64,000 nucleotides of DNA from Rivibacter subsaxonicus. GTDB taxonomy: Bacteria; Pseudomonadota; Gammaproteobacteria; Burkholderiales; Burkholderiaceae_C. The position numbers and the translations under genes are program-made. The stretch covers positions 1-64,000 of the forward strand of contig NZ_SHKP01000009.1 in NCBI RefSeq assembly GCF_004217215.1, written 5' to 3'. Of the stretch, positions 1 through 64,000 are shown piece after piece; the stretch's first letter is position 1, and each line of letters begins with the position of its first letter. The notes under the pieces are model-generated. The model saw nothing but the letters and a program-made list of their open reading frames with translations, searched no databases and was not told the DNA's origin.

Positions 1-643
1 TTGGCGGCAATCAATCCGAATTGCCGGTTGAACCTTCGAAAGCCGGGGCTTCTCGTTGGACACCGCCACCTTCCGACTCGTTATCACACAGCCTCCAGCG
101 GTTGCGGTCTTTCTGAGCCGCATCGTGAACTCACGCTCTCCGCCGAATCGCTGGCATCCAAGCGGACACGCTTGCGCAGTTCCAACGACGTGCTTCACGG
201 TACTGCCGACGTAGCGGTTCGACGCAGGTGACCGCGACTCTCGAACGCAGTCCCGCGGACGTCGTCGCTTCCGCACGGCAACCAAGCCTCGCCGAAGGTC
301 GGCTGATCCAGCTCGGTGGTGAGAAGTCGTTCGGCCCAAGCGGCTCAATCGGCATCGCCTACATGGGGTTGGTCGAGAGCCAGGGCTCTGGCGCCCTGCT
401 TCAAGAGTCGTCGCGGTGTCACGCCGTGAGATGCGGGGCGTCGCTGCTGGCTCCTCAGAAGCTCGAAGGCGAACTCAGGCCACCGATCCCGGCGCCTGGA
501 TTGTTTGCGGGACGCAAACGTCAGCTTGACGCAGGTCGCGTTTTTCTCAGAGGTGGTGGCACCTACCTTTGTGTTCGTCAACGCGCAACTTTTCAACAGC
601 GATCGCGTTGCAAACCCTGACCATCACCCACTTGGAGATTCAA
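1..643. other. Region without a convincing gene
   Basis: Two open frames cross this stretch (1-231 and 228-620, plus), but their translations are Arg/Ser-rich, lack recognisable domains and have no good ribosome binding site. I do not call them genes. A small inverted repeat (CGGCAAT ... ATTGCCG) lies near position 5-25. The GC content looks lower than in the flanking genes, so this may be decayed sequence. The last 10 bases hold the GGAG ribosome binding site of the hydrolase. Confidence 0.5.
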
Positions 644-1384
644 ATGAACGGCATCACAGAAGCACTGGCATCGATCGTCCTGGTTCACGGCGGCTTCGTC
701 GACGGATCCGGCTGGGAAGACGTGCATCGCATCCTGACGAAGGATGGCTACTCGGTCACCGTCGTGCAGAACCCGACGACATCCCTGGCGGACGACGTCG
801 CGTTCACGAAGCGCGCGATCGAAGCGCAAGGCAAGCCGGTGATCCTCGTCGGCCACTCCTACGGTGGCGTGGTCATCACCGAGGCCGGCAACCATCCGGG
901 CGTCAAGGGCCTCGTGTACGTGGCGGCCTTTGCTCCCGACCGTGGCGAGTCGGTGTCCTCGCTGATCAAGGATCCGGTTCCCGGCGCGCCGGTGCCGCCG
1001 ATCCTGCCGCCGCAGAACGGCTTCCTCGCACTCGACAAGGCGAAGTTCGCCGCGTCCTTCGCGGGCGACGTCAGCGCCGAGAAGGCGGCCTTCATGGCCG
1101 ACTCCCAGGTGCCCTGGGGTGTCGACGCCCTGACCGGCGCGATCAGCGAGCCGTCGTGGCGCACGAAGCCGAGTTGGTACCTCGTGGCCAAGGACGACAG
1201 GATGATCCCGCCCGCCGCCCAGCGCGCGATGTCCCAGCGCGCTGGCTCGACGGTTGTTGAGGTTCCCGGCAGCCACGCGGTCTACGTCTCGCGCCCGAAG
1301 GACGTGGCCGCGCTCATCGAGCGCGCGGCCAAGGAGGTGGCAGCCAAGGAAGCCGCTGGCAAGCAAGTGACGGCCAAGCAGTAA
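644..1384 (+). CDS. Alpha/beta hydrolase
   Basis: A 246-residue cytoplasmic alpha/beta-hydrolase fold enzyme, probably an esterase-like hydrolase of unknown substrate. Visible elements are the oxyanion-hole HGG near residue 15, the nucleophile elbow GHSYGG with Ser72, a likely acidic residue at Asp184/185 and a catalytic His211 in PGSHAVY. I chose the ATG at 644 because a GGAG lies 6 bases upstream and family homology begins here; a longer frame opens at 569 but adds unconserved residues. No signal peptide is seen, although many relatives are exported. The last 20 residues are an Ala/Lys-rich tail that looks helical and is not part of the fold. A strong hairpin follows the stop and a LysR gene lies downstream on the same strand. 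Confidence 0.85.
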   Translation: MNGITEALASIVLVHGGFVDGSGWEDVHRILTKDGYSVTVVQNPTTSLADDVAFTKRAIEAQGKPVILVGHSYGGVVITEAGNHPGVKGLVYVAAFAPDRGESVSSLIKDPVPGAPVPPILPPQNGFLALDKAKFAASFAGDVSAEKAAFMADSQVPWGVDALTGAISEPSWRTKPSWYLVAKDDRMIPPAAQRAMSQRAGSTVVEVPGSHAVYVSRPKDVAALIERAAKEVAAKEAAGKQVTAKQ

Positions 1385-1414
1385 CGACATCGCCGGTCGA
1401 GGCAACGGCCTCGA

Positions 1415-1451
1415 GTGGGCGGCCGCGGGCACATCGCCCGCGGCCGCCCAC
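1415..1451 (+). terminator. Perfect 16-bp hairpin after the hydrolase
   Basis: GTGGGCGGCCGCGGGC (1415-1430), loop ACATC, then its exact reverse complement at 1436-1451. It follows the hydrolase stop by about 30 bases. There is no T-run after it, so it may be a Rho-assisted terminator or an RNA 3' end stabiliser rather than a classical intrinsic terminator. Confidence 0.6.
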
Positions 1452-1480
1452 TACCGTTGTCGGAGGTGTCAAACATATGC

Positions 1481-1509
1481 TTGACAGCTAAACTATGCAC
1501 TCCTAAAGT
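1481..1509 (+). promoter_or_regulatory. Candidate promoter of the LysR gene
   Basis: A consensus -35 TTGACA (1481-1486), a 17-base spacer and a -10-like TAAAGT (1504-1509, 4 of 6 matches) lie about 40 bases before the LysR start. The stretch is clearly more AT-rich than its surroundings, as expected of a promoter. Confidence 0.55.
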
Positions 1510-1550
1510 GAATTCAGTGCCCTGACTTCTCAACAGCGAAGGATCCGGCG

Positions 1551-2504
1551 ATGAACGAGCTGAAGGCGATGCGCACATTCGCGCAGGTTGCAGATTCCGG
1601 CAGCTTCATCAACGCGTCGCGAGCGCTCGACGTGGCGCCCGCGGTCGTCACGCGGGTCGTGGCAGAGCTGGAACAGCACCTCGGCGCTCGCCTGATGACG
1701 CGTACGACCAGGCGGGTGACACTGACGGAGGTTGGCGAGCGCTATCTCGATCGCGTACGCGGCATCCTCGAGGACGTCGAAGAGGCCACGGGCTTGGTTC
1801 GCCAGACGCAGTCCGAGCCCGACGGCGAAGTGCGAGTCGCCGCCTCGCCCGAGTTCGCGGCGCATCAGTTGGCGCGCCGCCTGCCGCGATTCCATGCGGT
1901 CTGCCCAAAGGTCGTGGTCAAGGTCACCGCTGCCGGTCCGGTCAGATCGCTCGATCCGGGCCAAGACATCACCATCGTGGTCAAGCAGTCGCCGCTCGAT
2001 GGGGACTTCATCGCGCGACGGCTGGCGCGCTCCGAGGTCATCGGCTGCGCGACGCCCGAGTACCTGGATCGCTTCGGTCGCCCCTCCCATCCCAGCGAGC
2101 TCGTGGGACACCGACTGTTGACCCCGCCGCTGCAGGGCGCGATCACCTTCAGTCGTCGGCCCGATGACGACTGTTCGGCGGGCGAATGTGTGACGGTCAT
2201 CCCGACGCTGTCACAGCTCCACAGCATGAATCCGGATCTCCATCGCGCCAGCGCGCTGGCCGGTCTCGGCATTGCCGGCCTGCCTTCGTTCTCGATCGAC
2301 GGGGACTTGCGCAACCACAGTCTCGAGCAGGTCCTGCCCGCCTGGCACGTCGCGGACCTGTCGATCTGGGCCTGCATGCCGACCCGTCGGCATGTCCCGG
2401 CCAGCACTCGTGCGTTCATGGAGTTTCTTGTCGACGAGTTTGGCGGCGTCGAGGACGATCCATGGATCCCGAGTGCAGATTTCGTGCGCACCTTGGTGCA
2501 GTGA
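1551..2504 (+). CDS. LysR-family transcriptional regulator
   Basis: A 317-residue LysR-type regulator. Residues 1-60 form the winged helix-turn-helix (MRTFAQVADSGSF and the recognition helix near SRALDVAPAVVTRVV); residues about 88-295 form the periplasmic-binding-protein-like effector domain. The ATG at 1551 matches the usual family start. It lies downstream of the alpha/beta hydrolase on the same strand, not divergent from it, so autoregulation or control of the hydrolase from the shared gap is possible but unproven. Effector unknown. Downstream sequence contains an IS remnant. Confidence 0.92.
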   Translation: MNELKAMRTFAQVADSGSFINASRALDVAPAVVTRVVAELEQHLGARLMTRTTRRVTLTEVGERYLDRVRGILEDVEEATGLVRQTQSEPDGEVRVAASPEFAAHQLARRLPRFHAVCPKVVVKVTAAGPVRSLDPGQDITIVVKQSPLDGDFIARRLARSEVIGCATPEYLDRFGRPSHPSELVGHRLLTPPLQGAITFSRRPDDDCSAGECVTVIPTLSQLHSMNPDLHRASALAGLGIAGLPSFSIDGDLRNHSLEQVLPAWHVADLSIWACMPTRRHVPASTRAFMEFLVDEFGGVEDDPWIPSADFVRTLVQ

Positions 2505-2578
2505 CGTTCGCCGGCCGAGGCTGCGTGCGAACGCCTCGAGGCCGATCGAGCCAGGCATTTCTTGCCGTTGCGGGCGCT

Positions 2579-2719
2579 TAGGTCCAGCGCCGCCAGACCC
2601 AGTTCTTCGACGAATGCGTCGATGACCCGGACCGGCTTGTCTTCAGCGATGTAGTCGTCCAGGCACTCCGGCACCCGCGTCACTTGCTGCCGATCCTCGC
2701 CTTCGATGAATCGCGTCAT
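2579..2719 (-). pseudogene. IS1182-family transposase, N-terminal fragment
   Basis: Reading from 2719 leftwards gives 47 codons starting MTRFIEGEDRQQ and continuing through LDDYIAEDKPVRVIDAFVEE, the typical opening of IS1182-family DDE transposases. Homology stops at about residue 47 and the frame continues into unrelated sequence, so the gene is truncated to roughly a tenth of the usual 450-550 residues and cannot be active. Confidence 0.75.
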
Positions 2720-2797
2720 CTCGCCACCTCGAGGCAACGCGCTGCCTCAATCTAGGCGACAGGGATGAGGTTTTCACACAGCCTGGACCCTGAACGG
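2579..2797 (-). mobile_element. Remnant of one end of an IS1182-like element
   Basis: Upstream of the truncated transposase (2720-2797) is a short AT-richer leader ending in AGGTTTTCACACAGCCTGG (2769-2787), which resembles the terminal sequences of IS1182-type elements. Together with the transposase start it marks one surviving end. The other end is not found in the window, so the rest was lost by deletion. Confidence 0.6.
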
Positions 2798-2870
2798 TCG
2801 GTCAAACCAGGTGCAAGCAGTCGTTCGGGGAATGCTCAGGTCGAGCAGGGCGGTTCTCGCGACCTCAACC

Positions 2871-3263
2871 TCAGCTCGCCACCGGGGACAAGGTGTTGGC
2901 GTCGCGGGCCAGGAGCCAGCGGCCGTCGGGCTGCTTGCGGTAGATGGTGATCCGATGACCGGCCAGCTCCGTTGTTTCTCCGCCGGCGTGCGGTGTCACG
3001 GACAACGAGTCCCGGCACAGTGTGTAGGCGACAAGGCCCGAGACCACGACCTCTTCCAGCTCGCTGATGCAACGGATCCGGGATTGTTGGTGGGCGCTCG
3101 AGAAGCGGGCGGGAAACTCATCCCGGCCGATCGGCGCGTGGCCCGGATGCAGCAACGCGACATCGTCAGCCATCAGGGTGAGCAAGCGCGCAAGGTCGCC
3201 GGCGTTGACTGCGTCAATCCAGGTGGTGTGCAGCTCACGGATGGTTCGTTCATCAGGTCCCAT
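2871..3263 (-). CDS. NTF2-fold SgcJ/EcaC-like protein
   Basis: A 130-residue protein of the SnoaL-like / DUF4440 group (NTF2 fold). The pattern is typical: an N-terminal helix with IRELHTTWIDAVNAGD, then LLTLMADDVALLHPGH and a C-terminal strand with GRWLLARDANT. Members bind small hydrophobic ligands or act as isomerase-like enzymes; the ligand here is unknown. The ATG at 3263 has GGAG eight bases upstream. It starts 53 bases after the DHFR-like gene on the same strand, so the two probably form an operon. Confidence 0.8.
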   Translation of the reverse strand: MGPDERTIRELHTTWIDAVNAGDLARLLTLMADDVALLHPGHAPIGRDEFPARFSSAHQQSRIRCISELEEVVVSGLVAYTLCRDSLSVTPHAGGETTELAGHRITIYRKQPDGRWLLARDANTLSPVAS

Positions 3264-3316
3264 CTGCAAGCTCCAATGCCCAAGGGTCTGACCACGCGAT
3301 ACAGCCAGGGCGATTC

Positions 3317-3931
3317 TCAAGGCCCCATCTGTCCGTACTCCGGCTTCCCGCTGCGCTCGAAGCGGTGGTAGGTCGCCCCCTTGCTGCTCGTGACGGCCTC
3401 CACCTGCTTGAGCGCGAGCGGTACCGTGCCAGTGCCAAAGAGCCGCTTGCCGGAGCCGAGCACCACCGGGAAGATGAACAGCCGGTATTCGTCGATCAGG
3501 TCGTACCGGTGCAGCGTCTGGAGCAAGTCGGTGCTGCCCCAGGTCTGCAGGGTCTGGCCGGGCTGCTCCCGCAGCTTGCGGAGTTCTGCGATCACGTCGC
3601 CCTTGATCAGGCCGGAGTTGTTCCAGCTGACACCTTCGAGGCTGCGCGACACCACGTACTTGGGTCGCGAGTTGAGCGCGGTCGCTATCGGGTTGTCGGG
3701 GTCGGTGACCTTGGGCCAGTAGTTGGCGAAGATGTCGTAGGTCTTGCGCCCGAGCAGGAAACCGTCGGCGTCGGCAAAGCCCTGCGTGACCAGCCGCCCC
3801 ATGACATCGTCGACATAGGGGGCCTGCCAGCCGCCATGCAGGAAGCCACCCTCGCGGTCCTCGTCGGGGCCACCGGGAGCCTGCATGACGCCATCCAGGG
3901 TCAGGAATGCATTCGCGATGATCTTGGGCAT
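3317..3931 (-). CDS. Dihydrofolate reductase family protein (RibD C-terminal type)
   Basis: A 204-residue protein with the RibD C-terminal / DHFR-like fold. Diagnostic stretches are the start MPKIIANAFLTLDGVMQAPG, the GRKTYDIFANYWP region, SRSLEGVSWN and LIDEYRLFIFPVVLGSGKRLF. Such stand-alone proteins are common in soil bacteria, probably NADPH-dependent reductases of unknown substrate, and are not the folate enzyme FolA. The ATG at 3931 is preceded by GGAGG. First gene of a probable two-gene minus-strand operon with the NTF2-fold protein. Confidence 0.85.
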   Translation of the reverse strand: MPKIIANAFLTLDGVMQAPGGPDEDREGGFLHGGWQAPYVDDVMGRLVTQGFADADGFLLGRKTYDIFANYWPKVTDPDNPIATALNSRPKYVVSRSLEGVSWNNSGLIKGDVIAELRKLREQPGQTLQTWGSTDLLQTLHRYDLIDEYRLFIFPVVLGSGKRLFGTGTVPLALKQVEAVTSSKGATYHRFERSGKPEYGQMGP

Positions 3932-4143
3932 ACGTTGGTCCTCCACCAACACGACGAACCACAGCGGCCCGAATCGACATGCCGGGCACAAAAGAGGACC
4001 TCGCCTTCGAACTCGGCCGGTGCTTCAGGACCATAGCCTTGATCAGCTACCCCTGACTCGGTCCCGGTTCAAGCGGCCTTGGCCGCACCCACAAGTCATG
4101 GGCCGCCGATCGCGCCACGCCGGAGACCGGTCTCGCCACTGCC

Positions 4144-4149
4144 GATAAT
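4144..4149 (+). promoter_or_regulatory. -10 box of dedA, seven bases from the start codon
   Basis: GATAAT (5 of 6 consensus) ends 7 bases before the ATG at 4157. The predicted transcription start falls on or next to the ATG, so the mRNA may be leaderless. No ribosome binding site is seen, and no convincing -35 box. Confidence 0.5.
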
Positions 4150-4156
4150 TGCGCCC

Positions 4157-4807
4157 ATGGACATCGTTGCCTTCCTCATCGACTTCATCCTCCACGTCGA
4201 CGTGCACCTCGCCACCTTCGTGCAGAACTACGGTGCCTGGGTCTACGCGCTGCTGTTCACGATCATCTTCGTCGAGACCGGCGTCGTCGTGATGCCCTTC
4301 CTGCCGGGCGACTCGCTGCTGTTCGTGGTCGGCGCGCTGTGCGGCGTGGGCCTGATGAACCTGCCGCTGTCGATCGGGCTGCTGACGGCGGCGGCGATCC
4401 TCGGCAACCAGACCAACTACACGATCGGCCGCATGGTCGGGCCCAAGGTCTTCGGCTGGGAGCAGTCGCGCTTCTTCAACAAGCGCGCCTTCGACTCGGC
4501 CCACGCCTTCTACGAGAAGTACGGCGGCATCACGATCGTGCTGGCGCGCTTCATGCCGTTCCTGCGCACCTTTGCCCCCTTCGTTGCCGGCGTGGCCGAG
4601 ATGACGCGGCGCCGCTTCACCTTCTACGACGTCACCGGCGGCACGCTGTGGGTTGGCAGCCTGGTGATGGCGGGCTACCTGTTCGGCAACATCCCGTGGG
4701 TGCAGAGCAACCTCAGCAAGATCATCTGGGCCATGATCCTGATCCCCGGCCTGATCGTGCTGGTCGGTGCGATCCGGGCCCGCCGGCGGCCGACGGCCGC
4801 CGCCTGA
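4157..4807 (+). CDS. DedA family membrane protein
   Basis: A 216-residue inner-membrane protein of the DedA/VTT (SNARE-associated) family, whose members affect membrane homeostasis and undecaprenyl-phosphate or phospholipid translocation. The signature FLPGDSLLFVVGAL near residue 55 and the conserved ARFMPFLRTFAPFVAGVAEM near residue 135 are both present, with re-entrant and transmembrane hydrophobic segments and a C-terminal helix followed by an Arg-rich tail. The ATG at 4157 begins the conserved N-terminus. Monocistronic; its promoter suggests leaderless translation. Confidence 0.9.
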   Translation: MDIVAFLIDFILHVDVHLATFVQNYGAWVYALLFTIIFVETGVVVMPFLPGDSLLFVVGALCGVGLMNLPLSIGLLTAAAILGNQTNYTIGRMVGPKVFGWEQSRFFNKRAFDSAHAFYEKYGGITIVLARFMPFLRTFAPFVAGVAEMTRRRFTFYDVTGGTLWVGSLVMAGYLFGNIPWVQSNLSKIIWAMILIPGLIVLVGAIRARRRPTAAA

Positions 4808-4921
4808 GGCAGCGCACCCAATCCCACCTGCGCTGCGCAGGGCTTTGGCCCGCGCTTGCATCGATGGCGCGGGCAGCCTGACACTGCGCATTCCGGTCTG
4901 TCACCGACAAGGAGCGCGGCG

Positions 4922-6712
4922 ATGAGTGATGCCACCCAAGCGGTCAAGTCCTGGCTCGCCGCGTTTGGCGCCGCCATCGAGCGCGGCGACCATGCCGCCG
5001 CAGCCGCGCTGTTCGACGAGGACTGCTACTGGCGCGACCTCGTCTCCTTCACCTGGAACATCAAGACGATGGAGGGCCGCGCCGCGATCCGCGCGATGCT
5101 CGACGCGGTGGCGGCCCAGGTGCGGCCCTCGGCCTGGGCCATCGACGGCGAGGCCAGCGCGGCCGACGGCGTCACCGAGGCTTGGATCACCTTCGAGACC
5201 GCCGTCGCGCGCGGCAAGGGCCACATCCGGCTCAAGGGCGACAAGTGCTGGACGCTGCTGACGACGATGGTCGAGCTCAAGGGATTCGAGGAGCCGCGCG
5301 GCGCGGCGCGCCCCAAGGGCGTGGAGCATGGCGCGCTGCAGGACCGGAAGAACTGGGCCGAGCGGCGGGCCGAGCACGCCGACACGTTCGGCATCAGCGA
5401 GCAGCCCTATGTGCTGATCGTCGGCGGCGGGCAGGGCGGCATCGGCCTGGGCGCGCGGCTCAAGCGGCTTGGCGTGCCGGCCTTGATCGTCGAGAAGAAC
5501 GAACGGCCGGGCGACTCCTGGCGCAAGCGCTACAAGTCGCTGTGCCTGCACGACCCGGTCTGGTACGACCACATGCCCTACCTGCCGTTCCCCGACCACT
5601 GGCCGGTGTTCAGCCCCAAGGACAAGATCGGCGACTGGCTCGAGATGTACACGCGCGTGATGGAGCTCGACTACTGGGGCTCCACCGAGTGCAAGAGCGC
5701 GAAGTACGACGAGGCCGCCGGCACCTGGGAAGTGCAGGTCGAGCGCGGGGGCAAGCCGCTGACGCTGAGGCCGACGCAGCTGGTGCTGGCCACCGGCATG
5801 TCGGCGGTGCCCAACGTGCCGCACCTGCCCGGTGCCGGCAGCTTCAAGGGCGAGCAGCACCACTCGAGCCGGCATGGCGGCGGCGAGGCCTATCGCGGCA
5901 AGAAGTGCGTGGTGATCGGCTCCAACAACTCGGCCCACGACATCTGTGCCGACCTCTGGGAGCATGGCGCCGACGTGACGATGGTGCAGCGCTCCTCCAC
6001 CCACATCGCGCGCTCGGATTCGCTGATGGAGCTGGCGCTTGGCGGCCTCTACTCGGAGGAGGCCATCAGGAACGGCATCGACCACCACAAGGCCGACCTG
6101 ATCTTTGCCTCGGTGCCCTACAAGATCATGGCCGGCTTCCAGATCCCGGTCTACGAGGAGATGAAGAAGCGCGACGCCGAGCTCTACGCGCGGCTCGAGA
6201 AGGCCGGCTTCATGCTCGACTTCGGCGACGACGGCTCTGGCCTGTTCATGAAGTACCTGCGCCGCGGCTCGGGCTACTACATCGACGTCGGCGCCTCGGA
6301 ACTGGTGGCCAATGGCCAGGTCAAGCTCAAGAGCGGCGTGGCGATCGAGCGCATCAAGGAGCACTCGATCCTGTTTGCCGACGGCACCGAGCTGCCAGCC
6401 GACCTGATCGTCTATGCCACCGGCTATGGCTCGATGAACGGCTGGGCCGCGCGGCTCATCTCACAGGAAGTCGCCGACAAGGTCGGCAAGTGCTGGGGCC
6501 TGGGCTCCGACACCCGCAAGGACCCGGGGCCGTGGGAGGGCGAGTTGCGCAACATGTGGAAGCCGACGCGCCAGCCGGCGCTGTGGTTCCACGGCGGCAA
6601 CCTGCACCAGAGCCGGCACTACTCGCAGTTCCTGTCGCTTCAGCTCAAGGCGCGCAAGGAAGGCATCCCGACGCCGGTGTACGGGCTGGCGGAGGTGCAT
6701 CACCTGAGCTGA
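4922..6712 (+). CDS. Flavin-containing monooxygenase with N-terminal NTF2-like domain
   Basis: A 596-residue two-domain protein. Residues about 1-125 look like a SnoaL/NTF2-fold domain (KSWLAAFGAAIERGDHAAAAALF). Residues 162-590 form a flavoprotein monooxygenase: FAD-binding VGGGQGGIG at about 167-174, the partner acidic residue in IVEKNERPGDSW, an LATGMSAVP motif, and a second dinucleotide fold with VIGSNNSAHDI for NADPH. The layout resembles class B flavin monooxygenases (YUC/CzcO-like). AGGAG lies 7 bases before the ATG. Substrate unknown; the NTF2 domain could be a substrate-binding or assembly module. It stands alone between dedA and the serine hydrolase. Confidence 0.85.
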   Translation: MSDATQAVKSWLAAFGAAIERGDHAAAAALFDEDCYWRDLVSFTWNIKTMEGRAAIRAMLDAVAAQVRPSAWAIDGEASAADGVTEAWITFETAVARGKGHIRLKGDKCWTLLTTMVELKGFEEPRGAARPKGVEHGALQDRKNWAERRAEHADTFGISEQPYVLIVGGGQGGIGLGARLKRLGVPALIVEKNERPGDSWRKRYKSLCLHDPVWYDHMPYLPFPDHWPVFSPKDKIGDWLEMYTRVMELDYWGSTECKSAKYDEAAGTWEVQVERGGKPLTLRPTQLVLATGMSAVPNVPHLPGAGSFKGEQHHSSRHGGGEAYRGKKCVVIGSNNSAHDICADLWEHGADVTMVQRSSTHIARSDSLMELALGGLYSEEAIRNGIDHHKADLIFASVPYKIMAGFQIPVYEEMKKRDAELYARLEKAGFMLDFGDDGSGLFMKYLRRGSGYYIDVGASELVANGQVKLKSGVAIERIKEHSILFADGTELPADLIVYATGYGSMNGWAARLISQEVADKVGKCWGLGSDTRKDPGPWEGELRNMWKPTRQPALWFHGGNLHQSRHYSQFLSLQLKARKEGIPTPVYGLAEVHHLS

Positions 6713-6878
6713 ATCGATGGCCGGCGAGCAGGCTTGACGACCTTGATTGATCTCGTGGAGCTTCGGCTCTACGAGATCACCGAGCCCTGGTTTGCGCTCG
6801 ACGCCCAGGCATCACGCTCCCCCTAGAAGTCCGCGCGAACCGACGCGCACACTCGGCGCTCACTCCGTGGAGCCAAGC

Positions 6879-8837
6879 ATGGACTTCGTTGCCTACCACC
6901 ACCGCAGCGGAGCAGAGCACCAGGCCCAGTTCACCAACCTGTACCCGCAGGGCTACCGGCTGATCTCGCTGAGCGTCTACCAGCCGAACAATCCGCTCTA
7001 CGCGGCGGTGTGGGTGCGGCGCGGCGGGCCGGACTGGTCGGCGGTGCACGGGCTCGATGCAGCCGGGTACCAGGCGGCCTTCAACAATGCGGCGGCGGCC
7101 GGATTCCATCCCGTCATCCTGAGCGTCGCCGGCACGCTGGCCAACCCGGTGATCGCGGGCGTGTTCGAGCAACGCCCAGGCCCGGTGCCGCTGACCCGAG
7201 TCGGCCTCAGGAGCGGCAGCGAGACCGACGCCGGCACCATCCAGCACTGGGACAAGCAAGCCCACGACAACCGCTGGATCATGACCAGCGGAGCGATCTA
7301 CGGCGACGCCGCCACGCCGGCCTACGCCGGCATCTGGCCCGCCAACAGCGAGCGTGTCGCGTGGAGTGCCGACGGGATCGGCGACGACCACGCCACCTAC
7401 CAGCAGCGCTTCGACGCACAGCTCGGCGGCCACGCCCGGCTCGCCCATGCGGCGGTCTCGGGCAACGAGCGCTACCTGTCGATCTACCGCGACGACCAGA
7501 TCGGACCGGTGGTCGCGCGGCACGGACTCACGAGCGCCGGCTACCAGGCCGAGTTCGATCGGCTGGTCCCGCTCGGCTACTACCCGATCTGCGTGCAGGG
7601 CGGCGGCAGCGGCGCCGGCATCCGCTTTGCCGCGATCTTTGCCAAGCAGGAGGCCGTCCTGCAGCGGCAATGGACAGTCAGCGGCGCCGGCACGGCACAG
7701 AGCGTCGACGATGCGATGCGCGGCGTGCTCGAGGCCGCCGGAGTGCGCAGCGCCTCGCTGGCGGTGGTCCGCAACACGCGGCTCGTGTTTGCGCGCGGCT
7801 ACACCTGGGCCGAGCCAGGCTATCCGGTCGCACTGCCGACCACGCTGTTCCGCCTTGCCAGCGTCTCCAAGAGCTTCGTCGCCGTGGCGGCGCACCAGCT
7901 CATCGACGAGGGGCGCCTGCGGCTGACCGACACCGTGCAAGGCATCCTCGGCCTCACCACGCCGGCCGGGCTGCCGCCCACCGACCCGGGCTTCGCCGCC
8001 ATCACGGTGGAAGACCTGCTGCTGCATCGCAGCCGGCTGGTGCCGGACTTCTACTGGTCCGACGCGGCCGTCGCTGCCGCCTTCGGCACGAAGCTGCCAG
8101 TCAGCGAGGCGCAGCTCGCGTCCTTCAAGTGCAGTCAGATGCTGCAGGCCGCCGCACCCGACTACAACAACTGGGGCTACGCGCTGCTCGGCATGGTCGT
8201 GGCGCGCGTGCGCGGCGCGGCGTCCTTCTTCGACGCGCTTCGCACGAACCTGCTCGAGCCGCTGCAGATCACGCGCATGCGAACCGCGACCTCGCTGGCG
8301 GGCGCGAGCTTTGCCGACGAGGCGCGCTATCACCGCAGCGGCGAAGCCGCGTTGAGGCTGGCGGTCGGACGCAGCGTGATGACGGCCGACCAACCGCTGG
8401 TCGCCGACGTCTACGGCAACATCCATCTCGAGAACGGCGCCGCCACCGGCGGGCTGTCCTGCGCCGCCGTCGACCTGGCGCGCTTCATCGCGGCCTTCAA
8501 CGTCAATCGCAAGAACCCGATGCTGCGTCGCTCGGCCATCCTGGCGATGCTGGGCCTGGCAGCCACATCGGGGCGACCGCGCTCCGGCCACGGCTTCGAC
8601 AGCGTCGTCGCGGTCGGCAGCAGCTTCACCTGCGACAAGGGCGGCTATCTGTGGAGCTCGCAGAACGCGATCCACTTCGACCTCGACGGCCTGGGCATCG
8701 CCGTCTGCTACGCCGGAGTCCATGACACCGCGCTGTTTGCCACCGGCTGGCCCGTCATTCGCGCGGCGATCGAGGCCTTTGCCTGGCCGGCGCGCGCGAA
8801 TCACTTTTCCAAGTACGGCATGCCGGCGTTTGGTTGA
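6879..8837 (+). CDS. Serine hydrolase: tandem-repeat N-terminus plus beta-lactamase-like domain
   Basis: A 652-residue protein. Residues 1-265 contain about five degenerate repeats of roughly 45-50 residues, each with a YQxxF-like helix, a GY(R/H/Y)(L/P) turn and an Ala/Trp-rich strand. This resembles the bacterial tandem repeat domain found with polyglycine-hydrolase-like proteins. Residues 270-640 are a class C beta-lactamase/DD-peptidase-like domain: catalytic S328-V-S-K331, Y429-N-N431 and a KGG-like third motif near DKGGYLWSS. No signal peptide is seen with the ATG at 6879, which has GTGGAG upstream; an upstream in-frame extension is unconserved. Function is probably a peptidase or esterase on a peptide or cell-wall substrate, not antibiotic resistance; this is inference. 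Confidence 0.8.
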   Translation: MDFVAYHHRSGAEHQAQFTNLYPQGYRLISLSVYQPNNPLYAAVWVRRGGPDWSAVHGLDAAGYQAAFNNAAAAGFHPVILSVAGTLANPVIAGVFEQRPGPVPLTRVGLRSGSETDAGTIQHWDKQAHDNRWIMTSGAIYGDAATPAYAGIWPANSERVAWSADGIGDDHATYQQRFDAQLGGHARLAHAAVSGNERYLSIYRDDQIGPVVARHGLTSAGYQAEFDRLVPLGYYPICVQGGGSGAGIRFAAIFAKQEAVLQRQWTVSGAGTAQSVDDAMRGVLEAAGVRSASLAVVRNTRLVFARGYTWAEPGYPVALPTTLFRLASVSKSFVAVAAHQLIDEGRLRLTDTVQGILGLTTPAGLPPTDPGFAAITVEDLLLHRSRLVPDFYWSDAAVAAAFGTKLPVSEAQLASFKCSQMLQAAAPDYNNWGYALLGMVVARVRGAASFFDALRTNLLEPLQITRMRTATSLAGASFADEARYHRSGEAALRLAVGRSVMTADQPLVADVYGNIHLENGAATGGLSCAAVDLARFIAAFNVNRKNPMLRRSAILAMLGLAATSGRPRSGHGFDSVVAVGSSFTCDKGGYLWSSQNAIHFDLDGLGIAVCYAGVHDTALFATGWPVIRAAIEAFAWPARANHFSKYGMPAFG

Positions 8838-8844
8838 TGGGCCG

Positions 8845-8874
8845 GGCTCGGACCTTGGGCCCGAGCGGTCACGC
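8845..8874. terminator. Imperfect hairpin between convergent genes
   Basis: The 37-base gap between the convergent hydrolase and VOC genes holds GCTCGG ... CCGAGC around a short loop. It could end both transcripts. No T-run is present, so this is a weak call. Confidence 0.3.
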
Positions 8875-9246
8875 TCACAGGTGCTGGTCGACGAGGATCG
8901 GATTGCCATCCGGGTCGATCGCGACAAAGCTGGCCGGCCCGGTGCCGCTCTCGTCGGCCTCCTGCTGCAACTGCACTCCCTGTGCCTTCAGCTGGCGCTG
9001 CAGATCGCGCACGTCGGTGAACGAGGCGAGCGGTTGCGCGTTGCTGTCCCAGCCTGGGTTGAAGGTCAGCATGTTGCGCTCGAACATGCCCTGGAAGAGG
9101 CCGATCACGTGATCGCCGTTCTTCAGGATCAGCCAGTTCTGCGCGGCGTCGCCGGCAAAGACCGTGAAGCCGAATTTTTCATAGAAGCTTCGCGAGGCGG
9201 CGAGGTCCTTGACGGCGAGGCTGATCGAAAAGTTGCCGAGTTCCAT
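8875..9246 (-). CDS. VOC (glyoxalase/bleomycin-resistance fold) family protein
   Basis: A 123-residue protein with two beta-alpha-beta-beta-beta modules. The first opens with [22 protein letters not shown] and the second ends with [16 protein letters not shown], both typical of the vicinal oxygen chelate fold. Potential metal ligands are few, so it may bind a ligand without classical glyoxalase activity. AAAGGAG precedes the ATG at 9246. It is convergent with the serine hydrolase and lies about 95 bases downstream of the EthD-like gene on the same strand. Confidence 0.85.
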
Positions 9247-9340
9247 GCTGTGCTCCTTTCGGTACGAAGGCGTTGCCCGCCTGCCGGCTCCAGCCTGCGT
9301 TCGATCTGAGCCGCCCGCTGAGGGCCGTTCGAGCGAAGGA

Positions 9341-10021
9341 TCAGACCTCGACTTCGCCGCGGGTGAGCGAGTAGTCGATCCTGTACATGGCGACGACCAC
9401 GCCGGTGGCCCCATGTTGCGCGAGATGGGCCGGTCCGACCACCTCCCGCACCAGTCCTGCCAGGGCTTCTTCGCTGTACCCCGCCAGAACCAGGGCCCAG
9501 TCGACTCCAGCGTCGGCGCCGCGGATGCTCTGCTCCGCCGTCATGCTCGGTGTGACCGCGCCTTCCAGGAGGTGCACGCTCCCGAGTCCAGGCCGGTTCG
9601 GCAGATCAGGCAACACGTCCCGCAGGAGCCAGTCGCGCAGCGACGCGGCGGAACCCGGCTCCACCCCGAAGCGGAGCAAGGCCGCGACGTGCCCCATGCC
9701 GAGGCCGAAACTGCCGCTGACCGAGCAGAACCCCCTGCTCATGCCACGGTAGTGCGGCATCATCTTCGAGGTCCACGCGCTCGGACTGTTCAAGCGCTCG
9801 AGGTACGCGGCAGACGTCAGGGTTGCGAGTTCGGCGACCTCGTACAGGACGAAGTAGCGCGGCTGGTCGCGCAGGGCGACCCACCGGGTGCCCCGGAGAA
9901 AGCCGGGGATCGACAGGCGTTCCGCCAGGTGCTCGTGGGTATGCCAGTCGTCGTGCTCCGCGATGGCCTCGGGGGCGACGTCGAAGGACAGGAGCATGGC
10001 GGCCGATCCGAGCAGGGGCAT
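9341..10021 (-). CDS. EthD/DUF4286-like dimeric alpha-beta barrel protein
   Basis: A 226-residue protein whose N-terminal stretch [18 protein letters not shown] resembles DUF4286/EthD-like proteins of the dimeric alpha-beta barrel superfamily. The pattern of a strand, WHTHEH, then GFLRGTRW looks like one ferredoxin-like half-barrel; the C-terminal half may contain a second. Function unknown; relatives often sit near catabolic genes. GAAGGA lies about 8 bases before the ATG at 10021. A second Met at residue 9 is a possible start. Confidence 0.55.
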
Positions 10022-10145
10022 GGTGCAGGTCCTTCACGCGGGGTGGAGCGGGGCTGGGTGCTCGACGTTCGAGCTCAGCCCGCTCGCGGAGCATTCTGCA
10101 AGCCGGCCGCCGCCTCAACAAGCGACCGGGCCGGCGCTGCCCTGC

Positions 10146-11546
10146 TCACAGCGACCGGTTGCGCGCCAGCGGCGGGTTCTTCGCGAAGTAGCGTTCGATG
10201 CCGCTCATCAGCGCCTCGACCAGCCGGTTCTGGTAGCCCGCGTCGCGCAGCCGCGCTTCCTCGTCGGGGTTGGAGATGAACGCGGTCTCGACCAGGATCG
10301 ACGGGATGTCGGGCGCCTTCAGCACCGCGAAGCCGGCCTGCTCGACGCGCACCTTGTGCAGGTTGCCGACGCGGCCGAGGTTGCCGAGCACCTCGCTGCC
10401 GAGCTTGAGGCTGTCCTTGATCTGGGCGCTGGTGCTCATGTCGAGCAGGGCGCGGTTGAGGGCGGCGTCCTTGGTCTTGGCGAGGTTGACGCCGCCGACC
10501 GCGTCGGCCGCGTTCTCCTTGTTGGCCAACCAGCGCGCCGCCACGCTGCTGGCGCCGGTGTCGGACAGCGCGAACACCGAGGCGCCGCGCGCCCGTGGCG
10601 TGAAGAAGGCGTCGGCGTGGATCGAGATGAAGAGGTCGGCCTGCACGCGGCGCGCCTTGCGCACGCGGTCTTGCAGCGGCACGAAGAAGTCGGCGTCGCG
10701 CGTAAGGAAGGCGCGCATGTTGGCGCGGGAGTTGAGGCGGTCGCGCAGCTTCAGCGCGACCTGCAGCACCACGTCCTTCTCGCGCAGTCCCGAGGGGCCG
10801 ACCGCGCCCGGGTCCTCGCCGCCATGGCCGGGGTCGAGCGCGACGATGATCAGGCGCTCGGTGCCGCGTGGCGCGGCCGGTGGCGGGGTTGCCGGCGCCG
10901 AGGGTGCAGTGGGCGCGGCGACGACCGGGGGCGCCGAGGCCGGTGCCCCCGGCCGCGCGGCGGGCTCCTTGCCGACCTTGCCGATGAACTCACCGAGCGC
11001 GTCGTTGACGCTAGCGGCCGCGCTGTCGCTGGCCATGGCGCCGGCCGCGGTCTGGCGGTCCTCGGAGCGCTTCTCGTTGATCAGCGCCAGCAGCGGGTCG
11101 CGCTCCACCGTCGGGTAGAGGTCGAACACGAGGCGGTGGCCATAGGCCGCGACCGGATCGAGCGAGAAGAGCTGTGGCGCGATCGGCTGCTTGAGGTCGA
11201 GCACCAGGCGCACCACGCGCGGCTGGTTCTGGCCGACGCGCACGCCGGCGATGTAGGGGTCGTCGGGTCGCACCTTGCCAACCAGCTCGCGCAGCTGCGG
11301 GCTCAGTTCGAGGCCCTCGATGTCGATCACCAGCCGGCTCGGGTTCTCGGCCAGGAAATGCCTGGCCGTCAGCCGGGCATCGGATTCGAGCGTCACACGG
11401 GTGTTGTCGGCCGCCGGCCAGACCCGCACCGCGAGCAGCGTGGCACCGAAGGCGAGCTCGCCGACGCCGAGCATCAGCACCAGCGCGCCGCCCTGGCGGC
11501 CGATCCGGGCCAGCGCCGCGCGGCGCTCGGGTCTGGTCGCGCTCAC
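10146..11546 (-). CDS. amiC: N-acetylmuramoyl-L-alanine amidase (AmiC type)
   Basis: A 466-residue exported cell-wall amidase that cleaves the bond between MurNAc and the stem peptide during daughter-cell separation. An N-terminal hydrophobic segment (residues about 18-40) is the export signal, followed by an AMIN domain (about 45-165) that targets the septum, a Pro/Ala-rich linker, and a zinc-dependent Amidase_3 domain. The zinc-site motifs are visible: DPGHGGEDPGA, LREKD, SIHADAF and the catalytic VETAFISN. The ATG overlaps the stop of tsaE by four bases, the conserved tsaE-amiC arrangement of proteobacteria, implying co-transcription. Confidence 0.93.
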   Translation of the reverse strand: MSATRPERRAALARIGRQGGALVLMLGVGELAFGATLLAVRVWPAADNTRVTLESDARLTARHFLAENPSRLVIDIEGLELSPQLRELVGKVRPDDPYIAGVRVGQNQPRVVRLVLDLKQPIAPQLFSLDPVAAYGHRLVFDLYPTVERDPLLALINEKRSEDRQTAAGAMASDSAAASVNDALGEFIGKVGKEPAARPGAPASAPPVVAAPTAPSAPATPPPAAPRGTERLIIVALDPGHGGEDPGAVGPSGLREKDVVLQVALKLRDRLNSRANMRAFLTRDADFFVPLQDRVRKARRVQADLFISIHADAFFTPRARGASVFALSDTGASSVAARWLANKENAADAVGGVNLAKTKDAALNRALLDMSTSAQIKDSLKLGSEVLGNLGRVGNLHKVRVEQAGFAVLKAPDIPSILVETAFISNPDEEARLRDAGYQNRLVEALMSGIERYFAKNPPLARNRSL

Positions 11547-12064
11547 AGCATCAGCGGCCGGCAGCCGGCCTCGAGCAATGCGAGCCCGCGCGGCGTGAGC
11601 GCGCTGTGGACCACGCGCCGCGAATCATCGGCGCCGGGCTCGATGGCAAGCAGCAGATCGGGCTGCGGCCGCTGCGGGCCGGCGTTCTGTGCCCATTCGA
11701 CGAGCTTGAGGCCTGGGCCGGCGAAGGTCTCGCGAAAACCGGCGTCGAGCCACTCGCGCGGGTCGCCGAAGCGATAGAAGTCGAAGTGCCAGGCCGATTG
11801 CGCCGCGCCATGCTCGTTGCGCCATTCGTGCGGCTCGAGCACCGCGTAGCTCGGGCTCTTGATGCGGCCCTCGATGCCGAGGCCGCGCAGCAGATGGCGC
11901 ACGAAGGTGGTCTTGCCGGCGCCGAGCGGGCCGTCGAGCTCGATGCAGGCATCGCGCAGCGACGCATCGCGTTGCAGCGCATGGGCCATGGCGTGGGCCC
12001 GGGCGGCGCAGGCCGCCTCGTCGGGCCAGTGTTCGTGTCGCGTTCCTAGAATCGGCTCATGCAT
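11543..12064 (-). CDS. tsaE: tRNA threonylcarbamoyladenosine biosynthesis ATPase TsaE
   Basis: A 173-residue P-loop ATPase needed with TsaB and TsaD to make t6A37 in ANN-decoding tRNAs. The Walker A motif GPLGAGKTT (residues 45-53) and conserved IKSPSYAVLEPHE and HFDFYRF stretches are present. I chose the ATG at 12064, whose codon abuts the divergent queG start in a palindromic ATGCAT; a longer frame extends to 12133 but overlaps queG and lacks conservation. Stop overlaps the amiC start. Confidence 0.9.
   Translation of the reverse strand: MHEPILGTRHEHWPDEAACAARAHAMAHALQRDASLRDACIELDGPLGAGKTTFVRHLLRGLGIEGRIKSPSYAVLEPHEWRNEHGAAQSAWHFDFYRFGDPREWLDAGFRETFAGPGLKLVEWAQNAGPQRPQPDLLLAIEPGADDSRRVVHSALTPRGLALLEAGCRPLML
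12047..12052 (+). promoter_or_regulatory. -10 box of queG, six bases from the start codon
   Basis: TAGAAT lies inside the first codons of tsaE on the other strand and ends 6 bases before the queG ATG at 12059. Transcription would begin at or beside the ATG, giving a leaderless message. No clear -35 box. Confidence 0.45.
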
Positions 12065-13180
12065 GCGGTACCGCTCGCGCCATCGCCCCGCGACTTCGAC
12101 CCCGCCACCAACGGCGAAGTCCTGGTCGCGCAACTGCGCCTGTGGGCCAGGTCACTCGGATTTTCACAGATCGGCATCGCCGGAGTCGACCTCGCCGCGG
12201 CCGAACCCGGATTGCAGGCCTGGCTCGAGGCCGGATTTCACGGCTCGATGGACTACATGGCGGCCCACGGCCTCAAGCGCGCGCGCCCGGCCGAGCTGGT
12301 ACCGGGCACGCTGCGGGTGGTCACGGCGCGCATGGACTACCTGCCGGCCGCCATGCCCGAGGGCTGGCAGGCCATCGGCTTCGAGCGCCTGCAGCGACCG
12401 GATGCGGCCAGCGTCTCGCTCTATGCGCGGGGCCGCGACTATCACAAGGTGCTGCGCTCGCGCCTGCAGAAGCTGGCCGACCAACTGGCCGACGTCGTCG
12501 GCCCCTTCGGCCACCGCGTGTTCACCGACTCGGCGCCGGTGCTCGAGGTCGAGCTGGCGCAGCGTTCGGGCATCGGCTGGCGCGGCAAGCACACGCTGGT
12601 GCTGTCGCGCGAGGCCGGCTCGATGTTCTTCCTCGGCGAGATCTACGTGGATCTCGCGCTGCCCGAGACCGCGCCGGTCGTTGCCCATTGCGGCACTTGC
12701 AGCGCCTGCATCGATGTCTGCCCGACGCAGGCGATCGTGGCGCCCTACCGGCTCGACGCGCGGCGCTGCATCTCGTACCTGACGATCGAGCACGACGGGC
12801 CGATCCCCGAACCGCTGCGCGCAGCGATCGGCAACCGCATCTACGGCTGCGACGATTGCCAGCTCGTCTGCCCGTGGAACAAGTACGCGCAGCGCGCCAC
12901 GCTGGCCGACTTCGACGTGCGCGAGACGCTGGCCGAGCCAACGCTGCTGCAGCTCTGGGCCTGGAGCGAGGCAGACTTCCTGCGCCTCACCGAAGGCAGC
13001 GCGATCCGCCGCATCGGCTACGGCCGCTGGCGGCGCAACCTGGCGGTGGCACTGGGCAACGCCTGGCGTGACAGTGGTGACGAGCGCATCGCGCAGGCGC
13101 TGACCGGTGCGCGCGATGCGGCCACACCGCTGGTGCAGGAGCACATCGACTGGGCGCTTGCGCAGCGCGAGGTCGACTGA
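12059..13180 (+). CDS. queG: Epoxyqueuosine reductase QueG
   Basis: A 373-residue cobalamin- and iron-sulfur-dependent enzyme that reduces epoxyqueuosine to queuosine in tRNA anticodons (position 34). Two 4Fe-4S cluster sets are visible near residues 218-275: CGTCSACIDVCPTQAI and, further on, CDDCQLVCPWNKYAQ, plus the conserved YLTIEHDGPIPE between them. C-terminal HEAT-like helices follow. It diverges from tsaE with the two start codons side by side, so its promoter must lie inside tsaE. Confidence 0.95.
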   Translation: MHAVPLAPSPRDFDPATNGEVLVAQLRLWARSLGFSQIGIAGVDLAAAEPGLQAWLEAGFHGSMDYMAAHGLKRARPAELVPGTLRVVTARMDYLPAAMPEGWQAIGFERLQRPDAASVSLYARGRDYHKVLRSRLQKLADQLADVVGPFGHRVFTDSAPVLEVELAQRSGIGWRGKHTLVLSREAGSMFFLGEIYVDLALPETAPVVAHCGTCSACIDVCPTQAIVAPYRLDARRCISYLTIEHDGPIPEPLRAAIGNRIYGCDDCQLVCPWNKYAQRATLADFDVRETLAEPTLLQLWAWSEADFLRLTEGSAIRRIGYGRWRRNLAVALGNAWRDSGDERIAQALTGARDAATPLVQEHIDWALAQREVD

Positions 13181-13298
13181 ACGCAAGGCATGGACGCTAG
13201 TGCCCTGGAGGCCGCCGAGCAGCTTCGATCCCGCAGAAGCGCCGCGATGGCGCAGACCACCTGCCTGCCGTTGATACGCTAGCCGGCTGGGTTCGAGC

Positions 13299-13958
13299 AT
13301 GAGCAAACCACGACGACGCCTTGACCTGGACGAGATTCCATCTGGCCCTCGGCCGCCCTTGGGAACGGAGGCCGCCTGCGAGTTGCTCACTGGCACCAAT
13401 GCGCGCGCGGTGATCCTTGTCGAAGGCTGGAGTGATCAAGCCGCTCTTGAATCACTTGCTGTGAAACAGGGGCGGGACTTGACGGCCGAGGGGATTGGCG
13501 TCGTGCCCATGGGCGGCATCACGAACATCGGCAAGTTTGCGCAAGCGCTAGGCCCGCGAGGCCTGAGGTTGCGCCTGGCGGGTCTTTACGACGCGGCCGA
13601 GGAGCCGTATGTGAGGCACAACCTGCAGCGCATGGAGCTTGGCAGCGCGCAGACACGCGAAGAGCGGGAGGCGCTCGGCTTCTTCGCGTGTGAAGCCGAC
13701 CTGGAGGACGAGCTGATTCGAGCCTTGGGCTCAGCAGCGGTCGAGCGCGTCCTTGAAGGCGAAGGCGAACTGGCGTCCTTTCGCAGGTTTCAGGACCAGC
13801 CGGCGCAACGTGGGCGCAGCACGCACGCTCACCTTCGGCGCTTCATGGGCACCCGTGCACGACGAAAGATCCGCTACGGGTCCTTGTTGGTGGACGCGCT
13901 GCAGCTCGAGTGCGTACCGCGCGCCCTCGACCTCGTGCTCACCCATCATCGAAGGTGA
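13299..13958 (+). CDS. Stand-alone OLD-type TOPRIM protein
   Basis: A 219-residue protein made almost wholly of a TOPRIM domain like that of OLD-family nucleases. The catalytic glutamate is in ILVEGWSDQAALE (E42), the metal-binding acidic stretch is LAGLYDAAEE (D98, E101), and a third acidic patch is ADLEDELIRALG (about 134-143). The C-terminal half with RRFMGTRARRKIRYGSLLVDAL matches small Actinobacteria-type proteins annotated as ATP-dependent endonuclease, but no ATPase domain is present here or next door. Function unknown; a nuclease or nucleotidyl-transferase role is inferred from the fold. Codon use appears less GC-biased than its neighbours, hinting at transfer. Confidence 0.75.
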   Translation: MSKPRRRLDLDEIPSGPRPPLGTEAACELLTGTNARAVILVEGWSDQAALESLAVKQGRDLTAEGIGVVPMGGITNIGKFAQALGPRGLRLRLAGLYDAAEEPYVRHNLQRMELGSAQTREEREALGFFACEADLEDELIRALGSAAVERVLEGEGELASFRRFQDQPAQRGRSTHAHLRRFMGTRARRKIRYGSLLVDALQLECVPRALDLVLTHHRR

Positions 13959-14036
13959 TTCCCGAGGGCATGCGACTCCGCGTGCTCCTGCTTCCTTCCG
14001 ACACCGTGTCCTGCGGCGACTGGAGCGGCCCCCGAT

Positions 14037-14927
14037 TCAGCGCAACTGCATCCACAACGGCAGCGTCAGCATGCCGATCAGCGTCGACAGCGTCACCAGC
14101 CCGGCGACGAAGGCGCCGTCGCCGCCCATGCGGATCGCCAGCACGTAGGCGCTGGAGGCGGTCGGCATCGCGGCAAAGGCCAGCAGCACCGCGGATTGCG
14201 CCGGCGGCAGCGACAGCAGTGCGATCAGGCCGAGTGCGGCCAGCGGCAGCAGCGCATGGCGGATCGTCAGCAGCGCCGCGGCCAGGCGCGGCGAGGCCGT
14301 CACGCCGCCGAGTTGCAGGCCGGCGCCGACGGCCATCAGCCCGAGCGGCAGCGCCGCGGCGCCGATGCGTTGCAGCGTCAGCGCCAGCGGATCGGGCAGC
14401 TGCAGTCCGGCGAGATTGGCCAGCAGGCCGCCGACGGTGGCGATGATCAGCGGGTTGCGCAGCAGCTCGCGGCCGACCCGGTGGCCGCCGTGGCGCGCCA
14501 GCGGCCAGACCGCCGCGACGTTGCAGACCGGCACGCAGAAGGCCACCAGCAGCGCCATGCCGGCCACGCCGGCGGCGCCGCCAAAGCGCTCGGCCAGCGC
14601 CAGTGCGACGTAGCTGTTGAAGCGGAACGCGGTCTGCGCGCCGGAGGCGTGTAGCCGGGCGTCGATGCCGGGCAGCAGCCGCAGCGCGTAGGCCAGCGCG
14701 ATGCCGACGCCGACCACGGCCAGCCCGCCGCCGATGAGCTGCGCGCTCGGGCCGAGTTCGAGCGGGCTGCGCGCGATCGAGCTGAACAGCAGCACCGGGA
14801 ACAGCAGGTAGTAGACGAGGCGCTCGACCGCCTCCCAGACCGCGCGGTCGAGCGCGGTGTGGCGGCAGACGAGGTAGCCGATGACGATCAGCAGGAAGTC
14901 GGGCAGCAGCAGCAGGATGTCGCGCAT
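14037..14927 (-). CDS. AEC-family (auxin efflux carrier-like) transporter
   Basis: A 296-residue inner-membrane transporter with about ten hydrophobic segments arranged as two five-helix halves. The N-terminus (LLLLPDFLLIVIGYLVCRH) and the central break with FRFNSYVALALAERFGG fit AEC/malonate-type carriers of small carboxylates. Substrate unknown. The ATG at 14927 lies only four bases from the end of the 350-bp inverted-repeat element, so its upstream regulatory region is supplied by that element. No strong ribosome binding site is seen. Confidence 0.85.
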   Translation of the reverse strand: MRDILLLLPDFLLIVIGYLVCRHTALDRAVWEAVERLVYYLLFPVLLFSSIARSPLELGPSAQLIGGGLAVVGVGIALAYALRLLPGIDARLHASGAQTAFRFNSYVALALAERFGGAAGVAGMALLVAFCVPVCNVAAVWPLARHGGHRVGRELLRNPLIIATVGGLLANLAGLQLPDPLALTLQRIGAAALPLGLMAVGAGLQLGGVTASPRLAAALLTIRHALLPLAALGLIALLSLPPAQSAVLLAFAAMPTASSAYVLAIRMGGDGAFVAGLVTLSTLIGMLTLPLWMQLR

Positions 14928-14931
14928 GCGC

Positions 14932-15281
14932 CTAGGGCCTGTTAACGCTACCGGAGGGCTCGCGCCCGGGTCGCGCAGGCCGCAGGGGTAGGCGCGAGAA
15001 AGGACGCGTGCTCTTGCACGCAACGACCGAGCAACGCCGCCCTGCGGCCTGCGCGACCCGGGCCCGAAGGGTGATCCCAGGAAACTGCGGCCCTCGGCGT
15101 TGCAAAGCTCGCCGGGGGCTGAGCCCGGACATGAACAGTCCTGAGGACTGGTCATGCCTGGCGAGGAGCCCGAGCTCTGCGAGGGCGCGGCCTGCAAGGC
15201 CGACCCCGGCTGCGCTTTGCGCCTTGATGGCCTTTGTTTCCTGGGTCACGCGATCCCTCCGGTAGCGTTAACAGGCCCTAG
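14932..15281. mobile_element. 350-bp MITE-like element with 27-bp perfect terminal inverted repeats
   Basis: CTAGGGCCTGTTAACGCTAC... (14932-14958) is repeated exactly, inverted, at 15255-15281. The outermost CTAG is itself a palindrome and could be a 4-bp target duplication flanking an element that begins GGCCTGTTAACG. Inside are a 24-bp perfect inverted repeat (14964-14987 with 15040-15063) whose loop holds a further GCGTGC/GCACGC hairpin (15006-15021), and a stem-loop with ATGA-x-CAGTCC / GGACTG-x-TCAT (15131-15155). No transposase is encoded. It fills the gap between the AEC transporter and the Bug-type gene. Confidence 0.75.
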
Positions 15282-15422
15282 CCTAACCGCCGAAGCGGGC
15301 GCCGTCGGGGGCCGACATCGGGCTTTCCATGAGTCGGGGCACTTGCGCGGACGTGGCAGAGTCGGAGCATCGCGCTGCGCGGCTTGCACGCGCCCCACCA
15401 TCGTCACCAGGAGCCTCGTCAC

Positions 15423-16421
15423 ATGCACCGACTGCCCCGCCGCCACCTCGTCGCCCGGCTGCTGCCTCCCGTCCTTGGCCTGATGGGCCTGCTCGCCGCC
15501 CCGGCTGCCGTGCTGGCCCAGGCCTATCCGGCCAAGCCGGTGCGGCTGGTGGTGCCCTTCGCGCCCGGTGGCACCACCGACATCATCGCCCGCGTGCTGG
15601 CCGAGAAGGTCAACGCGCCGCTCGGCCAGACCCTAGTGGTCGAGAACAAGAGCGGCGGCGGCGGCTCGATCGGCGCGCTCGAGGTGATCCGCGCGCAGCC
15701 GGACGGCTACACCCTGGGCATGGCGACGGTCTCGACCACCGCCTCGAATCCCGCGATCAATCCGAAGATCGGCTACGACCCACTGAAGGACTTCACGCCG
15801 ATCATCAACATCGCTGCCACGCCGAACGTGATCGCGGTGCACCCGAGCTTCCCGGCGCGCGACTACAAGAGCTTCGTCGCCGAGCTCAAGAAGAATCCCG
15901 GCAAGTACAGCTACGCGAGCTCGGGCACCGGCGGCATCGGCCACCTGCAGATGGAGCTCTACAAGAACCTGTCGGGCACCTTCGTCACGCACATTCCGTA
16001 TCGCGGCGCCGGCCCGGCGCTCAACGACACGGTGGCCGGCCAGGTGCCGGTGATCTTCGACAACCTGCCCTCGGCGCTGCCCTTCATCAAGGACGGGCGC
16101 CTGATCCCGATCGTGGTCGCGGCGCCGCAGCGCCTGGCGACGCTGCCGAACGTGCCGACCTTCAAGGAAGTCGGCCTCGAGCCGGTCAACCGCATGGCCT
16201 ACTACGGCGTGCTCGGCCCGAAGAACCTGCCCAAGGACGTTGTCGACAAGATCCACTCGGCGGTCAGGCAGACCGTGGCGCTGCCCGACGTGAAGAAGCG
16301 CATCGAGGACACCGGCTCGCTGATCGTCGCCAACACGCCGGCCGAGTTCACGAGCCAGATCGATGCCGAGTACAAGGTCTACAAGGACGTGGTCGACAAG
16401 CAGAAGCTCAAGCTGGAGTGA
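15423..16421 (+). CDS. Bug-family tripartite tricarboxylate transporter substrate-binding protein
   Basis: A 332-residue periplasmic binding protein of the Bug/TctC family, which is hugely expanded in Burkholderiales. A signal peptide with a twin-basic start and an Ala/Leu-rich core ends near VLAQA-YP. Family hallmarks follow: [19 protein letters not shown], the [13 protein letters not shown] loop that binds the carboxylate ligand, and [26 protein letters not shown] lies upstream of the ATG at 15423. No TctA/TctB membrane genes are nearby, so it is an orphan; ligand unknown. A clear intrinsic terminator follows. Confidence 0.93.
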
Positions 16422-16456
16422 TGCCGCTCCGGCGCGATCCGGGGCATCGCCAGGGG

Positions 16457-16478
16457 GCCGCCGAGAGGCGGCTCTTTT
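16457..16478 (+). terminator. Intrinsic terminator after the Bug-type gene
   Basis: GCCGCC-GAGA-GGCGGC (16457-16472) followed by TCTTTT. A compact GNRA-loop hairpin with a T-run, 35 bases after the stop codon and ahead of xerD. Confidence 0.8.
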
Positions 16479-16500
16479 CATTGGCACACTGGCGGCCCAG

Positions 16501-17433
16501 ATGAGCAACGCCGCGCCCGAACCTCAGCCCCTGCCGCCCGCTAGCGCGGCGCTGATCGATCGCTTCATCGACGCGCTCTGGATCGAGGAGGGGCTGAGCG
16601 GCAACACGCTGGCCGCCTACCGCCGCGACCTCACGCTGTACGCGCGCTGGCTGGCGGGCGAGGCCGGCGGCGGCAGGGCGATCGACACCAGCACCGAGAC
16701 CGACCTGCGCGGCTATGCACTGGCGCGCCATGCCAAGACCCGCGCCACCACCGCCAACCGCCAGCTCACCGTGTTCAGGCGCTTCTTTCGCTGGACGTTG
16801 CGCGAGCACCTGACCAGCACCGACCCGACGCTGCGGCTGACGGCGGCACGCCAGCCGCTGCGGGTGCCGAAGAGCCTGTCTGAGGCGCAGGTGGAGGCGC
16901 TGCTGGCGGCACCCGACGTGGAGCAGCCGCTCGGTCTGCGCGATCGCGCGATGATCGAGTTGATGTACGCCAGCGGGCTGCGCGTGAGCGAGTTGGTGAC
17001 GCTGAAGACCGCCTACGTCGGGCTGAACGAGGCCGCGCTGCGCGTGACCGGCAAGGGCAGCAAGGAGCGCATGCTGCCCTTTGGCGAGGAGGCGCACGCG
17101 TGGCTGACGCGCTACCTGGCCGGGGCACGGGCCGAGATCCTGGCCGGGCAGGCGAGCGACGCGCTGTTCGTCACCGCGCGCGGCGGGCCGATGACGCGCC
17201 AGGCCTTCTGGCTGCTGGTCAAGAAGCACGCGCGGGCGGCTGGCATCACGGCGCCGCTGTCGCCTCACACGCTGCGCCACGCCTTTGCAACGCACCTGCT
17301 CAACCATGGCGCCGACCTGCGCGCGGTGCAGATGCTGCTCGGCCACGCCGACATCTCGACGACCCAGATCTACACCCACGTGGCACGCGAACGGTTGAAG
17401 CAGTTGCACGCGCAGCACCACCCGCGCGGCTGA
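16501..17433 (+). CDS. xerD: Tyrosine recombinase XerD
   Basis: A 310-residue site-specific recombinase that, with XerC, resolves chromosome dimers at dif. The N-terminal SAM-like core-binding domain covers about 15-105, the catalytic domain about 120-305. Catalytic residues are visible: Arg in YASGLRVSEL, Lys in TGKGSKER, the HxxR in SPHTLRHAFATHLL, the His in LLGHADISTTQIYTHV and the nucleophile Tyr just after it. The ATG at 16501 fits the family start. Length and domains fit a host XerD rather than an integrase, although two phage-tail-like genes follow directly. Confidence 0.92.
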   Translation: MSNAAPEPQPLPPASAALIDRFIDALWIEEGLSGNTLAAYRRDLTLYARWLAGEAGGGRAIDTSTETDLRGYALARHAKTRATTANRQLTVFRRFFRWTLREHLTSTDPTLRLTAARQPLRVPKSLSEAQVEALLAAPDVEQPLGLRDRAMIELMYASGLRVSELVTLKTAYVGLNEAALRVTGKGSKERMLPFGEEAHAWLTRYLAGARAEILAGQASDALFVTARGGPMTRQAFWLLVKKHARAAGITAPLSPHTLRHAFATHLLNHGADLRAVQMLLGHADISTTQIYTHVARERLKQLHAQHHPRG

Positions 17434-17517
17434 GCCGGGCCGGCCACGACAAGGGGATGGCGCGGCCTCCCGACGGCACCTCCAATCGACGCCGTCGAAG
17501 CCTCGAAGGAGTACCCC

Positions 17518-17961
17518 GTGGCACGCAACGACCCCCTGCGCAACTTCCGCTTCCGGCTCGAGATCGACGGCCTGCAGCAGGCCGGCTTCAGCGAGGTGGT
17601 GATCGGCGAGACCGCCACCGCGGCGATCGACTACCGCGAGGGCACCGACCCGACCCATGTGCGCAAGCTCTCCGGGCTCACGCGCTACGGCAACATCACG
17701 CTCAAGGCCGGCGTCACCACCGAAGGCGCCTCGCGCGAGCTCTATCTGTGGCATGCCGCGATCACCGCCGGTGGGCTGCGCAGCAACCGCCGCAACGTGG
17801 CGATCGTCGTGATGACCGAGGCTGGCGAGGACGCGGTGCGCTTCGCGGTCAGCAACGCCTGGCCGGTCAAGTACGACCCGAGCGACCTCAAGGGCCAGGG
17901 CAACGAGGTCTTCATCGAGCTGCTGGAACTCGTCAACGAGGGCATCGAGCGGGTGCAATGA
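17518..17961 (+). CDS. Contractile-tail tube protein homologue (T4 gp19-like), copy A
   Basis: A 147-residue protein of the T4 gp19/phage tail tube family (also seen as the tube subunit of extracellular contractile injection systems). Typical elements are the start LRNFRFRLEIDGLQQAGFSE, the central YGNITLKAGVTTEGASRELYLW and the end NEVFIELLELVNEGIERV. The start is GTG at 17518 with AAGGAG six to seven bases upstream. It is followed one base after its stop by a paralogue. No sheath, baseplate, spike or AAA+ gene is found in the window, so the pair is orphaned. Role unknown. Confidence 0.82.
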   Translation: MARNDPLRNFRFRLEIDGLQQAGFSEVVIGETATAAIDYREGTDPTHVRKLSGLTRYGNITLKAGVTTEGASRELYLWHAAITAGGLRSNRRNVAIVVMTEAGEDAVRFAVSNAWPVKYDPSDLKGQGNEVFIELLELVNEGIERVQ

Positions 17962-17962
17962 C

Positions 17963-18406
17963 ATGACCCGATCGACGGGTAAGCCGCGCGCGAGCGAGCG
18001 CGGGCCCTTCCTCAACATGCGCTTTCGGGTCGAGATCGAGGGCATCGAGGCGACGGGCTGCACCGAAGTGCTGTTGCCCGAGAGCCGGCTCGATGGTGCG
18101 GGCGCGGCGCCGGATGCGAAGCCGACGCTGCGCTTGGGCACGCTCGTGCTGCGGCGCGGCCTGAGCGGCTCCCCGCTGTGGTTCGACTGGTGGCAGCGCG
18201 CCACCCGACCGCGACTGAAGTCGGCGCGCAGCGTGACGGTGGTCCTGCTCGACGAGCGCGGCGCCGACGCCAATCGCTGGGTCTTCGGCGGTGCGCGGCC
18301 CTGCGCCTATCACGTCTCGAGCCTCAACGCGCTCGGCGCCGAGGTCGTGATCGAGACGCTGGAGCTGACGGTGGAGTCGTTGCAGGCCGACTACGGGCTG
18401 CGCTGA
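17963..18406 (+). CDS. Contractile-tail tube protein homologue (T4 gp19-like), copy B
   Basis: A 147-residue diverged paralogue of the preceding gene. It keeps the N-terminal MRFRVEIEGIEATGCTEV strand, the middle LRLGTLVLRRGLSGSPLWFDWW and the C-terminal EVVIETLELTVESLQ, but the loop after the first strand differs. In injection systems a second gp19-like protein often acts as tube initiator or cap, which is a possible role. The ATG follows the upstream TGA by one base with no own ribosome binding site, so translation is probably coupled. Confidence 0.75.
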   Translation: MTRSTGKPRASERGPFLNMRFRVEIEGIEATGCTEVLLPESRLDGAGAAPDAKPTLRLGTLVLRRGLSGSPLWFDWWQRATRPRLKSARSVTVVLLDERGADANRWVFGGARPCAYHVSSLNALGAEVVIETLELTVESLQADYGLR

Positions 18407-18436
18407 GCGATGAGCGCCGCGCGCCGATGCGGCTGA

Positions 18437-18442
18437 GACAAT
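18437..18442 (+). promoter_or_regulatory. -10 box of marC, six bases from the start codon
   Basis: GACAAT ends six bases before the ATG at 18449. As with dedA and queG, transcription would start at about the ATG, and no Shine-Dalgarno sequence is present. Confidence 0.4.
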
Positions 18443-18448
18443 CGGTGC

Positions 18449-19051
18449 ATGGACCACAGTTTCATCTCCGCGCTGGTGCTGCTGCTGCTGGTGCTCGACC
18501 CCTTCGGCAGCCTGCCGATCTTCATCTCGGTGCTGCGCAAGGTGCCGGCCGAACGACGCACGATGGTGGCGGTGCGCGAGGTGCTGATCGCCTTCGGCGT
18601 GCTGGTCGCGTTCATGTTCGGCGGCCAGGGCTTCCTCAACCTGATGCACCTGTCGGAGCGCTCGCTCGAGGTGGCCGGCGGTGTGATCCTGCTGATCATC
18701 GCGATGAAGTTGATCTTCTCCAGCGGCAGCGAGATCTACGCCAACGACGATCGCGGCGGCGAGCCCTTCATCTTTCCGCTCGCGGTGCCGCTGCTGGCCG
18801 GCCCCTCGGCGATGGCCACGGTGCTGCTGCTGGCCTCGCGCCAGCCCGAGCGGGTGCTCGACTGGATCGGCGCGCTGACGGTGGCGATGCTGATCAGCGG
18901 CATCGTGCTGTTGTTGGCCGACCGCATCCGGCGCTGGCTCGGCAGTTCAGTTGTAGCGGCGATCGAGAAGCTGATGGGCCTGGTGCTGACCGCGGTGGCG
19001 GTCGAGATGATCCTGGCCGGCCTCAAGCGCTACTTCATGGCGCCGCTCTAG
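18449..19051 (+). CDS. MarC/YhgN family membrane protein
   Basis: A 200-residue inner-membrane protein with six predicted transmembrane segments, of the MarC family (related to YhgN/YchE). The N-terminal LLLVLDPFGSLPIF signature, the central PLAVPLLAGPSAMATVLLLAS repeat of it, and the C-terminal LMGLVLTAVAVEMILAGL are diagnostic. Despite the name no role in antibiotic resistance is established. It ends at a CTAG whose other strand is the stop of the convergent ferritin-like gene. Confidence 0.9.
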   Translation: MDHSFISALVLLLLVLDPFGSLPIFISVLRKVPAERRTMVAVREVLIAFGVLVAFMFGGQGFLNLMHLSERSLEVAGGVILLIIAMKLIFSSGSEIYANDDRGGEPFIFPLAVPLLAGPSAMATVLLLASRQPERVLDWIGALTVAMLISGIVLLLADRIRRWLGSSVVAAIEKLMGLVLTAVAVEMILAGLKRYFMAPL

Positions 19052-19845
19052 GAGTTGAGCCAGTCCAGTTCGGCCTGGCTGAAGCCGGCCGCACGGCGGG
19101 CCTCCATGTTGAGCGGTGGCCGCAGCCGAGGTGCGGCGTAGCGCTCGACCAGTTGCGGATAGAGCGCAAGCGGATCGAGGCCCTGGAGTTCGCAAAGGTG
19201 GCGGTACCAGCGGTTGCCGATCGCCACGTGGCCGATCTCGTCGCGCAGGATGATGTCGAGGATCTCGACCGCGCGCAGGTCGCCGGCGCGCCGCAGCTTG
19301 GCCTGGATCGGCGGCGTCGCGTCGAGCCCGCGTGCCTCGAGCGTGCGCGGCACCAGCGCCATGCGGGCCAGCACGTCGGCTGCGGTGCGCTCGCACATCT
19401 GCCAGAGGCCGTCGTGGGCCCCGAAATCGCCGTAGTCGCGTTGCAGCGAGCCTTGCAGGTGCTCGCGAAGCAGCGTGAAGTGCAGCGCCTCCTCGGCCGC
19501 GACCTGGAGCCAGTCGCGGTAGTAGTCGTCCGGCATGCCGGCGAAGCGCCAGACCGCGTCGAGCGCGAGGTTGATCGCGTTGAACTCGATATGGGCGATC
19601 GCGTGCAGCAGCGCCGCGCGGCCCTCGGCGGTGAAGGGTGAGCGGCGCGGCACCCTGTCGGCCGGCACCAGGCGCGGCAGGGCCGGACGGCCGGGCAGGG
19701 CACCGGGGTCGGACAGCTCGGTCGCCGCGTCCAGCACCAGGCCATCGCGCGCGGCCCAGAGCGCGCGCGTGCCGGCCGCCTTGGTGGCCGGATCGGGCTC
19801 GCGCAGCAGTTGCAGCGCGGCGGCGCGCAGTTCGGGCATGGACAT
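19048..19845 (-). CDS. DUF455 ferritin-like domain protein
   Basis: A 265-residue protein of the DUF455 ferritin-like family. Carboxylate and His residues for a possible di-iron site appear in AIAHIEFNAINLALDAVW, VAAEEALHFTLLREHL and RDEIGHVAIGNRWY, typical of E..ExxH pairs on a four-helix bundle. Activity unknown; ferritin-like fold implies oxidase or metal binding. Either ATG at 19845 or ATG at 19839 may be the start; the latter has AGGA at good spacing, the former sits seven bases from a -10-like box. Shares its stop codon bases with marC and diverges from the gamma-carbonic-anhydrase-like gene. Confidence 0.8.
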   Translation of the reverse strand: MSMPELRAAALQLLREPDPATKAAGTRALWAARDGLVLDAATELSDPGALPGRPALPRLVPADRVPRRSPFTAEGRAALLHAIAHIEFNAINLALDAVWRFAGMPDDYYRDWLQVAAEEALHFTLLREHLQGSLQRDYGDFGAHDGLWQMCERTAADVLARMALVPRTLEARGLDATPPIQAKLRRAGDLRAVEILDIILRDEIGHVAIGNRWYRHLCELQGLDPLALYPQLVERYAAPRLRPPLNMEARRAAGFSQAELDWLNS

Positions 19846-19848
19846 TCC

Positions 19849-19858
19849 TAGAATTCTC
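19849..19858. promoter_or_regulatory. Overlapping divergent -10 boxes
   Basis: The palindromic core AGAATTCT gives TAGAAT on the plus strand (19849-19854, towards the gamma-carbonic-anhydrase-like gene, about 30 bases from its ATG) and GAGAAT on the minus strand (19858-19853, seven bases from the DUF455 ATG). The two boxes overlap, so one RNA polymerase should exclude the other. Confidence 0.45.
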
Positions 19859-19884
19859 GCTCCCTGACCCCATCTGGACGCTCC

Positions 19885-20409
19885 ATGGCCCTCTACCAGC
19901 TCGACGACCGCCGCCCCGAAGTTCACGCCAGCGCCTACGTCGCCGAGAGCGCCGAGCTGATCGGCGCGATCCACATCGCCGAGGGCGCCAGCGTGTGGGG
20001 CCAGGTCACGATGCGCGGCGACAACGAGCCGATCCGCATCGGCAAGGGCTCGAACGTGCAAGAGGGGTCCGTGCTGCACACCGACTTGGGCTTCCCGCTC
20101 ACGGTCGGCGAGGGCGTCACCGTCGGCCACCAGGCGATGCTGCATGGCTGCACGGTCGGCGACGGCGCGCTGATCGGCATCCAGGCGGTGGTGCTCAACG
20201 GGGCACGCATCGGACGCGACTGCCTGGTCGGCGCTGGCGCGCTGGTGACCGAGGGCAAGGTCTTCGAGGATGGCCAGCTGATCCTTGGCAGCCCGGCCAA
20301 GGCGGTGCGGCCGCTCAACGAGGCCGAGCTGGCGCGACTGAAACTCGGCGCGCTGAGCTACGTCGAGCGCGGCAGCAGATTCAACAAGGGCCTGAAGCGG
20401 GTCGGCTGA
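19885..20409 (+). CDS. Gamma-carbonic-anhydrase-like hexapeptide-repeat protein
   Basis: A 174-residue left-handed beta-helix protein with many hexapeptide repeats (VASVWG-like turns from residue 20 to 130) and a C-terminal helix. Candidate zinc-binding histidines are in VLHTDLGFP and VGHQAMLHGC. It is close to the PaaY/YrdA group, which have gamma-carbonic-anhydrase folds but variable activity, some acting as thioesterases. ATG at 19885. Followed by hslO on the same strand after about 40 bases, a possible operon. Confidence 0.85.
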   Translation: MALYQLDDRRPEVHASAYVAESAELIGAIHIAEGASVWGQVTMRGDNEPIRIGKGSNVQEGSVLHTDLGFPLTVGEGVTVGHQAMLHGCTVGDGALIGIQAVVLNGARIGRDCLVGAGALVTEGKVFEDGQLILGSPAKAVRPLNEAELARLKLGALSYVERGSRFNKGLKRVG

Positions 20410-20450
20410 GCGCCGGACGACCTTGATTCTTCGGCCGTGACGAGCATGAC

Positions 20451-21425
20451 ATGAGCGAACTCCACAAATTCATCTTCGAAGGCCTGCCGGTGCGCGGCAT
20501 GCTGGTGCGCCTGACCGAGTCGTGGACCGACCTGCTGGGCCGGCGTGCCGCGGCCGGCGGCTATCCGCCACCGGTGCGCGCGCTGCTTGGCGAGATGGCG
20601 GCGGCCGGCGTGCTGATGCAGTCGAACATCAAGTTCAACGGTGCGCTGGTGCTGCAGATTCACGGCGACGGCCCGGTCGGACTGGCGGTGGTCGAGGTGC
20701 AGCCGGATCTCGCGTTTCGCGCCACGGCCACCGTGCGCTCGGCGGCGGAGGTGGCCGACGAGGCGCGCCTGGCGGCGATGGTCAACGTGCACGGCAAGGG
20801 CCGCTGCGCGATCACGCTCGATCCCAAGGAGCGTCTGCCCGGCGTCCAGCCCTACCAGGGCGTGGTGGCGCTGCACGGCGACCGGGGCGAGCCGCTGCAG
20901 GAGATCGGCGCGGTGCTCGAGCACTACATGCTGCAGTCGGAGCAACTCGACACGCGGCTGATCCTGGCCGCCGACGACAAGGTCGCGGCCGGCCTGCTGA
21001 TCCAGCGCCTGCCGGTCGAGGGCGAGGGCAACCTCGAGCGCGCCGCGCGCGAGGACCGCATAGGCCTCGACGAGGCCTACAACCGGATCGCGATCCTGGC
21101 CGCTTCGCTCAAGCGCGAGGAGTTGCTGACGCTCGACGTCGACACCATCCTGCGCCGCCTGTTCTGGGAGGAGCGGCTGCAGCGCTTCGAGCCGCAGCGC
21201 GGCGCCGACGGCCCGCGCTTTGCCTGCCGCTGCTCGCGCGAGCGGGTGAGCGCGATGCTGCGCGGCCTGGGCCGGGACGAGGTCGAGTCGCTGATCGAGG
21301 AACGGATCACGGCCGACGTCGGTTGCGAGTTCTGCGGCGCGCACTACCGCTTCGACGCGGTCGACGTGGGCGAGCTGTTCACGCCGAGCAGCAACCAGCC
21401 GCCGTCGACGGGTACGGTGCAGTAG
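20451..21425 (+). CDS. hslO: Redox-regulated chaperone Hsp33
   Basis: A 324-residue cytoplasmic holdase that is switched on by oxidative unfolding. The N-terminal dimerisation domain covers about 1-235 (start LHKFIFEGLPVRGMLVRL). The C-terminal zinc switch has the four cysteines in FACRCSRERV and VGCEFCGAHY, i.e. CxC and CxxC. Length is a little over the usual 290-300 because of a short C-terminal tail. Downstream lies the sucA leader. Confidence 0.95.
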   Translation: MSELHKFIFEGLPVRGMLVRLTESWTDLLGRRAAAGGYPPPVRALLGEMAAAGVLMQSNIKFNGALVLQIHGDGPVGLAVVEVQPDLAFRATATVRSAAEVADEARLAAMVNVHGKGRCAITLDPKERLPGVQPYQGVVALHGDRGEPLQEIGAVLEHYMLQSEQLDTRLILAADDKVAAGLLIQRLPVEGEGNLERAAREDRIGLDEAYNRIAILAASLKREELLTLDVDTILRRLFWEERLQRFEPQRGADGPRFACRCSRERVSAMLRGLGRDEVESLIEERITADVGCEFCGAHYRFDAVDVGELFTPSSNQPPSTGTVQ

Positions 21426-21447
21426 AGCAAGGCCGGGTGCCGGGTGA

Positions 21448-21453
21448 TACAGT
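21448..21453 (+). promoter_or_regulatory. Candidate -10 box of the sucAB-lpd operon
   Basis: TACAGT (within GTGATACAGTC) lies about 165 bases before the sucA ATG and would give a leader of about 155 bases. No good -35 box is seen. Confidence 0.35.
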
Positions 21454-21524
21454 CTTGCCCGACTTCATTTGTCCTTCCCGACCCTTCCTGAATTAACGCG
21501 ACATCAGCGCGAAACAGCAAGGCG

Positions 21525-21612
21525 GGTCGCTTGTCCGCCAGCCGGTGTAGCCGAAAAGCGGAAGGTTCAGCAACCAGCCATGAGCCCCGGAAACCTGGGC
21601 GAAAGGTCAGCG
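21525..21612 (+). ncRNA. Probable sucA leader RNA motif
   Basis: The leader just before sucA can fold into several short hairpins: GGCGG...CCGCC around 21521-21539, a second GC-rich stem near 21543-21566, and GCCC-C-GG-AAA-CC-T-GGGC around 21585-21601, which ends immediately before the GAAAGG Shine-Dalgarno of sucA. A conserved cis-regulatory sucA RNA motif is known in Burkholderiales at exactly this place, with pairing close to the ribosome binding site. I assign it by position and structure; a covariance-model match was not possible here. Confidence 0.5.
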
Positions 21613-21614
21613 AA

Positions 21615-24473
21615 ATGATGCAGCAGTACCGCTCGAACTCCTATCTGTTCGGGGGCAACGCTCCGTACGTCGAAGAGATGTACGAGGCCTACCTCGACAA
21701 CCCGGGCTCGGTGCCCGACAACTGGCGCTCGTACTTCGACGCGCTCCAGCATGTCCCGGCCACCGATGGCTCGACCAGCCGCGACGTGGCGCATGCCCCG
21801 GTGGTCGAATCCTTCGCCCAGCGCGCCAAGGCCAATGCCTTCGCCCTCAAGGCCAGCGCCAGCGAACTGGCGGTCGCACGCAAGCAGGTCCATGTCCAGT
21901 CGCTGATCGCCGCCTATCGCTCGCTCGGCGCGCGCTGGGCCGACCTCGATCCGCTCAAGCGCACCGAGCGGCCCAAGATCCCCGAGCTCGAGCCGGCCTT
22001 CTACGACCTGTCGGAAGCCGACCTCGACATCACCTTCAGCGCCACCAATACCTACTTCACGACCGCCGAGCAGCAGACGCTGCGCGAGATTGTGCAGGCG
22101 CTTCGCGAGACCTACTGCGGCAGCATCGGCGCCGAGTTCATGCACATCACCGAGCCGGCCGAGAAGCGCTGGTGGCAGGAACGGCTCGAGAGCATCCGCA
22201 GCAAGCCGAATTTCTCGGCCGAGGACAAGATCCACGTGCTGGATCGGCTGACCGCGGCCGAGGGCCTGGAGCGCTACCTGCACACCAAGTACGTCGGCCA
22301 GAAGCGCTTCTCGCTCGAGGGTGGCGAGAGCTTCATCGCGTCGCTCGACGAGTTGATCCAACGCGGCGGCGAGCGCGGCGTGCAGGAGTTCGTGATCGGC
22401 ATGGCGCACCGCGGGCGACTCAACGTGCTGGTCAACACCCTGGGCAAGGCGCCGGGAGACCTGTTCAGCGAGTTCGACCACACCGCCAAGGAAGATCTGC
22501 CCTCGGGCGACGTCAAGTACCACCAGGGCTTCTCGAGCGATGTCACGACCCCTGGCGGCCCGGTCCACCTGAGCCTGGCCTTCAACCCCTCGCACCTGGA
22601 GATCGTCAACCCGGTGGTCGAGGGCAGCGTCAAGGCCCGCATGGACCGCCGCGGCGACAAGACCGGCTCGCAGGTGCTCGCGGTGCTGGTGCACGGCGAC
22701 GCCGCCTTCGCCGGCCAGGGCGTGGTGATGGAGACGCTGGCGCTGGCGCAGACGCGCGGCTACTACACCGGCGGCACGGTGCACCTGGTGATCAACAACC
22801 AGATCGGCTTTACCACCAGCGACCCGCGCGACTCGCGCTCGACGCTGTACTGCACCGACGTCGTCAAGATGATCGAGGCACCGGTGCTGCACGTGAACGG
22901 TGACGATCCCGAGGCGGTGGTGCTGTGCACCCAGCTCGCGATGGACTACCGCCAGCAGTTCAAGAAGGACGTGGTGGTCGACATCGTCTGCTTCCGCAAG
23001 CTCGGCCACAACGAGCAGGACACGCCGAGCCTGACCCAGCCGCTGATGTACAAGAAGATCGCGGCCCATCCCGGCACGCGCAAGCTCTACGCCGACAAGC
23101 TGGTGGCGCAGGGCGTGCTGCCGGCCGACGGCCCGGACGCGATGATGAAGGCCTTCCGCGCCGCGATGGACGCCGGCAAGCACACCACCGACCCGGTGCT
23201 CACCAACTACAAGAGCAAGTACGCGGTCGACTGGAGCCCCTTCCTCGGCAAGAAGTGGACCGATGCCGCCGACACCGCGCTGCCGGTGGCCGAGTTCAAG
23301 CGCCTGGCCGAGCGCATCACGACGATTCCGCCCAACTTCAAGGTCCATCCGCTGGTCGAGAAGGTCATCGCCGACCGCGCCGCGATGGGCCGTGGCGAGA
23401 TCAACGTCGACTGGGGCATGGGCGAGCACATGGCCTATGCCTCGCTGGTGGCCTCGGGCTATCCGGTGCGCCTCTCGGGCGAGGACTGCGGGCGGGGAAC
23501 CTTCACCCATCGTCACGCGGTGCTGCACGACCAGAACCGCGAGCGCTGGGACGAGGGCAGCTACATCCCGCTGCAGAACGTGGCCGACGGCCAGGCACCC
23601 TTCGTCGTCATCGACTCGCTGCTGTCGGAGGAGGCGGTGCTCGGCTTCGAGTACGGCTACGCGTCGGCCGACCCCAACACGCTGACCATCTGGGAAGCGC
23701 AGTTCGGCGACTTCGTCAACGGCGCGCAGGTCGTGATCGACCAGTTCCTCGCCTCCGGCGAAGTGAAGTGGGGCCGTGCCAACGGCCTGACGCTGATGCT
23801 GCCGCATGGCTACGAGGGCCAGGGGCCGGAGCACAGCTCGGCGCGCCTGGAGCGCTTCATGCAGCTGGCGGCCGACAACAACATGCAGGTCTGCCAGCCG
23901 ACCACGGCCAGCCAGATCTTCCACCTGCTGCGGCGCCAGCAGGTGCGCATGTTCCGCAAGCCGCTGGTCATCATGACCCCGAAGTCGCTGCTGCGGAACA
24001 AGGACGCGACCTCGTCGCTGGCCGAGTTCACGCGCGGCGAGTTCCGCACCGTGATCGGCGAGCTCAATGCCGAGGTCGAGGGCGCCAAGGTCAAGCGCGT
24101 GATCGCCTGCTCGGGCAAGGTCTACTACGACCTGGTCAAGCGGCGCGAGGAGAAGAAGGCCTTCGACGTGGCGGTGATGCGCGTCGAGCAGCTCTATCCC
24201 TTCCCGCACAAGGCCTTCGCGGCCGAGATGAAGAAGTACCCGAATGCGACCGAGGTCGTCTGGTGCCAGGACGAACCGCAGAACCAGGGCGCGTGGTTCT
24301 TCGTGCAGCACTACATCCACGAGAACCTGATCGAGGGCCAGAGGCTCGGCTACGCCGGCCGCGCGGCCTCGGCCTCGCCGGCGGTGGGTTACGCCCACCT
24401 GCACCAGGAGCAGCAGAAGACGCTGCTCGACCAGGCCTACGGCAAGCTCAAGGGCTTCGTGCTGACCAAGTGA
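21615..24473 (+). CDS. sucA: 2-oxoglutarate dehydrogenase E1 component
   Basis: A 952-residue thiamine-diphosphate enzyme that decarboxylates 2-oxoglutarate in the TCA cycle and passes succinyl to E2. The N-terminal peripheral E2-binding segment ([27 protein letters not shown]) is intact. The catalytic part has [17 protein letters not shown], the ThDP pocket [13 protein letters not shown] and [10 protein letters not shown], and a transketolase-like C-terminal half. The ATG at 21615 (followed by a second ATG) has GAAAGG 8 bases upstream; a longer frame opens at 21531 in the leader. First gene of sucA-sucB-(pspC)-lpd. Confidence 0.96.
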
Positions 24474-24537
24474 TCCCTGCGCTGGCGCGCCGCCCGTGGG
24501 GCCGGCGCGCCGCCCGAACCGACAAGAAAGCATTCAA

Positions 24538-25809
24538 ATGGCAATCGTAGAAGTCAAGGTTCCCCAGCTGAGCGAGTCGGTGGCCGAGGCCACCATGCTG
24601 ACGTGGAAGAAGAAGGCCGGCGAGGCCGTCGCGATCGACGAGATCCTGATCGAGATCGAGACCGACAAGGTCGTGCTGGAAGTGCCGGCGCCGAGCGCCG
24701 GCGTGTTGGCCGAGATCGTGGTCGGCGACGGCGGCACCGTGGTCTCGGACCAGGTGATCGCCAAGATCGACAGCGAAGGCAAGGGCGTTGCCGCTGCGCC
24801 TGCGGCGGCTGCCGCAGCCGCGGCCCCGGCAGTGGCCGCCGCCGCAGCGCCCGCCGCCGGTGGCAGCAAGGGCGATGTCGTGATGCCCGCCGCCGCCAAG
24901 CTGATGGCCGACAACGCGTTGGCCGCCGGCTCCGTGGCCGGCACCGGCCGCGACGGCCGTGTGACCAAGGGCGACGTGCTGGGTGCGCTCGAAGGCGGCG
25001 CCAAGGCCGCGCCGGCCCCTGTTGCCGCGCCGGTGGCAGTGCCGCAGTCGGCGGCCGTGGCCAGGCCACTGCCGGCGGTGGCGGCGCCGATCGGCCAGAA
25101 CCTGGGCGAGCGCCCCGAGCAGCGCGTGCCGATGAGCCGCCTGCGCGCACGCGTCGCCGAACGCCTGCTGCAATCGCAGGCCACCAACGCCATCCTGACC
25201 ACCTTCAACGAGGTGAACATGGCGCCGGTGATGGAGATGCGCAAGAAGTTCCAGGAGAAGTTCGAGAAGGAGCATGGCGTCAAGCTCGGCTTCATGAGCT
25301 TCTTCGTCAAGGCGGCGGTCGCGGCGCTGAAGAAGTACCCGGTGCTCAACGCCAGCGTCGACGGCAACGACATCGTCTACCACGGCTACTTCGACATCGG
25401 CATCGCCGTCGGCTCGCCGCGCGGCCTGGTGGTGCCGATCATCCGCAACGCCGACCAGATGAGCTTTGCCGACATCGAGAAGAAGATCGCCGAGTTCGGC
25501 CAGAAGGCCAAGGACGGCAAGCTGTCGATGGACGACCTCTCGGGCGGCACCTTCTCGATCAGCAACGGCGGCGTATTCGGCTCGATGCTCAGCACCCCGA
25601 TCATCAATCCGCCGCAGAGCGCGATCCTCGGCGTGCACGCGACCAAGGACCGCGCGATGGTCGAGAACGGCCAGGTTGTGGTGCGCCCGATCAACTACCT
25701 CGCGATGAGCTACGACCACCGCATCATCGACGGCCGCGAGGCGGTGCTCGGCCTGGTGACGATGAAGGAAGCGCTGGAAGATCCGGCGCGCCTGCTGTTC
25801 GACATCTGA
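24538..25809 (+). CDS. sucB: Dihydrolipoyllysine-residue succinyltransferase (E2)
   Basis: A 423-residue E2 core of the 2-oxoglutarate dehydrogenase complex. Residues 1-80 form one lipoyl domain with the lipoylated Lys44 in [11 protein letters not shown]. Ala/Pro-rich linkers flank a peripheral subunit-binding domain at about 118-155 ([10 protein letters not shown]...[11 protein letters not shown]). The catalytic trimer domain has [12 protein letters not shown] with the active His. ATG at 24538. Follows sucA by 64 bases. Confidence 0.96.
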
Positions 25810-25823
25810 GGCAAGGAGCTCGC

Positions 25824-26141
25824 ATGCCAATCGCGGACGAACTGGAACGCCTGGAACAGCTGCGCTCGCGCGGCACGCTCAGCGACGAGGAGTTCGCGCG
25901 CGCCAAGGCCAGGCTGCTCGAACCCGAGCCGCTGGCCGAGGCGGCCGATGCCGTCAAGCGCTTTCGCCGCTCGCGCAGCGACCGCTGGATCGGCGGCGTC
26001 TGCGGCGGCCTCGGGGCCATCACCGGCATCGAAGCCTGGATCTGGCGCCTGCTGGCCTCGGTGCTGCTGGTCTTTGGCGGCACCGGTGCGCTGATCTACG
26101 TCCTGCTGTGGATCTTCGTTCCCGAGGAAGAGCTCGCCTGA
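25824..26141 (+). CDS. SHOCT/PspC-domain membrane protein
   Basis: A 105-residue protein. Residues 1-35 resemble a SHOCT motif ([25 protein letters not shown]). Residues 48-100 are a PspC domain: basic start, [23 protein letters not shown], then a hydrophobic helix ending in [14 protein letters not shown] precedes the ATG at 25824. It sits 14 bases after sucB and 55 before lpd, so it is co-transcribed with the dehydrogenase genes. Role unknown; PspC proteins sense or respond to membrane stress. Confidence 0.8.
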
Positions 26142-26196
26142 TCCATCTCGACGGGGCCGTTGGCCGCCGTCGCCCCAACAGCTTCGGAGTGATCCC

Positions 26197-27624
26197 ATGA
26201 GTCAGAGTTTCGACGTCGTCGTCATCGGCGGCGGCCCTGGCGGCTACATCGCCGCGATCCGTGCCGCGCAGCTCGGCTTCAACACCGCCTGCATCGACGA
26301 GTGGAAGAACGACAAGGGCGGCCCGGCGCCCGGCGGGACCTGCACCAACGTCGGCTGCATCCCGAGCAAGGCGCTGCTGCAGTCGAGCGAGCACTTCGAG
26401 CATGCCGGCCACCACTTTGCCGACCACGGCATCGGGCTCAAGGACCTGAGCATCGACGTCGCCAAGATGCTGGGCCGCAAGAACACTGTCGTGAAGCAGA
26501 ACAACGACGGCATCCTCTACCTGTTCAAGAAGAACAAGGTGGCCTTCTTCCATGGCCGTGGCTCCTTCGTGAAGGCAGTGGATGGCGGCTACGAGATCGC
26601 GGTCGCCGGCGACAAGCCCGAGACGCTGATCGCGAAGAACGTGATCGTCGCCACCGGCTCCAACCCGCGCGCGTTGCCGGGTGCGGCCTTCGACGAGGAG
26701 AACATCCTCAGCAACGACGGCGCGCTGCGCATCCCGGCGGTGCCCAAGAGGCTCGGCGTGATCGGCTCCGGCGTGATCGGCCTCGAGATGGGCTCGGTCT
26801 GGCGTCGCCTCGGTGCCGAGGTCACGGTGCTCGAGGCGCTGCCCACGTTTCTCGGCGCGGTCGACCAGCAGATCGCCAAGGAGGCGCACAAGGCCTTCAC
26901 CAAGCAGGGCCTGAAGATCGAGCTCGGCGTCAAGATCTCCGAGGTGAAGAGCGACAAAAAGGGCGTCACAGTCGCCTACGCCGATGCCAAGGGCGCGGTG
27001 CAGACGCTGGCGGTCGACAAGCTGATCGTCTCGATCGGGCGCGTCGCCAACACCATCGGCCTGAACGTTGAGGCCGTGGGCCTCAAGCTCGACGAGCGCG
27101 GCATGGTGGTGGTCGACGACGAATGCCGCACCAACCTGCCCGGCGTCTGGGCGGTGGGCGACGTGGTGCGTGGCCCGATGCTCGCGCACAAGGCCGAGGA
27201 AGAGGGCGTCGCGGTGGCCGAGCGCATCGCCGGCCAGCATGGCCACGTCAACTTCAACACCATCCCGTGGGTGATCTACACCAGCCCCGAGATCGCCTGG
27301 GTCGGCCAGACCGAGCAGCAGCTCAAGGAAGCCGGACGCGAATACCGCGCCGGCACCTTCCCGTTCATGGCCAACGGCCGCGCGCGCGCGCTCGGCGACA
27401 CCACCGGCATGGTCAAGATGCTGGCCGATGCCAAGACCGACGAAATCCTCGGCGTCCACATCGTCGGCCCCTTCGCCAGCGAGCTGATCGCCGAGGCGGT
27501 GGTGGCGATGGAGTTCAAGGCCAGCAGCGAGGACATCGCGCGCATCTGCCACGCGCACCCCTCGCTGAGCGAGGCGACCAAGGAAGCCGCGCTGGCGGTC
27601 GACAAGCGGACGCTGAACTTCTGA
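26197..27624 (+). CDS. lpd: Dihydrolipoyl dehydrogenase (E3)
   Basis: A 475-residue FAD enzyme that reoxidises the lipoyl groups of E2 with NAD+. The FAD motif [17 protein letters not shown] is at the N-terminus. The redox disulfide is in [16 protein letters not shown] (CxxxxC). The NAD-binding [17 protein letters not shown] and the C-terminal catalytic His-Glu in [15 protein letters not shown] are present. Full length. Last gene of the sucA operon; downstream is the large palindrome. Confidence 0.96.
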
Positions 27625-27684
27625 ACGAGGCGGCCTGCGTGTCTGCTTGCGGCGCGGCGCGGTCGTTCGGCCCTGCACTCCACC

Positions 27685-28233
27685 GCTCTGGCGAGCAACG
27701 CCCTGGACGGGCAGCCGGCTGCGCTTCACTGCGGCGGTCGGCCAAAGGCGCCGACTCCCCTGCGATGCTCGGGCGCATGGCCGCGTCGCGGAACTCACTT
27801 CGCTCACTGCGCTCGCTGCGTTCAGACAGCCGCGACGAGTCAGTTCACGATCCGCGCTGCGCGCGGGGCCACGCGCCCTGTGCTTCTCGGCGCCACAGAG
27901 GCGCTGCGCCGACTGCCCGCCCAGGGCGTTGCCAACGACGCTGGAGCGGCTCGACCGGGGGACACGCGTGCCGCCACTGTCTGTTGCCAAGCCGCGGCTG
28001 GGCGGCGGATGCAGCGCCTCTGCGGCGGCGAGGAACGCAGGGGCCGTGGCCAAGCGCGAAGCGCGGTACGTGCTCTGACTCGTCGCCGCTGTTTGAGCGT
28101 AGAGAGCGCAGTGAACGAAGCGAGTTCGGCGACGCGGCCACGGTCCCGAGTACCGCAGCGCAGTCCGACCGCAGGAAGGACCGCCGCAGTGAAGTGGAGA
28201 CCGCCGCCCGGTCGCGGCGTGGTTCGCTCGAGT
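27685..28233. repeat. About 550-bp imperfect palindrome
   Basis: The gap between lpd and zapE is one long inverted repeat centred near 27959 with arms of about 270 bp and no net gap. Examples: CTTCACTGCGGCGGTC at 27724-27739 mirrors 28179-28194 exactly, and the block starting GGCCGCGTCG at 27779 mirrors the block ending at 28139 over about 65 bases with few mismatches. The two strands give similar translations (MAAS-NSLRSLRSLRS- on both), which is a by-product of the symmetry; I do not call the open frames genes. Conservation falls near the centre and at the outer ends. Confidence 0.8.
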
Positions 28234-28293
28234 GTCACGCGCGACCAAGACGAACGACCGCAATGCGCCGCAAGCCGATGCTCCGCTGTTGAT

Positions 28294-29391
28294 ATGGGAG
28301 TTCGCCAGCTCTACGAGCAGGCCCTCGCCGAGCGGGGCTATCGCAGCGACGCCGCCCAGCTGGCGGCGGTCGACGCGCTCGAGCGCTGCGAGAACGGCTG
28401 GATCGACTACAAGGCGCGCCGCAGCAACGCCATCACGCGCGCACTGCGCTTTCCGCCGCTGCCGCGCGGCGTGTACCTGTGGGGCGGGGTCGGACGCGGC
28501 AAGAGCTTCCTGATGGACTGCTTCTTCCGCTCGGTGCCGTTGCAGCGCAAGTCGCGCCTGCACTTTCACGAGTTCATGCGCGAGGTGCACCGCGAACTGC
28601 ACGAGCTCAAGGGCACGCCCGATCCTCTCGATGAACTGGCGCGGCGCATGTCGCGCAAGCACCGCTTGATCTGCTTCGACGAATTCCACGTCGCCGACGT
28701 CACCGACGCGATGATCCTGCACCGGCTGCTGGACGCGATGTTCGCGCACCGCGTCAGCATCGTCACGACCTCGAACTTCCATCCCGACGGGCTTTATCCG
28801 AACGGCCTGCATCGCGACCGCATCCTGCCGGCGATCGAGTTGCTGAAGGAGCGGCTGGAGGTGATCAATGTCGACGCCGGCAACGACTACCGCCGTCGCG
28901 CGCTGGAGCAGGCCCGGCTCTACCTGACGCCGGCCGATGCCGCGGCCGAGGCCGAACTCGCGGCGATCTTCGAGCGCCTGGCCGAGGCGGGCGACGAGCC
29001 GCCGCTGCTGGCCATCGAGCAGCGCCAGATTCGCGCCCGCCGGCGCGCCGGTGGCGTGGTCTGGTTCGACTTCGCCCAGCTCTGCGGCGGCCCGCGCTCG
29101 CAGAACGACTATCTCGAGATCGCGAGCCGATTCCACACCGTGCTGCTGTCCAACGTGCCGGCGATGCCACCGCGGCTGGCCTCTGAGGCGCGACGGTTCA
29201 CCTGGCTGGTCGACGTGCTCTATGACCGCCAGGTCAAGCTGGTCATCTCGGCCGCGGTGCCTCCCGAGGCGCTCTACACCGAGGGCCCGCTCGCGCACGA
29301 GTTTCCGCGCACCGTCTCGCGCCTGGTCGAGATGCAATCCGCCGAGTACCTGGCGCGCGAGCGGCGCGAGGTCGACACACGACTCACATGA
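28294..29391 (+). CDS. zapE: Cell division protein ZapE (AFG1-like ATPase)
   Basis: A 365-residue P-loop ATPase that associates with the Z-ring and is related to mitochondrial AFG1/LACE1. Walker A is GGVGRGKSFLMD (about residues 65-76); Walker B is RLICFDEFHVADVTDAM; the sensor region is IVTTSNFHPDGLYPNGLHRDR. The ATG at 28294 fits the family start GVRQLYEQ; the frame stays open far upstream through the palindrome, which should not be included. Overlaps the next gene by four bases. Confidence 0.93.
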   Translation: MGVRQLYEQALAERGYRSDAAQLAAVDALERCENGWIDYKARRSNAITRALRFPPLPRGVYLWGGVGRGKSFLMDCFFRSVPLQRKSRLHFHEFMREVHRELHELKGTPDPLDELARRMSRKHRLICFDEFHVADVTDAMILHRLLDAMFAHRVSIVTTSNFHPDGLYPNGLHRDRILPAIELLKERLEVINVDAGNDYRRRALEQARLYLTPADAAAEAELAAIFERLAEAGDEPPLLAIEQRQIRARRRAGGVVWFDFAQLCGGPRSQNDYLEIASRFHTVLLSNVPAMPPRLASEARRFTWLVDVLYDRQVKLVISAAVPPEALYTEGPLAHEFPRTVSRLVEMQSAEYLARERREVDTRLT

Positions 29392-29969
29392 GAAGAGCAC
29401 TGCTCTTGCTGCTGGGCCTGCTGCCCGCCCTGATGTCGAGCGTTCGCGCCGAGGATGGTGCCGACACGGTCGAGCGCCAGCGCCTGCAGGTCACGCGCGG
29501 CGAGGTCGAGGCCCGCTACCAGGGGCGGGTGCGCGAATGCGAGCAGCGCTTCTTCGTCACCGATTGCCTCGAGCGCGCACGCAAGGAAAGGCGCGAGGCG
29601 CTGGCGCCGATCGACGCGCGCATCGCCACGCTCGACGAGGCGGAGCGCTCGCGGCGGGCGCAGGAACGACTCGAGCGGATCGGGACCGGCAAGGCCGAGC
29701 GGGCCGTGCGCGCGGGCGAGGCGGCGTCGATGCCTGCAAGCCCGCGCCAGCCCAAGCCGGCGCCGACGGCGAGCGGCAAGTTGCCGCGTCAGCCGGCGCC
29801 GCCGCCGACCGCGGCCAGCGCGGCCGAGCGCGCCGCGCAGGAGCAGAAGGCGCGCGAGCGCCATCAGCGCAAGCAGGAGGAGGCGGCGGCGCATCGCGCC
29901 GAGGTCGAGCGGCGCAATGCCGGCGACAAGCCGCCGGCCGCGCCGCTGCCGCCGGCGTCGAAACCCTAG
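29388..29969 (+). CDS. Putative periplasmic coiled-coil protein
   Basis: A 193-residue protein I do not recognise beyond general features. A signal peptide (LLLLLGLLPALMSSVRA) ends near residue 21. It is followed by a charged helical segment rich in Arg/Glu (residues 25-110) that contains two Cys (CEQRFFVTDC), then a Pro/Ala/Lys linker and an Ala/Glu/Arg-rich coiled-coil end. Similar small proteins are found downstream of zapE in related genomes. The ATG overlaps the zapE TGA, so translation is coupled. Its TAG stop lies inside a CTAG shared with the convergent phosphatase. Confidence 0.6.
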   Translation: MRRALLLLLGLLPALMSSVRAEDGADTVERQRLQVTRGEVEARYQGRVRECEQRFFVTDCLERARKERREALAPIDARIATLDEAERSRRAQERLERIGTGKAERAVRAGEAASMPASPRQPKPAPTASGKLPRQPAPPPTAASAAERAAQEQKARERHQRKQEEAAAHRAEVERRNAGDKPPAAPLPPASKP

Positions 29970-30733
29970 CTCAGCGCCTCGACACGCACCAGCGCCAGCG
30001 AGAGGTTGTCGCCACCGCCCCGGGCGCGGTGGCGCGCCTTGCTGATGAGCATCTCGCCGGCTTCGCGCGGCGACAGCGTGTGGACGATCGCTCCGAGCTC
30101 GCGCGGCGTGAAGTAGTGCCACAGGCCGTCGGAGCAGGCCAGCAGCGAATCGCCCACCTCGAGCCGCTCGATCCTCGTCACCGCCACCGGCGGGTCCTGG
30201 TTGGTGCCGAGGCAGCCGGTCAGCAGGTTGGCCTGCGGGTGGGAGTTGGCCTCTTCCTCGCTGATCTGGCCCTCGTCGACCAGGCGCTGCACGAAGGAGT
30301 GGTCCTTGGTGTGGAACATCATCTCCGGGCCGCGGAAGTGGTAGACCCGCGAGTCGCCGGCGTGGATCACGTGGCATTCGAGGCTGGCATCGATCAGGAA
30401 CGCGGCCACCGTGCTGTGCGGTTCTTCCTCGGCGGTGATCGCGGTCAGCTTGATCATCAGGTGCGACTCGAGCACCAATTGCTTGAGCGCCTCGGCGCTG
30501 TCCTCGCGGCCCGGCGTGAATCGCTCGAAGAGCTGCTTGGCGGTCAGCTGCACCTGGTCGGCTGCCTTGCGGCCGCCGCTCTTGCCACCCATGCCGTCGG
30601 CGACCACCGCGAGCAGGCAACCGGGCACGCGCGGATGAGGCAGCAACTCGACCTGATCCTGCTGGTACTGGCGGTCGCCACGATGAAGCGCGGTAGCGGC
30701 GGCGAGCCGGTAGCCGGGAGGAGATGTGGTCAT
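29966..30733 (-). CDS. PP2C-type serine/threonine phosphatase
   Basis: A 255-residue metal-dependent phosphatase. Signature motifs are LLAVVADGMGGKSGG (metal-binding Asp-Gly), HVIHAGDSRVYHFRG, LLACSDGLWHYFT and the final DNLSLALVRV. No transmembrane part or kinase domain is attached. Stp/PrpC-like phosphatases pair with Hanks-type kinases, none of which is in the window. Start ATG at 30733, seven bases from a TATAGT box, so the message may be leaderless. Confidence 0.88.
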   Translation of the reverse strand: MTTSPPGYRLAAATALHRGDRQYQQDQVELLPHPRVPGCLLAVVADGMGGKSGGRKAADQVQLTAKQLFERFTPGREDSAEALKQLVLESHLMIKLTAITAEEEPHSTVAAFLIDASLECHVIHAGDSRVYHFRGPEMMFHTKDHSFVQRLVDEGQISEEEANSHPQANLLTGCLGTNQDPPVAVTRIERLEVGDSLLACSDGLWHYFTPRELGAIVHTLSPREAGEMLISKARHRARGGGDNLSLALVRVEALS

Positions 30734-30740
30734 GTCGAAA

Positions 30741-30748
30741 ACTATAAT
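30741..30748. promoter_or_regulatory. Overlapping divergent -10 boxes between PP2C and DUF465 genes
   Basis: ACTATAAT carries TATAAT on the plus strand (30743-30748, towards the DUF465 gene) and TATAGT on the minus strand (30746-30741, seven bases from the PP2C start). The two boxes share four base pairs. Confidence 0.5.
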
Positions 30749-30807
30749 CGCTGCCTTCACTCCCACGGCCACGCGCCGTCGGCCCGCCGGGCCCGGGAGA
30801 TGTGAGT

Positions 30808-31032
30808 GTGGTGTCGCTGCACCAGCCGATGGATCAAAACCTGCGCTCACCGCATCGCCTGCTGATCGAGCTTCGCATCGAGCACGCCGACCTCGACAGC
30901 CTGATCGACCAGGCCACGGCGCAACCGGGCGTCGACGAACTGATGCTGCGCCGGTTGAAGAAGCGCCGCCTCGCGCTGCGTGACCAGATCGCGGCGCTCG
31001 AACTGCAACTGCAGCCACCGGAGCCGGCGTGA
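30808..31032 (+). CDS. YdcH/DUF465 family small protein
   Basis: A 74-residue helical hairpin protein of the DUF465 family (start RLLIELRIEHADLDSLID, end LRRLKKRRLALRDQIAALE). I choose the GTG at 30808 because GGGAG lies eight bases upstream; GTG at 30802 or ATG at 30829 are alternatives. Function unknown. It overlaps the helicase gene by four bases (GTGA), so both are probably one operon. Confidence 0.75.
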   Translation: MVSLHQPMDQNLRSPHRLLIELRIEHADLDSLIDQATAQPGVDELMLRRLKKRRLALRDQIAALELQLQPPEPA

Positions 31033-33056
31033 GCGAAGTCACGCAAACGCCGTCGGTCGCGCTTCCCGCCAGCCCAGAACCCAGCGAACTCGCACTTGCC
31101 GTGGCCGCGGCCTTTGCCGAGGACGGCGCGCTGGCGCGTGCCAATCCGGGCTATCTGGAGCGCGTGCAGCAGCAGCAGATGGCGCAGGCGGTGGCCGAGA
31201 TCATCGATGCGCGCGGCGTGCTGGTGGCCGAGGCCGGGACCGGCGTCGGCAAGACCTTTGCCTACCTCGTGCCGGCGCTGCTCTCGGGCCAGCGGGTGCT
31301 GATCAGCACCGCGACCAAGAGCCTGCAGGATCAGCTCTTCCTGCGCGACCTGCCGCGCCTGGTGCAGGCGCTCGGCGTGCCGGTGTCGATGGCGCTGCTC
31401 AAGGGACGCGCCAGCTACCTCTGCACCCATCGCCTGCAGCAGGCACGCGACTCGGCGCAGCTGCCGGATCGCTTCGCGGTGCGCGCGCTGGCGCGCATCG
31501 AGCAATGGGCGCAGCAGACCGCCAGCGGCGACCTGGCCGAACTCGAGGGCCTCGACGAGCGCTCGCCGGTGATCCCGCTGGTGACCTCCTCGCGCGAGAA
31601 CTGCCTCGGCAGCGAGTGTCCGCAGTACCGTGGCTGCCACGTGATGAAGGCGCGGCGCGAGGCAATGGCGGCCGACGTGGTGGTGGTCAATCACCACCTG
31701 TTCTTCGCCGACCTGAGCCTGCGCGACACCGGACTGGCCGAGTTGCTGCCCTCGGTCGAGATCGCGATCTTCGACGAGGCGCACCAGCTGCCCGAGGCCG
31801 GCGTTGCCTTCCTCGGCCAGACGCTGGCGACGACGCAGTTGATCGACCTCGCGCGCGACCTGCTCGCCGCCGGCCTGCAACATGCGCGCGGCCTGCGGCC
31901 CTGGCAGGAGATTGCCGCCGAGCTCGATCGCGCCGCGCGCGAGCTGCGCCTGGCCTGTGCCGGGCCGATGCGCGAAGTGCGCGGCAGCGTGCGCCTGCGC
32001 TGGGAGGAGCGCGCCGTGCGCGAGGGCTTTGCCGCCGTGCTCGATGCGCTGTCGCAGCGCCTGGCGACCGCGGCCGAGGCGCTCGACGCGGTGAGCGAGA
32101 TGCAGCCCGATTTCGATCGCCTCGCGCAGCGATCCACAGAACTGATGCGACGCGTCGACCTGTTCGCCGCGCGGGTGACGCCGGGGCGCGTGCGCTGGAT
32201 CGACCTCGGCTCGTTGAGTGCGCGCCTGATCGAGTCGCCGCTCGACGTGCGCGAGGCGATGCAGGCCCAGATCGCGCTGGCACCCAAGGCCTGGATCTTC
32301 ACCTCGGCCACGCTCGGCGCCGACGAGCGCCTGAGCTGGTTCACGGCGCAGGCGGGGCTGGAAGCGGCGCGCACGCTGCGCGTGGCCAGTCCCTTCGACT
32401 ACGCGGCCAACGCGCGGCTGCATGTGCCGGCCAGTTTTGCGCGGCCCAACGAGCCGGCGCATCCGCTCGCGGTGGCGGCGCTGGCGGCCGATTGCGCACG
32501 CGCCGCCGGTGGTCGCACCTTCGTGCTGACCACCACGCTGCGCGCGCTGCAGCAGGTGGCCGATGCGCTGGTGCAGTCCTTCGCGGCCGATGTGCCGCCT
32601 ATCGAGGTGCTGGTGCAGGGCACCGCGCCCAAGCGTTCCCTGCTGCAGCGCTTCCTGGCCGCGCCGCGCGCGGTGCTGGTCGGCTCGCAGAGTTTCTGGG
32701 AAGGCATCGATGTGCCTGGCGACGCGCTGCAGTGCGTGCTGATCGACAAGCTGCCCTTTCCGCCGCCGAACGATCCGCTGGTCGAGGCGCGCGTCAAGCG
32801 CATCGAGGCCGAGGGCGGCAACGCCTTCGCCAGCTATTTCGTGGCCGAGGCCGCGGTCTCGCTGAAGCAGGGCGCCGGACGCCTGATCCGCAGCGAGACC
32901 GACCGTGGACTGCTCGTCATCTGCGACCCGCGGCTGCGCGCCAGCAGCTACGGCAAGACGCTGCTGGCGGCGCTGCCGCCGATGAAGCGGCTTGGCGAGC
33001 CGCAGGAGGCGATCGCGTGGCTGCGCGAGATTGCCGCCGCGCGGGACCACCAATGA
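31029..33056 (+). CDS. ATP-dependent helicase, DinG/YoaA type
   Basis: A 675-residue XPD-like superfamily 2 DNA helicase. Walker A is AEAGTGVGKTFAYLVP (near residue 70). Four cysteines for the 4Fe-4S cluster are in ASYLCTHRLQ and NCLGSECPQYRGC. The DEAH box is IFDEAHQLPEAG, and the C-terminal motif VI is KQGAGRLIRSETDRG. It starts with GTG overlapping the upstream TGA. Likely role in replication-fork or R-loop repair; YoaA is the closer match in size than classical DinG. Confidence 0.9.
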   Translation: MSEVTQTPSVALPASPEPSELALAVAAAFAEDGALARANPGYLERVQQQQMAQAVAEIIDARGVLVAEAGTGVGKTFAYLVPALLSGQRVLISTATKSLQDQLFLRDLPRLVQALGVPVSMALLKGRASYLCTHRLQQARDSAQLPDRFAVRALARIEQWAQQTASGDLAELEGLDERSPVIPLVTSSRENCLGSECPQYRGCHVMKARREAMAADVVVVNHHLFFADLSLRDTGLAELLPSVEIAIFDEAHQLPEAGVAFLGQTLATTQLIDLARDLLAAGLQHARGLRPWQEIAAELDRAARELRLACAGPMREVRGSVRLRWEERAVREGFAAVLDALSQRLATAAEALDAVSEMQPDFDRLAQRSTELMRRVDLFAARVTPGRVRWIDLGSLSARLIESPLDVREAMQAQIALAPKAWIFTSATLGADERLSWFTAQAGLEAARTLRVASPFDYAANARLHVPASFARPNEPAHPLAVAALAADCARAAGGRTFVLTTTLRALQQVADALVQSFAADVPPIEVLVQGTAPKRSLLQRFLAAPRAVLVGSQSFWEGIDVPGDALQCVLIDKLPFPPPNDPLVEARVKRIEAEGGNAFASYFVAEAAVSLKQGAGRLIRSETDRGLLVICDPRLRASSYGKTLLAALPPMKRLGEPQEAIAWLREIAAARDHQ

Positions 33057-33058
33057 AA

Positions 33059-33078
33059 ACGGGGCCCGCGGGCCCCGT
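33059..33078 (-). terminator. Terminator of bamD
   Basis: ACGGGGCC-CGCG-GGCCCCGT followed on the minus strand by TTTTC. It lies between the convergent helicase and bamD genes, right after the helicase stop. Confidence 0.7.
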
Positions 33079-33101
33079 GCACGAGTCGTCCGTCGCGTCG
33101 T

Positions 33102-33935
33102 CTACCAGACCTGCCACCACGGCTTGGAGGTGGCGCGGGCGGCGAAACCTTCCTTGACGTAGCGCGATTCCGGGAAGTTCTGCAGCAGCACGCGCTGCGC
33201 GTCGTCACGCAGCTGTGGCAGACCGAGCTTGTCGTAGCTCAGGGTCATGATGTAGAGCGCTTCCTCGGTGGCCGGTGCCTGCGAGAACTCCTGCAGCGTG
33301 TTCTTGGCCCGGTTTGCCGCCGCCACGTAGGCGCCGCGCGTGTAGTAGTAGCGCGCCACGTGAACCTCGTACTGGGCCAGCGAGTTCACGATGTAGTTCA
33401 TGCGCAGCGTCGCGTCGGCTGCGTACTTCGAGGCCGGGAACTGCGTGACCAGTTGCCTGAACGACTGGTACGAGTCGCGCGAGGCCTGCTGGTCGCGCTC
33501 GCTCATGTCCTGGCGCGCGAGCGATCCGAGCAGGCCGAGGTTCTCGTTGAAGTTGATCAGGCCTTGCAGGTAGTAGGCGTAGTCGAGGCCGGGGCTCGAG
33601 GGGTTGAGCTTGATGAAGCGCTCGATCGTGGCCAGCGCCGCGGCCTTCTCGCCGGCCCGGTGCTGGGCGTAGGCCAGTTCGAGCGCGGCCTGCTGCGCCA
33701 TCGGCGTGCCGGCGGCACGCGCCTCGAGCTTCTCGAAGAGCTTGGATGCACGCTCCCAGTTGCCCGACGAGGCTTCCTCGCGCGCCTCTTCATACAATTT
33801 GGCGGTGGCCATGCCCGACGTGTCATCCTTGGTGCCGCAGGCACCCAGCAGGGCCGCCGCCACCAGGCCCAGGGCCATTGCGGCGAGCCGCGTCCACATG
33901 CCGCGGGGCTCGCCCGCATTCCAACGCTCAGCCAT
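33102..33935 (-). CDS. bamD: Outer-membrane assembly lipoprotein BamD
   Basis: A 277-residue TPR lipoprotein of the BAM complex that inserts beta-barrel proteins into the outer membrane. The lipobox ALLGAC places the lipidated Cys at residue 33 with the ATG at 33935, or residue 21 if the Met at 33899 is used; the latter gives a more usual signal length. Five TPR-like repeats follow, e.g. YEEAREEASSGNWERASKLFEKL and YAYYLQGLINF. Divergent from rluD, as in most betaproteobacteria. Confidence 0.94.
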   Translation of the reverse strand: MAERWNAGEPRGMWTRLAAMALGLVAAALLGACGTKDDTSGMATAKLYEEAREEASSGNWERASKLFEKLEARAAGTPMAQQAALELAYAQHRAGEKAAALATIERFIKLNPSSPGLDYAYYLQGLINFNENLGLLGSLARQDMSERDQQASRDSYQSFRQLVTQFPASKYAADATLRMNYIVNSLAQYEVHVARYYYTRGAYVAAANRAKNTLQEFSQAPATEEALYIMTLSYDKLGLPQLRDDAQRVLLQNFPESRYVKEGFAARATSKPWWQVW

Positions 33936-34009
33936 CTGTTCTCTCTTCGCCCGGGCACCGGTCCCGATGATTCGCCTGAACTGCCTGTCCGAAGGCAGTG
34001 CCGAAGTAT

Positions 34010-35041
34010 ATGAGCCGCCCACGACCTGTTCCGCACCCCGACCCGCACGCTGACGCCGACGCCGAGCCGAGTCCGGCCCTCGACGCCGAGGAAGTCACGG
34101 CCGATCCCGGCGAGGACGAGGCCTGCGAGTCGCGCTCCGGCGTGGTCGGCAGCGATGCCAAGCTCGGCGAGCGCCTCGACAAGTGGCTGACCCGGCTGGC
34201 GCCGGAGTTCTCGCGCAACTACCTGCAGCAGCTCATCGAGGCGGGCGAGGTGCAGGTCAACGCGAGCGTGCAGCGCAGTGCCTCGCGCAAGGTCGCACCG
34301 GGCCAGCGCATCGAGCTGCGCCTGGTACCGACGCCGCAGAGCCGGGCCTTCGTCGCCGAGCCGATGGCGCTCGCCATCGTGTTCGAGGACGCGCATCTGC
34401 TGGTGGTCGACAAGGCGGCCGGGCTGGTGGTGCACCCGGCCGCCGGCCACTGGTCGGGCACGCTGCTCAACGGGCTGCTCGCGCACCATGCCGGCGCCGC
34501 CAGCCTGCCGCGCGCCGGCATCGTGCACCGGCTCGACAAGGACACCAGCGGCCTGATGGTGGTCGGCAAGACGCTGGAGGCGGTGACCGCGCTGACGCGT
34601 GCGATCGCCGCGCGCGAGGTCGGGCGCGAGTACCTGGCGATCGCGCACGGCGTGCCGCGCGAGCAGAGCTTCAGCATCGAGGCACCGATCGGGCGCGATC
34701 CGGTCTCGCGCGTGCGCATGGCGGTGGTGGTCGGCGGCAAGCCGGCGCGCACCGACGTCGAGTGCCTGGCGGCGGCCGGTGCCTTCAGCCTGCTGCGCTG
34801 CCGGCTGCACACCGGGCGCACGCACCAGATCCGGGTCCACCTGGCCTCGCGCGGCCATGCGCTGGTGGCCGATCCGGTCTATGGCGGCGCGTCGGCCCTC
34901 GGCCTGCAGCGGCAGGCTCTTCACGCGCGCCGGCTGGCCTTCGTGCATCCGATCGGCGGCCAGGCGATGCGCTTCGAGGCCGCGCCGCCGCCGGACCTGG
35001 CCGCGGCCTGCACGGCGCTCGCGCCGGGTGTCAATTGCTGA
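34010..35041 (+). CDS. rluD: 23S rRNA pseudouridine synthase RluD
   Basis: A 343-residue RluA-family enzyme making pseudouridines 1911/1915/1917 in helix 69 of 23S rRNA. An acidic N-terminal stretch is followed by an S4 domain (ERLDKWLTRLAPEFSRNYLQQLIEAG) and the catalytic domain with the active Asp in GIVHRLDKDTSGLMVVGKT and a C-terminal GRTHQIRVHLAS. Start uncertain: ATG at 34010, or GTG at 33998 with a close GAAGG. Divergent from bamD. Confidence 0.93.
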   Translation: MSRPRPVPHPDPHADADAEPSPALDAEEVTADPGEDEACESRSGVVGSDAKLGERLDKWLTRLAPEFSRNYLQQLIEAGEVQVNASVQRSASRKVAPGQRIELRLVPTPQSRAFVAEPMALAIVFEDAHLLVVDKAAGLVVHPAAGHWSGTLLNGLLAHHAGAASLPRAGIVHRLDKDTSGLMVVGKTLEAVTALTRAIAAREVGREYLAIAHGVPREQSFSIEAPIGRDPVSRVRMAVVVGGKPARTDVECLAAAGAFSLLRCRLHTGRTHQIRVHLASRGHALVADPVYGGASALGLQRQALHARRLAFVHPIGGQAMRFEAAPPPDLAAACTALAPGVNC

Positions 35042-35072
35042 GCGCGGCGCGGCCCTGCCGTCGCGTGCCGGC

Positions 35073-35078
35073 TACAAT
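35073..35078 (+). promoter_or_regulatory. -10 box ahead of scpB
   Basis: TACAAT in GGCTACAATGCG lies 204 bases before the scpB ATG, implying a leader of about 195 bases. I see no open frame or recognised RNA motif in that leader (35085-35281). Confidence 0.45.
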
Positions 35079-35281
35079 GCGCAACAGCCGGGATAGCAAA
35101 CCGGCTCGCACTGCATGACGATTGCAAGGCTGACGCGCCGGGAACGAGGCGGCGTCGGCGGGGTGGGCGAGGCGATTGGCCCGTCCGGGTTGCCGAGTAC
35201 GGCGACTCCGCAGACCCCTTCGAGATCCCGTTCCTGATTGGACCCGCCCGCCGCGTGATGCGCGGGCCAGACCCGGACTCA

Positions 35282-36013
35282 ATGAATACACAGGATGCAA
35301 AGCGCGTCCTCGAGACCGCGCTCATTTGCGCGCAGCAGCCCCTGCCGCTGCGCGAGATGCGCACCTTGTTCGCCGACCAGCTGGCACCGGACACCATCCG
35401 CGGCCTGCTCGACGAACTCGTGCGCGACTGGGAAGACCGTGGTGTCGAGTTGGTGGCGCTGGCCGGAGGCTGGCGCTTCCAGAGCCGACCCGAGTTGCGC
35501 GAGTTCCTCGACCGGCTCAACCCCGAGAAGCCGCCGAAGTACAGCCGCGCCACGCTCGAGACGCTGGCGATCATGGCCTACCGCCAGCCGGTGACGCGCG
35601 GCGACATCGAGGACATCCGCGGCGTCACCGTCAGCAGCCAGATCATCAAGCAGCTCGAGGACCGCGGCTGGGTCGAGGTGATCGGCCATCGCGAGGCGCC
35701 GGGTCGACCGGCGCTGTTCGCCACCACCCGCCAGTTTCTCGACGACCTTGGCCTGGCCTCGCTAGACCAGTTGCCGGCGCTCGAAGGCGATGCCGCCGGC
35801 GGCATGGCGGCGTTTGCCGAAGCGCTGCCGGCCCAGGCCTCGCTGCTCGAAGCCGATGCCGCAGGCGCGGCGCAGGACGGCGTCGCGGCCGAACTGCCGG
35901 CGGACGACCAGCCCGATACCGATCTCACGGCCGAAACCGACGTCAGCGTCGTGCCGGCACCTCTTCCCGAACCGGAGCCCAGCCTCGCGCTGGATGCGCC
36001 CCCGCAAGCATGA
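35282..36013 (+). CDS. scpB: Segregation and condensation protein ScpB
   Basis: A 243-residue kleisin-associated winged-helix protein of the SMC-ScpA-ScpB condensin. Residues about 1-165 hold two winged-helix domains ([43 protein letters not shown]-like wing). The last 70 residues are an acidic, Ala/Asp/Pro-rich tail not needed for the fold. scpA is not adjacent in this window. ATG at 35282; its stop overlaps the rluB start (ATGA). Confidence 0.92.
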
Positions 36014-38121
36014 ACAGCACCAACGACCCGTCCGACATCGCGGCCATGCCGCCGGCAGCCGACGCCGCCCCCGAAGCCTCCGCCGAGGCCGTGACGGTCG
36101 ACAAGCCCGTCAAGCGTCGCAGCCGCAAGGTGGTGGCGGCCGAGGCGGCCACCGACGACGCGGCGCCGACCGAGGCGCAACCCGCTGCCGCGCAGGCCGA
36201 TGCCGATGAGCAGGCCCCCAAGCGGGCTCCGCGTCGGCGCAAGGCGCCGGTGGCGGCTGAATCGGCGAGCGTCGAGGCCGTCGAGGTCGATCCCGGGGCG
36301 CCCGCTGCTGCGCAGGAGGCTTGGGTCGCCACCACCGGCGAAGCCAACGCGTCCGAGTCGTCGGCAGATGGTGCCGGCGCGGAGGCCGGTGGCGAGCGAC
36401 GCGGGCGCAATCGTCGCCGCGGCCGTGATCGCGATCGCGAGCCGCGCGCCGCTGCCGAGGGCGGCGGTGAAGTGGTACGCCCTGCGCCCGTCGAACTGGC
36501 CGCCGAGCGTTTCGCCGAGGTGCTGTCGGCCGACTGGGACAGCGAGCCGGTGGCCGAGGAGGCCGCGCCCGACGTGCTCAGCGGCAAGCGCGTGCTGCGG
36601 CCCGAGCCGGAGGCGCCCAAGCTGCACAAGGTGCTGGCGCAGTCGGGCATCGGCTCGCGGCGCGACATGGAGCAGATGATCGTCGACGGCCATGTCACGG
36701 TGAACGACGAGGTCGCGCACCTGGGGATGCGCATCACCTTCGGCGACCAGGTCCGGATCATGGGCAAGCCGGTGCGGGTGCGCATCGCGCCGCCGCCGGC
36801 ACGCGTGCTGGCCTATCACAAGCCGACCGGCGAGGTCGTGAGCCTTAGCGATCCGGAAGGGCGCCCGACCGTGTTCCGCGCACTGCCCAAGCTCAACAGC
36901 GGCAAGTGGCAGTCGGTCGGCCGGCTCGACATCAACACCGAGGGCCTGTTGCTGTTCACCACCTCGGGTGAGCTGGCCAACCAGCTGATGCACCCGCGCT
37001 TCGGCGTCGAGCGCGAGTACGCGGTGCGCGTGCTCGGCACTCTCGAGCGCGAGCAGCGCGACAAGCTGCTGAGCGGCGTCGAGATCGACGGCCAGCCGGC
37101 GGCATTCAAGAGCATCGAGGACGGTGGCGGCGAGGGCGTCAACCACTGGTACCGGGTCGTGATCACCGAGGGCCGCAACCGCGAGGTGCGCAAGCTCTTC
37201 GACTCGGTCGGCATGGCGGTCAGCCGGCTGATCCGCATCCGCTACGGCAGCATGGTGCTGCCGCGGGGCCTCAAGCGCGGCCTGTGCGTCGAACTCGGCG
37301 AAGAGGACGTGCGTTCGCTGCGCCGGCTGGCGCAACCTGGCGGCGGCGGCCGGCCCCAGCCCGCCGGGGCTGCCGAGGACGGCGGCGCGGCGCAGGAGGA
37401 GCGCGGTCGCGGCCGGCGCGGTCGAGGTCGCGAGCGCGGTCCCGAGCGGCCGGTGGGCGAGGGTGCCGATCGGGGCGCCGATCGTGGTGAGCGCCCGCCG
37501 CGTCCGCCGCGGCCCGAGCGCCCGCAGCAGCGCGCACAGGAGCCGCGTTCGCAGGAGCCAGGCGCGCCGCGCCCGGAGCGTAGCGATGAAGGTTTCGACG
37601 AAGACTTCCGGCGCATTCCGAATCCGCTCGAACAGACCTTCGACCGCCGCTTTGCCAGCAGCGGCAAGCGCGGACCGTCACAGGGCTTCGGTCACAACGC
37701 CGCACATCGCAACGAAGACAACGTCGGGCCGGGCGGATCGATTCCGAACCCGCTCGAGCAGACCTTCGACCGTCGCTTTGCCAAGGGTTCGCAGCGAATC
37801 TCCTCCGGCTTCGGGCGTCCGCAAGAAGAGGGCAGCGACCAGGGCCAGGGCCCGCGCGGCGGTCCCAAGCAGCCCGACCCGATGAAGACCTCGGTCGGCT
37901 ACATCGGTGCAGATGCCTACTTCAACAAGGTCGGTGGCAAGGGCCGCGGTGGCAACCGTGGTGGCCAGGGTGGCGGTGGCGGCGGTGGCGGCGGCGGTGG
38001 TGGACAGCGCGGCGGCGGTCAGCGCGGCTCGGGCCCGCGCGGTGCCGGCGGCGGTGGAAACCCCGGAGGCGGCGGCGGGGGTGGTCGCGGTGGTCGCGGT
38101 GGCGGCCAGCGCGGGCGCTGA
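36010..38121 (+). CDS. rluB: 23S rRNA pseudouridine synthase RluB with long disordered tails
   Basis: A 703-residue protein, more than twice the usual RluB length. Residues about 1-200 are Ala/Glu/Asp and then Arg-rich and look disordered. An S4 domain ([29 protein letters not shown]) and the RsuA/RluB catalytic domain follow, with the active Asp in [18 protein letters not shown]. The C-terminal third is low complexity: RGRGRERG and RPPRPERP stretches, two copies of [14 protein letters not shown] 45 residues apart, and a final Gly-rich tail with RGG repeats. Such tails usually bind RNA. It modifies U2605 in 23S rRNA. Coupled to scpB by ATGA. Confidence 0.9.
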
Positions 38122-38156
38122 GACAGCCATTGTCGGATGGTGGCGTCATCCTTGAT

Positions 38157-38165
38157 TGGTACAAT
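38157..38165 (+). promoter_or_regulatory. Extended -10 promoter of ndk
   Basis: TGGTACAAT is an extended -10 (TGn plus TACAAT, 38160-38165). The ndk ATG lies 38 bases downstream with GGAG in between. Confidence 0.6.
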
Positions 38166-38203
38166 CACAGGCTTTGCCAAAACCCTGATTCCCGGAGAAG
38201 AAC

Positions 38204-38629
38204 ATGGCCGTTGAACGCACCCTGTCGATCATCAAGCCCGATGCCGTCGCGAAGAACGTGATCGGACAGATTTACGCCCGCTTCGAAGGCGCCGGCCTGA
38301 AGGTCGTGGCGGCCAAGATGGCTCACCTGTCGCGCGGCGAGGCCGAGGCCTTCTACGCGGTGCACAAGGCACGCCCCTTCTTCAACGATCTCGTCAGCTT
38401 CATGATCTCGGGCCCGGTGATGATCCAGGCGCTCGAGGGCGAGAACGCGATCGCGAAGAACCGCGAGCTGATGGGCGCGACCGACCCGAAGAAGGCCGAG
38501 AAGGGCACGATCCGCGCCGACTTCGCCGACAGCATCGATGCCAACGCGGTGCACGGCTCGGACGCGCCGGAGACCGCTGCCGTCGAGGTGGCATTCTTCT
38601 TCCCCGGCATGAACGTCTACAGCCGCTGA
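38204..38629 (+). CDS. ndk: Nucleoside diphosphate kinase
   Basis: A 141-residue enzyme that transfers the gamma-phosphate of ATP to NDPs through a phospho-histidine. The active-site His is in [20 protein letters not shown], and the start [20 protein letters not shown] is typical. Full length. First gene of the long co-directional cluster that ends at purA; its own promoter is the extended -10 upstream. Confidence 0.97.
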
Positions 38630-38676
38630 TCCAGCCTGAGACAGGGGGCCGGCATGTCCGGCCTCCCACCCAAGAC

Positions 38677-39902
<1,226 letters not shown>

Positions 39903-39906
<4 letters not shown>

Positions 39907-40736
39907 GTTGTTGGGATACGGCCGTTGGGGCCTCGGGACAGGTACGGCGGGTGCTCGCCGGCATGGCGGCGGCGTTGCTGATGGGGGCGATCTACGTCGC
40001 ACCGGCGCCCGTCGCGGCGCAGGACGGGCGCGAGCGCACCACCGCGTCGGACGAGAGCGATGTGCAGCGGCGCGCCCGCATCCGCATGGAGCTGGCGGCC
40101 AACTACTACGCCCAGGGTCAGATGACGACCGCGCTCGACGAGGTCAAGCAGGCTCTGCAGGCCGTGCCTGACCTGGCCGAGGGCTACAACCTGCGCGGCC
40201 TGATCTACGCAGTGCTCGGCGACGACAAGCTGGCCGACGAGAGCTTCCGGCGCGCCTTGCAGCTCAAGCCGCAGGACGGCGACACGCTGCACAACTACGG
40301 CTTCTTCAACTGCGAGCGGCGCCGCTACGCCGAGGCAGACGATCTGTTCAATCGCGCGCTGGCGGTACCGGGCTATCGCAGCGCCAGCCGCAGCCTGCTG
40401 CTCCAGGGCGTGTGCCAGGCGCGCAGCGGCAACCTCGAGCAGGCGGAGAAGACGCTGGTCAAGGCCTACGAGATGGACGCCGGCAATCCGGCGATCGCGA
40501 TGAACCTGGCCGAGGTCCTGTACCGCCGGGGCGACTACGAGCGTGCGCGCTTCTACGTGCGGCGCGTCAACAACCAGGCCGAGCTGAAGAACGTCGAGTC
40601 GCTTTGGCTGGCGGCCCGCGTCGAGCGCAAGTTGGGCAACGATTCCGGCGCAAGGGAGCTTGGCACCCAGCTGCGCGAACGCTATCCGACCTCGCGCGAG
40701 GCTGCGGCATTCGAGCGAGGCGCCTTCGATGACTGA
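39903..40736 (+). CDS. pilF: Type IV pilus biogenesis TPR protein PilF/PilW
   Basis: A 277-residue TPR protein, the pilotin that places the PilQ secretin in the outer membrane. An N-terminal hydrophobic signal (about 18-38) ends near APVAAQ with no lipobox Cys in the usual place, which is unusual because the PilF of Pseudomonas is a lipoprotein. Six TPRs follow, e.g. [22 protein letters not shown] and [21 protein letters not shown]. Its place between rlmN and rodZ is standard. Confidence 0.88.
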
Positions 40737-41655
40737 GATGTCTTCCTCGTCAGATCTGCGTGACGGCGCTGCGCCGCGCGCCGAGTCCGGCGCGGCGGTC
40801 AGCCCGGTGGCAACCGCCGGCGAGTTGCTGCGCGCCGCGCGCGAGAAACAAGGCCTGCATCTGGCCGCGCTGGCCGCCTCGCTGAAGGTCACGCCGCGCA
40901 AGCTCGAACTGCTCGAGGCCAACCGTTTCGACGAACTGCCCGACGCCACCTTCACCCGGGCCCTGGCGCTGAGTGTGTGCCGGGTGCTCAAGATCGACGC
41001 GACGCCGGTGCTGGTTCGGCTGCCGCAGACCGTCGAGCATGGACTCGAGCATGTTGCGCAAGGGCTGAATCAGCCTTTTCGTGACCGCTCTGCTCATCAA
41101 GAGGGTGCCGACTGGGGGCGCATTCTGAGCCTGCCGGTGATCGCGGCGGTGTTGCTGCTGATCGGTGCCGCAGTCGTCTACCTGATGCCGGAGCGGCCAA
41201 TGGCGCTGGCCTCGCTGAGTTCCATCTGGTCTTCGGCATCGGTTGGCGAGGCGGCCTCGGCGGTAGTCGTGGCTCCGGGGCCGGCGCCGGCCGCGATGGT
41301 CACCGAGACCGTGGTGCCGACGCTCGACGTGGCGGCCTCGGCGGTGGCTCCAGCAGCCAGCGCGGTGACCGAGACCGTGTTCTCGGCGCCGCCGGTCAGC
41401 ACCAGCGAAGCGGCGACCACCGCGCTGGTGGAACTGCGGGCATCAGGCGCGTCGTGGGTCGAGATCCGCGATCGCGGCGGCCGTGCGCTGTTGTCGCGCA
41501 CGCTCAACGCCGGCGAGACCATCGGCGTCGACGGCGCGCTGCCGTTGAAGCTGGTGATCGGCAATGCCGACGTCATGCAGCTGAGCTTTCGCGGCCAGCC
41601 GGTGCCGCTGGGCGCCGCCACCAAGGACAACGTGGCGCGACTGGAGTTGAAATGA
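40729..41655 (+). CDS. rodZ: RodZ-like helix-turn-helix membrane protein
   Basis: A 308-residue bitopic protein of the RodZ family that links MreB to the elongasome. Residues about 30-95 form a Cro-like HTH ([25 protein letters not shown]). A transmembrane helix covers about 132-150, then an Ala/Val/Thr-rich periplasmic linker and a C-terminal DUF4115 domain ([18 protein letters not shown]). The start overlaps pilF by eight bases and the stop overlaps ispG. Confidence 0.88.
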
Positions 41656-43097
41656 AGCCCCCAAGCTCACTGCGTTCGCTGCCACTCGCAGAGCTCGTGG
41701 CGCTCGAGCCGTCCGAACCCGCGCAGGCGGGTTCGGAGCCGCGGCTCGTCGCCCCGCCCGAGGGGACGCCCGGCGGTTTCGGGCGGCCGGGCACCGCCGG
41801 TGTGAGCATCGATCCGGCAGTGCTGCAGGCCCTGGCCAACGAGCCGATCGGAGGCAGCCGGCCGGCTGCCCGCCGCAGCCGCCAGGCACGCGTGGCCTGG
41901 GGCTCGAATGTCGTGACGGTCGGTGGCGATGCGCCGGTGCGCGTGCAGTCGATGACCAACACCGACACGGTCGACGTGATCGAGACCGCGATCCAGTGCA
42001 AGGAGCTGGCGCAGGCCGGCTCCGAGATGGTGCGCATCACGGTCAACACGCCCGAGGCAGCGGCGGCCGTGCCGGCGATCCGCGAGCAACTCGACCGGAT
42101 GGGCGTCGACGTGCCGCTGATCGGCGACTTCCACTACAACGGCCATCGCCTGCTGAGCGAGTTTCCGGCCTGCGCGGCCGCACTCAGCAAGTACCGCATC
42201 AACCCCGGCAACGTCGGCAAGGGCGACAAGCGCGATCGCCAGTTCGCGATGATGATCGAAGCCGCGCTGCGGCACGACAAGCCGGTGCGCATCGGCGTCA
42301 ACTGGGGCAGCCTCGACCAGGAACTGCTGGCCGCGCTGATGGACGCCAACGCGCAGCGTCGCGAGCCCTGGGACGCCAAGCAGGTGATGTACCAGGCGCT
42401 GGTGCAGTCGGCGCTCGATTCGGCCTCGTATGCGGTCGAGCTCGGCATGGATCCGGCGCAGGTGATCCTGTCCTGCAAGGTCAGCGGCGTGCAGGACCTG
42501 GTGAGCGTCTACCGTGGTTTGTCCGCGCGTTGCGATCACCCGCTGCACCTGGGCCTGACCGAGGCCGGCATGGGCACCAAGGGCACGGTGGCGTCCGCCA
42601 CCGCGCTGGCGCTGCTGCTGCAGGAGGGCATCGGCGACACGATCCGCGTGAGCCTGACGCCGCAGCCGGGCGAGGCGCGCACGCAGGAGGTGGTGGTCGC
42701 CACCGAGATCCTGCAGTCGCTCGGCCTGCGCGCCTTCAATCCCAGCGTGACAGCGTGTCCCGGCTGCGGCCGCACCACCAGCACCACCTTCCAGGAACTC
42801 TCCAAGCAGATCGACGACTTCCTGCGCTCGCAGATGCCGGTCTGGAAGCTCAGGTACCCGGGCGTCGAGAACCTGCGTGTCGCGGTGATGGGCTGCATCG
42901 TCAACGGTCCCGGCGAGAGCAAGCATGCCGACATCGGCATCAGCCTGCCCGGCACCGGCGAGGCGCCGGCGGCGCCGGTCTACATCGACGGCGAGAAGGC
43001 CGTGACGCTGCGCGGCGAAGGCATCGCGGCCGAGTTCCACAAGCTGGTCGAGGACTACATCGAGCGCCGCTTCGGCGCCTCGGTTCCCTCGCACTGA
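41652..43097 (+). CDS. ispG: 4-hydroxy-3-methylbut-2-enyl-diphosphate synthase IspG
   Basis: A 481-residue 4Fe-4S enzyme of the MEP isoprenoid pathway. The TIM-barrel half starts at [30 protein letters not shown]; the C-terminal cluster cysteines are in [13 protein letters not shown] and [12 protein letters not shown]. The first 75 residues (Pro/Ala/Glu-rich) precede the conserved core and are longer than usual. The ATG at 41652 is chosen for its ATGA overlap with rodZ; a GTG at 41803 gives a shorter protein. Confidence 0.94.
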
Positions 43098-43139
43098 GCG
43101 GACGCGGGCCGCCAGCGGCCCCAACAACCCTGAATTTCC

Positions 43140-44456
43140 ATGGCTGAGAAGATCCAGGCCGTCAAAGGCATGAACGACCTGCTGCCGCCCGATTCGGCGG
43201 CGTGGGAGTGGTTCGACGAAGCGGTGCGGCGCGTGATGCGCCGCCACGGCTACCAGTTCATCCGCACGCCGATCGTCGAGCCGACGGCGCTGTTCGTGCG
43301 CGGGCTCGGCGAGGTCACCGACATCGTCGAGAAGGAGATGTACTCCTTCGAGGACAGCATGAACGGCGACCGCCTCACGCTGCGGCCCGAGGGCACCGCT
43401 GGCGTGGTGCGCGCGGTGACCGAGCACAACCTGCTCTACGAGGGCGGCAAGCGGCTCTGGTACGCCGGCCCGATGTTCCGCCACGAGCGGCCGCAGAAGG
43501 GCCGCTATCGCCAGTTCCACCAGGTCGGTGCCGAGGTGATGGGCCACGCCGGCCCCGACGTCGATGCCGAGCTGATCCTGCTGCTGCGCGCGCTCTGGCG
43601 CGAACTCGGTCTGGTGGTCGGCGAGGGCGATGGCGCTTACCTGCGGCTCGAGCTCAACAGCCTGGGCGAGGTGGCCGAGCGTCAGGCGCACCGCGCCGCG
43701 CTGGTGGCGCACTTCGAGGCGCACGCGTCGCTGCTCGACGAGGATGCACGCCGCCGCCTGCACAGCAATCCGCTGCGCATCCTCGATACCAAGAATCCGG
43801 CGATGCAGCCCGTGGTCGAGGCGGCGCCGAAGCTGATCGACTTCCTCGGCGAGGCCTCGCTCGCGCACTTCAACGCGGTGCGCGCGGTGCTCGACGCGGC
43901 CGGCCTGCCTTACCGCGTCAACCCGCGCCTGGTGCGCGGCATGGACTACTACAACCTCACCGTCTTCGAGTGGGTCACCGAGCGGCTCGGCGCCCAGGGC
44001 ACGGTCTGCGGCGGTGGCCGCTATGACGGCCTGGTCGAACAGCTCGGCGGCAAGCCGGCCCCGGGCGTGGGCTTCGGCATCGGTGTCGAACGCCTGATGC
44101 TGCTGCTGGCGGAGGCCGGGCTGCTGCCGGCGCCGCCGGCGCCCGACGCCTACGCCGTCGTGACCGAGGCTGGCGCGCTGCCGCAGGTGCTGGTCGCGCT
44201 CGACGCGCTGCGGGCGGCCGGCGTGTCGGTGCTGCTGCATCCGCTGGGCGCGGGCGGCCCGGCGAGCATGAAGTCGCAGTTCAAGAAGGCGGACGCCAGC
44301 GGCGCCCGCTTCGCGCTGATCTTCGGTGCCGACGAGATCGCCCGGGGCCAGGTGGCGCTCAAGCCGCTGCGCGCCGGCGCCGACGCCGCGGCGGCGCAGG
44401 CCCTGAAGCCGCTCGCAGGCATCGCCGACTGGGCCGGCGAACTGCTCCCCGCATAA
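43140..44456 (+). CDS. hisS: Histidine-tRNA ligase
   Basis: A 438-residue class II aminoacyl-tRNA synthetase. It starts [14 protein letters not shown]. Motif 2 is seen in [28 protein letters not shown], and the histidine-specific motif in [17 protein letters not shown]; motif 3 is in [17 protein letters not shown]-terminal anticodon-binding domain follows. Lies 42 bases after ispG. Confidence 0.97.
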
Positions 44457-44509
44457 TTCCGGCTTGCCGCATTGGCAGCCGATATCGCAATCCCTGATCG
44501 AATCCCCGC

Positions 44510-45196
44510 ATGGCCACCCATCTCGACCTCGAAGAACAAGAACAGCTCGATTCGCTGAAAGCGTTCTGGAAGCAGTACGGCAACCTCATCACCTGGGTGC
44601 TGATCATTGTGCTCGGCGGCTTCGCGGCCTTCAACGGCTGGAACTGGTACCAGCGCGATCGTGCCTCCAAGGCCAGCGTGCTGTTCGACGAACTCGAGCG
44701 CGCCGCGCAGGCCGGCGATGCCGAGAGGTCGGGCCGGGTGTTTGCCGACATCAAGGCGCGCTACGCCGCGAGCGCCTTTGCCGAGCAGGCTGGCCTGCTG
44801 GCGGCCCGGGTCCAGGCCGAGCAGGGGCAACTCGATGCCTCCCGCGCCAGCCTCGACTGGGTGGTGGCCAATGCCGGCGAGGCCGAGTACCGCGCGATCG
44901 CGCAGATTCGCCTGGCCGGCCTGCTGCTCGACCAGAAGAAGTACGACGAGGCCCTGAAGGCGACCGAGGGGCTTGCCTCCGATCTGCCCAAGGCATTGCA
45001 GGCGCTGGCGGCTGACCGCCGCGGCGACATCCTGCTCGTGCTGGGCCGCGCCGACGAGGCCCGCGCCGCCTACCAGCAGGCCTGGGACGCGATGGATCCG
45101 ACGCTCGACTATCGCAACCTGATCGACGCCAAGCTGGGCGCGCTCGGCGCGCCGGCGGCCGCCGCATCGGCACCGGCCACGGGAGCCTCGCGTTGA
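44510..45196 (+). CDS. yfgM: YfgM family TPR membrane protein
   Basis: A 228-residue inner-membrane protein of the YfgM family (DUF2133), which works with SecYEG/PpiD in periplasmic chaperoning. A short cytoplasmic start (LEEQEQLDSLKAFWKQYGN), one transmembrane helix (about 24-42) and periplasmic TPR-like helices follow. Its place between hisS and bamB is conserved. The stop TGA overlaps the bamB TTG start. Confidence 0.9.
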   Translation: MATHLDLEEQEQLDSLKAFWKQYGNLITWVLIIVLGGFAAFNGWNWYQRDRASKASVLFDELERAAQAGDAERSGRVFADIKARYAASAFAEQAGLLAARVQAEQGQLDASRASLDWVVANAGEAEYRAIAQIRLAGLLLDQKKYDEALKATEGLASDLPKALQALAADRRGDILLVLGRADEARAAYQQAWDAMDPTLDYRNLIDAKLGALGAPAAAASAPATGASR

Positions 45197-46323
45197 GCGC
45201 GGCCCGCGCACGCGGCTTGGCGGCGGCGCTGTTCGCGTCGGTGCTGGCGCTGGCCGGCTGCGCCAGCAGCAACCGGCCGGACCCGACGCCGCTCAAGAGC
45301 TTCACCCCGCAGATCGCCGGCAAGGAAGTCTGGCGCGCCTCGATCGGCACGCTCAAGTTTCCGCTGCGGATCGAGGCCGGCGCCGACCGCTTCACCTTGT
45401 CGCAGAGCGATGGCACCGTGATCGCGCTGGCGCGTGACGGTGGCAAGGAACTGTGGCGCGCCGAGGCCGGCGGCTCACCGTCGGCCGGGGTCGGCTCCGA
45501 CGGTCGCTTCACGGCACTGGTCACGACCAGCAACGAACTGGTCGTGCTCGATGGCACCAAGGCTGCGTGGCGCACGCGCCTGAACTCGCGCGTCGTGACA
45601 CCGCCGCTGGTGGCGGGCGAGCGCGTGTTCGTGCTCTCGGTCGATCGCGCGGTGCAGGCCTTCGATGCGGCCGATGGCCGCCCGTTGTGGACCTTCAGGC
45701 GCCCCGGCGGCGACCCGCTGACGCTGCTGCAGCCGGGCGTGCTGATGGCCTGGGGCGATACGCTGGTGGCCGGGCAGGGCCCGCGCATGGTGGGCATCGA
45801 CCCGCTGCTCGGCTCGTTGCGCTGGGACACGGCGGTCGCCTCGCCGCGCGGCACCAACGAGGTCGAGCGCCTGGCCGATCTGGTGGCACCCGCGGTGAAG
45901 GTCGGCGACATGGTCTGCGCGCGCGCCTTCCAGAGCGCGGTCGGTTGCGTCGCGGCCGAGCGCGGCGTGTTGAACTGGACCAAGAACGTCGGTGGCACCG
46001 AAGGCATCGCTGCCGATGCCGACTATGTGTTCGGCGCCGACGCCAGCGATCGCATCACCGCCTGGCGGCGCGCCTCCGGCGAGGTGGCGTGGAACAACGA
46101 CCAGTTGCTCTACCGCGGCCTGTCGGCACCGCTGGCGGTGGGCCGCACGGTGATCTTCGGCGACAGCGAGGGCTACGTGCACTTCCTCGACCGCACCAAC
46201 GGCACCGTGCTGCTGCGCCTGCCGACCGACGGCAAGGCGATCGTCAGCGCGCCGGTGGCCAGCGGCACCACGATCCTGGTCGTGACCTCGGGCGGCGGTG
46301 TCTACGCCTTCCGCCCAGAGTAG
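45193..46323 (+). CDS. bamB: Outer-membrane assembly lipoprotein BamB
   Basis: A 376-residue eight-bladed beta-propeller lipoprotein of the BAM complex. The signal peptide ends at LAGC with the lipidated Cys at residue 23. PQQ-like blade motifs (e.g. DGTVIALARDGGKELWRAEAGG, VQAFDAADGRPLWTF) recur throughout. It uses a TTG start at 45193 that overlaps the yfgM TGA, so it probably depends on coupled translation. Confidence 0.94.
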   Translation: MSAARARGLAAALFASVLALAGCASSNRPDPTPLKSFTPQIAGKEVWRASIGTLKFPLRIEAGADRFTLSQSDGTVIALARDGGKELWRAEAGGSPSAGVGSDGRFTALVTTSNELVVLDGTKAAWRTRLNSRVVTPPLVAGERVFVLSVDRAVQAFDAADGRPLWTFRRPGGDPLTLLQPGVLMAWGDTLVAGQGPRMVGIDPLLGSLRWDTAVASPRGTNEVERLADLVAPAVKVGDMVCARAFQSAVGCVAAERGVLNWTKNVGGTEGIAADADYVFGADASDRITAWRRASGEVAWNNDQLLYRGLSAPLAVGRTVIFGDSEGYVHFLDRTNGTVLLRLPTDGKAIVSAPVASGTTILVVTSGGGVYAFRPE

Positions 46324-46362
46324 GCAGAACCTCTTGCCAGTCAGCAACCAGAACGGGCCCCG

Positions 46363-47709
46363 ATGAAACCGGTGATCGCACTCGTCGGCCGCCCCAACGT
46401 GGGCAAGTCGACGCTCTTCAACCGGCTCACCAAGAGCCGCGACGCGATCGTGGCCGACTTTGCCGGTCTCACCCGCGATCGCCACTACGGCGACGGCAAG
46501 CTCGGCGCGCACGAGTTCATCGTCATCGACACCGGCGGCTTCGAGCCCACGGCCGAAACCGGCATCATCAAGGAGATGGCCAAGCAGACGCGCCAGGCGG
46601 TGGCCGAGGCCGACGCGGTGATCTTCGTGGTCGACGTGCGCGGGGGCTTGAGCGCGCAGGACCACGACATCGCCAGCTACCTGCGCACTTCGGGCAAGAA
46701 GGTGGTGCTGGCCGCCAACAAGGCCGAAGGCATGCAGGAGTCGCCGCTGCTGGGCGAGTTCTACGAGCTCGGCCTGGGCGAGCCGCACCCGATCTCGTCG
46801 GCGCACGGACAGGGCATCCGCAGCCTGGTCGAACTCGCGCTTGACGGACTGCTGCCGCAGGACGAGCCGGAGGATGAACTGGCCGACGGCAGCGAGGATC
46901 GCCCGATCCGCCTGGCGGTGGCCGGCCGCCCCAACGTCGGCAAGAGCACGTTGATCAACACCTGGCTCGGCGAGGAGCGCCTGGTCGCCTTCGACATGCC
47001 GGGCACCACGCGCGACGCGATCTCGGTGCCCTTCGAGCGCAACGGCCAGCGCTTCCAGCTGATCGACACCGCCGGTCTGCGCCGCAAGGGCAAGGTCTTC
47101 GAGGCGATCGAGAAGTTCTCGGTGGTCAAGACGCTGCAGGCGATCTCGGACGCCAACGTCGTGGTGCTGCTGGTCGACGCCCAGGAAGGCGTGTCCGAAC
47201 AGGACGCCCACATCGCCGGCTACATCCTCGATGCCGGCCGCGCGGTGGTGATCGCGATCAACAAGTGGGACGCGATCGACAGCTACCAGCGCGAGATGCT
47301 CGAGCGTTCGATCGAGTCGCGGCTGGCCTTCCTGAAGTTCGCGCCGGTGCTGCACATCTCGGCGCTCAAGCGCCAGGGGCTGGGTCCGCTATGGCAGGCG
47401 ATCGGCGATGCCTGGGCTTCGGCCACCAAGAAGATGCCGACCCCGCAGCTGACGCGCGTCCTGCTCGAGGCCGTGCAGTTCCAGCAGCCCAAGCGGGCCG
47501 GCGCCTTCCGCCCCAAGCTGCGCTATGCGCATCAGGGCGGCCAGAATCCGCCGCTGGTGGTGATCCACGGCAACGCGCTCGATCACATCACCGACGCCTA
47601 CAAGCGCTTCCTCGAGGGGCGCTTCCGCGCCCATTTCAAGCTCAGCGGCACGCCGATGCGCATCGAACTGCGCAGCTCGAAGAACCCCTTTGCAGAGGGT
47701 GACTCGTAG
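46363..47709 (+). CDS. der: Ribosome-assembly GTPase Der (EngA)
   Basis: A 448-residue essential GTPase with two G domains in tandem, needed for 50S maturation. Both P-loops read GRPNVGKST (residues about 8-16 and 188-196). Switch elements [10 protein letters not shown] and [19 protein letters not shown] are visible, followed by a KH-like domain ending in [15 protein letters not shown]. Follows bamB by 39 bases. Confidence 0.97.
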
Positions 47710-47777
47710 TCGCCGCGGCGAAGAGTGTCGCGCGTGTGATACCTTTCGCCGAACTCTCTTCCAACACGGAGCATATC

Positions 47778-48026
47778 GTGAGCAACAAAGGGCAACTCCT
47801 ACAAGACCCGTTCCTGAACCTGCTGCGCAAGGAGCATGTTCCGGTCTCGATCTACCTCGTCAACGGCATCAAGCTGCAGGGGCAGATCGAATCCTTTGAC
47901 CAGTACGTGGTCCTGCTGCGCAACACCGTCACCCAGATGGTCTACAAGCACGCGATCTCGACTGTCGTACCGGGCCGCGCCGTGAACTTCCACGCCAGCG
48001 AACCGGTCGAAGGCGGCACCCCCTGA
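47778..48026 (+). CDS. hfq: RNA chaperone Hfq
   Basis: An 82-residue Sm-like protein forming hexameric rings that pair small RNAs with mRNAs. The core [20 protein letters not shown] and the Sm2 motif [13 protein letters not shown] match betaproteobacterial Hfq closely. It uses GTG at 47778, giving the standard SNKGQLLQ start, with GGAG nine to ten bases upstream; a longer frame from 47736 is unlikely. The C-terminal tail is short. Confidence 0.96.
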
Positions 48027-48034
48027 GGACTGGC

Positions 48035-48060
48035 GCTGCCGGTGCGCCCGCACCGGCAGC
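48035..48060 (+). terminator. Hairpin between hfq and hflX
   Basis: GCTGCCGGTGC-GCCC-GCACCGGCAGC is a perfect 11-bp stem nine bases after the hfq stop and 15 bases before the hflX start. No T-run follows, so it may reduce rather than stop read-through, or protect the hfq mRNA 3' end. Confidence 0.55.
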
Positions 48061-48075
48061 ACCGCGTACGCCACC

Positions 48076-49359
48076 TTGAGCATTGCCCCGAACCCGGCCG
48101 ATCAGGCCCGTACCGTGCTGGTCGGCGTCGACCTCGGCCCCGGGAGTTCTTTCGATCCGACGCTAGACGAACTGGCGTTGCTGGCCGAATCGGCCGGCGA
48201 CACGCCGGTGGCGCGACTGACCGCGCGCCGCAAGGCGCCCGACGCCGCGCTCTTCGTCGGTTCCGGCAAGGCCGACGAGATCAAGGCGCTGGTCGCCGCC
48301 ACGCAGGCCCACGGCGTGATCTTCGATCAGGCGCTATCGCCGGCGCAGCAGCGCAACCTCGAGCGCCACCTCGGTGTCGAGGTGCTCGACCGCATCGGCC
48401 TGATCCTCGAGATCTTCGGTGCCCGCGCCCAGAGCGCCGAAGGCAAGTTGCAGGTCGAACTGGCCCGGCTGCGCTACCTGAGCACCCGCCTGGTGCGACG
48501 CTGGAGCCATCTCGAGCGCCAGCGCGGCGGCGTCGGTCATCGCGGTGGTCCTGGCGAGCGCCAGATCGAACTCGACAAGCGCATGATCGGCGAGCGCATC
48601 AAGCAGCTCAAGGGTCGCCTGGTCAAGCTCAAGCGTCAGCGCGGCACCCAGCGCAAGGCGCGAGAGCGCCAGGGCACCTTCCGCGTCTCGCTGGTCGGCT
48701 ACACCAACGCCGGCAAGAGCACGCTGTTCAATGCGCTGGTCAAGGCGCGCGCCTACGCCGCCGACCAGCTCTTCGCCACGCTCGACACCACCACTCGCCA
48801 GCTCTACCTGGAGGACGTGCAGACCTCGGTCAGCCTGTCCGATACCGTGGGCTTCATCCGCGACCTGCCGCACTCGCTGGTCGAGGCCTTCGAGGCCACG
48901 CTGCAGGAGGCGGTCGACGCGGACCTGCTGCTGCACGTGATCGACGCCTCGAGCCCGGTGCTCACCGAGCAGATGGCCGAGGTGCAGCGGGTGCTGGCCG
49001 AGATCGGCGCCGATGGCATCGGCCAGGTGCTGGTCTACAACAAGAGCGACCTGCTACCGGCCGACCAGCGACCGCGCGCGGCGCTCGACGTGCTCGAACT
49101 CGAGGGCGGCGTGCGGGTGCCGCGCGTGTTCCTCAGTGCGCTGACCGCCGAAGGCCTCCCGGCGCTGCGCGGCCTGCTTGCCATGGCCGCTGCAGGCCGG
49201 CTCGAACAGGCACTGGATGGCGGCGAACTGACACCGAATGCCGTTGCCGCCTCTTGTGACCTGGCTGCGGCGCCCCCACTTTGTACCCCGACCCTGCCGG
49301 ATCAAGCGCCGATCGCCACGCTGCGCACCGGCACCAACGACAGCCACCTCCGATCATGA
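48076..49359 (+). CDS. hflX: GTPase HflX
   Basis: A 427-residue ribosome-splitting GTPase. The N-terminal HflX domain includes AEGKLQVELARLRYLSTRLVR and RGGVGHRGGPGERQIELDKR. The G domain has P-loop GYTNAGKSTLFNAL, switch DTVGFIRDLPHSLVEAF and NKSD. It uses TTG at 48076. The last 45 residues (after EQALDGGELTP) form a Pro/Ala/Thr-rich tail beyond the usual C-terminus. The stop overlaps the hflK start (ATGA). Confidence 0.93.
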   Translation: MSIAPNPADQARTVLVGVDLGPGSSFDPTLDELALLAESAGDTPVARLTARRKAPDAALFVGSGKADEIKALVAATQAHGVIFDQALSPAQQRNLERHLGVEVLDRIGLILEIFGARAQSAEGKLQVELARLRYLSTRLVRRWSHLERQRGGVGHRGGPGERQIELDKRMIGERIKQLKGRLVKLKRQRGTQRKARERQGTFRVSLVGYTNAGKSTLFNALVKARAYAADQLFATLDTTTRQLYLEDVQTSVSLSDTVGFIRDLPHSLVEAFEATLQEAVDADLLLHVIDASSPVLTEQMAEVQRVLAEIGADGIGQVLVYNKSDLLPADQRPRAALDVLELEGGVRVPRVFLSALTAEGLPALRGLLAMAAAGRLEQALDGGELTPNAVAASCDLAAAPPLCTPTLPDQAPIATLRTGTNDSHLRS

Positions 49360-50684
49360 CCATGCCCGACCCCGCCGTGGCCCTGCCGCCCGAGCCTTTC
49401 CCGCCGATGGCCCGCATCGGCGCGCTCGCCCGTGCCGCCGCTGCCTTGACTGCGGGGCTGATCCGCCGGTTGCGCCCGGGACGCGACTCGCTGGTGCTCA
49501 ACAGCGGCGGCCGCAACGACGGCCCCCCCGACCTCGACGAACTCTGGCGCGACTTCAACCGCAAGCTCAGCGGCCTGTTCGGCGGTGGCGGCAAGGGCGA
49601 GGGGCCGCGTGGCGGCAACGAGCAGAGCCCGCAGCCTGACATGAAGAGCGCCGGCATCGGCCTCGGCGTGATCGGGCTGGTGGTGCTGCTGATCTGGGCT
49701 GGCAGCGGCTTCTTCATCGTCCAGGAAGGCCAGCAGGGCGTGATCTTGTCCTTCGGCCGCTACAACCGCACGGTCGACGCAGGCATCCAGTGGCGCGCGC
49801 CTTATCCCTTCCAGAGTCACGAGGTGGTCAACTTCACCCAGCTGCGCTCGGTCGAGATCGGTCGCTCGGCGACGGTGCAGTCGACCGGCCTGCGCGACTC
49901 CTCGATGCTGACCCAGGACGAGAACATCGTCGACATCCGCTTCACGGTTCAGTACCGGCTCAAGGACTCGCGCGACTTCCTGTTCGAGAACCGCAACCCG
50001 GACGAGGCCGTGGTGCTGGCTGCCGAGTCGGCCGTGCGCGAGATCGTCGGCCGCAGCGACATGAACTCGGTGCTCTACGAGCGGCGCGACGAACTCGCGG
50101 TGGAGCTTTCGAAGTCGCTCCAGACCCAGATCGACCGACTGCGATCGGGCATCCTGGTCACCAATGTCAATGTGCAGAGCGTGCAGCCCCCGGAGGCGGT
50201 GCAGGCCGCCTTCGACGACGCCGTCAAGGCCACGGCCGACCGCCAGCGCTTCCAGAACGAAGGCCAGGCCTACGCCAACGACGTGATTCCGCGCGCGCAG
50301 GGCACGGCGTCGCGACTGCGTGCGGAGTCCGAGGGCTACCGCGAACGCGTCGTCGCGCAGGCGGTCGGCGATGCCTCGCGCTTCAAGCAGGTGCTGGCCG
50401 AGTACCAGAAGGCACCCGTGGTCACACGCGACCGCCTCTACGTGGACACCATGCGCGAGGTCTACAGCAACGTCAGCAAGGTCATGATCGACGTACGCAA
50501 CAACTCGAACCTGCTCTACCTGCCGCTGGACAAGCTGATCCAGGCCACCGGCGCCGGCACGCCGGTGACGGTGGCACCGGCGGCTCCCGAGAGCGTGCCG
50601 AGTCCGAGCGCGCCGGCCGCCGCGGCCGCGGCCGACGCGCGCTCGCGCGACAACCAGCGCGGTCGCGACCGCGAGGGCCGCTGA
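49356..50684 (+). CDS. hflK: FtsH protease modulator HflK
   Basis: A 442-residue SPFH/prohibitin-type membrane protein that forms a cage with HflC around FtsH. A Gly-rich cytoplasmic start (LSGLFGGGGKGEGPRGG) precedes a transmembrane helix at about 92-113, then the SPFH domain (FFIVQEGQQGVILSFGRYNRTVDAGIQWRAP) and coiled coil, with a charged Arg/Asp C-terminal tail. ATG at 49356 overlaps the hflX stop. Confidence 0.95.
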   Translation: MTMPDPAVALPPEPFPPMARIGALARAAAALTAGLIRRLRPGRDSLVLNSGGRNDGPPDLDELWRDFNRKLSGLFGGGGKGEGPRGGNEQSPQPDMKSAGIGLGVIGLVVLLIWAGSGFFIVQEGQQGVILSFGRYNRTVDAGIQWRAPYPFQSHEVVNFTQLRSVEIGRSATVQSTGLRDSSMLTQDENIVDIRFTVQYRLKDSRDFLFENRNPDEAVVLAAESAVREIVGRSDMNSVLYERRDELAVELSKSLQTQIDRLRSGILVTNVNVQSVQPPEAVQAAFDDAVKATADRQRFQNEGQAYANDVIPRAQGTASRLRAESEGYRERVVAQAVGDASRFKQVLAEYQKAPVVTRDRLYVDTMREVYSNVSKVMIDVRNNSNLLYLPLDKLIQATGAGTPVTVAPAAPESVPSPSAPAAAAAADARSRDNQRGRDREGR

Positions 50685-50710
50685 GCCGGCGCCGACAGGA
50701 GAACAACAAC

Positions 50711-51595
50711 ATGAACAAGATCGGCATGATCGTTGCAGGCGCGCTGCTCGCGCTGATGATTCTTGCGTCGACGCTCTACGTCGTCGACCAGCGGCAGTTC
50801 GCCGTGCTCTACCAGTTCGGCGAGATCAAGCAAGTGATCGACAAGCCTGGCCTGCAGTTCAAGGCGCCGCCTCCGCTGCAGAACGTGGTGTTCCTCGACA
50901 AGCGCATCCAGAGCCTGGACAGCCCCGACAGCAAGCCCGTCTTCACCGCCGAGAAGAAGAGCCTGGTGATCGACTGGCTGGTGAAGTGGCGCATCACCGA
51001 CCCGCGCCAGTTCATCCGCAACAACGGCACCGACATCCGCAACGCCGAAACCCGGCTCAGCCCGATCGTGCAGGCCGCGCTCAACGAAGAGGTGACGCGG
51101 CGCAACGTGCAGGCGGTGCTGTCGGGCGAGCGCGAGAAGATCATGCAGGGCGTGATCCAGCGCGTCAGCGCCGATGCCAAGAGCTTCGGCATCGAGATCG
51201 TCGACATGCGCATCAAGCGGGTCGACTTCGTCTCCAACATCACCGACTCGGTCTACCGGCGCATGCAGTCGGAGCGCCAGCGCGTGGCCAACGAACTGCG
51301 CTCGACCGGCCAGGCCGAGGGCGAGAAGATCCGCGCCGATGCCGACCGCCAGCGTGAGGTCATCGTCGCCGAGGCCTTCCGCGAGGCGCAAAAGGTCAAG
51401 GGCGAGGGCGACGCCAAGGCCAGCGCGATCTATGCCGAGTCCTTCGGCCGCGACCCGGCCTTCGCCCAGTTCTACCGAAGCCTCGAGTCGTACCGCTCGG
51501 TATTCCGCAGCAAGAGCGACATCGTCGTCGTCCAGCCCGACAACGAGTTCTTCAAGGCGATGAACGGCAGCGCCGCGCCGGCGCCGCGCAAGTGA
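50711..51595 (+). CDS. hflC: FtsH protease modulator HflC
   Basis: A 294-residue partner of HflK with one N-terminal transmembrane helix (about 5-22), an SPFH domain (YVVDQRQFAVLYQFGEIKQV) and the conserved C-terminal DPAFAQFYRSLESYR...VVVQPDNEFFKAM. AGGAG precedes the ATG at 50711 by about nine bases. Same operon as hflX-hflK. Confidence 0.95.
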   Translation: MNKIGMIVAGALLALMILASTLYVVDQRQFAVLYQFGEIKQVIDKPGLQFKAPPPLQNVVFLDKRIQSLDSPDSKPVFTAEKKSLVIDWLVKWRITDPRQFIRNNGTDIRNAETRLSPIVQAALNEEVTRRNVQAVLSGEREKIMQGVIQRVSADAKSFGIEIVDMRIKRVDFVSNITDSVYRRMQSERQRVANELRSTGQAEGEKIRADADRQREVIVAEAFREAQKVKGEGDAKASAIYAESFGRDPAFAQFYRSLESYRSVFRSKSDIVVVQPDNEFFKAMNGSAAPAPRK

Positions 51596-51639
51596 AGCTC
51601 CGGCGCTGACGGTTCGCGAATTCGGGCCCGGACACGCCG

Positions 51640-51828
51640 ATGAGCGAGATCCTGTGGAGCGCGTTCGCGCTGGTACTGGTGATCGAGGGCCTGCTGCCCT
51701 TCTTCAGCCCGCGCCTGTGGCGGCAGGTGTTCGAGCAGGCGCTGCAACTCAGCGATGGCCAGTTGCGCTTCATCGGCCTGAGCAGCATGCTGCTCGGCCT
51801 GCTCGTGCTGGTCTTCGTCGCAGCCTGA
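51640..51828 (+). CDS. DUF2065 small membrane protein
   Basis: A 62-residue protein with two hydrophobic helices (about 3-21 and 43-60) and the conserved middle SPRLWRQVFEQALQLSD. DUF2065 (YjeT-like) genes sit after hflC in many proteobacteria; function unknown. Starts 44 bases after hflC. Confidence 0.85.
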   Translation: MSEILWSAFALVLVIEGLLPFFSPRLWRQVFEQALQLSDGQLRFIGLSSMLLGLLVLVFVAA

Positions 51829-51885
51829 GCCCGGTTCCGCGGCGCGCGGCCTGCGTCGCCGGTGAGGCTGACGCTTGGCCGCCCG

Positions 51886-51891
51886 TACAAT
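51886..51891 (+). promoter_or_regulatory. -10 box of hisZ-purA
   Basis: TACAAT in CCCGTACAATGG, 27 bases before the hisZ ATG at 51919. It gives hisZ-purA a promoter separate from hfl. Confidence 0.5.
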
Positions 51892-51918
51892 GGTTCTTTA
51901 ACCCGGCTTGTCTGCTTC

Positions 51919-54470
<2,552 letters not shown>

Positions 54471-54497
54471 AGCCGGTCACGACACGGAGAAAGCAAC

Positions 54498-55019
54498 ATG
54501 CTCACCGACGACGGCAAGCACCTCTATGTGTCCTGGGACGAGTACCACCTGCTGACCGAGCGGCTGGCACTCAAGGTGCACCACTCAGGCTGGGCTTTCG
54601 ACCAGATCCTGTGCCTGGCGCGTGGCGGCATGCGGCCCGGAGACATCCTCTCGCGGGTGTTCGACAAGCCGCTGGCGATCATGTCGACCAGTTCCTACCG
54701 CGACGACGGAGGCACGCTGCAGGGTCGCCTGGACATGGCCAAGTACATCACCATGCCCAAGGGCGAACTGGCCGGGCGTGTGCTGCTGGTCGACGACCTG
54801 GCCGACTCGGGCGTCACGCTCAGGGCGGTGGTCGAGCGGCTGCGCGGCATTCCGTCGATCGCCGAGCTGCGCTCGGCGGTGCTGTGGGTCAAGGGCGTGT
54901 CGAGCTACACGCCGGACTACTTCGTCGAGATGCTGCCGAGCAGCCCCTGGATCCATCAGCCCTTCGAGGACTACGACTCGCTGCGGCCCGAGGGTCTGGC
55001 CAGGAAGCTCGCGGTCTGA
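54498..55019 (+). CDS. Phosphoribosyltransferase family protein
   Basis: A 173-residue type I PRTase-fold protein related to xanthine/hypoxanthine phosphoribosyltransferases. The PRPP-binding motif is RVLLVDDLADSGVTL (near residue 95), with an upstream LARGGMRPGDILSR substrate loop. Following purA by 27 bases, it is probably co-transcribed and works in purine salvage; exact base specificity not visible. Confidence 0.88.
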   Translation: MLTDDGKHLYVSWDEYHLLTERLALKVHHSGWAFDQILCLARGGMRPGDILSRVFDKPLAIMSTSSYRDDGGTLQGRLDMAKYITMPKGELAGRVLLVDDLADSGVTLRAVVERLRGIPSIAELRSAVLWVKGVSSYTPDYFVEMLPSSPWIHQPFEDYDSLRPEGLARKLAV

Positions 55020-55116
55020 GGCTTGGTCGACAACTCTCGAGCCCCATCATGCGGCGCGCCTTGCGCGCCGCCGCATTCGATCTCTCGTCCGAGTCCGCTG
55101 CAAGCACACCGGGAAG

Positions 55117-55149
55117 CAAAAAGGGGCCAGCATTTTCATGCTGGCCCCT
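55117..55149 (-). terminator. Intrinsic terminator of tRNA-Leu
   Basis: On the minus strand AGGGGCCAGCAT-GAAA-ATGCTGGCCCCT is followed by TTTTT. It lies 20 bases after the tRNA 3' end. On the plus strand the same stem may also end the purA-PRTase transcript. Confidence 0.85.
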
Positions 55150-55168
55150 ATCATCTTGCTACTTGTCT

Positions 55169-55253
<85 letters not shown>

Positions 55254-55347
55254 AGGTACCGAAGCCGGAGATTCTAGCATCAAAAAAGATAACAACACAA
55301 CAGCCGCCGCAGTCGCAACCGCTCTGACGAGTGAAGTCGACGGCACG

Positions 55348-57630
55348 GTGCAGGGCCATCGCGATGGACACGGCTTCGTGGTCCGCGACGACGGCGAATC
55401 CGACATCTATCTTTCGCCGCAGGAGATGCGCGCGGTGCTGCACCGCGACCGCGTTCGCGTGCGCGTGATCCGCTACGACCGCAAGGGCCGGCCCGAGGGC
55501 CGCGTGGTCGAGATCCTCGAGCGCAAGCGCGCGCCGATCATCGGCCGCCTGCTGCTCGAGGGCGGTGTCTGGCTGGTGGCACCGGAAGACAAGCGCTACG
55601 GCCAGGACATCCTGATCCCGAAGAACGCGACCGCGAAGGCGCAGACCGGGCAGGTGGTGGCGGTCGAGTTGACCGAGCCGCCGTCGCTTTACTCGCAGCC
55701 CGTGGGCCGGATCACCGAGGTGCTCGGCGAGATCGACGACCCCGGCATGGAGATCGAGATCGCGGTGCGCAAGTACGAGGTGCCGCACCGCTTCAGCGCC
55801 GAGACCATGGCTCAGGCGGCGAAGCTGCCCGAGCAGCTGCGTGCGGTCGATCGCAAGCATCGGGTCGATCTCAGCGACGTGCCGCTGGTGACGATCGACG
55901 GCGAGGACGCGCGCGACTTCGACGACGCCGTCTACTGCGAACCGGTCGCGATCGGCCGCGTCAAGAAGCCCAACGGCCATCGGCTGATCGTCGCCATCGC
56001 CGATGTCAGCCACTACGTGAAGCCGGGCGAGGCACTCGACGACGATGCCTACGAGCGCGCCACCAGCGTTTACTTCCCGCGCCGCGTGATTCCGATGCTG
56101 CCCGAGAAGCTCAGCAACGGCCTGTGCTCGCTGAACCCCAACGCCGACCGGCTGGCGATGGTCTGCGACATGGTGATCAACGCCGAGGGCGAGATTCACG
56201 CCTATCAGTTCTACCAGGCGCTGATCAACTCTCACGCGCGCTTCACCTACACCGAGGTGGCGGCGATCCTGGCCAACACGCGTGGCCCCGAGGCGCAGCG
56301 GCGCAAGGAACTGGTGCCGCATCTGCTGCACCTGCACGAGGCCTACCGCGCGCTGCTCAAGGCGCGCGGCAAGCGCGGCGCGGTCGACTTCGAGACCACC
56401 GAGACGCAGATCGTCTGCGACGAGAACGGCCGCATCGAGAAGATCGTGCCGCGCACCCGCAACGACGCGCACAAGCTGATCGAGGAGGCGATGCTGGCGG
56501 CCAACGTCTGCTCGGCCGAGTTCATTGCCGGTGCCGAGCAGCCCTCTCTGTACCGCGTGCACGAGGGACCGACACCCGAGAAGCGGACGATCCTGCAGAC
56601 CTATCTGCGGGCGCTGGGCCTCGGCCTGTCGATCAGCGACGACCCCAAGCCGGGCGAGTTCCAGGCGATCGCCAAGGCCACCAAGGACCGGCCCGATGCG
56701 CTGCAGATCCACACCATGCTGCTGCGCTCGATGCAGCAGGCGATCTACACGCCGGCCAACAGCGGGCACTTCGGCCTGGCCTACCCGGCCTACACGCACT
56801 TCACGAGCCCGATCCGGCGCTATCCCGATCTGCTGGTGCATCGCGTGATCAAGGCGATCCTGGCGGGCAAGCGCTATCACCTGCAGGTGACCGAGCTCGC
56901 GACCTCCGCGGTGCACACGCGCCCGGCGCGGCGCGGCGACAAGAAGGCCGAGCGTGCCGACGGCAAGCCGCTCAAGCCGGCACTCGCCGAACTGGCGATG
57001 TGGGAGGGCGCCGGCGCCCACTGCAGCGCCAACGAGCGGCGCGCCGACGAGGCCTCGCGCGACGTCGAGGCCTGGCTTAAGTGCAAGTTCATGCGCGAGC
57101 ATCTCGGCGAGGAGTACGGCGGCGCGGTCACCGCGGCCACCAGCTTCGGCCTCTTCGTCACGCTCGACGAGCTCTACGTCGAAGGCTTGGTCCACATCAC
57201 CGAGCTCGGCGGCGAGTACTTCCGCTTCGACGAGGCGCGCCAGGAACTGCGCGGCGAGCGCACCGGCGTGCGCTACGCGGTCGGCAGCCGGGTGCGGGTG
57301 CAGGTCAGCCGGGTCGACCTCGACGGCCGCAAGATCGATTTCCGGCTCGTGCGCGAGGGCGGTGCCGAGCCGCCGCGTCCGGTGCGCGAGCGCCACAAGG
57401 CGGCTGCGGCGGGCTCGGCCAGCGAGAAGCTCGAGGCGGTGGAAGCTGCCGATCGGGCGCTCAAGAAGGCCGGCAAGCGCGCCACGGCCTCGCCGCGCGC
57501 GGTGCGCGAGGCCGGTGGCGCCAGCGCCAAGGGCGGGGGCAAGGGCGTCGGCAAATCGGCTGCCAAGGGCGCTGCGGCCAAGTCGGCCACGACGCGCGGC
57601 GGTCCGGGGGCCAAGCGCAGCCGGCGCTGA
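55348..57630 (+). CDS. rnr: Ribonuclease R
   Basis: A 3'-5' exoribonuclease of the RNB family, 760 residues from the GTG at 55348. Two cold-shock domains (start VQGHRDGHGFVVRDDGESDIYLS) are followed by the RNB catalytic domain with the metal-binding Asp residues in TIDGEDARDFDDAVYCEP, an S1 domain (EEYGGAVTAATSFGLFVTLDELYVEGLVHI), and a Lys/Ala-rich tail. The N-terminal helix-turn-helix of most RNase R is missing. The frame is open upstream to a stop at 55204 without ATG, TTG or other GTG; the first CSD strand (EVDGTVQG) lies before the GTG, so the real start may be a non-standard codon upstream. Confidence 0.85.
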   Translation: MQGHRDGHGFVVRDDGESDIYLSPQEMRAVLHRDRVRVRVIRYDRKGRPEGRVVEILERKRAPIIGRLLLEGGVWLVAPEDKRYGQDILIPKNATAKAQTGQVVAVELTEPPSLYSQPVGRITEVLGEIDDPGMEIEIAVRKYEVPHRFSAETMAQAAKLPEQLRAVDRKHRVDLSDVPLVTIDGEDARDFDDAVYCEPVAIGRVKKPNGHRLIVAIADVSHYVKPGEALDDDAYERATSVYFPRRVIPMLPEKLSNGLCSLNPNADRLAMVCDMVINAEGEIHAYQFYQALINSHARFTYTEVAAILANTRGPEAQRRKELVPHLLHLHEAYRALLKARGKRGAVDFETTETQIVCDENGRIEKIVPRTRNDAHKLIEEAMLAANVCSAEFIAGAEQPSLYRVHEGPTPEKRTILQTYLRALGLGLSISDDPKPGEFQAIAKATKDRPDALQIHTMLLRSMQQAIYTPANSGHFGLAYPAYTHFTSPIRRYPDLLVHRVIKAILAGKRYHLQVTELATSAVHTRPARRGDKKAERADGKPLKPALAELAMWEGAGAHCSANERRADEASRDVEAWLKCKFMREHLGEEYGGAVTAATSFGLFVTLDELYVEGLVHITELGGEYFRFDEARQELRGERTGVRYAVGSRVRVQVSRVDLDGRKIDFRLVREGGAEPPRPVRERHKAAAAGSASEKLEAVEAADRALKKAGKRATASPRAVREAGGASAKGGGKGVGKSAAKGAAAKSATTRGGPGAKRSRR

Positions 57631-57649
57631 GCGCGTCCGCGCTCAGCGC
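57624..57649. terminator. Bidirectional hairpin containing both stop codons
   Basis: GCGCTGAGCGCG-TC-CGCGCTCAGCGC is a perfect 12-bp palindrome with a two-base loop. TGA of RNase R (57628-57630) is in one arm and TGA of the convergent NAD(P)HX gene (57645-57643) in the other. Confidence 0.6.
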
Positions 57650-59163
57650 GCGGCGGCCGCGAGTCGGCTGATCAGTGTCGAAGCGCTGATCGGCGTCGGG
57701 CCGCCATGATCGGCGGCCCAGGCATCGGCGATGGCGCCGTGCTCGTAGACGCCGAGCCGCGCGGCATCCGCCGCGCTCAGTCCCTGCGACCACAGCCCGC
57801 CGATCCAGCCGGCCAGCACGTCGCCGGTGCCGGGGCCGGCCAGCGCCGGGTTGCCGCTCGGGTTGATCGAGGGCAACTCGCCGGGTGCGGCGATCACGCT
57901 GCCCGAGCCCTTGAGCACGACGACGGTGCCAAGGCGATCGGCCAGGCGCTGCGCGGTGCCGAGCCGGTCGCGCTGGACCGCCGCGGTGTCGCACTCGAGC
58001 AGGCGCGCCGCCTCGAGCGGATGCGGCGTCAGCACCGTGGCCAGGCCTCGGCTCGCGCGTGCCGCCAGGCGGCGTTCGAGCGCCGGATCGGCCGCCACCG
58101 CGTTGAGCGCGTCGGCGTCGAGCAGCAGGCGGCCGGCGCGGTTCAGCAGTGCCGGCAACTCGGCGCCCACCTCGCTGCCGCCGCCGCAACCGCAGACCAC
58201 GGTCAGCGCGCCCAGCGCCGCCGCCGGCGGCAGCGCGGGTCGGATCATCAGCTCCGGCTGCAGCGCGTCGACCGGCGGGGCGGCCGGATCGAGAGGGCGC
58301 AGGAACACGCGGCCGGCACCGGCATGCAGCGCAGCGCGCGCCGCCAGCAGCACGGCTCCGCCCATCGACGGTGCGCCGCCGACCACCCACAGGTCGCCGA
58401 AGCTGCCCTTGTGCTGGGCGTGGCGCCGCGGCAGCCGCAGGCCGCGCCAGTCGTCGCCGCCGAACCAGGCGCATGGCGCGACGCCGGCGACGTCGACGCC
58501 CAGACCGTCGAACCAGACCTCGCCTGCGTGGTCGCGGCCGCCGGCGGTGAACAGTCCGGGCTTGAGTGTCAGCAGCGACAGCGTCCAGCGTGCCCGCACG
58601 CAGCTTGCGGCTGCGAGCGGCTGGCCGCTGTCGCCGTCGAGGCCGGAGGGCAGGTCGGCGGCCAGCACCGGCGCTGCGCCACGGTTGAGTAGCGCCACCG
58701 CCGCGGCCAGCGCACCTTCGGGCGGGCGGCTCAGGCCGAGGCCGAGCAGGGCATCGATCGCGAGTTGACCAGGGCCGGGCGCCGTGGCCGGAAGCTCGGC
58801 CTGTATCCGCACGCCAGCCTGCTGCGCGCGCTGCAACGCGACAGCGGCATCGGCCGGCAGCGAGCTCGGCTCGGCCAGCAGGCTCAGCATCACGCGACGC
58901 CCGGCCCGATGCAGGCGCAGCGCGGCCTCGAGTCCGTCGCCACCGTTGTTGCCAGGACCGGCGGCGATCCAGATCTGCGAGGCATGCGGCGCCAGCGCCG
59001 CCGCCAGCCGCGCCAGCGCCTCGCCGGCGCGCTGCATCAGCGTGTTCGGCGGCAGCGATGCGGCGGCGGTGGACTCGATCGCGCGCGAGCCGGCGCCGTC
59101 GTGCAACGGCAGCTGGCGCCTGCCGTCGACAACGAAGGGGACGCGGGTTGGAGTCAGGGCCAT
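57643..59163 (-). CDS. nnr: Bifunctional NAD(P)H-hydrate epimerase / ADP-dependent dehydratase
   Basis: A 506-residue metabolite-repair enzyme that fixes hydrated NADH/NADPH. The N-terminal epimerase domain (residues about 20-215) has IWIAAGPGNNGGDGLEAALRLHRAG; the C-terminal ribokinase-like dehydratase has HKGSFGDLWVVGGAPSMGGAVLLAARA, TVLTPHPLEAARLL, VVLKGSGSVIAA and NPALAGPGTGDVLAGWIGGL. Last of a minus-strand group after the oxidoreductase, from which it is separated by about 34 bases. Confidence 0.94.
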   Translation of the reverse strand: MALTPTRVPFVVDGRRQLPLHDGAGSRAIESTAAASLPPNTLMQRAGEALARLAAALAPHASQIWIAAGPGNNGGDGLEAALRLHRAGRRVMLSLLAEPSSLPADAAVALQRAQQAGVRIQAELPATAPGPGQLAIDALLGLGLSRPPEGALAAAVALLNRGAAPVLAADLPSGLDGDSGQPLAAASCVRARWTLSLLTLKPGLFTAGGRDHAGEVWFDGLGVDVAGVAPCAWFGGDDWRGLRLPRRHAQHKGSFGDLWVVGGAPSMGGAVLLAARAALHAGAGRVFLRPLDPAAPPVDALQPELMIRPALPPAAALGALTVVCGCGGGSEVGAELPALLNRAGRLLLDADALNAVAADPALERRLAARASRGLATVLTPHPLEAARLLECDTAAVQRDRLGTAQRLADRLGTVVVLKGSGSVIAAPGELPSINPSGNPALAGPGTGDVLAGWIGGLWSQGLSAADAARLGVYEHGAIADAWAADHGGPTPISASTLISRLAAAAR

Positions 59164-59197
59164 GGCATCCAGACTAGCCGAACGCCCGGGCCGCGGC

Positions 59198-60550
59198 TCA
59201 GAAACGCGCCGCCGTCGGTGCGAAGGGATCGCTGGCCGGGTCTACCACGCCACGCCCGTCGAGGGCTTCGGCGATGCGCAGCGCGGCGCCGGCGGCCAGC
59301 GTCCAGCCGGCATTGCCGTGGGCGATGTTGAGCCACAGGCCGGCGTGGCCGGGGACGGCGCCGATCATCGGCAGTCCGTCCGGCAGACAGGCGCGTGCCG
59401 CATGCCAGGCCTGCGGACGCGCGAGATGGGCGCAGCCCGGCACCCAGGTGTCGAGCGCGCGGTAGAGCGGCTGCATGCTGCGCTCGCTCGGCTGCTTGCG
59501 CGCCGGACCGAGCTCGGAGCCGCCGCTGACGCGAACCCGCTCTCCGAGTCGGGTCAGCGTGACCTCGCGCTCGACGTCGACCAGCGCCGAGCGCGGGCCG
59601 CGCTCGGGCGAGCGCAGCGGCAAGGTCAGCGACTGGCCGGCCTGGGGTTGCAGCGGCAGCCGCAAGCCGAGCGGTGCCAGCAAGGCCGCGGCCTCGGTGC
59701 CGGCGCAGATGACGACGGCATCGAAGGTCTCGCTGCCCACCGGCGCGAGATAGCGCGCCGCGGCCAGCGCGCGCTGGCGCAGCAGCGCCTGCGCGCCGCC
59801 GCGCTCGGTACCGACGCCGCCGGCCCTGTTGCGCCCGGCCTCGTTGCCTTCGCGCGCAGGAGCAAAGCCGGTCGTCAGCGCGAGCTGTTCGAAGCGCACG
59901 GCTGCGCCGCCCGGGCCGCCTTCGATGGCCCGCACCGAGGTGCCGAAGCGGAACTCGGCGCCCAATTGCTCGGCGGCGTCGCGCCACAGGTGGGCGGCGA
60001 GTCGGCAGTTGCCGGCCTCGGCCTGCGGCAGCAGCAGGCCGCCGCTGATCGAGGCGGCGGCAGACAGCCCGGGTTCGAGGCGGCGGCAGGCATCGGCGTC
60101 GAGCGCATTGACGCGCACGCCGGCCGCGCGCAGCCGATCGGAGGCGGCCAGCGCGAGCTCGAAGGCGGCCGGCTCGCGCCAGAGGTAGAGCACGCCGTCG
60201 GTCCGTTCGTACTCGGCGGGCCAGCGGCTGCGCCAGTGGGCGAGGCGATCGATGCTGCGCCGGGCCAGCGCCCAGAAGGCCTCGTCGTGGGCGCTGCCGG
60301 CCGCCGCGGCCCGACGTGCTCGCAGCCACCACGAGCCGAGTGTCGGCATGCTGCGCCACGGCGGACGCGGCAGCGGGCGCGTCGCCCAGGGCGGGCGCAG
60401 CGCCGGCGACAGCACGCCGTTGGTGCCAAAGCTCGCCTCGGCGGCGACACCGCCGCGGCGCTCGAAGACGCAGACGCGATGCCCGGCGACCGCCAGCTCA
60501 TGCGCGGTGGCCACGCCGGCGATGCCGGCTCCGATGACGGCGATCTTCAT
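59198..60550 (-). CDS. FAD-dependent oxidoreductase, D-amino-acid dehydrogenase-like
   Basis: A 450-residue flavoprotein of the DAO/DadA family. The FAD-binding start is [31 protein letters not shown], and the C-terminal NIAHGNAGWTLAAGAALRIAE closes the FAD site. The middle part (substrate domain) is Ala/Arg-rich. Likely oxidises a D-amino acid or related amine, acceptor unknown. The ATG overlaps the amidase stop (ATGA), implying coupled expression with a hydrolase that could supply or remove amide substrates. Confidence 0.85.
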   Translation of the reverse strand: MKIAVIGAGIAGVATAHELAVAGHRVCVFERRGGVAAEASFGTNGVLSPALRPPWATRPLPRPPWRSMPTLGSWWLRARRAAAAGSAHDEAFWALARRSIDRLAHWRSRWPAEYERTDGVLYLWREPAAFELALAASDRLRAAGVRVNALDADACRRLEPGLSAAASISGGLLLPQAEAGNCRLAAHLWRDAAEQLGAEFRFGTSVRAIEGGPGGAAVRFEQLALTTGFAPAREGNEAGRNRAGGVGTERGGAQALLRQRALAAARYLAPVGSETFDAVVICAGTEAAALLAPLGLRLPLQPQAGQSLTLPLRSPERGPRSALVDVEREVTLTRLGERVRVSGGSELGPARKQPSERSMQPLYRALDTWVPGCAHLARPQAWHAARACLPDGLPMIGAVPGHAGLWLNIAHGNAGWTLAAGAALRIAEALDGRGVVDPASDPFAPTAARF

Positions 60551-61905
60551 GCTGCGGCCCGCTCCGGCACGACCGTCGGCGCCAGCAGCGCCTCGATCTG
60601 CAGCGCGGTCGACAGCAGGGCGTCGTCGTGCATGGCCGGGGCCCACAGCATCAGGCCGACCGGCGGCGTGCCCGGCGCATGGCAGGGCAGCGACAGCGCG
60701 CAGCCGTCGAGCAGGTTGACCACGCTCGGGTTGCGCAACAGCAGCGCGTTGTGGCGGAAGAATGCCTCGTCGCTGGCCTGCAGCGGGGCGAGGGCGGGGG
60801 CGAGGATCGGCACGGTCGGTGACAGCACGAGGTCGTAGGCGGCAAGGCTGGAGGTCATGGACGCGATCCAGCGCGTGCGCTGGTGCTGCAGTTCTGCGTA
60901 GGCGGCGCTGTCGATCGCGGCGCCGCGGCGGATGCGCAGCGCCACGCGAGGGTCGTAGCGGGATTCGTGCCGCTCGATCAACTCGCGATGCCAGGACCAG
61001 GCCTCGGCCGCGCTGAAGCCGCCACGGGCGTTGATCCGAGCCACCTCGTCGAGTGCCGGCAGCGGCCTCTGGTCGATCTGCATGCCGGCGGTGCGCAGGG
61101 TGCTCAGCGCCTGCTCGAAGGCATGCGCGACGGCCGGTTCAAGCTCGTCGAGCATCAGCGTGGTGGGCACCAGCGCTCGCAGCGTATCCGGGGCACGCGG
61201 CGCGATGCGCACGCGGCGGGCCGCGAGGATCTCGTGCAGCAGCACCGCGTCGCGGACCGAGCGCGTGATCGCGCAGGCGGTGTCGAGCGTGGTGGACAGC
61301 GGCACCATGCCGGTGGTCGGCACCAGGCGCGCGGTGCTCTTGAAGCCGACCAGGCCCTGCAACGCCGCCGGAATGCGGATCGAGCCGCCGGTGTCGGAGC
61401 CGAGCGCGGCGAAGGCGATGCCGCCGGCCACGCTGGTGGCGGCGCCGGAACTCGATCCGCCGGGGACGCAGGGCCGGGCGGGATCGAGCGCGCGCATCGG
61501 CACGTTGGCCGGCGTGGCGTGATGCGGGTTGAGGCCGACGCCGGAGAACGCGAACTCGCTCATGTGGGTGCGGCCCAGCAGCGTCGCGCCGGCGGCGCGC
61601 ACGCGGGCCACGGCCGGCGCATCTGCCGCCGCCGGCGCGGCGTCGGCGAGCACGGTCGAGCCGGCGCTGCTGACCTGGCCTGCCACGTCGTAGAGATCCT
61701 TGACGCTGATTGCCAGTCCGGCCAGCGGCAGCGTCGAGGCCGCGGCCGCTGCCGCCGAGGTGCGTGCCGCGGCCGGGTCGAGCTGGAGGAAGGCCGCTGC
61801 CAGGCCGGGGTCGCGCAGGCGCTCGAGGCAGTGTTCGAGTTCGGTGGGCGCGTCGGTGCTGCCGGCGGTGATGCGCTCGCGCGTGGCGATCAGGTCGTCA
61901 GGCAT
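60547..61905 (-). CDS. Amidase signature family enzyme
   Basis: A 452-residue amidase. The Ser-cisSer-Lys triad is visible: Lys69 in [12 protein letters not shown], the cis-Ser in [15 protein letters not shown] (about 151-153), and the nucleophile Ser175 in [12 protein letters not shown]. Substrate unknown; the neighbour is a DadA-like oxidase. It is divergent from rpsB. Start ATG at 61905. Confidence 0.92.
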
Positions 61906-61927
61906 GAGCGGGCGGGGTCGGGGCGAA

Positions 61928-61957
61928 TTGGGCCGGCACAGGAGGGCGTGCTATACT
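61928..61957 (+). promoter_or_regulatory. rpsB-tsf promoter
   Basis: TTGGGC (61928-61933), 18-base spacer and TATACT (61952-61957). The rpsB ATG lies about 160 bases downstream. Confidence 0.65.
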
Positions 61958-61963
61958 CTTTGG

Positions 61964-62118
61964 GTTTACCCGCAAGCACCGCTCGAGTCATCACGATCTG
62001 CGGCGCCTGCAGGGCGAGCAACAGTCGTAAATCGCGAGTTCGGCCACCAAAAGGTGTTGCAAGCGTCGCTTGCAATTCAGTGCCGAATTCTAGACCCAAC
62101 CTTTTTGGAGATTTCTCT
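61964..62118 (+). promoter_or_regulatory. Long rpsB leader
   Basis: About 155 bases separate the predicted transcription start from rpsB. It is AT-richer than nearby genes and ends in TTTTTGGAG before the ATG. rpsB leaders are known sites of S2 autoregulation; I cannot assign a specific structure from this sequence alone. Confidence 0.4.
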
Positions 62119-62862
62119 ATGTCGAGCACGATGCGCGAGATGCTGGATGCCGGTGTGCATTTCGGCCACCAGACCCGCTTCTGGAACCCGAAGATGGCCC
62201 CGTTCATCTTCGGTCATCGCAACAAGATTCACATCATCAACCTCGAGAAGACGCTGCCGCTCTTCGACGAGGCGATGAAGTTCGCTCGCCAGCTGGCGAC
62301 CAAGCGCGGCACGATCCTGATGGTCGGCACCAAGCGCCAGGCGCGCGAGGTCATCAAGGCCGAGGCGCAGCGCGCCGGCATGCCTTTCGTCGACCAGCGC
62401 TGGCTCGGCGGCATGCTGACCAACTTCAAGACCGTCAAGGGTTCGCTGAAGAAGCTCAAGGACATGCAGGCCCAGGTCGAGGCCGGCACCCAGCCTTCGC
62501 TGAAGAAGGAAGCGCTGATGTTCCAGCGCGACATCGCCAAGCTCGAGAAGGACATCGGCGGCATCGCCGACATGAACGCGCTGCCTGACGCGATCTTCGT
62601 GATCGACGTTGGCTTCCACAAGATCGCGATCGCCGAAGCCAAGAAGCTCGGCATCCCGGTCATCGGCGTGGTCGACACCAACCACTCGCCCGAAGGCATC
62701 GATTACGTGATCCCCGGCAACGACGACTCGGCCAAGGCCGTGGCGCTGTATGCCCGCGCGATCGCCGACGCGATCGTCGAAGGCAAGGCCAACGCGGTCA
62801 ACGACACCGTGCTGGCCGTGCAGAACAGCGACGAATTCGTGGAAGTCAGCGACGCGGCCTGA
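62119..62862 (+). CDS. rpsB: 30S ribosomal protein S2
   Basis: A 247-residue ribosomal protein. Start [22 protein letters not shown], then [20 protein letters not shown] and [20 protein letters not shown] are typical. TTGGAG lies eight bases before the ATG. First gene of rpsB-tsf. Confidence 0.97.
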
Positions 62863-62897
62863 AGCCGCTCGCTCGGCGCCCCGCCGAACGCACATCG

Positions 62898-62923
62898 AAA
62901 GGGGCTGATTCATCAGCCCCTTT
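62898..62923 (+). terminator. Intrinsic terminator/attenuator between rpsB and tsf
   Basis: AAAGGGGCTGA-TTCA-TCAGCCCCTTT, a perfect 11-bp stem with a short T-run. It should reduce transcription into tsf, as described for rpsB-tsf in other bacteria. Confidence 0.8.
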
Positions 62924-63000
62924 CAGCATCCTTTTCCGCAAATCCCCCAGCCGGTTGCGCCGCCACCCGCGCGCAGCCGCATCCGAAAACGGAGTAAGCA

Positions 63001-63879
63001 ATGTCCGCAATCACCGCCAGCATGGTCGCCGAACTGCGCGCCAAGACCGACGCCCCGATGATGGAGTGCAAGAAGGCACTCACCGAAGCCGCCGGCGACA
63101 TGGTCAAGGCCGAGGAACTGCTGCGCGTCAAGCTCGGCAGCAAGGCCAGCAAGGCCGCCTCGCGCGTGACCGCCGAAGGCATCGTTGCCGCGCACATCGA
63201 CGGCACCATCGGTGCGCTGATCGAAGTCAACTGCGAGACCGACTTCGTCTCCAAGAACGACGACTTCCTGGCCTTCGGCAAGAAGCTGGCCGAACTGGTC
63301 GCCGCGCGCAACCCGGCCGACGTGGCCGCGCTGTCGGCGCTCGAGATCGACGGCGCCACCGTCGAGGCGACGCGTTCGGCGCTGATCGGCAAGATCGGCG
63401 AGAACCTGGCGATCCGCCGCTTCAAGCGCTTCGCCGGCGAGGCCAAGCTTGCGAGCTATCTGCACGGCACGCGCATCGGCGTGGTGGTGGAGTACAGCGG
63501 TGACGACGTCGCCGCCAAGGATGTGGCGATGCACGTGGCGGCGATGAAGCCGGTCGCGCTGTCTTCGGCCGACGTGCCGGCCGCGCTGATCGCCACCGAG
63601 CGCAGCGTTGCCACCGCCAAGGCGGCCGAATCGGGCAAGCCGGCCGACATCGTCGCCAAGATGGTCGAAGGCTCGGTCCAGAAGTACCTCAAGGAAGTCA
63701 GCCTGTTCAACCAGAGCTTCGTCAAGAACGACAAGCAGACGGTCGAGCAGATGCTCAAGGAGCGCGCGACGACGGTGAAGGGCTTCACGATGTTCGTCGT
63801 TGGCGAAGGCATCGAGAAGAAGACCGACGACTTCGCGGCCGAAGTGGCGGCCCAGGTCGCTGCTGCCAAGGGCCAGTAA
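63001..63879 (+). CDS. tsf: Elongation factor Ts
   Basis: A 292-residue nucleotide exchange factor for EF-Tu. The N-terminal UBA-like part ([20 protein letters not shown]) and core ([16 protein letters not shown]) match the family. Full length. Starts 138 bases after rpsB, after the terminator-like hairpin. Confidence 0.97.
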
Positions 63880-63886
63880 AGGCGCC

Positions 63887-63911
63887 GCGGCCGCGCCGCA
63901 GGCGCGGCCGC
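63887..63911 (+). terminator. Hairpin after tsf
   Basis: GCGGCCGCGCC-GCA-GGCGCGGCCGC is a perfect 11-bp stem eight bases after the tsf stop. The following ATCTTCT is only weakly T-rich. Confidence 0.6.
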
Positions 63912-63917
63912 ATCTTC

Positions 63918-63923
63918 TACACT
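63918..63923 (+). promoter_or_regulatory. -10 box of pyrH
   Basis: TACACT, 45 bases before the pyrH ATG, placed right after the tsf hairpin. Confidence 0.45.
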
Positions 63924-63968
63924 TCGCCCCCAACTGAGGGCTGCCACTCGAGGCGGCCGGAGAACTGC

Positions 63969-64000
63969 ATGCCCGCCTACCAGCGCATCCTGCTCAAGCT
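63969..64000 (+). CDS. pyrH: UMP kinase, N-terminal fragment (cut by window end)
   Basis: The first 10 complete codons read MPAYQRILLK and then run off the window. This matches the PyrH start in Burkholderiales, and pyrH follows tsf in almost all bacteria. GGAG lies about 7 bases upstream. Identification rests mainly on position. Confidence 0.8.
   Translation, partial: MPAYQRILLK

Follow-up and report, generated by a model that had tools for sequence, protein, structure and literature searches.

A putative family of non-autonomous transposable elements in which a conserved folded core is joined to exchangeable ends, seen from a copy in Rivibacter subsaxonicus

A 350-bp gene-less element in a 64,000-nt stretch of the Rivibacter subsaxonicus genome (contig NZ_SHKP01000009.1, positions 1 to 64,000; hereafter the window) is best explained as a whole as a member of a family of non-autonomous transposable elements that combine a conserved folded core with exchangeable ends, a reading to which we give a probability of roughly three in four. 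Movement of these elements by an IS5-type transposase is likely, and we also consider it likely, a little less firmly, that the fold is under selection. An elaborate fold is kept while its letters and the ends vary, which suggests that the fold itself is functional. The nested second repeat of the window copy, the near-constant length of 270 bp and the occurrence of the same folded core behind unlike ends had not been foreseen by the initial annotation of this locus.

The terminal inverted repeat of the window copy is perfect over 27 bp (14932-14958 and 15255-15281; 33 bp at 97% when extended) and encloses a perfect 24-bp inverted repeat (14964-14987 and 15040-15063); both had been described initially, and they are the only exact inverted repeats of at least 18 bp with arms within 600 bp in the whole window. 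An 11-bp stem with one mismatch, reported along with them, lies at 15131-15141 and 15145-15155. The 350 bp (14932-15281) consist of a 269-bp element and a nested 81-bp second repeat, here repeat B, which sits in the tip of the second hairpin (15120-15200) and accounts for the extra length of the window copy over the other R. subsaxonicus copies. Folded as RNA, the 350 nt reach a predicted -255 kcal/mol against -166 (sd 6) for shuffled sequences (z -13.9; 0 of 100 shuffles as good). Both hairpins match R1, our covariance model of the 100-nt hairpin, the second despite its insert, with rough E-values of 1.6e-12 and 5.7e-8. The features are collected in Table 1; the element likely affects the Mem_trans gene at its left.

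Table 1. Features of the window copy and its neighbours (window positions; E-values of model R1 are rough).
Feature	Positions	Strand	Basis
Whole element, TA to TA, 348 bp (267 bp + 81-bp nested insert)	14933..15280	.	Alignment with own-genome copies; TA limits from target statistics and another copy's empty sites
Left terminal inverted repeat, 5' arm of stem P1 (TAGGGCCTGTTAACGCTACCGGAGGG...)	14932..14964	+	Repeat match; such ends in 19/150 family genomes
Right terminal inverted repeat, 3' arm of stem P1	15249..15281	-	Repeat match
First 100-nt hairpin HP1, core type CAAGGCGC..GCAACGCCG	14964..15063	+	Model R1, E 8.7e-11 (genome search) and 1.6e-12 (second search)
7-nt mini hairpin P3 (CC-GAA-GG), midpoint of the uninterrupted element	15064..15070	.	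Geometry of other copies; sequence and fold here
Second hairpin HP2, inverted relative to HP1, split by the nested repeat	15071..15249	-	Model R1 on the - strand, E 5.7e-8
Nested 81-bp repeat B (TGAGCCCGGACA-hairpin-TGCCTGGCGA...GCCTGCAAGGC)	15120..15200	+	Absent from other own-genome copies aligned there
Neighbour gene, Mem_trans family; start codon (ATG) ~5 nt from the left element end	14037..14927	-	
Neighbour gene, TctC-type receptor, divergent	15423..16421	+	

Further copies had been worth looking for, and the element is multi-copy both in R. subsaxonicus and in its relatives. Beyond the window copy, the draft genome (3.94 Mb) contains six elements that measure 266-270 bp, a 427-bp one and truncated copies. 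The 427-bp copy (G000:C1:218570-218996) contains N and runs of G or C in its middle, a low-quality stretch where strong hairpins may have spoiled the assembly. Of 150 family genomes, 19, R. subsaxonicus included, contain the end TAGGGCCTGTTNRCRCTAC (reversed control pattern: 0 matches), and paired ends in the family genomes are mostly ~270 bp, rarely 169 or 57 bp, apart. Scanning species genomes for end pairs with a spacing of 255-285 bp returned 106 intact copies; of these, 102 have lengths of 266-274 bp and four of 282-284 bp, although the whole range was allowed. The 80 copies whose hosts are listed by name come from Burkholderiales, Gammaproteobacteria (including Alcanivorax, Azotobacter, Nevskia, Solimonas and Pseudomonas flavescens), a Zetaproteobacterium MAG and Acidobacteria; every acidobacterial genome listed is a metagenome assembly, with misbinning possible, though several separate assemblies are involved. 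Searches of plasmids with copy L158, of phages with copy L127 and of viral contigs each gave 0 matches. Plasmid records with partial matches numbered three for L110 and one for L127.

The insertion target is TA within Y-TA-R, and TA is duplicated. On the 5' side of TA the base counts are C 70 and T 30 (n = 106 copies), on the 3' side G 76 and A 24 (n = 105). The CTAG at both ends, at first read as a possible target duplication, is thus the preferred context; as a 4-bp duplication it was rejected, the outer Y and R often being unlike at the two ends and empty sites carrying one TA. The evidence from empty sites comes from copy L127, not from the window site: three other Variovorax genomes are gapless there with a single TA at ~85% identity, from which we conclude that the duplication is TA. 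Among the 10 loci checked for L127, a fourth is also gapless and has TA, at 71% identity; of the rest, one shows a gap of 3 nt, four have more gaps than that and one is unaligned. The proposal to look for empty sites in relatives was therefore borne out for L127, and none was found for the window copy. Two other candidates were discarded: many genomes span the joined query for copy L164 of P. flavescens, with 0 of 7 loci checked gapless at the junction, and for L106 one Variovorax locus is gapless at the junction with TC for TA and has gaps elsewhere. Note that another Variovorax genome (G416, C1:3237498-3237757) has, at the stop-codon TA of the L127 site, a diverged member of the family, either a second insertion or an old one.

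We then compared the ends with those of insertion sequences (ISs). In G030, an 827-bp IS5-type IS has 18-bp ends, TAGGGCCTGTTAACACTA and its reverse, that match the element ends, and its transposase, which has DUF4096 and DDE_Tnp_1 domains, spans two frames at a run of A. Azotobacter vinelandii has 7 copies of a related 831-bp IS5-type IS. Its right end, GTAGTGTTAACAGGCCCTA, terminates 270-bp elements of that species too, and its left end shows 2 differences within its first 17 positions. An 861-bp IS of G049, ending AGAAGCTGTTTTAA and with a PF01609 match, has ends resembling those of one G049 element. Among known systems, the IS427 group of IS5 comes close to the partner-type IS, through the two-frame DUF4096/DDE_Tnp_1 transposase and the shared ends; it is comparable to the partner only, which was not found in R. 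subsaxonicus. These ISs support the early suggestion that an element without transposase is moved in trans by an IS5-group enzyme. PF01609 matches are present in G010, G030, G042 and G049; no PF01609 transposase was found in R. subsaxonicus, G007, G034 or G003, and the G030 transposase has no match in R. subsaxonicus. Among 11 PF01609 loci compared, only the ISs of G030 and G049 had ends like elements of their own genome; in G010 and G042 the IS ends did not resemble those of resident elements. The expected IS with the same ends thus exists in G030 and A. vinelandii and was not found in the genome of the window copy; as no donor IS was found there, the window copy is probably immobile, that is dormant, in R. 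subsaxonicus at present. At G030:C1:905863-906851 (L086), where the IS lies at a contig end, its left end is duplicated 162 bp upstream.

The interior of the elements was also compared with the ISs. When five cores were aligned by blastn to the ISs of G030, A. vinelandii and G049, the best match had E 0.055 and covered 15 bp, and model R1 has no match in these three IS loci. In 60 genomes, R. subsaxonicus among them, the model has matches in 36 at E ≤0.001 (best 5e-16; E-values rough). Of the best 150 matches, 94 belong to 47 pairs of neighbours separated by 7-8 nt; the hairpins are inverted in 44 of these pairs and point the same way in 3. The other 56 matches are without a partner within that list. 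Same-direction pairs are few, and hairpin inversion is therefore not essential; they lie at G013:C1:753264, G013:C13:76156 and G015:C1:3692735, and, like L150 and L182 below, look as if one core had flipped within its stem. R. subsaxonicus has 32 model matches, the 30 listed comprising 20 in 10 inverted pairs 7-8 nt apart, 4 in two wider pairs and 6 alone; at G000:C1:1163409-1163694 the hairpins of a pair are 85 nt apart instead of 7. When 60 stretches around matches were examined (two are the same element and some overlap), 54 passed the terminal-repeat filter, L337 and L346 weakly, and 6 failed. Elements around model matches measure 265-281 bp.

The same core stands behind differing terminal repeats, namely AGAGCGTGTTTGCGATC in G007, AGAGCTCATTTCATAAAT in G042 and both AGGACTCGCTAATGGAT and AGAAGCTGTCTTAACCC in G049; further end types are GAACGTGTTCACGATC in G010 and GCAGGCTGTTGAAATACC and AGGGTCTATCGACACATG in R. 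subsaxonicus. We infer that the ends are exchangeable because like cores carry unlike ends, and the element is not simply a shrunken IS, since its core has no significant similarity to the three ISs and is found behind different ends. The initial label of MITE accordingly holds insofar as the element is short and gene-less, with IS-type terminal inverted repeats and a TA target; in the strict sense, where the interior is an IS remnant, it fails for the three ISs compared. Weaker model matches number 69, 132 and 145 in G018, G023 and G025, respectively. The G023 and G025 copies that were aligned (L304, L305 and others) seem to be single hairpins within other terminal repeats (CCTAAATCCGGCAGTT; TAGTGCAGTGTTC).

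In the minimum-energy folds of the 106 copies, the terminal stem closes a junction of three branches in 94 cases; two branches are seen in 11 and six in 1. The common predicted geometry is a four-way junction of a terminal stem of ~32 bp, a ~100-nt hairpin, a 7-nt mini hairpin and a second ~100-nt hairpin, and 86 of 112 elements (the 106 copies and six from R. subsaxonicus) satisfy strict limits on it. HP2 is mostly HP1 reversed, and each, read inward, runs stem - CAAGGCGC .. small hairpin .. GCAACGCCG - stem; judged by eye, one core is in the opposite sense in L150 and L182, i.e. 2 of 26 representatives are same-direction. Forms of 169 bp have a single hairpin (3 folded), and a 57-bp spacing of ends also exists.

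Covariation was assessed on alignment A1, which contains 46 hairpins from 23 elements at 51% mean column identity; it omits the two R. subsaxonicus representatives and L182, whose second-hairpin core is reversed, and keeps L150, which aligns badly. Paired cells amount to 92.4%, against 56.2% after shuffling and 37-43% when the arms are slid (0 of 500 shuffles as good), so that the covariance test proposed at the outset finds the stems kept by paired changes and the idea of a folded cassette gains support from the copies. Cells with both sides changed number 470 against 149 in shuffles, and the covariation score is 0.842 against 0.205 (0 of 500 in both cases). Counting base pairs with any both-side change gives 27 of 30 against 26.3 when shuffled; alone this count is uninformative, because shuffling gives as many (235 of 500 shuffles reach 27). 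Pair counts were made on the 86 of 112 elements chosen for the junction fold, 26 being dropped, with 26 representatives less than 75% identical to one another. The shuffled controls share this fold-based choice of elements; the model matches in other genomes do not. In the 26 diverged elements, the Watson-Crick match of an arm to its own partner arm is 89% in HP1 and 91% in HP2, against 66% and 71% with another element's arm, the best mispaired control arms overlapping real arms in score.

The mismatches are unequal between strands. Read inward, they are 79 G.T to 16 A.C in HP1 and 48 to 27 in HP2, whereas terminal stem P1 has no such wobble bias (28 G.T to 40 A.C); the main stem of A1 has 40 G-U to 14 A-C (binomial p 0.0005, ignoring relatedness). 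This strand-unequal wobble favours action as RNA or as a single strand that is read inward from the ends.

The strongest rival is arm-to-arm copying of DNA without selection: the element would be an ordinary MITE with incidental inner hairpins, whose complementarity is kept by templated palindrome correction. The match of the element ends to those of IS5-type ISs fits such a MITE, and copying explains symmetric ends well. Like cores can indeed bear unlike ends within a single genome. In the pair L361/L362 of G030, with a core 95% alike, both ends change, with 8 changes in step and 2 not, as copying would produce, and in L338/L340 of G042 (core 93%) all 6 end changes are in step and 0 are not. 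Over all 38 pairs from one genome whose cores reach 80% identity, end positions changed in step number 119 of 1140 and those changed at one end only 126, counts that are not independent since the pairs share elements; in most of the G007 set and in L284/L333/L335 of G050 the ends are nearly unchanged. Copying explains less well the fixed geometry and the strand-unequal wobbles. A mere MITE also sits badly with a core that lacks significant similarity to three partner-type ISs and is common to elements with unlike ends, and with the wide constancy of the core motif, of the 7-8-nt spacer and of how long each hairpin is. On balance we regard this rival as unlikely.

Alternatively, the fold could act on DNA, extruded hairpins joining the ends for the transposase or aiding precise loss of the element. 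One R. subsaxonicus copy does fold as single-stranded DNA into a similar junction (z -13.7), the spacing of the ends is near-constant, and the two-fold symmetry of most elements would suit a site for a DNA dimer. ISs with the same ends nevertheless lack the hairpin, the 169-bp one-hairpin forms and the 57-bp end spacing exist, and the strand-unequal wobble is better explained by RNA, which leaves action on DNA with rather low odds. Least probable, and in our opinion unlikely, is that the core is a structured RNA gene (a regulatory or processing RNA) using transposon ends merely to spread: covariation of a strength typical of structured RNAs, the conserved core motif and the high-copy hairpins with still other ends in G018, G023 and G025 speak for it, but the window copy shows no sigma-70-like promoter and one weak terminator-like site, and Rfam has no family above the gathering threshold either for window positions 14700-15500, with sub-threshold miRNA matches only, or for 14 other element loci.

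For the transposable element with a functional fold, the following scheme can be drawn. An IS5-type transposase acting in trans would cut at the terminal repeats and insert the element at TA. The fold would work as RNA (or as a single strand): a transcript arriving from either side would usually meet first a hairpin in the same 'inward' orientation, and this hairpin could cap, insulate or process the end of the message, with little harm done and the element persisting. That the elements act as RNA by capping or insulating transcripts is a tentative guess, with some support. More doubtful is the wider proposal of a mobile class defined by its fold, in which paired 100-nt hairpins, usually inverted, would be re-dressed with available IS5-type ends, both ends changing together, and would have spread over Pseudomonadota and apparently Acidobacteriota, acting via the first hairpin RNA of an incoming transcript.

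Non-autonomous bacterial elements are usually viewed as decaying remnants whose insides are unimportant. Unlike that view, an interior shape is held here over great distances while the ends vary. If the main reading is true, the family offers a test system for palindrome upkeep, i.e. selection on RNA or DNA structure versus arm-to-arm copying, and for how gene-less elements change transposase, as well as for why some elements enter stop codons harmlessly.

With IS5-type bacterial MITEs the elements share short length, the lack of a gene, inverted IS ends, a TA-type target and inferred movement in trans; they differ in that their interior is a conserved fold, common to elements with different ends and lacking significant similarity to the three ISs. 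NEMIS is a name used with Correia elements, whose target is TA. Correia and ERIC elements are likewise small repeats with folded transcripts; a review describes such transcripts, their cleavage by RNase III in the case of Correia, and effects of ERIC at gene 3' ends on mRNA (PMC10969869). The present elements are set apart from Correia/NEMIS and ERIC, as described, by ~270 bp, a four-way junction and two 100-nt hairpins. REP/BIME palindromes, as portrayed in two papers, are also dispersed hairpins, often of alternating orientation and high copy number, with tyrosine transposases (PMC3733652, PMC2817692); REPs measure 20-40 bp, whereas here whole elements have terminal inverted repeats and a TA target, so that on size and terminal repeats they fall outside that class. 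A review cites the Polaromonas JS666 genome paper for MITEs. No description of the family was found in open-licence papers, searched also with end and core stretches as text.

Insertions are frequent in stop codons: 60 of 106 elements have one at at least one end. In a controlled test requiring an in-frame stretch of at least 100 codons with coding-like base periodicity, TA falls in the stop codon at 70 of 196 ends, whereas the control, Y-TA-R sites of the flanks, gives 149 of 1555; another frame also exceeds the control (39 of 196 ends at 200 or more codons, against ~9.5%). Because the first element base after TA is G, the stop stays TAG and the insertion is therefore mild. This test took the place of an analysis of ORFs restored on element removal (up to 2.5 kb), which was rejected since those read in detail were mostly antisense frames. 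Neighbour genes are convergent in 29 of 84 cases against 119 of 569 control pairs, a count that carries no weight because predicted frames can run on unchecked where the gene finder reaches the element.

Repeat B, which interrupts the window copy, is a separate repeat and a conserved hairpin module, present elsewhere in R. subsaxonicus (C5:107984 and C1:981749) and in other family genomes, among them G011, G030, G005 and G034. Judged by eye, the letters of its stem vary in pairs. In G011, it often opens with the apparent TGA stop of a gene, and one case is in tandem.
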